Under the pieces are notes generated by a model. The model worked only from the letters and a program-made list of their open reading frames with translations, searched no databases and was not told the DNA's origin. The position numbers and the translations under genes were made by a program. From NCBI GenBank assembly GCA_011390365.1, contig JAABSM010000045.1:1-32388 (forward strand): a stretch of 32,388 nucleotides of DNA, given 5' to 3'. Position 1 is the first letter of the stretch, and every line of letters starts with the position of its first letter. The stretch is from Gammaproteobacteria bacterium (GTDB taxonomy: Bacteria; Pseudomonadota; Gammaproteobacteria; Chromatiales; Chromatiaceae). Below are positions 1 to 32,388 of this stretch, one piece after another.

Positions 1-1
1 A

Positions 2-118
2 CGGCGTTGCGAGAGCCGCGGGCTTCATTACAGTATCGACTTTCCCTTTGTCGATGATGCGAGACAAAAGAGGCCGACGATTCTGATTCCCGACAGCTAT
101 CGTCCACCCGAAGAGTGA
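2..118 (+). CDS. nadB: L-aspartate oxidase, C-terminal end (partial)
   Basis: Only the last 38 codons are in the window. The reading frame begins RRCESRGLHYSIDFP and ends at TGA (116-118). The motif RRxESRGLHYxxDxP is the conserved C-terminal helix region of L-aspartate oxidase, the FAD enzyme that converts aspartate to iminoaspartate in the first step of de novo NAD synthesis. In the family this motif is followed by a short variable tail, as here. The closest alternative is a succinate dehydrogenase or fumarate reductase flavoprotein, but the ESRGLHY signature favours NadB. The body of the gene lies before position 1. Confidence 0.8.
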   Translation, partial: RRCESRGLHYSIDFPFVDDARQKRPTILIPDSYRPPEE

Positions 119-125
119 GTAAAGT

Positions 126-261
126 GAAGCCACGGAGGCACAGAGGACACGGAGGTTATGCAGTGGGTTTGAAAGGCTGGATGCTTCGGCTATGAGTGAG
201 GCGCCAGCTTCGTTGTGATCTGCTCTGTGATCTCTGTGATCTCTGTGCCTCTGTGGCTTTC
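126..261. repeat. Inverted pair of CACAGAGG-type intergenic repeats
   Basis: The left arm (about 126-154) reads GAAGCCACGGAGGCACAGAG and continues GACACGGAG. The right arm (about 228-261) is its near reverse complement and carries extra TGATCTCTG units. The two copies face each other between nadB and the sodB terminator. This is a widely dispersed non-coding repeat type in proteobacterial intergenic regions. No function is assigned. Confidence 0.7.
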
Positions 262-276
262 CTGGATCACGGCAAC

Positions 277-302
277 AAAAAAGCCCGGCCTGAAGCCGGG
301 CT
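277..302 (-). terminator. Rho-independent terminator of sodB
   Basis: On the minus strand an AGCCCGGC / GCCGGGCT stem with a 5-nt loop (290-294) is followed by six T residues (277-282). It lies 22 nt beyond the sodB stop codon. Confidence 0.85.
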
Positions 303-323
303 CTTGGGGCATGGCGGCTTCGG

Positions 324-902
324 TTATCCGAAGTTCTTGGCCACGAAATCCCAGTTGATGATGTTCCAGATGGATTCCAGATACTTGGGGCGGGCGTTGC
401 GGTAGTCGATGTAGTAGGCGTGCTCCCACACATCAACGGTCAGCAGCGGGGTCTTGCCGTCGGTCATGGGGTTGGCGGCATTGGAGGTGTTGACGATCTC
501 GACGCTGCCATCGCTGTTTTTGACCAGCCAGGTCCAACCGGAGCCGAAGTTGCCGGCGGCGGAGGCGGCGAACTTGCTCTTGAAGTCGTCAAAAGAGCCA
601 AAGGCGGCGTTGATGGCGTCGGCCAGGGCGCCGCTGGGCGCGCCGCCGCCGTTGGGGCTCAGGCAGTTCCAGTAGAAGGTGTGGTTCCAAACCTGAGCGG
701 CGTTGTTGAAGACGCCGCCGGAGGCCTTCATGATGATCTCTTCCAGCGAGGCGTTCTCGAACTCGGTACCGGGCACCAGGTTATTCAGATTGGTGACGTA
801 GGTCTGGTGGTGCTTGCCGTAGTGGTACTCCAGGGTCTCCGCGGAAATGGTCGGGGCGAGGGCGTCCTGGGCATAGGGCAGAGCAGGTAATTCGTGAGCC
901 AT
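324..902 (-). CDS. sodB: Superoxide dismutase [Fe]
   Basis: This 192-residue cytoplasmic enzyme dismutates superoxide to oxygen and hydrogen peroxide. The metal ligands are visible as H27, H74 (VWNHTFYW), D157 and H161 (DVWEHAYY). Q70, just before VWNHTFYW, is the second-sphere Gln typical of iron rather than manganese SOD, and GSGWTWLV also fits FeSOD. The length matches E. coli SodB (193 aa). The start at 902 is chosen because AAGGAG lies 7 nt upstream and the frame gives the canonical [11 protein letters not shown]-terminus. The frame stays open far upstream, but only as an antisense shadow of the divergent gene. The gene is monocistronic, with a terminator at 277-302. Confidence 0.97.
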
Positions 903-1139
903 GGGGCATCTCCTTACTGTTTGTTGATGGATCGAGATGAAAAAAGGGCGGTCCGCTCCACAAGTGGTTGCCGGAGCGTAAACGCTGCACGGCTCGTCAC
1001 TTGCGGGTAGAATGACCGCGCTAAACTGTACCAAGCGCCCCGGAGGTTCAGAAACCATCCCGGGGCGCACTGATCCAGCATGTGGTGGCGGTCCGTTGCG
1101 CGTTAAAGGGGGCAAGCGGGAAATTTCCGTGTCATTTCC

Positions 1140-2687
1140 ATGAATCCGGTTGAACTTGGCATCTTTTCCAGCCGCCTGGAGGCGGTGTGCGACGAAATGG
1201 GCGCGGTGCTGCGCAACGCCGCCTTCTCGCCCAATATTCGGGATCGCCTCGACTTCTCCTGCGCGGTTTTCGACGCCAAGGGCGAGCTGGCGGCCCAGGC
1301 GGCGCATATCCCGGTGCACTTGGGCAGCATGGCCTTCGCCATGGGCGGCATCGTCGAGCGCATGGCTTGGGCGGAAGGGGACATGGTGATCCTTAACGAT
1401 CCCTATCTGGGCGGAACCCACCTCCCGGACGTGACCGTGATCGCGCCCCTGTTCGCGGGCGAGGTGTTGATCGCGTTCCTCGTCAATCGCGCCCATCATG
1501 CCGATATCGGCGGCGACGCGCCTGGCTCGATGCCGCTCTCCCGCGATCTGCGGGAGGAGGGGCTGATCATCGAGCCGGTCCATCTGCTGCGTCGGGGACG
1601 CAGGGATGAGACGGTTTGGGGGCGCATCGTCGACGGCGCGCGCAACCCCGACGAGTCGGCCGGCGATCTGGCGGCCCAGATCAGCGCCAATCGGGTCGGG
1701 GCGGAGCGCCTCGGGGAGTTGATTCGGGGCTGGGGGGCGCAGGGGTTCCGGCGCGGCGTCACCGCCCTCAATGACTATGCGGAGACGCTGGCGCGCAAGA
1801 CCCTGGATTCGATCCCGCCCGGCGAGTACAGCTTCAGCGACCAGATGGACGACGATGGCCAGGGGACCGAGGATATCGTCATTCGCTGCACCTTGAGCGT
1901 CGGCAGGGGCCAGGTAGAGGCGGATTTCCGGGGTACCTCGCCCCAGGTGGCGGGGAATATCAACTGTCCCCTCTCGGTCGCCGCGGCGGCGGTCTACTAT
2001 GTCTTTCGCTGCCTGATGCCGCCCCAGACGCCGGCCTGCGCCGGCGCCTTTCGCGGCATCACGTTGGACGTACCAGAGGGATCGCTGCTCAACGCCCGCT
2101 TTCCGGCGGCGGTGGCGGCGGGCAACGTGGAGACCAGCAGTCGCGTGGTGGACGTATTGTGCGGGGCGCTGGCCCAGGCCATTCCGGAGCGCATCCCCGC
2201 CGCCTCCCACGGCGGTATGAACAATCTGGCGATGGGCGCGGATGAGCCCGGCAATCGCTGGGACTACTACGAGACCATCGGCGGTGGCATGGGCGCCGGC
2301 GCCCTTGGCGGTGGCCTGTCGGGGGTGCAGACCCACATGACCAATACCCTCAACACACCGATCGAGGTGCTGGAGTCTCGCTACCCCCTGCGCGTCACTT
2401 GCTACGCCCTGCGCCGTGACTCCGGCGGCGCGGGGATTCGCACCGGCGGCGACGGCCTGGTTCGAGAGTTCGCGTTTCTTGCCCCGGCCAGGGTCTCGCT
2501 ACTCGGCGAGCGACGGTTGCACTCGCCCTGGGGGATCGCCGGCGGCGGCCCCGGACGCTGTGGTAGCAACTGGCTCAATGGCGGCCCGGCGCCGGGCAAG
2601 TGCAGCCTGGACGTGCAGCCGGGTGACCGCTTGCGGATCGAGACGCCGGGCGGCGGCGGTTGGGGCCAAGCCGCTGACGGCCCATGA
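1140..2687 (+). CDS. Hydantoinase B/oxoprolinase-family subunit
   Basis: This 515-residue protein belongs to the HyuB/5-oxoprolinase beta family. Family members hydrolyse cyclic amides such as N-methylhydantoin or 5-oxoproline, with ATP, together with an A subunit, and relatives carboxylate ketones such as acetophenone. Family motifs seen are [12 protein letters not shown] (86-97), [10 protein letters not shown] (116-125), [11 protein letters not shown] in the middle and a Gly-rich C-terminus (GGGGWG). Length is normal for HyuB. No HyuA-type ATPase subunit is adjacent, so the partner must be elsewhere or the protein works alone; the substrate cannot be told. The ATG start has no clear Shine-Dalgarno. 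The stop is 37 nt before the cyclase gene, so the two may be co-transcribed. Confidence 0.85.
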
Positions 2688-2724
2688 ACGGAACTTGCGA
2701 CTCAACGGAACCTAAGGAGCAAGG

Positions 2725-4152
2725 ATGAGCGCCATCCATTCACCCGAACTGGCATCCCGGCAGGGAGAGGCCAGACAATCGCGGGAGGGCGGGGTCGCCC
2801 CGCGGCTCCAGCGCATCGCCAATCACGGCGGTTTTCAGAGCTTCATCGTCGCCACCATCCTCTTCTCCTCGATGCTGGTAGGCATTGAATCGATGCCGGA
2901 GGTGAAGGAGGACTTTCACTTGGCCTTCGCCTGGGCCGAGCGGCTGGTGCTCACCGTCTTCGTGGTGGAACTGGTGATTCGCATCGGTGCCTATGGCCGG
3001 CAACCCTGGCGCTTTTTCGCCGACGGCTGGAACGTCTTCGACTTCGTCATCATCGCCCTCTGTTTCGTGCCTCAAGCCTACTTCACCTCGGTGCTGCGGA
3101 TCCTCCGGCTGTTGCGCCTGATTCGGCTGCTCAAGGTCGCCAACAAGGCGCAGCAGGCCGAGATCTACCGCCTCAAACACGACAAGCTGGAGCAGGCCTA
3201 CCAGGCGCTGGTGAATGAGCAGGAGAAGTCGGAACGGCTGCTGCTCAACATCCTGCCGCTGCTGGTCGCCCAGCGCCTCAAGAGCGGCGAAAAGCTGATC
3301 GCCGACAGTTACCCCGAGGCGAGCGTGCTCTTCGCCGATATCGTCGGCTTCACCGATTTCTCCAGTCGCATCTCGCCGGAGGAGCTGGTCACCTATCTGG
3401 ATGACATCTTCCGTCGTTTCGATGCCCTGGCCGAGCGTCACGGGCTGGAAAAGATCAAGACCATCGGCGACTGCTACATGGTGGTAGCGGGGCTGCCCGA
3501 CTTCCGCGAAGACCACGCCTCGGTGCTCGCCGACATGGCCATCGACATGCAGGACGCGGTAGACGACTTCAATCGCGATCGGGATCTGGAGTTGCAGATT
3601 CGGGTCGGCATCAACAGCGGCCCGGTGGTGGCCGGGGTGATCGGCCAGAAGAAGTTCATCTACGACCTGTGGGGGGACACCGTCAATACCGCCAGCCGCA
3701 TGGAGTCCCACGGCGTACCTGGACGCATCCAGATCACCGAGGCGACCCGGCAACTGCTGCCAGCCGACTATCCCACCGAAGAGCGGGGCATGATCTCGGT
3801 CAAGGGCAAGGGCAAGGTGCGCAGCTATTTTCTGCTGCGTGAACAGGAGGAGTCCCTGACCTGGGAGGACCTGATCGCCGAGCTCAAGCGCTCCCTCCCC
3901 GCCGGCAAGGTCACCAGCTACCGCAACCTCTCCATCTGGGCCTATGGCAACCCCTACGGTACCCGCTCCATCGTCGCCTTGTTAAGGAACGCGGTAGAGG
4001 AGCATCATGCCGATGCGCTCTGGGCCAACCGCGTCGTCACCCGCGACGGCCAGGTGCATGATCTGCTTCAGCTCAAACAGTTGCGGGAAGAGGGCGTGCC
4101 CACCATCGACAAGCGGGTCGACATGGGGCGGGCGGAGGTGGTGGGCTGGTAG
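2725..4152 (+). CDS. Voltage-sensor / adenylate cyclase / alkyltransferase-like fusion
   Basis: This 475-residue protein appears to join three modules. (1) Residues about 37-138 form four membrane helices resembling a voltage-sensor domain. S4 reads VLRILRLLRLIRLLKV, with R125, R128, R131, R134 and K137 at every third position. F79, E82 (S2) and D106 (S3) match the charge-transfer centre of voltage-gated channels. No pore helices follow. (2) A coiled coil (139-172) leads to a class III cyclase (about 199-345) with metal Asps D205 and D249, N321 and R325. K245 and D314 are the adenine-type specificity pair, so cAMP is the predicted product. (3) Residues about 378-465 resemble the winged-helix domain of O6-alkylguanine transferases (GKVTSYRNLS, YGTRSIV), but the PCHRV motif reads WANRV, so no methyl-acceptor Cys exists. 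AAGGAGCAAGG precedes the ATG. Confidence 0.85.
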   Translation: MSAIHSPELASRQGEARQSREGGVAPRLQRIANHGGFQSFIVATILFSSMLVGIESMPEVKEDFHLAFAWAERLVLTVFVVELVIRIGAYGRQPWRFFADGWNVFDFVIIALCFVPQAYFTSVLRILRLLRLIRLLKVANKAQQAEIYRLKHDKLEQAYQALVNEQEKSERLLLNILPLLVAQRLKSGEKLIADSYPEASVLFADIVGFTDFSSRISPEELVTYLDDIFRRFDALAERHGLEKIKTIGDCYMVVAGLPDFREDHASVLADMAIDMQDAVDDFNRDRDLELQIRVGINSGPVVAGVIGQKKFIYDLWGDTVNTASRMESHGVPGRIQITEATRQLLPADYPTEERGMISVKGKGKVRSYFLLREQEESLTWEDLIAELKRSLPAGKVTSYRNLSIWAYGNPYGTRSIVALLRNAVEEHHADALWANRVVTRDGQVHDLLQLKQLREEGVPTIDKRVDMGRAEVVGW

Positions 4153-4256
4153 CAAGCGAGTGTTGGCGGCGGCAACGCTTGCCGCGATCCGGCGAACGCG
4201 ATAGCATCGCGCCACTTGCCATCTCTTCCCACTTTTTCCTGTTGTTTGGTTCCCCC

Positions 4257-5774
4257 ATGTTTGGTTATACCCCCCCTGAAAGCAACTCTCCCGATACCAT
4301 CGCCGCGGTGGATCTGGGCTCCAACAGTTTCCACATGATCGTCGCCCGGGTCGAGAATGGCCAGATCCAGGTGATCGATCGATTGCGCGAGATGGTCCGG
4401 CTGGGCGCCGGGCTGGATGAAGAGAAGCGCATTCGATCGGATACCGCCGCCCGGGCGCTGGATTGTCTGGAGCGCTTCGGACAACGCCTGCGCTCCCTGA
4501 ATTCGGACAGTGTCGCGGCGGTGGGGACCAATACCCTGCGCCAGGTCAGTGAGTCGGATGGTTTTCTGGCGAGTGCCGAGCGGGCGCTGGGGCACTCGAT
4601 CGAGGTGATCTCCGGGCGGGAGGAGGCGCGTCTGGTCTATCTCGGCGTGGCCCACGGGCTGGGGGCGGAGGAGGGGCGGCGACTGGTGGTGGATATCGGC
4701 GGCGGCAGCACCGAGCTGATCATCGGCGAGGGCTTCGAGCCGCTGGAGCGGGAGAGCATGCACATGGGCTGCGTCAGCTACAGCCATCGCTGGTTTCCCG
4801 ATGGCCGTATCGATGAGGACGCCATGTCCAGCGCGGTTACCGCCGGTCGGGTCGAGTTGCGCCCGGTAAAGGCGGCCTTCTCGTCCGCGAGCTGGGGCCA
4901 GGCGGTGGGCAGTTCCGGCACCATCAAGTCGATTCGCGACGTGGTGACGACGGCGGGCTGGAGCGAGGAGGGGATTACCCGCGCCTCGCTCAAGAAGTTG
5001 CGCGAGGCGTTGATCGGCTTTGGCAGCGTCGATGCGATCAGTCTGGAAGGGGTCAGCGACGAGCGCAAGCCGGTCTTCGCCGGCGGCGTGGCGGTGCTCT
5101 CGGCGGTCTTCAAGTCCCTCGATATCGAGCGGATGCAGGTGTCGGATACGGCGCTGCGGGAGGGACTGCTCTACGAGATGCTGGGCCAGATCAACCATAC
5201 CGAGGATGTGCGGGAGCGCACCGTGGCGACCCTGGCCGGGCGTTATGCGGTCGACCTGGAACAGGCGCGGCGGGTGGAGATGACCGCCAGCGCGCTGCTC
5301 GCCCAGGTCGCCAAGAGCTGGCGACTGGCGGGCCAGGAGTACTCGGCGATGTTGAGCTGGGCCTGCCGTCTCCACGAGGTTGGCATCACCGTTTCCCATA
5401 GCGGCTTCCACAAGCATGGCGCCTATCTGGTCGCCAACTCCGACCTGCCCGGCTTCTCCCGTCGCCAACAGCAGGTGCTGGCGGCGCTGATTCGCGCCCA
5501 CCGGCGCAAGTTTCCCCAGGATGTCTTCGACCAGTTGCCGGAGGGTATCCGTCTCTGCGTCAGCCAGTTGGCGGTGCTGTTGCGCCTGGCGGTGCTGCTC
5601 CATCGCGGTCGTTCGCGCACCAGCAAACCGATGGTGCTGGTTGAAGTCGATGGCGCCAATATCTCCCTCCACTTCCCCGACCGCTGGCTGGAGCGTCATC
5701 CCCTGACCCGCGCCGAGCTGGCGGAAGAGGCGCGCAGACTCGCGGGCGGCGGGTTCAATCTCGAATATCTGTGA
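4257..5774 (+). CDS. ppx: Exopolyphosphatase (Ppx/GppA family)
   Basis: This cytoplasmic enzyme releases phosphate from polyphosphate ends; the paralogue GppA hydrolyses pppGpp. From the chosen start the protein has 505 residues, close to E. coli Ppx (513). Visible motifs are the first phosphate loop AAVDLGSNSFHMIVA (16-30), the second loop VVDIGGGSTELI, the VGTNTLR segment and the C-terminal HD-like helical domain (WACRLHEVG, HKHGAYLVANSDLPGFSRR), which distinguishes Ppx/GppA from shorter homologues. The ATG at 4257 is preferred because it gives MFGYTPPES shortly before the first motif; the frame is open upstream to 4179, but that extension matches nothing. The Shine-Dalgarno is poor. No ppk is present in the window. 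Confidence 0.93.
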   Translation: MFGYTPPESNSPDTIAAVDLGSNSFHMIVARVENGQIQVIDRLREMVRLGAGLDEEKRIRSDTAARALDCLERFGQRLRSLNSDSVAAVGTNTLRQVSESDGFLASAERALGHSIEVISGREEARLVYLGVAHGLGAEEGRRLVVDIGGGSTELIIGEGFEPLERESMHMGCVSYSHRWFPDGRIDEDAMSSAVTAGRVELRPVKAAFSSASWGQAVGSSGTIKSIRDVVTTAGWSEEGITRASLKKLREALIGFGSVDAISLEGVSDERKPVFAGGVAVLSAVFKSLDIERMQVSDTALREGLLYEMLGQINHTEDVRERTVATLAGRYAVDLEQARRVEMTASALLAQVAKSWRLAGQEYSAMLSWACRLHEVGITVSHSGFHKHGAYLVANSDLPGFSRRQQQVLAALIRAHRRKFPQDVFDQLPEGIRLCVSQLAVLLRLAVLLHRGRSRTSKPMVLVEVDGANISLHFPDRWLERHPLTRAELAEEARRLAGGGFNLEYL

Positions 5775-5805
5775 TGGCGCTGAGTGGCTGGATATAAGTT
5801 TAAGG

Positions 5806-5934
5806 TTATGAGGATCGTAAAACATATTGATTTTACTTTATCGGTGGCAACCCTGATAATGCAGCCTGCATTGCGATTACATAATCAAAAACGCAATTTC
5901 CGATGCGGGATAACCGATCCAAACCTTTACGGAG
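5806..5934 (+). promoter_or_regulatory. Predicted cbbM promoter with LysR-type site and palindrome
   Basis: This 166-bp gap is clearly more AT-rich than its flanks. A sigma70-like promoter can be read as TTTACT (5832-5837), a 17-nt spacer and GATAAT (5855-5860). Upstream, TTA-N9-TAA (5806-5820) contains the T-N11-A core of LysR-type sites, as bound by CbbR. Downstream of the expected start point is an inverted repeat ATTGCG (5870-5875) / CGCAAT (5892-5897), with an internal GATTA-CA-TAATC palindrome (5875-5886). GGAG (5931-5934) is the cbbM ribosome-binding site. No cbbR gene lies in this window. These are pattern matches only. Confidence 0.5.
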
Positions 5935-5940
5935 AACATC

Positions 5941-7326
5941 ATGGCCTTAGACCAATCCTCACGTTACTCTGACCTGTCGCTCAAAGAAGAAGATCTCGTC
6001 GCCGGCGGCAAGCACGTCCTCTGCGCCTACAAGATGAAGCCGAAGTCCGGCTATGGCTATCTGGAAGCGGCCGCCCACTTCGCCGCGGAGTCTTCCACCG
6101 GCACCAATGTTGAAGTCTGCACCACCGACGATTTCACCAAGGGCGTGGACGCGCTGGTCTATCACATCGACGAAGCCAATGAGGATATGCGCATCGCCTA
6201 TCCCATCGACCTGTTCGATCGCAACATGATCGACGGTCGCATGATGCTGGTCTCCTTCCTGACCCTGACCATCGGCAACAACCAGGGCATGGGCGACATC
6301 GAGCACGCCCAGATGTATGACTTCTACATGCCGCCGCGCGCCATTCAGTTGTTCGACGGTCCCTCCAAGGACATCTCCGACATGTGGCGCGTTCTCGGTC
6401 GCCCGGTGGTCAATGGCGGCTACATCGCCGGCACCATCATCAAGCCGAAGCTGGGCCTGCGCCCCGAGCCTTTCGCCAATGCCGCCTACCAGTTCTGGCT
6501 CGGCGGCGACTTCATCAAGAATGACGAGCCCCAAGGCAACCAGGTCTTCTGCCCGGCCAAGAAGGTCTATCCTCTCGTTTACGATGCCATGAAGCGCGCC
6601 ATGGACGAGACCGGCGAAGCCAAGCTCTTCTCCGCCAACATCACCGCCGATGACCACCACGAAATGCTGGCCCGCGGCGAGTTCATCCTCGAAGCCTTTG
6701 GCCCGGATGCGGACAAGGTGGCCTTCCTGGTCGACGGCTACGTCGGCGGCCCGGGCATGGTCACCACCGCCCGCCGCAACTTCCCCAGTCAGTACCTGCA
6801 CTACCATCGTGCCGGCCACGGTGCGGTGACCTCCCCCAGCTCCAAGCGCGGCTACACCGCCTTCGTGCTGGCTAAGATGTCCCGTCTGCAGGGCGCCTCC
6901 GGTATCCACGTCGGCACCATGGGCTACGGCAAGATGGAGGGCGACGCCTCCGACAAGATCATTGCCTACATGATCGAGCGTGACTCCTGCCAGGGTCCGG
7001 TCTACCACCAGGAGTGGTACGGCATGAAGCCCACCACCCCGATCATCTCCGGCGGCATGAACGCGCTGCGTCTGCCCGGCTTCTTCGAGAACCTGGGCCA
7101 CGGTAACGTGATCAACACCTCCGGCGGCGGCTCCTACGGTCACATCGACTCCCCGGCCGCGGGCGCCATCTCCCTGCGTCAGGCCTACGAGTGCTGGAAG
7201 GCCGGCGCCGATCCCATCGAGTGGGCCAAGGAGCACAAGGAGTTTGGCCGCGCCTTCGAATCCTTCCCCCACGACGCCGATCAGATCTTCCCCGGCTGGC
7301 GGGAGAAGCTGGGTGTTCACAAGTAA
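5941..7326 (+). CDS. cbbM: Ribulose-1,5-bisphosphate carboxylase/oxygenase, form II
   Basis: This 461-residue protein is form II RuBisCO, the CO2-fixing enzyme of the Calvin cycle, which works without a small subunit. Active-site features seen are [10 protein letters not shown] with K168, [11 protein letters not shown] with K193 as the carbamylated lysine followed by the Mg ligands D195 and E196, H289 ([10 protein letters not shown]), loop 6 K331 ([10 protein letters not shown]) and the phosphate-binding SGGM and GGGSYGH segments. Length and sequence match CbbM rather than form I or the RuBisCO-like proteins. ATG 5941 has GGAG 6 nt upstream. cbbQ and cbbO follow after a terminator. Form II enzymes have low CO2/O2 specificity, which suggests a low-oxygen or CO2-rich habitat. 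Confidence 0.98.
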
Positions 7327-7368
7327 GCCGAAAGGCCCGCTTGCAATGAATGCCTGACGGCAACAAGG

Positions 7369-7396
7369 GTCCCCGCGCATGCGGGGACTTTTGTTT
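7369..7396 (+). terminator. Rho-independent terminator after cbbM
   Basis: A GTCCCCGC (7369-7376) / GCGGGGAC (7381-7388) stem with a GCAT loop is followed by TTTTGTTT. It is strong and sits 43 nt after the cbbM stop. Confidence 0.85.
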
Positions 7397-7399
7397 GCG

Positions 7400-7421
7400 C
7401 CGCCGAAAAGTCGGCGGGTTT
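7400..7421 (+). terminator. Second hairpin between cbbM and cbbQ
   Basis: A CCGCCGA (7400-7406) / TCGGCGG (7411-7417) stem with an AAAG loop is followed by GTTTTC. It is weaker than the preceding terminator. The two in tandem may attenuate read-through from cbbM into cbbQO. Confidence 0.5.
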
Positions 7422-7479
7422 TCGGGGCCGCGATCGACCATCGCGCCCCTCCTGATTCAAGCGAAACGGATGATTGGCC

Positions 7480-8286
7480 ATGACGGATATACAACAGTTT
7501 TTCATCAAGCAAGAGCCTTTTTACGAGGCCCAGCAAGACGAAGTGGCCCTCTATGAGGCCGCCTACGCCGAACGCCTGCCGGTGATGGTGAAGGGGCCGA
7601 CGGGCTGCGGCAAGTCTCGCTTCGTGGAGTACATGGCCTGGAAGCTGGGCAAGCCCCTCATCACCGTCGCCTGCAACGAGGACATGACCGCCTCCGACCT
7701 GGTCGGGCGCTATCTGCTCGATGCCGATGGGACGCGCTGGCTCGACGGCCCTTTGACCACCGCCGCCCGTATCGGCGCCATCTGCTATCTCGACGAGGTG
7801 GTCGAGGCGCGCCAGGACACCACGGTGGTGATCCACCCGCTGACCGATCATCGCCGAACCCTGCCGCTTGACAAGAAGGGGGAGCTGATCGAGGCGCATG
7901 AGGATTTCCAGCTGGTGATCTCCTACAACCCGGGCTACCAGAGTCTCATGAAGGATCTCAAGCAATCCACCAAGCAGCGTTTCACCGGTCTTGATTTCGA
8001 CTACGCCCACCCCGAGCTGGAGGCCGCCATCGTCGCCAGGGAGACCGGTATCGATGAGCAACTCGCTGGCCAGCTGGTGGATGTCGGCCAGACCGCCCGC
8101 AATCTCAAGGGGCACGGTCTCGACGAGGGGATCTCCACCCGCCTGCTGGTGTATGCCGCGCAACTGATCAAGCGTGGCATCGCGCCGCGCTCGGCCTGCC
8201 GCATGGCCCTGGTGCGACCGATTACCGATGACGCCGATATTCGCTCGACCCTGGATCACGCCATCGACAGCGTGTTCGACGCCTGA
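7480..8286 (+). CDS. cbbQ: RuBisCO activase AAA+ subunit CbbQ
   Basis: This 268-residue MoxR/NorQ-type AAA+ ATPase assembles into hexamers and, with CbbO, remodels inhibited RuBisCO to release tight-binding sugar phosphates. The Walker A motif is GPTGCGKS (39-46) and Walker B is ICYLDEV with D105 and E106. A sensor Asn lies in VISYNPGYQ. The N-terminal start [13 protein letters not shown] is typical of CbbQ. ATG 7480 is preferred over an in-frame TTG at 7474 because the CGGA upstream is better spaced from it. The stop codon overlaps the cbbO start by one base, indicating translational coupling. Confidence 0.95.
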
Positions 8287-10547
8287 TGATGGGTCTGAAC
8301 GAAGCCGAGGTCCAGGCCTACCGTAGCCAGTTCGGTTGCGGTTTCAAGGAGGTCGACAATGTCTTCGCGGAGTGTATCCGCGAGGCGGTATCCCTGTTGA
8401 GCGAGCAGGGGGTGCGCGACTACCTCGACGGCGCGGCGTTGATCTGCATGCTCGGGCGCGGCGTCGACCCGGTGCTCGCCTATCTCGAAGAGATGCCGAC
8501 GGTGGCCAACCGGCTCGGCGAAGGGACCCTGGAGCTCGTCTCGCGCAGCGCCTGGCGGCTCTCCCGCTCGCCCAACGGCAAGGCCATACCGGCGCTGTTG
8601 CAGATCATCGGCGAGGCGGCGCGCCGCCTCGGCAGCGAAGAGCAGCTGGAACACTTCATCGACATCGCCATGGGGCTGGCCAACCGCACCAGCGGTTCGA
8701 TCCATGGCAACCAGTCGAGCACCATTCCCAGCCCGGGGTTGTCCGACTTCCTCGCCCAGACCCCCTATCTCATCAGTCAGCTCTCCATCCAGGGGCTGCG
8801 CAACTGGGTGGAGTACGGCATCCTCCACTACAATAACCATCCGGATCGTCAGCGGGATTACTTCAGCCTGCAATCCGCCGACAGCCGCGCGGTGATGCAG
8901 CGCGAACGCCATGGCACCCTGTATGCCGATCATGAGCGACTGCTGGATCTCTACCTCAAGGCGCTGTGGCGACGGAAGGAGCATCTGGTCCCCTACTCCG
9001 AGGGGTGGGATGAACTGCGCAAGCCCATGCCCTATTACGATCCGCTGGGGATGCGTATCCCCGATGTTCAGGATGACAGGAACGGCGTTACCGGTCTCGA
9101 CCGGTACCGCGCCACCCTGGCCCACATGGCGGCCCACAAGGCGTGGAGCGAGCAGGTCTTCGCCGACAATCTCAGCCCCTTTCAGCGGGTCGCCGCCGAG
9201 CTGTTCGAGGATAGTCGGGTCGAATACCTGGCCAGCCAACGCTATCCCGGCCTGCGCAACCTGTGGCTGAAACTCCATCCCCGTCCTGGCGAACAGGACT
9301 GCGACCCGGAGCAGCAGTCCTGCATTCGCCATCGATTGGCGATGCTCTCCTACGCCATCCTCGACGCCAATCATGGCTACCAGAATCCGGATATCCTGGA
9401 GTTCGCCCAGCGCTTTCACGATTTGATGGCGCCGGGGGTGTCCAGTACCGCGGAGATCATCAAACTCGCCCTCTCCTTCATCGCCCGCACCCGCCGCCAG
9501 CATGACCTCTCCGCCAACATCTACTTTGCCGATACCGAGGTCGACTATCGGGACGATAATCGCCACATGTGGAAGTTCATCGAAGAGGGGGATGAAGAGG
9601 AGATGTTCGACGCCGAGCAGCGCTCGAACCGGGAGGAGAAGGAGCTCGACGGACTGCCGCCGCGCCACTACCCGGAGTGGGACTACACCACCCGGACCTA
9701 CCGCCCCGACTGGGTGAGCCTCTATGAACGCCTCCACCCCTCCGGGGATGCCGGGCGCATCGATGCGCTGCTGGCCAAGCATGAATCCCTCGCCAAGCGA
9801 CTCAAGCAGATTCTCGATCTGCTCAAGCCCCAGAACTATGTGCGGATCCGCTACCAGGAGGAGGGCAGCGAGCTCGACCTGGATGTGGCGATCCGCTCCC
9901 TCATCGATTACCGCGCCGGCCAGACCCCCGATCCGCGCATCAACATGAGCCACCGCCACGACGGCCGGGATATCGCCGTGATGCTGCTGCTCGACCTCTC
10001 CGAATCCCTCAACGAGATACCGGACGGGGCCAGCCAGAGCATCCTCGAACTGAGCCAAGAGGCGGTGGCGCTGCTCGCCTGGGCGATCGAACAACTGGGC
10101 GACGAATTCGCCATCGCCGGCTTCTCCTCCAACACCCGTCACGAGGTGCGCTACCAGCACATCAAGGGTTTTTCCGAGCACTGGAACGAGACGGTCAAGG
10201 CCCGCCTCGCCGCCATGGAGGCGGGCTGGTCCACCCGCATGGGCGCCGCCATCCGCCACGCCGGCCACTACCTGGGCAATCGCAAGGCCGACAAGAAACT
10301 GCTACTGATCCTCACCGACGGCGAACCCTCCGATATCGACGTCAGCGACGAAAAGATGCTCCCCAGCGACACCCGCCGCGCCGTCCAGGAGCTTGACCAA
10401 CAAGGGATCTACAGCTACTGCATCAACCTCGACCCCCGCGCCGACGACTATGTCGCGGACATCTTCGACAAGCGCTACACGGTAATCGACCACGTGGAAA
10501 AACTTCCTCAAAAGCTCCCGGAAGTATTCCTCTCCCTGACCAAATAG
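8286..10547 (+). CDS. cbbO: RuBisCO activase adaptor CbbO (VWA domain)
   Basis: This 753-residue protein is the partner of CbbQ. One CbbO binds the CbbQ hexamer and docks it onto RuBisCO through a C-terminal von Willebrand A domain. The VWA fold begins about residue 563; the metal-site motif D570-L-S572-E-S574 is intact, and the later LTDGEPSDID segment supplies the remaining MIDAS-side residues. The long N-terminal helical region is as in CbbO/NorD. Length is normal for the family. The start ATG (8286-8288) shares one base with the cbbQ TGA; an ATG three bases on (8289) is an equally possible start. The only likely confusion is NorD, but the cbbM-cbbQ context settles it. Confidence 0.95.
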   Translation: MMGLNEAEVQAYRSQFGCGFKEVDNVFAECIREAVSLLSEQGVRDYLDGAALICMLGRGVDPVLAYLEEMPTVANRLGEGTLELVSRSAWRLSRSPNGKAIPALLQIIGEAARRLGSEEQLEHFIDIAMGLANRTSGSIHGNQSSTIPSPGLSDFLAQTPYLISQLSIQGLRNWVEYGILHYNNHPDRQRDYFSLQSADSRAVMQRERHGTLYADHERLLDLYLKALWRRKEHLVPYSEGWDELRKPMPYYDPLGMRIPDVQDDRNGVTGLDRYRATLAHMAAHKAWSEQVFADNLSPFQRVAAELFEDSRVEYLASQRYPGLRNLWLKLHPRPGEQDCDPEQQSCIRHRLAMLSYAILDANHGYQNPDILEFAQRFHDLMAPGVSSTAEIIKLALSFIARTRRQHDLSANIYFADTEVDYRDDNRHMWKFIEEGDEEEMFDAEQRSNREEKELDGLPPRHYPEWDYTTRTYRPDWVSLYERLHPSGDAGRIDALLAKHESLAKRLKQILDLLKPQNYVRIRYQEEGSELDLDVAIRSLIDYRAGQTPDPRINMSHRHDGRDIAVMLLLDLSESLNEIPDGASQSILELSQEAVALLAWAIEQLGDEFAIAGFSSNTRHEVRYQHIKGFSEHWNETVKARLAAMEAGWSTRMGAAIRHAGHYLGNRKADKKLLLILTDGEPSDIDVSDEKMLPSDTRRAVQELDQQGIYSYCINLDPRADDYVADIFDKRYTVIDHVEKLPQKLPEVFLSLTK

Positions 10548-10573
10548 CTAAAGTTGGATCGCTGTGTTGCGGT

Positions 10574-11944
10574 TCACGGTTTGGGCTCTTTTGTGGGTTC
10601 CATGCCGGGTTGCAAGAGCGATGGGGAACCGCCGATCTGATCGGTGGGTAGTGGCAGCTGTAACGTTACTCGCAGGCCATGGGGCTGGATATTCTCAAGC
10701 TGAAGCTCGCCTCCGTAGAGGGTTATCAGGTCCTTGACGATGGCTAGCCCGAGGCCGTGGCCGTCGATGGCTTCGTCGGTGCGTACGCCGCGTTCGGTGA
10801 TTTGTCGCAGTAACGCCGGGGCGCAGCCGGGGCCGTCGTCCTGGATGGTGATGAGCCGGCCGCGGATGCGGCACAGTACCCTGGATTCGGCCCACTTGAA
10901 GGCGTTGTCGAGGAGGTTGCCGAATAGCTCCAGCATGTCGTCCCGATCCGCGGGCAGGGGGGCGGCGGCGATCTCCAGTTCGACGCGGATCCCCTTGTCG
11001 GCGTGCAGGCGCTTGAGCAGTTCGATCAGGGCGGGCAGTTCCTGGCCGGGTGAAAAGAGTCGACCCGGGGTGGCTGCGCCGACGAGGCGGGCGCGTTGCA
11101 GTTCGCGTTCGGTGAGGCGGCGGATCTCTTCGGTGAGGCGGCGGATCTCCGCCGCGTCCGGGGCGTTGTCGCCCTGGTCGAGTTGCTGGCGAATCAGGTT
11201 GATGGGGCGCTTGACGGCATGGGCGAGGTTGCCGAGGCCGTTGCGGGAGCGGTGGATCCGTTTGGCGAGGACCGAGAGCAGGCGGTTGATCTCCCGCACC
11301 AGCGGCTGGATCTCGCGGGGGACGCTCTCCGAGAGGGAGTCGACCAGGCCCTGTTCAAGCAGCGCCAGCTCCTGGCGCAGGGTGTCGAGGCTGCGCAGGG
11401 AGCGGCGTACGATCAGGGCCTGGGCGAGCAGGGAGGCGCCGATCATGGCGAGGGTGAGGATGCCGAAGGCGATATGAAAGTGTCGCATCAGTTGTTGCAG
11501 GGCGCTGGTCTCTTCGGCGACGGTCAGGGTGAAGGTCTGGTCCTGTTTGCGATAACCCCGGCTCCGCACGAGCAGGGGCTGGCCAGCCGGTCCGGTCTGG
11601 TGTTCGAGTCGGCTCTCCCCCGTCGCCAGGGGGGACGCCGGCAGCTCTTCATCCCACAGCGAGCGGGAGCGGATGTGAAAGCCATCGCCCTGAAGGGTGA
11701 AGTAGTGGCCGGATAGGGGGCGCTGATAGATGACCGGTACCCGTTCCGGATCCATCTCCGGCTGCCCCCGTGGCGTTAGCCGCACCGCCCGCAGCAGGGT
11801 CTCCCCGTCATGCTCCAGGCGGGCGTGGATCAGCTCCTCGGTCAGCCCCGCCATGAGTCCGGCGGCCAGCCACCACAGCACCAGCAGCAGCGCGGCGAGG
11901 GTCAGGGAGAGTCCGAGATTGAGCTGGCGTTGCAGGCTGGGCAT
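10574..11944 (-). CDS. Sensor histidine kinase (PhoQ-like)
   Basis: This 456-residue inner-membrane kinase has TM1 (about 11-33), a periplasmic domain of roughly 120 residues, TM2 (about 157-179), a HAMP-like linker, the H-box NLAHAVKRPI with H242, the N-box GNLLDNAFKWA with N347, G1 DDGPG (369-373) and G2 GHGLGLAIV (395-403). It should phosphorylate the response regulator encoded just upstream; the genes are separated by 4 nt. The H-box has KRP where most relatives have KTP. It faces cbbO convergently with a 26-nt gap. The signal sensed is unknown. The locus type (PepSY protein, regulator, kinase, cytochrome b561/c remnants) suggests a redox- or metal-linked cue, which is inference. Confidence 0.92.
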   Translation of the reverse strand: MPSLQRQLNLGLSLTLAALLLVLWWLAAGLMAGLTEELIHARLEHDGETLLRAVRLTPRGQPEMDPERVPVIYQRPLSGHYFTLQGDGFHIRSRSLWDEELPASPLATGESRLEHQTGPAGQPLLVRSRGYRKQDQTFTLTVAEETSALQQLMRHFHIAFGILTLAMIGASLLAQALIVRRSLRSLDTLRQELALLEQGLVDSLSESVPREIQPLVREINRLLSVLAKRIHRSRNGLGNLAHAVKRPINLIRQQLDQGDNAPDAAEIRRLTEEIRRLTERELQRARLVGAATPGRLFSPGQELPALIELLKRLHADKGIRVELEIAAAPLPADRDDMLELFGNLLDNAFKWAESRVLCRIRGRLITIQDDGPGCAPALLRQITERGVRTDEAIDGHGLGLAIVKDLITLYGGELQLENIQPHGLRVTLQLPLPTDQIGGSPSLLQPGMEPTKEPKP

Positions 11945-11948
11945 GGGG

Positions 11949-12617
11949 CTACTCGGGATCCGCCTCGAAGCGATAGCCCTGGCCGCGCAGGGTGCGGATA
12001 CGTTCCTTGCCCAGGTATTTGCGCAGGCGGTTGACGTAGACCTCGATCACGTTACTGTCGCGGTCGGCGTCGTACTCGTAGACGTGTTCGGTGAGGCGGC
12101 TCTTGGAGAGGGGTTTGCCGGGGTTGCGCATGAAGTAGCGCAGCAGGCGAAACTCGGTGGCGGTGAGTTGGCGAGGCGCCTGGTCACCGATGCGCAGGGT
12201 CTGGCTCTCCTCGTCGAGCAGCAGCTCGCCGCTGCGCAGCTCGTTGGTCGCCTCGCCGTGGCGACGCCGGATCAGGGCCTCGATGCGGGCGATCAGTTCC
12301 TGCATGTGGAAGGGTTTGCCTAGATAGTCGTCGGCCCCCGCCTTGAGGCCGTCGACCCGCTCGTGCCAGGCGTCGCGGGCGGTCAGCACGATCACCGGCG
12401 TTTGGTTGTCGCCCTCGCGCCAGTTGCGCAACACCTCCAGGCCGGGGCGGCGGGGCAGGCCCAGGTCGAGCACGATGGCGTCGTAGGGCTCGCTGTCGCC
12501 CAGGAACTCGCCATCGACGCCGTTATCGGCCCGATCCACGGCAAAGCCGGCGGCGTGCAGGGCGCGCTTGAGGTGTTCCCACAGCTCGTTGTCGTCTTCT
12601 ACTACCAATAGGCGCAT
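11949..12617 (-). CDS. OmpR-family response regulator
   Basis: This 222-residue protein has a receiver domain with the acidic pocket E7-D8-D9, phospho-acceptor D51 (VLDLGLPRRPG), T79 and K101 (GKPF), followed by an OmpR/PhoB winged helix (TATEFRLLRYF to YRFEADPE, with NVIEVYVNRLRKYLG as recognition helix). It is closest in look to the PhoP/QseB/TctD group. It is the predicted cognate regulator of the kinase that follows. Two sets of 11-bp-phased direct repeats upstream (13341-13359 and 13752-13768) are the kind of site this family binds, so autoregulation of the locus is likely. Confidence 0.93.
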   Translation of the reverse strand: MRLLVVEDDNELWEHLKRALHAAGFAVDRADNGVDGEFLGDSEPYDAIVLDLGLPRRPGLEVLRNWREGDNQTPVIVLTARDAWHERVDGLKAGADDYLGKPFHMQELIARIEALIRRRHGEATNELRSGELLLDEESQTLRIGDQAPRQLTATEFRLLRYFMRNPGKPLSKSRLTEHVYEYDADRDSNVIEVYVNRLRKYLGKERIRTLRGQGYRFEADPE

Positions 12618-12660
12618 ATTTTTCTTTATCCGAATCGAGGGTGCTGTAGCGGGTTTTCAA

Positions 12661-12884
12661 TGGACAGGATTAACAGGATTTCGCGGGATTGACCGAATGG
12701 GTCTCACTGGGAAATGATTGCCTCCGCGATGCCTCGGCTTCGATCCGGCGCCGCAGTCGCGGTTGCGAACCGCTCCCACGAAAGAGGGTGTGACTGCCGC
12801 CCACGCTATTTGTCGTGACAAGGGTGGCGCGACTTACGAACCGTTCATCCGGTAAATCCTGAGCAATCCTGTTACTCCTGTCTG
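12661..12884. repeat. Inverted CAGGATTAACAGGAT-type repeats around a REP element
   Basis: The 299-bp gap between the PepSY gene and the response-regulator gene holds no gene. TGGACAGGATTAACAGGATT (12661-12680) and an inverted relative, AAATCCTGAGCAATCCTGTT (from 12854, running to about 12884), flank it. Between them is a REP-like palindrome TCGCGGTTGCGAACCGCTCC continuing CACG (12757-12780). The same REP family occurs at 16177-16199 and 16228-16250, and a further CAGGATCAACAGGATTTTC relative lies at about 16319-16343. It splits an otherwise tight operon, so read-through or a second promoter is needed. Confidence 0.65.
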
Positions 12885-12916
12885 TTCTTGTGATGTTATC
12901 GTGATCCGATGGGGGG

Positions 12917-13327
12917 TCAATCTTCCTCTTCGCTCTCCAGCAGTTTCCCGCTGATCGCGTCCAGCTCCACCTCCCATACCCGCCCGTGGGCGTCGAGCAC
13001 CTCCAGTTCGTAGACGTGGATGCCATGCTCCTGCTCCAGCTCCACTTCGAGGATACGTAACGGCTGGGGGTAGGGGAGGGCGGCGATGATCTCCTCCAGA
13101 GGCAGAATGAGCCCCTGTTGGCGTAGTTCACGGGCGGCGTCGTGGTCCTCCGCCGATGCGCCGCGACCGAGTATTGCGCCGATGGTCAGCAGGCCCAGCG
13201 CCAGGACAGCGGGACGGGTTGGCCAGCCGCCGCGTGGCGCGGGGCGCGCGGCTTGACGCGCCCGTGCCACTCCCCGCGGGTCAGGCCGCCCGCCCGCCTT
13301 TGAGGTCCTCCCCATGGCGGATTTCAT
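12917..13327 (-). CDS. PepSY domain-containing exported protein
   Basis: This 136-residue protein has an Arg/Pro-rich N-terminus, one hydrophobic segment (about 39-56) ending in ASA before ED, consistent with a signal peptide or membrane anchor, and one PepSY domain (YELEVLDAHGRVWEVELDAISGKLL). PepSY domains are small periplasmic modules often encoded beside two-component systems and cytochrome b561 genes. The n-region of about 38 residues is unusually long for a signal peptide, but the ATG at 13327 has AGGAG at good spacing, so I keep it. It is probably the first intact gene of the operon with the regulator and kinase, and may modulate the sensor. Biochemical function is unknown. Confidence 0.82.
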   Translation of the reverse strand: MKSAMGRTSKAGGRPDPRGVARARQAARPAPRGGWPTRPAVLALGLLTIGAILGRGASAEDHDAARELRQQGLILPLEEIIAALPYPQPLRILEVELEQEHGIHVYELEVLDAHGRVWEVELDAISGKLLESEEED

Positions 13328-13340
13328 GGTGCTCTCCTAA

Positions 13341-13359
13341 TAACGTAATGGTAACGTAA
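13341..13359 (-). promoter_or_regulatory. 11-bp-phased direct repeat before the PepSY gene
   Basis: TAACGTAA occurs at 13341-13348 and again at 13352-13359, a period of 11 bp. OmpR-family regulators bind such tandem half-sites. The site ends 14 nt upstream of the PepSY start codon, just beyond its Shine-Dalgarno, so if functional it would more easily repress than activate. Confidence 0.4.
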
Positions 13360-13376
13360 CTCAATGGCCGAGAGGA

Positions 13377-13702
13377 TTATCCCGAGCCATTGAGAAAACT
13401 CAGCAGGTCGCCCTTTTCCTGGGGCGTGCACTCTCGTCCCCAGGTCCATTTGCAATTGCGCAGAAACCACTTCTCCACCTTCGTCGGATTCGGGTAGCGG
13501 TCCGGCGTTACCCTCGGATCCATGGGCTCGATGCGCTTGCCGGTGCGGGCATGCCGATCGCTGAGAAGGACGCCGGCGAGGTGCGGCGCCACCAGTAGCA
13601 GGGTGAAGTCGGCGAGGAATTCGTGGACCTCTCCGGCGGTGGGGGAGAGCCCCGCCGCAAGCCCGGCAAGGGGTCCCAAACCCGGATGGTTTCGTGGCTC
13701 AT
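13377..13702 (-). pseudogene. Collapsed cytochrome b561 / dihaem cytochrome c remnant
   Basis: Reading the minus strand, three pieces of two genes lie end to end. First comes MSHETIRVWDPLPG (from 13702, AGGAG upstream), the N-terminus of prokaryotic cytochrome b561. Then, in a different frame, comes VHEFLADFTLLLVAPHLAGV, the last b561 helix region with its late His residues. Last comes a tail containing VEKWFLRNCKW and GRECTPQEKGD, the C-terminus of a dihaem cytochrome c. No CxxCH haem site remains and most of b561 is missing. This looks like at least two deletions plus a frameshift in a former cytochrome b561-dihaem c gene pair, a usual neighbour of PepSY/two-component loci. A short chimeric open frame (13377-13679) survives but is unlikely to be functional. 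Confidence 0.75.
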
Positions 13703-13735
13703 GAAAGTGGCTCCTGTGTTTCGAGGTTCGCAGCC

Positions 13736-13768
13736 AGTCTAGCGAGGCAGGCTGAAACGAACCTGAAA
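13736..13768 (-). promoter_or_regulatory. Response-regulator-type promoter upstream of the cytochrome remnant
   Basis: On the minus strand TTTCAGGTTCGTTTCAG (13768-13752) consists of two TTTCAG half-sites phased at 11 bp. A -10-like TAGACT (13741-13736) follows 10 nt later. This is the layout of an OmpR-family site replacing the -35 box. The start codon at 13702 and its AGGAG lie downstream. The promoter appears intact although the gene it served is broken. Confidence 0.55.
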
Positions 13769-13862
13769 GCCCGGTCGAGCAGGTCGCGTCGGCAACGGAG
13801 GGGGCATTTGAAGATCGACCGCGGGGTCGCGGTCACGAGCAGCGGCCTTGGTCATTTGCCGG

Positions 13863-14022
13863 ACGGGGCTTGCAGCCCCGTGCGCACCCTTATCCGCGAG
13901 CAATGCGGTTGCGGTGGGGAGAATGGGTAAAGGTGGGGACGGGTGTACAACACCCGTCCCGCGGCCAGACATTGTATACGCCTTGGCGTGTGAAGGGCTA
14001 TCGTACAGCCCCAGGGCTGTAC
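13863..14022. repeat. Three palindromes in the gap before the YqaA-like gene
   Basis: The 350-bp gap 13703-14052 contains no gene. It holds three perfect hairpins: ACGGGGCT/AGCCCCGT (13863-13881, 3-nt loop), GGGACGGGTGT/ACACCCGTCCC (13936-13960, 3-nt loop) and GTACAGCCC/GGGCTGTAC (14003-14022, 2-nt loop). None is followed by a T-run. They look like short dispersed REP-type palindromes; the last could still help end transcription of the minus-strand operon to its right. Confidence 0.65.
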
Positions 14023-14052
14023 TCCAAACAGATGCCGCATCCATAACAGATG

Positions 14053-14478
14053 TTACATGGCCAAGGGCGCCAGCCAGATCACCACCCCGTAACGCGCCCC
14101 CTTGCCGATGGCGGTAAGCAGGAAAAAGAGGGAAAAGCGCACCCGCATGATGCCGGCGATGAGGGTGAGGGCGTCGCCGCCTACTGGCAGCCAGGCGAGG
14201 AGTAGCGACCAGACGCCGTAGCGCTGGAACCACCTCTGCGCGCGATCCAGCTCCTTGTCCCGAATCGGGAACCACTTCTTGTTCTTGAAGTGAAGAAAAT
14301 AGCGTCCCATGACCCAATTGACCGCCGCGCCCAGGGTGTTGCCGGCGGTGGCGGCGAGCCACAGCCAGAAGATGGGGTAGCCGGCGGCGAGCAGGCCGAC
14401 CAGCGCCAGTTCCGAGTAGAAGGGGAGGAGGGTGGCGGCGAGGAAGGCGGAGGCGAACAGGCCGAGGTAAGCGGTCAT
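14053..14478 (-). CDS. YqaA-like DedA-family membrane protein
   Basis: This 141-residue hydrophobic protein belongs to the VTT/DedA (SNARE-associated) superfamily, YqaA branch. It shows AATLLPFYSELALVGLLAAG, then AATAGNTLGAAVNWVMGR (the conserved G-N-x-x-G/R segment), RAQRWFQRYGVWSLLLAWLPVGGDALTLIAG, and a last membrane helix. YqaA proteins are short DedA relatives in the inner membrane; wider DedA proteins include undecaprenyl-phosphate and other lipid flippases, but no activity is assigned here. The start ATG (14478) overlaps the stop of the LysR gene in an ATGA, indicating coupling. Confidence 0.85.
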   Translation of the reverse strand: MTAYLGLFASAFLAATLLPFYSELALVGLLAAGYPIFWLWLAATAGNTLGAAVNWVMGRYFLHFKNKKWFPIRDKELDRAQRWFQRYGVWSLLLAWLPVGGDALTLIAGIMRVRFSLFFLLTAIGKGARYGVVIWLAPLAM

Positions 14479-15314
14479 CGGGAAGAGCCGCCGATGATCG
14501 GTTGGAGCTCCGGGCGGTCGCCGAGGGAGGCGCGATAGACCAGGTAGATCGATTGCTCGAAGACGGGGGTGTCGGCGATGGAATAGAGTTGGCCGGATGC
14601 CTGCCAGTCCGCCGCCATGGGTTCGGCGATGTAGGCGCAGCCGCCGCGTGTCGCGAGCAGGTCGAGGGCGGCGATGGCGGAGGTGGTTCGCAGGCGCGGC
14701 GGCGGGATATGGCCGAAGCGTTCGGCGTGGCGGGAGAGAAAGTCCGCGCCCCAGTCGATGAGGATGTATTCCCCCTTTTCCATGGAGTCCTCCAATTGCG
14801 CATCGGCGCGGGTGGCATGGGCCCGCAAACGGTAGTCGAAGAGGTGGCGACTGTCGAGACCTGCGTCGTGACGCGGGGTGGTGATCAGCGCCGCGTCCAG
14901 GGTACCCTCGCCGAGACGCTCCAGCAGATGGCGGCTGGAGAGCAGTTCCACCCGCAGCGCCACCTCCTGCTCGCTGAGCAATGCGTTGCTCCAGCTCGCG
15001 CCATGGATCTTCCAAAGATCCGGGGTCGCGCCCAGTGAGAAGGCCAGGCTCGAATCCACGTCGGCGGCGATCTCCAGCCGCGCCCGCTCCCAGCCGCGCA
15101 CCACCGTCTCCGCATGACGACGCAGGCGTTCGCCGGCGGTGGTGAGGGTGATGTTGTTGCGCCCGCGGGAGAAGAGGTCGATGCCGAGCAGCGACTCCAG
15201 CAGCTTGATGCGGGCGCTCACCGCCGATTGGGTAACGCAGAGGTTGTTGGCGGCGCGCCCGAAGTGGCGGGTGCGGGCCACTTCGAGGTAGGTCTTGAGC
15301 AGGTTGATGTCCAT
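14475..15314 (-). CDS. HdfR-like LysR-family regulator
   Basis: This 279-residue transcription factor has an N-terminal winged helix-turn-helix (residues about 1-60: MDINLLKTYLEVARTRHFGR, NLCVTQSAVSARIKLLESLLG) and a C-terminal substrate-binding-like effector domain. The TRHFGRAA and LFSRGRNNITLTTAGE segments are characteristic of HdfR, the regulator first described as a repressor of flagellar flhDC in E. coli. It does not resemble CbbR, so it is not the obvious regulator of cbbM. It is cotranscribed with the YqaA-like gene (4-bp overlap) and probably with the kinase gene upstream (21-bp gap). Confidence 0.88.
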   Translation of the reverse strand: MDINLLKTYLEVARTRHFGRAANNLCVTQSAVSARIKLLESLLGIDLFSRGRNNITLTTAGERLRRHAETVVRGWERARLEIAADVDSSLAFSLGATPDLWKIHGASWSNALLSEQEVALRVELLSSRHLLERLGEGTLDAALITTPRHDAGLDSRHLFDYRLRAHATRADAQLEDSMEKGEYILIDWGADFLSRHAERFGHIPPPRLRTTSAIAALDLLATRGGCAYIAEPMAADWQASGQLYSIADTPVFEQSIYLVYRASLGDRPELQPIIGGSSR

Positions 15315-15335
15315 CGGTGCTCGCGTTGTCGCAGG

Positions 15336-15917
15336 TTACAGAAAGTCTCGAACCATGTCGCGCAGCCATCCCGGCGCGGGCTCGGCCAGTCCGCTCAGGG
15401 TACCATGTTCGAGGACGGCCAGGGAGCGAAAGGGCTCGCTCGCCGAGGAGTTGTCATAGAGACGGACCTTGTCGGCCAGCGGCAGGGCGCGGCGGATATT
15501 CGCCATGGTACGCGGAATACGGCGGATGATCTTCTCCGCGGGGACGTCATGGCCCCCTTCGCTGACCCGCTGGCGGACCCGGGCTTGGTTGAGTTGGTCA
15601 TCCCGGAGGTGGATGTAGATCAGCACTACCTCATAGCGCCAAGCCTTGGCCTCGGCGAGGAAGTCGATCTTCGACGGATGGGAGAAGACGGTCTCGAAAC
15701 AGAAGGAGATCCCCTTGCGCAGCAAGTCGGAGCGCAGCCGCTCGGCGATACGCGCCGCCTGATAGGAGCGGGATTCGGGCCGCGTCGGTTCGAGCTGGCG
15801 GGCGATCAGGTCGGCGTTGATGAACGGCATCCCCCGCGGCGCGAGGAATTCACGGTAGAAGGTGCTCTTGCCAACACCATTGCCGCCCGCCAGCAGCCAG
15901 AGTTGTTGATTGGTCAC
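15336..15917 (-). CDS. Zeta-toxin-like P-loop kinase
   Basis: This 193-residue protein has a Walker A motif GGNGVGKST near the N-terminus (11-19), then FINADLIARQLEP, matching the acceptor-Asp region of zeta-type kinases, and FETVFSHPSKIDFL. The family includes epsilon/zeta toxins, which phosphorylate UDP-N-acetylglucosamine, and many chromosomal 'predicted ABC-type ATPases' of unknown role. No epsilon-like antitoxin gene is adjacent, so toxin activity should not be assumed. It is the first gene of the minus-strand cluster with the HdfR-like and YqaA-like genes. Confidence 0.75.
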   Translation of the reverse strand: MTNQQLWLLAGGNGVGKSTFYREFLAPRGMPFINADLIARQLEPTRPESRSYQAARIAERLRSDLLRKGISFCFETVFSHPSKIDFLAEAKAWRYEVVLIYIHLRDDQLNQARVRQRVSEGGHDVPAEKIIRRIPRTMANIRRALPLADKVRLYDNSSASEPFRSLAVLEHGTLSGLAEPAPGWLRDMVRDFL

Positions 15918-16383
15918 GCTGGGCTATTTCCAGGGCTCATTTGAACTACGAAATGCACGAAATTCGGAAAAAGGTGGTGGTTGACGGGGTTCGCAAGAAT
16001 GACCGGAATTTTACCATGAAAGATCATCATGCATGCTGGCTCCCACGCGCCGCGTGGAAACCGCATCTGGCGCGCTGCGCCACGCCGCGCAACCTATTGT
16101 ATTGATGAAGCTTTCATCAGTCTGGGCGCCAGCCCCTTGCATGGGAGTTACTGTGAAATAACGTATGCACCTCGCTGTGGGAGCGGTTTGAAACCGCGAC
16201 AGCGGAGCTCGATCAAAGCTTCATATTCGCGGATGCAATCCGCTCCCGCAGGCAGGTCAGTTTCACTGCCTGGGGTGGTGTATTTGATTATGCCGTCAAG
16301 CGGGAAAAATCCCGTCCCATCCTGAAAATCCTGTTGATCCAGTCTATTTCTTCCTTCGCGACTTTGGCGTGTTTCGTGGTTTC
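15918..16383. other. 466-bp intergenic region with REP pair and dispersed repeats
   Basis: I see no convincing gene here. It contains two REP-like elements facing each other: GTGGGAGCGGTTTGAAACCG continuing CGA (16177-16199), and CGCGGATGCAATCCGCTCCC continuing GCA (16228-16250). A CACGAAA-type repeat occurs at both ends (about 15945-15975 and 16347-16386), and a CAGGATCAACAGGAT-type repeat lies at 16319-16343. The first two families recur elsewhere in the window. Confidence 0.6.
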
Positions 16384-16782
16384 TCATAGACCGACGGGAA
16401 CGAACTCGCCATCCCGGAAACGCCCGCTCTGGCGAACGCCGTTGGCGGCGATGCGGTCGATCAGGCCCGGCTGTTCGGGGCTGGCTTCGTAACGCCAGTT
16501 GGCTTTGGTGACATTGCGCGCCAGTTCGCCGCTCTCCCGTCGTTGCTCCACGGCGGCGAAAACCGCATCCGTATCCAGCGGCCTGGCTTGGCGGGGATTG
16601 ATCTTGACCTCGGCGAGATCCTCCATCAGGTAGAGCAGGTCCTCGCTGGAGGCGCCGCGGGCGACTCGCTTGCCGATTTCGGCCCAGTATTCCAGTTGCT
16701 TGGGGGTGGTGCGCTTGTAGAGCATCGCCTCGCTCTCCGCTTCCCGCACCAGATCATCACTCAAACGTATCGCCGTGGACAT
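16384..16782 (-). CDS. ParD-like antitoxin family protein
   Basis: This 132-residue protein begins MSTAIRLSDDLVREAESEAM, followed by YKRTTPKQLEYWAEIGK, which matches the ParD-like antitoxin family: a ribbon-helix-helix N-terminus with the conserved PKQ(I/L)EYWA motif. The C-terminal half (about 65-132) is longer than the usual short members and ends FRDGEFVPVGL. AGGAG lies upstream of the ATG at suitable spacing. No toxin gene is found on either side, so it is an orphan or a transcription regulator. TTGCTAC direct repeats upstream (16804-16830) may be its own operator. Confidence 0.72.
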   Translation of the reverse strand: MSTAIRLSDDLVREAESEAMLYKRTTPKQLEYWAEIGKRVARGASSEDLLYLMEDLAEVKINPRQARPLDTDAVFAAVEQRRESGELARNVTKANWRYEASPEQPGLIDRIAANGVRQSGRFRDGEFVPVGL

Positions 16783-16803
16783 GCTGCTCTCTCCTGTTGC
16801 ATC

Positions 16804-16830
16804 TTGCTACAAAGCATAGCGGATTGCTAC
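16804..16830 (-). promoter_or_regulatory. Possible autoregulatory operator of the ParD-like gene
   Basis: TTGCTAC is repeated at 16804-16810 and 16824-16830, a period of 20 bp or about two helical turns, with a partly inverted copy (CATAGC, 16815-16820) between. It lies 22-48 nt upstream of the ParD-like start, where ribbon-helix-helix antitoxins bind their own promoters. Confidence 0.4.
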
Positions 16831-17120
16831 GCCCGCGCCAAGGGCGGATGTTGGTCTCGGTCAGCAGCCTGGGGGCCGGTCAAAATTCAGCTGGACAAGT
16901 TTGACATGAGCTTCGAGCTTCGAGCCGCGAGCTTCCAGAAGCTAGCTACCACTGCCACTGGCTGCCGAAACGAGTAAACAAGGCCTGTCTCGTGGTCATC
17001 ACGATAGCCAGCAGTGATCGTGACGATCATCAAGTTTCGTTGGCCAACTTCCCGATTTCAGGCGATAAATGGCGCCAGGAACCCGGTGTCGGGTTGGCTT
17101 GGTCGCAACGGGAGTCGGGC
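16831..17120 (+). promoter_or_regulatory. Upstream region of the ATP-grasp operon, with a 15-bp palindrome
   Basis: The 338-bp gap between the ParD-like gene and the ATP-grasp gene (16783-17120) holds no gene. At 17015-17029 there is a perfect palindrome TGATCGT-G-ACGATCA, 92-106 nt upstream of the ATG, with a related ATCACGAT at 16998-17005. Around 16908-16955 the sequence is a run of GAGCTTCGAG-type repeats. A GGGAG Shine-Dalgarno precedes the ATG at 17121. An in-frame GTG at 16992 could extend the protein by 43 residues, but that part resembles nothing. Confidence 0.45.
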
Positions 17121-19262
17121 ATGAAAATCGCCGTTATCTATAATCGGGAATCCCAGAAGGTCATCAATCTTTTCGGGCAGCCGAATCGGGAAAAATACGG
17201 CCTCAAGGCGATCGATCGTATCGTCAACTCCCTCAGGAAGGGAGGCCATCAGGCGATCGCCCTGGAGGGGGACAAGGACCTGATCGACAACCTGGAGGAG
17301 TTCATGCCGCGGGCGATGGTGGGCGAGCGTCCGGGGATGGCCTTCAATCTCTCCTACGGCATTCAGGGTCAGGCCCGCTATACCCACGTGCCCGGCATCC
17401 TGGAGATGGTCGGCGTGCCCTACGTGGGTTCCGGCCCGCTGGCCCACTCCCTGGCGCTGGATAAAGTGGTGGCGAAGATGCTGTTCGTGCAGAACGGCGT
17501 GCCGACCCCGGAGTTCGCGGTGTTGCAGGACGCCTCCTTCGAGATGCCGCGGCTGTCCTTTCCGCTGATCGTCAAACCCAAGAACGAGGCGGTCTCCTTT
17601 GGCCTGCGCATCGTCAACGACGAGGCGGAGCTGCGCGAGGCGGCCCAGCGTATCTTCGAGGAGTTCAATCAACCGGTGCTGGTAGAGCGCTACATCGAGG
17701 GGCGGGAGATCAATGTCGGCCTGCTCGGCAACAATACCCCGGAGGCCTTCGTGCCGGCGGAGCTGAACTTCGGCGAGGGCGGCCCGCGCATCTATACCGA
17801 AGATGACAAGAAACAGAAATCCGGGCGTACCGTCGGCGTCATCTGCCCCGCGCCCATCTCGCCGGAGCTGACCGCCGAGGCCCAGCGCATCGCCATCCGC
17901 GCCTTTCAGGTGCTGGGCTGTTACGACTGCGCCCGCGTTGACATGCGCCTGGATGACGAGGGCAATCTCTATATTCTTGAAATCAACAGCCTGCCCAGCC
18001 TCGGCGAACACGGCTCCTACGTGGCGGCGGCGGAGCACATGGGGCTCGACTTCCCGGCGCTGATCAATCGACTGGTCGAGGTAGCCGCCTCGCGCTACTT
18101 CGGCACCCCCAATCCGCCCCAGCTCGGCGGTCGGCGCAAGGCGCTGGATCGAAGTGTCTTCGCCTTTCTCACCGAGCGGCGGGATGGGCTCGAAAAGAAG
18201 CTTCAGCAATGGGTCAATGTCTCCAGCCGTTCTACCGATGTGGTCGGTATTCAGTACGCCCTGGAACGCTTCGGCGAAGAGATGAACGAGCTGGGGTTGA
18301 CGCCCATCGCCGAGTACTGTGATGCGCCCCATGTGCAGGCTTGGGGGACCGCTCAGGGCTTTGACAACGGCACCCTGCTGGTGGGACATCTCGATGTCCC
18401 CTTCAACCCGGTACTGGGGGCGGAACACTTTCATCGCGACCCGGAATTTCTCTTTGGCGAGGGGGTGGGGACCAGTCGCGCGCCGCTGGTGTCGGCCCTA
18501 TACGCCCTCAAGGCGTTACGTTTCAGCCGCAGACTCAAGCAACTGCCCATCGGCGTCATCTTCTATACCGACGAGGGGCGCGATTGCGTGGAGAGCAGTC
18601 CGGTGTTGCAGAGGGCGATGCAGCAGGCGGCGCGGGTGATGGTGCTGCGCCCCGCCAACAAGGATAACGCCCTGATCCTGCAACGGCGCGGCCAGCGCCG
18701 CTATCGGCTGGTGATGGAGGGGGCGCCCCTCAAGCTCGGTCAGGTCGCCGCCAAGCCCGATGTGATGCGTACCCTGATCAATCGTCTCGACGCCCTGACC
18801 TCCCTGACCTCGCGCAAGGAGCGGGTGGCGGTGGCGGCGGTGGAGATGCGCACCGAGGCCTATCCGCGCATGCTGCCCCATCGCGCCATCGTCACCTTGC
18901 AGGTCTCCTATCCCAATGTGCGCAAGGCCAACGAGCTGGAGGCCCGGATGCGCGAGATCCTGAGCAAGGAGCGGGCGACCCTGTCGCTGCTCTCCGACCG
19001 CCCGGCGCTGCCGACCCGGCGCATCAACGAGGCCTTTTATCGGGAGTATCGGGAGTGCGCCGAGCAGTGGCAGATCCCCATCGACCGCGCCTCGTCGTTG
19101 TGGCCGTCGGTGGCGGGACTCGCCCCCGCGGATACGCCGGTGCTGTGCGGCGTCGGACCCTCCGCCCAGGGCCTCTACACCGGCCAGGAGAAGGTCTCCC
19201 GCATCAGTCTGATTCAGCAAACCCTGCTGCTGGCGGAGTTCCTGCTCGCCAGCCATCGTTGA
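17121..19262 (+). CDS. ATP-grasp ligase fused to degenerate M20 peptidase-like domain
   Basis: This 713-residue protein has an N-terminal half (about 1-325) that is a D-Ala-D-Ala-ligase-type ATP-grasp enzyme: MKIAVIYNRES start, VPYVGSGPLAHSLALDK, ATP lysines in FPLIVKPKNE (K152, K154), VERYIEGREINVG, and Mg ligands D274, E287 and N289 in RVDMRLDDEGNLYILEINSL. These enzymes join a carboxylate to an amine using ATP. The second half (about 365-713) follows the M20/M28 peptidase pattern: GHLDVP with H423 and D425, and YTDEG with E485. The other expected metal ligands look replaced: T451 for the bridging Asp, G486 for the second Glu, and LYTGQE instead of AHTPNE near the end. It is therefore perhaps a non-metal or inactive domain. 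It starts an operon with GGT and an FGase-family gene. The ligated substrates are unknown. Confidence 0.82.
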   Translation: MKIAVIYNRESQKVINLFGQPNREKYGLKAIDRIVNSLRKGGHQAIALEGDKDLIDNLEEFMPRAMVGERPGMAFNLSYGIQGQARYTHVPGILEMVGVPYVGSGPLAHSLALDKVVAKMLFVQNGVPTPEFAVLQDASFEMPRLSFPLIVKPKNEAVSFGLRIVNDEAELREAAQRIFEEFNQPVLVERYIEGREINVGLLGNNTPEAFVPAELNFGEGGPRIYTEDDKKQKSGRTVGVICPAPISPELTAEAQRIAIRAFQVLGCYDCARVDMRLDDEGNLYILEINSLPSLGEHGSYVAAAEHMGLDFPALINRLVEVAASRYFGTPNPPQLGGRRKALDRSVFAFLTERRDGLEKKLQQWVNVSSRSTDVVGIQYALERFGEEMNELGLTPIAEYCDAPHVQAWGTAQGFDNGTLLVGHLDVPFNPVLGAEHFHRDPEFLFGEGVGTSRAPLVSALYALKALRFSRRLKQLPIGVIFYTDEGRDCVESSPVLQRAMQQAARVMVLRPANKDNALILQRRGQRRYRLVMEGAPLKLGQVAAKPDVMRTLINRLDALTSLTSRKERVAVAAVEMRTEAYPRMLPHRAIVTLQVSYPNVRKANELEARMREILSKERATLSLLSDRPALPTRRINEAFYREYRECAEQWQIPIDRASSLWPSVAGLAPADTPVLCGVGPSAQGLYTGQEKVSRISLIQQTLLLAEFLLASHR

Positions 19263-19274
19263 GGAGCGACCGCC

Positions 19275-20879
19275 ATGATACCGCGTGTGGATGAGTTGGA
19301 GAGCCGGGATCCGGGACCGGCGGGCCAGCCGCGCCCGCAACGGGTCGGCGCCGCGCGCCAGGGCATGGTCAGCAGCCAGCACTACCTCGCCACCGAGGCG
19401 GGGCGGCGCATGTTCGCCGCCGGCGGCAACGCCATGGACGCGGCGGTGGCCGCCGCCTTTGCCCTGGGCGTCGTCGAACCGGCGGCCTCGGGCCTGGGCG
19501 GTCAGACCATGATGCTGATCCATCACGCGGAATCGGGGCGCGATATCGCCCTCGACGGCTCCTCCCGCGCCCCCAACCGGGTCAATCCCGGCATGCTCGC
19601 CAAGCGCAAGCGCCGCCTCGGCCACACCGCCACCACCGTGCCCAGCACCCCGGCGGTGCTGGCCTACGCCCTGGATCGCTATGGCAGCATGAGCCCGCGC
19701 GAGGTGTTGCAACCCGCCATCGAATACGCCGAACAGGGCTACCCGGTGAGCCAGTTGCAGCACGACCTGACGCTGCGCGAACTCAAACGCATGCAGCGGG
19801 GAACCGCCGCGCCCCTGTTTCTGCGCAATGGCCGTCGCGCCTTCGGGGTGGGGCAGACCTTTCGGCAACCGATCCTGGCGCGCACCTATCGGCGCCTGGC
19901 GGACGCCGGGATCGAGGACTTCTATCTTGGCGATATCTCGCGGCGCATCGTCGCCGACATGGAGGCCCACGGGGGTTATATTCACGCCGACGATCTGGCC
20001 CAGATCCCCTATCCGGTCGAGCGTTCGCCGCTGGAGGCCCGTTTTCGCGGCCTCAAGGTGCGCACCCTGGCAGAGCCGGGGGCGGGCAGGGTGCTGGTCG
20101 AGTCCCTCAATATCCTCACCTCCCTGCGCAGCAGCAAACTCGACCCCGACTCCCCCGAAGGGGTATTGGCGCTGGTGGAGGTGCTGCGCCAGGCCAACAC
20201 CGACCGCCAGGACCGCCCCTACGACCGCCACCTGCACGCCCAGCACGGCGACGAACGGATGCTGCGCAAGAGCTATGCCAAGAAGGTGGCGCTGGGCATT
20301 CGCGAACGGCTCGACAGTCTGCGCGGCGAGACCACCCACCTCTCGGCCATGGACGGCGACGGCAACGCGGTGGCCCTGACCCAATCCATCGAACGGGTCT
20401 ACGGCAGCTTCGCCGCCGCGCCGGAACTGGGCTTTCTCTACAACAACTACATGAGCGCCTTCGACTACAGCGACTACAGCCACCCCTACTATCTGCGCCC
20501 CAACGCCGCGCCCTGGGCCAGCGTCGCCCCGACGCTGGTGTTCAAGGAAGGGCGGCCGTGGCTGGCGATCGGCTCGCCGGGCTCCGAGCGCATCGTCTCG
20601 GCGGTGGTGCAGGTACTGTTGCGCCTGGTGCGCGGCGAACACCCCTTCAAGGCGGTGGATGCACCGCGCCTGCACTGCTCGGTGGATGGCAAGGTCTCCA
20701 TGGAGCTGTCGCGCATGCGGGATGACCTGGTCCCGATGCTGGAGCAACTGGGCTACGAGATCGACGAGCGGGACCCCTACTCCTTCTACCTCGGCTGCGT
20801 GCAACTGGTGCTCAACGACGGCAGCAAGCTGATCGGCGTCGCCGACCCGCGTCGCGACGGCTCGGCCCAGGGGGTGTGA
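19275..20879 (+). CDS. Gamma-glutamyltransferase family protein, no signal peptide
   Basis: This 534-residue Ntn-hydrolase resembles gamma-glutamyltranspeptidases, which self-cleave and transfer or hydrolyse gamma-glutamyl groups. It shows GMVSSQHYLATEAGRRMFAAG and GGNAMDAAVAAAFALGVVEP at the N-terminus, the processing site GETTHLSAMDGDGNAVA with T353 as the likely new N-terminal nucleophile, and GSPGSERI (433-440). Typical GGTs are periplasmic, but here residues 1-30 are polar and Pro-rich with no hydrophobic core, so a cytoplasmic location is predicted. GAGGAG precedes the ATG; the gene starts 12 nt after the ATP-grasp stop and ends 1 nt before the next ATG, so all three are one transcription unit. 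The substrate may be the ligase product, which is inference. Confidence 0.9.
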   Translation: MIPRVDELESRDPGPAGQPRPQRVGAARQGMVSSQHYLATEAGRRMFAAGGNAMDAAVAAAFALGVVEPAASGLGGQTMMLIHHAESGRDIALDGSSRAPNRVNPGMLAKRKRRLGHTATTVPSTPAVLAYALDRYGSMSPREVLQPAIEYAEQGYPVSQLQHDLTLRELKRMQRGTAAPLFLRNGRRAFGVGQTFRQPILARTYRRLADAGIEDFYLGDISRRIVADMEAHGGYIHADDLAQIPYPVERSPLEARFRGLKVRTLAEPGAGRVLVESLNILTSLRSSKLDPDSPEGVLALVEVLRQANTDRQDRPYDRHLHAQHGDERMLRKSYAKKVALGIRERLDSLRGETTHLSAMDGDGNAVALTQSIERVYGSFAAAPELGFLYNNYMSAFDYSDYSHPYYLRPNAAPWASVAPTLVFKEGRPWLAIGSPGSERIVSAVVQVLLRLVRGEHPFKAVDAPRLHCSVDGKVSMELSRMRDDLVPMLEQLGYEIDERDPYSFYLGCVQLVLNDGSKLIGVADPRRDGSAQGV

Positions 20880-20880
20880 C

Positions 20881-21603
20881 ATGACCTTGCCGCTATTGAT
20901 CTCGGTACCCCACGGCGGGTTGCGGACTCCCGAAGAAGTGGCCGACCTGAATCGCCTGAGCGAGGCGGAAATCCTTGCCGATGGCGATGAACAATCCTTC
21001 GCCATCTACGGGCCGCTGCAAGGCGAAGTGCGGGCCTATCATCAGGCCGCCATCGCCCGCGCCTTCGTCGACCTCAACCGCCGCGACGACGATTTCTCCC
21101 GCGACGGCGTGATCAAGACCCATACCTGCTGGGATGTGCCGGTCTATCGCCAACCGCCGGATCCACTCACCATCAAGCGTCTGCTAGACCGCTACTATCG
21201 CCCCTATCACGCCACCCTCAGTCGCCTGGGCAAGGGCGCGGTGATCTTGGGCATCGACTGCCACACCATGGCCGCCCACGGCCCGCCGGTCGGCCCCGAC
21301 CCCGGCGCCGAGCGCCCCCAGGTCTGCATTGGCAGCGCCGACGGCGTCTGCCCCCGCTTCTGGGCGAGATCCATGCAACGCTGCTTTCAGGCCCACTTCC
21401 CCGGCCGCGTCACCCTCGACCACCCCTTCGCCGGCGGCCACATCACCCGCACCCACGGCAGAGAGATCCCCTGGGTGCAGATCGAGATCTCCCGCGGCGA
21501 CTTCGCCACCCCCCAACAGAAGGCGAGCTGGGTGCAGGGTGCGATCCAGGCCTGGGTGGAGCTGCATCTTGGGGTTGAGAGCGGGGGAGGGCGGGCGGCT
21601 TAG
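20881..21603 (+). CDS. N-formylglutamate amidohydrolase family protein
   Basis: This 240-residue protein belongs to the N-formylglutamate amidohydrolase (HutG-type, FGase) family of zinc amidohydrolases related to M14/M20 folds. Family features seen are LLISVPHGG at the start (metal-binding His), DLNRRDDDF, DCHTMAAHGP and the late HPFAGGHITRTHG and VQIEISRG segments. In histidine breakdown FGase releases formate from N-formylglutamate, but no hut genes are here, and operon context with the ATP-grasp ligase and GGT points to another gamma-glutamyl or N-acyl-glutamate substrate. The start is fixed by the 1-nt gap to the GGT stop. A terminator follows at 21696-21729. Confidence 0.88.
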   Translation: MTLPLLISVPHGGLRTPEEVADLNRLSEAEILADGDEQSFAIYGPLQGEVRAYHQAAIARAFVDLNRRDDDFSRDGVIKTHTCWDVPVYRQPPDPLTIKRLLDRYYRPYHATLSRLGKGAVILGIDCHTMAAHGPPVGPDPGAERPQVCIGSADGVCPRFWARSMQRCFQAHFPGRVTLDHPFAGGHITRTHGREIPWVQIEISRGDFATPQQKASWVQGAIQAWVELHLGVESGGGRAA

Positions 21604-21695
21604 GCGAATTCCGAGAAAATATCCGCCAAAGTCGTTTTGTAAAACAGGGGGTAATCTGCCTGACACAGGGGGAGATTGATGGAGTCGCGAAATCG

Positions 21696-21729
21696 GGCGG
21701 GAGGGCCATGAACGGCCTCCCGCCTTTTT
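21696..21729 (+). terminator. Terminator of the ATP-grasp operon
   Basis: A long GGCGGGAGG / CCTCCCGCC stem with an inner GCC/GGC extension and an ATGAAC loop is followed by TTTTT (21725-21729). It lies between the converging FGase-family gene and glgB. The hairpin could also act on the minus strand, though there only a short T-run follows. Confidence 0.85.
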
Positions 21730-21739
21730 CGTGGTCCGC

Positions 21740-23944
21740 TCAGTCCGGCTTCTCTTCTCCAATATAGGAGATCACCACCCCCGCCAGTGGCGGCAGGGTC
21801 AGGGTGATGGAGCAGGGCCGATCCATCCAGGGCTTTTCTTCGGCGAGGATGGGTTCGGGGCCGTTGCCGATGTTGCTGCCGCCGTAGTATTCCGAGTCGG
21901 AGTTGAGGGCCTCGCGGTAGTAGCCGGGGAGGGGGACGCCGATGCGGTAGTCGTGGCGGGGGATGGGGGTGAGGTTGAGGATGACGATCATCTGTTCGTC
22001 ATCTTCGCCCTTGCGCAGGAAGCTGAGGGTGGATTGGGAGGAGTCGTGGCAGTCGATCCATTCGAAGCCTTTCCAGTCGAACTCAAAGCGATAGAGGGCG
22101 GGGCTCTCGCGGTAGAGGGTGGCGAGGTCCTTGACCAGCCGCTTCATGCCGCTGTGCAGGGGGTATTCGAGCAGCCACCAGTCGACGGTGGAGGCGCTGT
22201 TCCACTCGCTGCCCTGGGCGAATTCGGTGCCCATGAAGAGCAGTTTCTTGCCCGGGTGGGTGAACTGGTAGGTATAGAGGGCGCGCAGGTTGGCGTGCTT
22301 CTGCCATTCGTCGCCGGGCATCTTGTTGAGCATGGAGCTCTTGCCGTGGACCACCTCGTCGTGGGAGAAGGGCAGTACGAAGTTCTCCGAGAAGGCGTAG
22401 AGCATGCTGAAGGTGAGCTTGTCATGGTGGTACTGGCGATGGATCGGGTCGTGCTCCATGAAGCTCAGGGTGTCGTTCATCCAGCCCATGTTCCACTTCA
22501 GGTCGAAACCGAGACCGCCGAGGTAGGTGGGGCGGCTGACCTGGGGCCAGGAGGTGGACTCCTCGGCGATGGTGAGGGTGCCGGGGCAATGTTTGTGGAC
22601 CGCTACGTTGAGGTCACGCAGGAAGTCGATGGCGTCGAGGTTCTCGCGCCCGCCGTGGACGTTGGGCAGCCATTCGCCTTCCTCACGGGAGTAGTCGAGG
22701 TAGAGCATGGAGGCGACGGCGTCGACGCGCAGGCCGTCGAGGTGCATCTCTTGCAGCCAGTAGACGGCGCTGGCGATGAGGAAGTTTTTCACCTCGTTGC
22801 GCCCGAAGTTGTAGATCAGGGTCGACCAGTCCTTGTGCTCGCCCATGCGCGGATCGGCGTGCTCGTAGAGCGGGGTGCCGTCGAAGCGGGCCAGGCCGTG
22901 GGCGTCCTTGGGGAAGTGGGCGGGCACCCAGTCGAGGATGATGCCGATGTCGTTGCGGTGGCAGTGGTCGACGAAGTAGCGGAAGTCGTCGGGGTCGCCA
23001 AAGCGGCTGGTGGGGGCGAAGTAGCCGGTGGCCTGATAGCCCCAGGAGAGGTCGAAGGGGTGTTCGGTGATGGGCAGCAGCTCGATATGGGTGAAGCCCA
23101 GCTCCTTGACGTAGTCGACCAGCTGGTGGGCGAGGTCGCGATAGTCGAGGAACTCCCCCTCCATGTTGCGCCGCCAGGAGCTCAGGTGGACCTCGTAGAC
23201 CGACATCGGGGTGTGCTGCCAGTCGAGCTTGGCGCGGTAGTCCATCCACTCGCCGTCGCCCCATTCATAGGCGCTGTTGCCGGCGATGATGGAGCCGGTG
23301 CGCGGGCGCAGCTCCTGGCGCTGGCCGTAGGGGTCGGCCTTCAGCAGCACCTCGCCGCTGTGGCGATTGCGCAGCTCGTACTTGTAGATATGGCCGGGTC
23401 CCAGGTCGGGCACGAACAGCTCCCACACGCCGCTGCCGCCGCGTACGCGCATGCCGTGACGGCGGCCGTCCCAGTCGTTGAAGTCGCCGACCACGCTGAC
23501 CCGCTCGGCGTTGGGCGCCCATACCGCGAAGCGAATGCCGCAAACGCCGTCCACCTCGTGTACATGGGCGCCGAGGAAGGTGTAGGCGTGGTGGTGGCGG
23601 CCCTCGCCGAACAGGTGCATATCGAGGTCGCCCACCTGGGGGCCATAGGTGTAGGGATCGTGCTCGATGTGTTCCCGATGGTCGTGGTCGCGCCAGATGA
23701 CGCGGTAGTGCTCCGGCAGCATCGAGGCGTCACCCCGCCATTCGAAGAAGTCGGTGTCGGGGATGCGCTCCATTTGCAGCCCGCCCTCGGCGATGGAGGC
23801 CTCCTGCGCCTGGGGGTTGAAGACCCGAATCACGGCTTGCTTGCCCTCCGGATGTCGCCCCAGGACCGCGAAGGGGTCGTGGTGTCGCGCCTCGATGATG
23901 CGCTTGAGCTCTTCGTTGATGCGTGGGGTAGCCATAGTGTTCAT
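21740..23944 (-). CDS. glgB: 1,4-alpha-glucan branching enzyme
   Basis: This 734-residue cytoplasmic GH13 enzyme introduces alpha-1,6 branches into glycogen. It has the N1 and CBM48-like domains ([21 protein letters not shown], 140-160) and a GH13 barrel with the catalytic triad D408 (DGLRVDAV), E461 (TIAEES) and D529 ([10 protein letters not shown]). Length matches E. coli GlgB (728). The start is uncertain between ATG 23944 (4 nt after the upstream stop) and ATG 23935 ([10 protein letters not shown]). The frame is open further upstream, but only as a shadow of the preceding gene. It is the last gene of the glycogen operon. Confidence 0.96.
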
Positions 23945-23948
23945 CCGT

Positions 23949-25409
23949 TCAGAAGTCATAATGCAGTATATCGTTAACGCGTCGGCAGATCTCGCGTCCG
24001 TAGTCGGTCCACAGCCCTTCGCCCCAGTAGCGATAGCAGCTGGTTTCGGCGGAGAGCAGGTGGAACAGGGCGTTGCGGTAGCGCGGGTCGGCGCTGGAGA
24101 CGCCCGGTTCGAGCACCGTGCGGTGGAAGTTGGCGCTGGCCTCCTCCATGGGCTTGAGGACGTTGTCGTAGCCCTTGACCCAGGAGAGGTTGCTGGTCCA
24201 GCTACCGCCCTCCATGTGGAAGCCATCCTCGTTGCCCAGTTCAGTGATCACGTCAGCTAGTGTATCAGGCCCGTCGCCCGGCTTCATGCGTTGCCAGATG
24301 CGATGTTGAAACAGGGGCTGGAGGACGGGGAAGTCCTCCTCGTTCAACCCCATCCGGGTGAGGTGCTCCAGATACTCGCTGACGTTCATCGCCGGGGTGT
24401 CGGAACCGCTGCTCTCGCGCATCACCTCGAAATACTTGTCTGGGAATTCGTTCATCATCACGCCGCCGTTCTCGCCGTCGGCGATCTGGGTCACCAGCGG
24501 TGGGACCTCTTTGCCGGCCAGCTCTACGCGGGAGAGCCCCTTGGCCTCGTAATAGGGCTGCATCTGGGCCACCAGCTTGGTGTCCGAGCCCTGGGTCTTG
24601 ACGATGGCGATGATGCTGGCGGTTTCGCCTTTGGAATTGGTGCAGACCAGACGATGGGGCAGATGGGGTTGACGCGGGTTCCTGCCGTCTTCCGGGTGCT
24701 CCACCGTGTGTTCCTGCACCAGCACCCAGTTGTAGCCGCAATCCTTGAGGGTCTTGACGAACTCATAGGCGACGTCCGGGTGGTTGGGCAGCGCCATCTC
24801 CGAGGGCGAGAAGCCGCGCACCCGCGCCAACGCCTCGTCACCGAAGATGGCGGCGAAGTGGTGTTGCCAGGCCTTCACATGCAACCGAAAATCCTGGATC
24901 GGGGTGGAGGGGGCGACGGCGTGGCCCCAGGGCGCCCCAAGCCACTCCACGCAGTGGCGATAACGCGGGTCGCGGGTGACCGCGCCGAGGGCGTCGAAGA
25001 CATCGTCCAGGCCCATTTCGCGCATGCCGTGAAGCAGGGTGCCCGAGTACTCCAGCATGATGCGGGGCTGCTTGCCTTCCTCCACCAGTTGCGGGATGAA
25101 CTCGCCGATGCGCTTGTAACACCAGTGGAAGACCGAGGCGTTGTGATTGTCGCCGAGTTCCGGGTGCTCCATCATGTGTCGCAGGTTGCTGATCAATGCG
25201 GCGGTGCGCAGGTCGTCGCCGCCGGCCGGTACCAGCGGCTGGTGCATGTGCAGGGCGCTGGCGCTGGCGGCGCGAACGCGACCGAAGTCGATGCCGCCCT
25301 GATCACGAAAGGCGGGCTGGTCGCGGCTGTCGGCGATGACACGTTCGATATGCGCTTCGTTGCCGCACAGGTTGGGAAGGCCGTCGATGGTTTCGGGTAG
25401 CTGGCTCAC
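23949..25409 (-). CDS. GH57 family glycoside hydrolase
   Basis: This 486-residue member of family GH57 belongs to a group of alpha-glucan hydrolases, branching enzymes and 4-alpha-glucanotransferases. Motif 1 is ALHMHQP (52-58), motif 3 [10 protein letters not shown] carries nucleophile E204, and motif 4 ADGENGG carries acid/base D311. The length is shorter than GH57 amylopullulanases and fits a single-barrel enzyme. It sits between glgA and glgB, 4 nt before glgB, so a role in glycogen remodelling or breakdown is likely. Whether it is an amylase or a transferase cannot be read from the sequence. It differs in length and sequence from the second GH57 at 27033-28217. Confidence 0.9.
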
Positions 25410-25490
25410 GCGGAGACTCCTGTGGTGATGTGGCGCGGGACGCGTCCGCGGAGGGACGCGCCGGAGGCGGGGCAGGGCGGTCTGCCCCGC

Positions 25491-26975
25491 CTAGGCCTGG
25501 ATGTGTTGGTAGATGTCGAGATAGTGTTGCCCCGGTTGGTTCCACGAGTAGTCATAGGCCATACCGTTGGCGATCAGTTCCCGGAAGGCGGCCGGCTTCT
25601 CGTACCAGAGATCGATGGCGCGACCCAGCGCCGACTCCAGCGCCGGCTCGTGGGTCTCATGGAAGACGAAGCCATTGCGCTGTTCTCTGGGGAGTTCCGA
25701 CTGTTCGTAATCGAATACCGTATCGGCAAGCCCCCCCACCGCCCGCACCACCGGCAGCGAACCGTAGCGCAGCGCGATCATCTGGGTCAGACCACAGGGC
25801 TCGAACATGCTCGGCACCACCAGCATGTCGGCGCCGGCGTAGATCATGTGGGCCAGCTCCTCGTCGTAGCCGATCTCCAGGTGACAGTTGGGATCGTCAT
25901 TCAGTTCATGCTTGAGCTGCCAGAACTCGGCGTTGATGCCCATCTCCGGGCTGGAGCCGAGCAGCACGAACTGGCCGCCGCGGGCGAGGGTGTAACGGAT
26001 CGCGTGCTTGATCAGGTGCACCCCCTTCTGGGCGTCCAGGCGTCCCACATAGGCGACCAGCGGACGCTTGGTCTCACCCGTCTCCTCTTCGCGCAGCCAC
26101 AGCTTCTTGCGCAGCGCCTGCTTGTTGGCCTGCTTGCCGGCGTAATCGCCAGCCTCGTAGGGGGTGTCGATGTAGGGGTCATTGCCCGGGTTCCACATAT
26201 CATAGTCGAGGCCGTTGAGCACGCCGCCGAACTTCTCCTGATGGAGGTGCAGGGTGTGGCCCAGGCCATAACCCCAATCGGTATGGCGCACCTCCCAGGC
26301 GTGGCGAGGCGAGACGGTGGTGACGAAGTTGGCGTAGACGACCGCCCCCTTCATGTAGTTGATGGCGCTGGGGTTGAAGTCGTCGCCCAGCCGATCCTTG
26401 TGAAAATAGTACTCGGGACGCCCCAGGCCGGTAAACCAGAGCACGTTCTCGCCGGCGATCCCCTGGTGCTTGAAGTTGTGGATGGTGTGGCACACCCGCG
26501 CCTTCTCCATGCCGCCGTGCTGGTAGAGATCGTAGAGCATCACCGGCGCCAGCGCGGTCTGCCAGTCGTGGGTGTGGATGATGTCCGGGCGTTTGCCCGA
26601 TTGCAGCAGGAACTCCAGCGCCGCCTTGGTGAAGAAGGCGAAGCGCATGTGCTCATCGACAAAGCCGTAGTAGCTGCCGCGGTTGAAGAAGTTGTCGTGG
26701 GAGTGGGGCTCGATGAAGAAGCACTTGCGGCCATGCACGAAGCCGAACCACACCGTGCAGCGCACATGGTAATTAAGCCAGGGCACCCACAGATCCGGAT
26801 GGGTAACCTGAAGGTCCCAGATATGGTCATAGCGCATGCAGTCATACTTGGGCAGGATGATCTCCACCGCGTTGCCGCGAATCTCCAGCTCCCGGCTGAG
26901 GCCATAGACCACATCGCCCAGGCCGCCCACTTTGGCGACCGGCGCGCATTCCGAAGCGATCATTGTGATGAACAT
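25491..26975 (-). CDS. glgA: Glycogen synthase (GT5)
   Basis: This 494-residue GT5 enzyme elongates alpha-1,4-glucan from ADP-glucose. It has the N-terminal glycosyl-binding motif KVGGLGDVV (15-23; E. coli has KTGGL), HTHDWQTAL (134-142), the nucleotide-sugar site GRLDAQKG with R312 and K317, and the late PSMFEPCGLTQ with E392 followed by GGLADTV. The KVGGL variant resembles plant and cyanobacterial starch synthases more than the E. coli enzyme. GH57 genes lie on both sides. After the stop a GGCGGGGCAG/CTGCCCCGCC hairpin (25466-25491) overlaps the stop codon and has no T-run, so it may be a processing or attenuation structure. No glgC is seen here. Confidence 0.95.
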   Translation of the reverse strand: MFITMIASECAPVAKVGGLGDVVYGLSRELEIRGNAVEIILPKYDCMRYDHIWDLQVTHPDLWVPWLNYHVRCTVWFGFVHGRKCFFIEPHSHDNFFNRGSYYGFVDEHMRFAFFTKAALEFLLQSGKRPDIIHTHDWQTALAPVMLYDLYQHGGMEKARVCHTIHNFKHQGIAGENVLWFTGLGRPEYYFHKDRLGDDFNPSAINYMKGAVVYANFVTTVSPRHAWEVRHTDWGYGLGHTLHLHQEKFGGVLNGLDYDMWNPGNDPYIDTPYEAGDYAGKQANKQALRKKLWLREEETGETKRPLVAYVGRLDAQKGVHLIKHAIRYTLARGGQFVLLGSSPEMGINAEFWQLKHELNDDPNCHLEIGYDEELAHMIYAGADMLVVPSMFEPCGLTQMIALRYGSLPVVRAVGGLADTVFDYEQSELPREQRNGFVFHETHEPALESALGRAIDLWYEKPAAFRELIANGMAYDYSWNQPGQHYLDIYQHIQA

Positions 26976-27032
26976 GTACGCGAATCCTGCATCAATCTTC
27001 TGTTTCGTATTGTTGGTGGGCCATTGTGGGGG

Positions 27033-28217
27033 TTACTCCCCCATTCGCGCAAGCGCCTTGTTGAGGGCGTCCCAGCTCGCGTCGAGATCGTCATGGGCCC
27101 GTTCCACCCAGGCCTCGCCCCAGTAGAAGTTGCAACTGGTCTCGGCGCGCAGCAGATACCACATCGCCTCTTCCAGCAAACGGTCCAGCTCCGGTTCGTT
27201 GAGATGTCGCTCGCCGGCCCGCCAGCGGGCGTCATGCACCGCCTTGCTGGTAAGGGCGATGCGTTGCAGACCGTCGCGCTGGGCAGGCGAGCCGGTCCAT
27301 TGGGTGAAGCCCCTGCCATCATGCCAGCCGGTGTTCCACGCCCCGGTATTGACGCGAACCTCGCCATGGACGCCGTGGCGATCCAGGTAGTCATCGATAA
27401 AGGTGGGGGAGATGGGGCTGTCGCCGGCGCGGCCTCGCTCCAGCAGGGTCTGATACATGCCCCAGTAGTTGGCCTGGAACTGAGGATTGCGGAACCAGCC
27501 GCCATTGTCGCCATCGGTGGCGGTGGTCACCAGCGGCTCGAAGTCGCAATGGCGGGTGCGCTGGATCAGCTCCTGTTCAAACCACCCCGCGTCCATCCCC
27601 GCCTCCTGGGCATCCGACAGGTTGCGATCGCGCACCACCACGATGATCTCATCCTCACCGTGGCGGGCGAGGTGGGGCCGATAGCGCAGCTCATGCCACT
27701 CCATCGGGGTGACCGCCTCCACATGCTCGCTATCCGCCAGCACATAGCGATAGCCCAGACGCCTGAGCAGCGGGATCAGCTCCATGCTGAAGCCCATCTC
27801 CGGCGGCCACAAACCCTGAAAGCTCTCGCGCCAGAAGAGATGGCGGGCGATCGCCCGCCAACGCCCCAGCTGCTCCTGGCGATCGGCGTCGGGAATCAAC
27901 GGCAGCACCGGGTGGTAATAGCCGGTGCCAAGGATCCGAAACAGCCTCTGGTTCTGAAAATGCCACAGCAGCGAACCGCAATCGACCACCCCATAGACCC
28001 GCTCCTGAAAGGCCGGATCGGCCAGCGTCTCCAGCAGCGCGCCCGAGAGGGAGAGGTGGACCCGGGCGACATCCTCGTAATCCCACAATGCCCGCGGGAT
28101 GCGATCCATCGCTTGCAGGATCTCCTTGGGCTCCCAGGAACCTTCGTCGAGCAAGGCCTGGAGATTGCCGGAAGGCTGGTGAAGGTTCAGGACCAAGGCG
28201 TGGTGGATCGTGTTCAT
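27033..28217 (-). CDS. GH57 family glycoside hydrolase (second)
   Basis: This 394-residue GH57 protein is the first gene of the glycogen operon. Motif 1 is LNLHQP (10-15), the nucleophile is E140 in WPPEMGFS, and the acid/base is D235 in TDGDNGG. The final RAETSCNFYWGEAWVE segment resembles the end of the other GH57 here ([15 protein letters not shown]), so the two are probably distant paralogues. The ATG at 28217 has a weak ribosome-binding site. The 57-nt gap to glgA suggests co-transcription. An alpha-amylase-like role on glycogen is inferred from context. Confidence 0.88.
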   Translation of the reverse strand: MNTIHHALVLNLHQPSGNLQALLDEGSWEPKEILQAMDRIPRALWDYEDVARVHLSLSGALLETLADPAFQERVYGVVDCGSLLWHFQNQRLFRILGTGYYHPVLPLIPDADRQEQLGRWRAIARHLFWRESFQGLWPPEMGFSMELIPLLRRLGYRYVLADSEHVEAVTPMEWHELRYRPHLARHGEDEIIVVVRDRNLSDAQEAGMDAGWFEQELIQRTRHCDFEPLVTTATDGDNGGWFRNPQFQANYWGMYQTLLERGRAGDSPISPTFIDDYLDRHGVHGEVRVNTGAWNTGWHDGRGFTQWTGSPAQRDGLQRIALTSKAVHDARWRAGERHLNEPELDRLLEEAMWYLLRAETSCNFYWGEAWVERAHDDLDASWDALNKALARMGE

Positions 28218-28553
28218 GGCGGCATCGCGAGTGGCTGAGTGACAAGCTCAATTATGACGCTTTTATGCTACGCCGCCATGACAAAGGCCAATAAATCGGC
28301 TTTTTTTGGCGGAGGGCTGGGGTGGGGGCGCAGAATGGCCAGTGGGCGTGAACGGTCAGGGGAGACTGGGCGGGGCCGCTTGGCGCGGGAGAGCTTGTGG
28401 GCATGTTGGCCTGGGCAAGGCCGAAAAAGGTGGGGACAAGACTTTGAACATTATAGGAGTCATGGTAGAGTGGCGGGTCAGGAAGGGGCGCCTGCTGGAT
28501 AACACTCGAACGGTCATGGAGTGATGCACCACCTCGGGAAATGAATCAGCCCA
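28218..28553. other. Intergenic region upstream of the glycogen operon
   Basis: I see no supported gene in these 336 bp. It should contain the minus-strand promoter of the GH57-glgA-GH57-glgB operon; a CATAAT -10-like hexamer reads on the minus strand at 28256-28251, but no matching -35 was found. A 20-codon open frame at 28462-28524 (+), starting just after AGGAG, is too short and unrecognised to call. Confidence 0.4.
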
Positions 28554-28586
28554 AGGAGTGGCAGTCCTTTGAGGACTGCCACTCCT
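28554..28586. repeat. Perfect 14-bp hairpin
   Basis: AGGAGTGGCAGTCC (28554-28567), loop TTTGA, then GGACTGCCACTCCT (28573-28586). There is no T-run on either side, so it is not a standard terminator. It marks the left edge of an AT-rich tract. Confidence 0.7.
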
Positions 28587-28624
28587 CGGTAGATTCACAG
28601 TAAATTTCTGAATAGGTGGAAGCT

Positions 28625-28697
28625 AGTGCAGCACCCGCCAAGTGACCATTGATGTTGATATCAATAGTGCTGTTGCTTATTTGGCGGGTGCAGCACT
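28625..28697. repeat. 17-bp inverted repeats around a second inverted repeat
   Basis: AGTGCAGCACCCGCCAA (28625-28641) and TTGGCGGGTGCAGCACT (28681-28697) are inverted copies with one mismatch, 39 bp apart. Between them is ATTGAT (28648-28653) / ATCAAT (28660-28665). The arms encode LAGAAL in one frame on each strand, which may be coincidental. They could be ends of a decayed mobile element. Confidence 0.6.
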
Positions 28698-28737
28698 TAG
28701 GTAAACATTTGTTAGACCCTGAAAGTGAGGTCGTCCC

Positions 28738-28831
28738 ATGAGAACCGTAGAAGATATACAAAGGGAAACTTGACTCTCTTATCGAAGAAGCTGTGAGAGA
28801 AAAAGAATCCGCAAAGCTCCGAGGTTGTTGA
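28738..28831 (+). pseudogene. Frameshifted small gene remnant
   Basis: ATG 28738 opens MRTVEDIQRET and stops at a TGA. One base over, the frame continues KLDSLIEEAVREKESAKLRG and ends at TGA 28829-28831. Joined by a single-base correction near the AAGGGAAAC run (28760-28768), the two give a plausible amphipathic helical peptide of about 30 residues. Codon content is AT-rich compared with the rest of the window. I do not recognise the family; it may be a fragment of an acquired small gene. Confidence 0.35.
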
Positions 28832-29060
28832 TGCATAAAGCAACATTGAGGTTTTGGCCTTGCTTACCTTTGTTGCCAACGGAAATTCAACAAACCTCGC
28901 GTAAGCAGTACATGATGATTACGGATTTATATGGGTGTGGGTTGGAACTCACGAGGAATATAACCAAATTATTAACTCGTGATGGCCTAGCCTGCGCTGC
29001 CAGGCGATGCGTCAAAAGGCGCGCTTGGTTGAAGCTTGGCGTTATCGCATTCTCCGGGAA

Positions 29061-29201
29061 TGATGCGCCTCATTTCGTGGGTGCGCCGACCGTTTTTGGT
29101 TCTGCATAGGATGTGCCGTCGACCGAGCGACAAGGCTTTTTCTTCGGCACATCCTATGCCGGTTCGACGATTTCCGGGCTGCCCCGGAGTAAGGCGCATC
29201 A
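29061..29201. repeat. Nested inverted repeats (MITE-like)
   Basis: Outer arms TGATGCGCCT (29061-29070) and AGGCGCATCA (29192-29201) enclose perfect 15-bp inner arms GCATAGGATGTGCCG (29104-29118) and CGGCACATCCTATGC (29145-29159). The whole 141-bp element could fold into a long interrupted hairpin. It has no coding potential, which fits a miniature inverted-repeat element or a large REP cluster. Confidence 0.6.
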
Positions 29202-29347
29202 AGGGCGGGAACCTGGCGTGGCGCTTAAGTTAATGACATTGAGAGAGTACTGTAGGCCGTAGGGGAGATCGCGCCCCCCTGGATCAAGTCCAGGGCAGGC
29301 TCTGAAGTGCTGGTACTGCTTCGGCAAGCTCAGCACAGCGAGCTACG

Positions 29348-29479
29348 ACAAATCCGCCGGGAGCGGATTTGAGCGTAAGCCCCGTAGGGGTGAGGCGCAA
29401 GGATGCGCCGAACACAAATCCGCCGGGAGCGGATTTGAGCGTAAGCCCCGTAGGGGTGAGGCGCAGGGATGCGCCGAAT
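29348..29479. repeat. Tandem duplication, 2 x 66 bp
   Basis: Copies at 29348-29413 and 29414-29479 differ at only about two positions (A29400 versus G29466, and the last base). Each copy contains three small palindromes: AAATCCGC/GCGGATTT, CCCC/GGGG around GTA, and GGCGCA/TGCGCC. There are only two units with no spacers, so this is not a CRISPR array. Near-identity suggests recent duplication. Confidence 0.85.
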
Positions 29480-29485
29480 AAAGCC

Positions 29486-29722
29486 GGGCACATGGCGAAG
29501 GACCCCACGAAAGTACGAAGCCTTCAAAGAAAACTCGTGCCGGACAGGTAGGGCCGGATTCACACGAGCCAACCTCCCTGAGGGGAATCGCTATTGGACC
29601 TTGAAACGGGTCACTGTGAAGGTCCGCGCGACAGCGAGTACGACCGAGGAACCGGATGCGGGAAAACTGCACGTTCGGGTCCGTGCGGGGGGCGCCGGGT
29701 AATCGGAGCTCCTACCGTGCGA
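29486..29722 (+). mobile_element. Group II intron remnant (RT start plus domains V-VI)
   Basis: ATG 29492 encodes MAKDPTKVRSLQRKL, which resembles the N-terminus of group II intron reverse transcriptases (K-R-LQRKL), then VPDR and a stop. The rest of the RT is gone. Further on, 29648-29682 folds like intron domain V (stem GGAACCGGATGC, an AAAA-containing loop, GCACGTTCGGGTCC). It is followed by a domain VI-like stem (29685-29716, GGGGGCGCCGGGTAATCGG then AGCTCCTACC). The order RT start, domain V, domain VI matches an intron whose RT body was deleted. The 5' RNA domains are not recognisable. It lies 47 nt before hsdM. Confidence 0.6.
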
Positions 29723-29768
29723 GTCAAATAAACCCAATCGAAACAGTCGTATTCATTAAAGGTACCCC

Positions 29769-31310
29769 ATGGCCAGAAAAGCAGCACCAAAACAGGAAGA
29801 GCCCATCGAGAAGCAGCTGTGGAAGGCTGCGGACAAGCTACGCAAAAACATCGATGCGGCGGAGTACAAGCACATTGTGCTGGGGCTGATCTTCCTCAAA
29901 TACATTTCTGATGCCTTTGATGAGCTGTACGAAAAGCTGCAACAGGGCGAAGGCGACTTTGCCGGGGCCGACCCGGAGGACAAGGACGAATACAAGGCCG
30001 AGAATGTGTTCTTCGTGCCGGAGACCGCCCGCTGGTCGTACCTGCTCACCCAGGCCAAGCAGCCGGAGATCGGCAAGACGGTGGATGCCGCCATGGACGC
30101 CATCGAGAAGGAAAACCCCTCGCTGCGGGATGTGCTGCCCAAGGTCTTCGCACGCGGCAATCTCGACCCCACCAGTCTGGGCGGTTTGATCGATCTCATC
30201 GGCAACATCGCCCTCGGCCATGCCAAGGCCCGTAGCGCCGATCTGCTCGGGCATGTGTTTGAATACTTCCTCGGCGAATTTGCGCTGGCCGAAGGCAAGA
30301 AGGGCGGCCAGTTCTACACCCCGCGCAGTGTGGTCGAACTGCTGGTGGAGATGCTGGAGCCATATAAAGGCCGGGTGCTCGACCCCTGCTGCGGCTCCGG
30401 CGGACTGTTCGTGCAATCGGAAAAATTCGTCACCGGCCACCAGGGCAAGGTCAACGACATCTCCATCTACGGGCAGGAGAGCAACCAGACCACCTGGCGA
30501 CTGGCCAAGATGAACCTCGCCATCCGCCACATCGACAGCTCGCAGGTGAAGTGGAACAACGAAGGCTCCTTTCTCAACGATGCCCACAAAGACCTCAAGG
30601 CCGATTTCGTCATCGCCAACCCGCCCTTCAACGACAGCGACTGGAGCGGCGACCTACTACGCACCGATGGCCGCTGGCAACACGGCGTGCCGCCCACCGG
30701 CAACGCCAACTATGCCTGGATTCAACACTTTCTCTATCACCTGAACCCAGGCGGCCAGGCCGGCTTCGTGCTCGCCAAGGGTGCGCTCACCTCCAAAAGC
30801 TCCGGCGAAGGTGACATCCGCAAGGCGCTGGTCGAAGCACGGCTGGTGGACTGCATCGTCAATCTGCCCGCCAAGCTCTTTTTGAACACCCAAATCCCCG
30901 CCTGCCTGTGGTTTCTGAGTCGTAACAAAACCAACGGCAAGTTCCGTAACCGCGCCGACGAAATCCTGTTCATCGACGCCCGCAACCTCGGCCACCTCAT
31001 CAACCGCCGCACCAAGGAGTTTGCCGCCGAAGAGATCGCCACCATCACCAGCACCTATCACAACTGGCGAAACGTCGATGGCGCTTATGAAGATGTGAAG
31101 GGCTTTTGCAACGCCGCCTCCATCGCGCGGGTGCGCGAACTGGACTATGTGCTCACACCGGGCCGGTATGTCGGCCTGCCGGATGATGAGGACGATTTCG
31201 ATTTCAAGGAACGCTTTACCCAGCTCAAGGCGGAGTTTGCGGCGCAGTTGCAGGAAGAGGCGAAGCTGAATGCCTTGATTGCGGAGAGTTTGGAGCGAGT
31301 CAAGGTATGA
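29769..31310 (+). CDS. hsdM: Type I restriction-modification DNA methyltransferase subunit
   Basis: This 513-residue HsdM subunit transfers a methyl group from S-adenosylmethionine to adenine N6 in the site recognised by HsdS. It has the N-terminal helical HsdM domain ([20 protein letters not shown], about 13-32, onwards), SAM motif I DPCCGSGG (205-212) and catalytic motif IV NPPF (284-287). [16 protein letters not shown] is the usual lead-in to motif I. Length is normal. AAAGG precedes the ATG by 7 nt. The stop overlaps the next start in an ATGA. The gene follows directly on a repeat- and intron-scarred region, consistent with an acquired defence locus. Confidence 0.96.
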
Positions 31311-32371
31311 CGGAAACCAACCCGCCGACCGTACCGGCTGACAAGCTCTATCAGGACATACGCCAGTTGATCGAGTCAGCCAGGGCGCATGTCGTCACCC
31401 AGGTGAATCAGGCGCTGGCGCTGACCTATTGGCAAATCGGCAAGACCATCAAGACGGAAGTGCTCGACGAGGGCCGTGCGCGCTATGGCGCAGCCACAAT
31501 GGATATGTTGGCGGAAAAGCTGGTAGCGGAATATGGACAGGGGTTTGGCAGACGCAACCTGTTTCGGATGGCGAAGTTCTACGAACAGTTCCCCAATATC
31601 GAGATTGTGACGACAGTGTCGGCACAATTGAGCTGGTCGCATTTCGTGGAGATCATCAAGCTTGACGATCCCATCAAGCGCGAGTTCTACCTGAGTATGG
31701 CCGCCGAAGGCCGCTGGTCGGTGCGCACCCTGCGCGAACGCATGGACGGCATGTTGTATGAACGCACGGCCATCGCCAAACAGCCCGATGCGCTCATTCA
31801 GCGGGAGCTGGCGCAACTGCAACAACAACCCGCCGATGCCAGTCCGGCGCTGTTTCTCAAAGACCCCTACCTGCTCGACTTTCTCGACTTGAACGACAAC
31901 TTCAGCGAAAAAGACCTGGAGAACGCCATCCTGCGGGAGCTGGAGCGGTTCATTCTCGAACTGGGCAGCGACTTCGCCTTCATGGGTCGGCAGCGTCGCA
32001 TTCAAATCGGCGCTCACGACTATTACCTCGACCTGCTCTTCTACCACCGCAAACTCAAACGGCTGGTGCTCATCGAACTGAAACTGGGCGACTTCAAGCC
32101 CGACTACAAAGGACAAGTCGAGCTGTACCTCAAGTGGCTGGCCAAACACGAGCAACAACCGGGCGAACTCTCTCCCATCGCCATCATCCTCTGCGGTGGC
32201 AAAGATGCCGAAGTGGTCGAGCTGATGGATCTGGAGCCTGACAACATTCATATCGGCGAATACTGGCTGAAGCTGCCACCCAAAGAGGTGCTGCAAGCCA
32301 AACTACACAAGGCCATGATTGAGGCCAAGGCGCGGCTGGAGCTGCATAGTGGAGGGGATCGTGATGAGTGA
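31307..32371 (+). CDS. DUF1016 (YhcG-type) PDDEXK nuclease-domain protein
   Basis: This 354-residue protein has an N-terminal DUF1016 helical domain (about 14-160: [46 protein letters not shown]) and a C-terminal PDDEXK nuclease-like domain with D242 ([12 protein letters not shown]), E257-L-K259 and Q270 in [12 protein letters not shown]. The catalytic set looks intact. Such proteins commonly occur inside type I restriction loci, and a role in restriction or defence is presumed; the exact activity is not established here. It is translationally coupled to hsdM (4-bp overlap) and overlaps the hsdS start by 8 bp, so it is embedded in the operon rather than inserted between units. Confidence 0.9.
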
Positions 32372-32388
32372 GTGGCTCAAGGCGGAGT
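32364..32388 (+). CDS. hsdS: Probable type I specificity subunit, start only (partial)
   Basis: ATG 32364, with GGAGGGG upstream, opens MSEWLKAE and runs off the window end. MSEW(K/L) is a common HsdS N-terminus, and hsdS is the expected next gene. Only eight codons are visible, so the call rests mainly on position. Confidence 0.6.

Follow-up and report, generated by a model that had tools for sequence, protein, structure and literature searches.

Ci-VSP is a pore-less voltage sensor domain (VSD) joined directly to a cytosolic enzyme. The bacterial protein described here shares this type of fusion, but the enzyme is a phosphatase in Ci-VSP and a cyclase here, and the best matches of its VSD, among those listed, are sensors of the Nav/Cav type. 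With NaChBac and NavAb, both bacterial Nav channels, it shares the sequence and fold of the VSD, but their S5-S6 pore is replaced by a linker and a cyclase. Also comparable are the channel-cyclases of Paramecium, Tetrahymena and Plasmodium, in which voltage sensor segments and an adenylate cyclase are found in one chain (Weber 2004, cited in PMC10651576 and PMC12414865); the accessible parts of the same two articles mention hyperpolarisation-linked cAMP for Paramecium. The present protein has the same two components in one chain, but it is bacterial and pore-less, whereas the protozoan proteins are eukaryotic and contain a K+ channel pore.

The key to a figure in a 2023 review, which according to its legend covers all VSD proteins reported to date, includes a cyclase homology domain, and the VSD cyclase of the accessible text is the protozoan form with the K+ channel pore (PMC10651576). 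Voltage sensing by cyclase membrane domains has been debated since the first mammalian sequences. A 2025 viewpoint states, in its accessible part, that dual-function channel-cyclases appear restricted to protozoans and that the function of the membrane domain is an open question (PMC12414865). Rv1625c and related solved bacterial cyclases have the linker helix and the homodimer-type catalytic domain in common with our protein, but Rv1625c carries a six-helix anchor (accessible part of PMC4821796) in place of an S1-S4 sensor. Finally, the C-terminal tail aligns with most of the domain of alkyltransferase-like (ATL) proteins such as E. coli ATL and S. pombe Atl1, a Trp lying in the motif or beside it; it differs from them by LWANR instead of PWHR, a partly missing loop and the fusion to a membrane enzyme. 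The ATL fusions named in the accessible part of PMC10779285 are to endonucleases (EndoV) or to a histone-like domain. The first-pass annotation of this DNA knew of no characterised bacterial voltage-sensor cyclase with a third, MGMT-like domain. None of the papers listed in our literature search, judged by title and beginning of abstract, is about a bacterial VSD-cyclase, most subscription papers and uncurated database entries being outside the scope of that search.

The gene and its surroundings

The gene lies in a window of 32,388 nucleotides, i.e. the whole stretch of DNA that was analysed. It is an uninterrupted reading frame that starts with an ATG preceded by an AGGAG sequence, and its features are collected in Table 1. 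All residues singled out in the first-pass annotation, i.e. F79, E82, D106, R125, R128, R131, R134 and K137 of the sensor and D205, K245, D249, D314, N321 and R325 of the catalytic domain, are at the positions given there. We rejected the possibility that the tail is a read-through or frame artefact, as its third-position GC content of 0.87 is close to the values for the VSD plus cyclase part (0.86) and for three neighbouring genes (0.83-0.86). The gene is real and well-formed, and it is apparently an undescribed variant of the VSD-enzyme theme.

Table 1. Features of the VSD-cyclase gene, with positions in the window
Feature	Position	Strand	Basis
Complete reading frame (475 aa) with VSD, helical linker, cyclase of class III and ATL-like tail	2725..4152	+	
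VSD, S1-S4, residues 37-144, without pore helices	2833..3156	+	Pfam Ion_trans
S4 charges R125, R128, R131, R134, K137	3097..3135	+	
Post-S4 linker, residues 145-193, including EQEKSER-LLLNILP	3157..3303	+	HNOBA partial match, linker comparison, predicted helices
Catalytic domain of a class III adenylate cyclase (residues 194-371)	3304..3837	+	Guanylate_cyc 6e-65; alignments to solved adenylate cyclases
ATL-like tail, residues 376-475	3850..4149	+	Remote ATL profile match

On the 5' side, a hydantoinase B/oxoprolinase gene (1140-2687, + strand) ends 37 bases before the cyclase gene and is a candidate for co-transcription with it; on the 3' side there is a Ppx/GppA gene. Farther on, RuBisCO large chain, a CbbQ-type AAA protein and a VWA-domain protein follow each other in a carbon-fixation cluster (5941-10547, + strand). 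Two long frames of 748 and 938 amino acids (21731-23977 and 25422-28238, both +) have no Pfam match at E 1e-6, and in the segment 29769-32371 (+) the gene for an HsdM-type DNA methylase precedes that for a protein with a DUF1016/YhcG PDDEXK nuclease domain.

Sensor, linker and catalytic domain

The Ion_trans match of the N-terminal part (E 4e-16) covers positions 4-114 of the 241-position profile, i.e. only the four helices S1-S4; the S5-P-S6 pore is absent, as the match ends at profile position 114 and the cyclase comes next. With Guanylate_cyc matching at E 6e-65, the combination of the two domains cannot be put down to chance. A pore-less S1-S4 sensor, as proposed in the first-pass annotation, is thus borne out, and structure comparison confirmed the VSD fold for residues 37-138. 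A comparison with Ci-VSP and Hv1 had been suggested. The matches listed for the VSD, in structure as well as in sequence, are channels of the Nav/Cav type, and neither Ci-VSP nor Hv1 is found among those listed (60 of 189, 60 of 119 and 50 of 264 matches, and 50 structural entries), which does not prove that they are absent from the remaining matches. Nor was there any phosphatase family in the protein at Pfam E <= 0.1, PTEN-like phosphatases included.

The residues of the sensor were compared in an alignment (A5) of this protein with 41 channel rows, picked from 80 channel loci where the match reached S4, and 31 viral cyclase rows chosen from 115 domain hits. The charge-transfer centre, consisting of an aromatic and an acidic residue in S2 (F79, E82) and an Asp in S3 (D106), is identical in all 41 channel rows, and so are R125 and R128 and R131 of S4. 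Position 134 is R in 38 rows, K in two and S in one. Position 137, on the other hand, is S or T in 36 rows, R in two and a gap in three.

The only full relative is a protein of 416 amino acids from another genus of the same family (genome G003), with 62% identity over residues 15-373 (61% in alignment A1). It has the same order of VSD, linker and cyclase, its Ion_trans match likewise stops early (at 115 of 241), and it ends directly after the cyclase, without a tail. The four arginines at every third position of S4 (R125, R128, R131 and R134), F79, E82 and D106 are all kept in it, but position 137 is S. Of the five S4 charges originally pointed out, four therefore persist in the sole close homologue, whereas K137, being S or T in most channel rows and S in this relative, is not a feature of the family. 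Judged by sequence, then, domain order and intact voltage-sensor and catalytic residues are conserved in a second genus, and since only two members are known, this conservation rests on one comparison. A VSD fold alone does not prove voltage sensing, and the movement of gating charges is a prediction here.

In AC5, AC8 and AC9 both halves can be aligned with the catalytic domain, which also matches Rv1625c and one more solved bacterial cyclase. In mammalian cyclases the catalytic residues are divided between C1 and C2. In the present protein the full set is found in a single chain: D205 and D249, which we take to be the metal ligands, K245 and D314, presumably on the adenine side, and N321 and R325, presumably the transition-state pair. 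All six residues are kept in the G003 protein. The first-pass reading of a complete adenylate-type class III set stands, and the product would be cAMP.

Between the sensor and the cyclase there is a partial, below cut-off match to HNOBA (residues 149-185), and the structure model predicts helices at 118-147 and 154-195, the second mostly with low confidence; both are part of the evidence for the helical linker, which the first-pass annotation gave as a coiled coil. The segment EQEKSER-LLLNILP, or one similar to it, is also found behind other sensors in related cyclases. In one of them (L160, 1045-2229, + strand of its own locus) a receiver domain (Response_reg, E 1.2e-27) replaces the membrane sensor; in another (L178) the N-terminus is soluble and contains no sensor domain known to Pfam; further ones have multi-pass membrane N-termini by a simple hydropathy count, a method that detects only three of the four VSD helices in our protein. 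The occurrence of a similar linker behind receiver, multi-pass and soluble N-termini indicates that the cyclase cassette accepts different sensors, and in this case the sensor is a VSD.

The full-length structure model is weak (mean pLDDT 65, pTM 0.40). Its pLDDT is 89-95 in residues 31-110 and 77-78 in S4 (111-140), and falls partly under 50 in the linker. The cyclase part was set aside because the viral cyclase rows are not correctly aligned in the first half of the catalytic domain, all 31 of them having gaps at residues 205, 245 and 249.

The C-terminal tail

The tail was first described as MGMT-like. This holds inasmuch as it is remotely related to alkyltransferases, but the statistics favour the ATL type over the MGMT/Ogt type. 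Against PF01035, residues 373-476 of the frame, which comprise the tail and a few preceding residues, score 13.2 bits, with the cut-off at 27. A profile of five ATL rows gives the tail 18.4 bits vs. 11.4 for the best of 2,000 shuffles, and a profile of 35 ATL rows, some of them identical, gives 19.6 vs. 11.3 bits. As 30 of these 35 rows were recruited with alignment A3, in which the tail itself is one of six rows, the larger profile may be mildly biased; the five-row profile is free of this bias. When the whole reading frame is scored among all cyclase-locus ORFs, it reaches 15.0 bits with the 35-row profile (E 0.0037), compared with 8.5 bits for the second-best ORF, and an hhalign comparison of the tail with ATL has a probability of 81% (E 1.3e-5, 77 columns). 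Single ATL queries (L228, L229, L230, L231 and L233) rank the tail 2, 3, 1, 3 and 40, respectively, with no clean separation from shuffles. An Ogt/MGMT origin was considered and rejected in favour of ATL: a 33-row profile of Ogt-type proteins plus two ATLs gives the tail 8.8 bits, second among 2,002 to a shuffle with 11.9 bits. A relation in sequence to the ATL domain is thus found, but it is a remote one.

P392, G394, Y399, R414, W433 and R436 all fall into invariant columns of A3. By this alignment Y399 corresponds to the base-flipping Tyr, R414 to the Arg finger, W433 to the ATL Trp and R436 to the Arg of the motif; the Tyr, the Arg finger and the PWHRV motif of ATLs are described in the accessible part of PMC10779285. 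The Gly following the conserved Tyr of ATLs is Arg in the tail, and in comparison with most of the aligned ATLs about 7 residues are missing from the loop behind the motif. The tail has no PWHR-type motif: in LWANRVV the Trp is present, the Pro is absent, the His/Tyr is missing and there is a one-residue insertion. No Cys is found in residues 372-475, hence no PCHR with a nucleophilic Cys. The earlier reading of WANRV as PCHRV with Ala for Cys is not favoured, as the alignments place W433 opposite the ATL Trp by means of that insertion, although this placement is uncertain because the match is weak.

Within the family the tail occurs in one of 211 genomes, that of the host (G000); the other 210 are without it at E <= 0.01. 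Plasmids gave no match to it, and NCBIfam nothing above the cut-offs, either for the tail or for the whole protein. A sequence comparison with the PDB gave 18 weak matches, of which the best has E 0.099 and 17 are chains of antibodies, nanobodies or sybodies. A single-sequence model of the tail has a pLDDT of 43.9. It should be added that 34 of the 38 genomes searched match PF01035 at E <= 0.001, but the host genome, a 98%-complete draft, does not; the cyclase tail is the sole alkyltransferase-related stretch that we saw in it. Binding of DNA, which had been suggested for the tail, is unsupported, because the likeness to ATL is only remote, the tail was found in one of the 211 family genomes and the model is uninformative.

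Occurrence, possible mode of action and alternatives

The genomes covered by profile searches with A1 form overlapping sets: 211 of the family, where at most 7 candidates per genome were scored, and 369 of the class and 398 of the phylum, where the maximum was 4 in each case; matches from a further search were confined to genomes of the 398-genome phylum search. Among 106 cyclase ORFs (97 distinct) of the loci retrieved, the VSD profile found six, all of them copies of the G000 and G003 proteins. These two form one clade (support 98/89, bootstrap not settled) in a tree of the best 45 out of 96 distinct cyclase domains. The A1 profile search found no VSD-cyclase in G001, an 89%-complete genome of the same genus, and the loci of about 4.5 kb around the Ppx gene in G001 and G003 have no VSD-cyclase ORF beside that gene. 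Of the three-domain order, VSD and cyclase recur together in G003, and among the family genomes the tail was found only in the host.

A scan of genome contigs, made as a wider search for VSD-cyclases, confirmed 389 relatives, of which 80 were kept. In 79 of these the match lies within residues 2-151, and in the remaining one (L054, match 12-206) it reads into an apparently ordinary channel pore with no cyclase in frame. None of the 80 loci has an ORF among the 106 cyclase ORFs, but the scan is weak evidence of rarity because its six peptide patterns would miss the G003 protein. The whole protein matched 512 plasmid records, none over 80% of its length, and the 30 matches listed begin only from residue 137. 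Viral contigs scanned for the whole protein, its cyclase and ATLs contained no relatives, and the at least 120 stretches from a cyclase motif scan had no VSD profile match in their ORFs.

We consider it fairly probable that the protein is a membrane-bound adenylate cyclase with a pore-less Nav-type voltage sensor as its input. It would most likely act as a homodimer. The linker into which S4 continues resembles the one by which receiver and multi-pass membrane modules are attached to related cyclases, so the movement of S4 could reach the catalytic domains: as S4 moves with the membrane potential, the pair of linker helices would be shifted or twisted, which would alter how the two catalytic domains meet. 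The output of cAMP would then track the potential, rising or falling upon depolarisation, and the cNMP-binding proteins of the cell would read it. The host genome (4.26 Mb) has 13 class III cyclase matches and 32 matches to cNMP-binding domains, 27 of them over the cut-off, and the cell thus seems equipped to use cAMP. This large cyclic-nucleotide network is an observation from one genome. Control of cAMP by the membrane potential is in our opinion plausible, and rather more so than its opposite. The tail is probably a lineage-specific add-on from an alkyltransferase-like protein; the core device would not depend on it, as the G003 relative has none.

The VSD could instead be a mere membrane anchor or dimerisation module, or sense pH, a lipid or a partner, with a cyclase that is constitutive or regulated otherwise. 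The varied N-terminal modules of related cyclases, many of them multi-pass, and the loss of K137 in the G003 protein are compatible with this, but an anchor needs neither the S4 arginines nor F79, E82 and D106, and all of these are retained in the G003 protein at an overall identity of 62% and are common to 38-41 of the 41 channel rows; we give this explanation about one chance in four. Hv1 has a VSD without a pore and, behind it, a helical linker, the same arrangement as here, and one may ask whether our VSD conducts protons or cations, as Hv1 does or as a gating-pore current, the cyclase answering a local change of ions or pH. According to the accessible text of PMC10651576, ion currents pass through the VSDs of several families of proteins, but the matches listed are Nav/Cav-type sensors with no Hv1 among them, and we regard a conducting VSD as very improbable.

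Only slightly less improbable is a tail that works as an ATL-like domain for DNA lesions or DNA binding, so that DNA would be linked at the membrane to voltage or to cAMP. The scores of the two ATL-only profiles, the hhalign result, the correspondence of Y399 and R414 to the base-flipping Tyr and the Arg finger, and a host otherwise without PF01035 all speak for it. The sub-threshold PF01035 score, the Arg after the Tyr, the shortened loop, the lost His/Tyr of PWHR/PWYR, the absence from G003 and, at E <= 0.01, from the other 210 family genomes and the uninformative model speak against it, and we find a protein-contact or regulatory appendage more likely than a repair module.

Returning to the voltage-controlled cyclase, we see about even chances that the protein is the first voltage-gated second-messenger enzyme without a pore to come from a bacterium, in which S4 drives a class III cyclase dimer and converts potential into cAMP without ion flow, with a tail derived from DNA repair in one lineage. 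The protein is bacterial and compact, and its textbook S4 leads straight into a homodimer-type cyclase; it makes the idea of a voltage-sensing cyclase directly testable, and would lend itself naturally as a scaffold for tools that control cAMP by voltage. For the bacteria themselves, it would offer a route from membrane potential to gene control.
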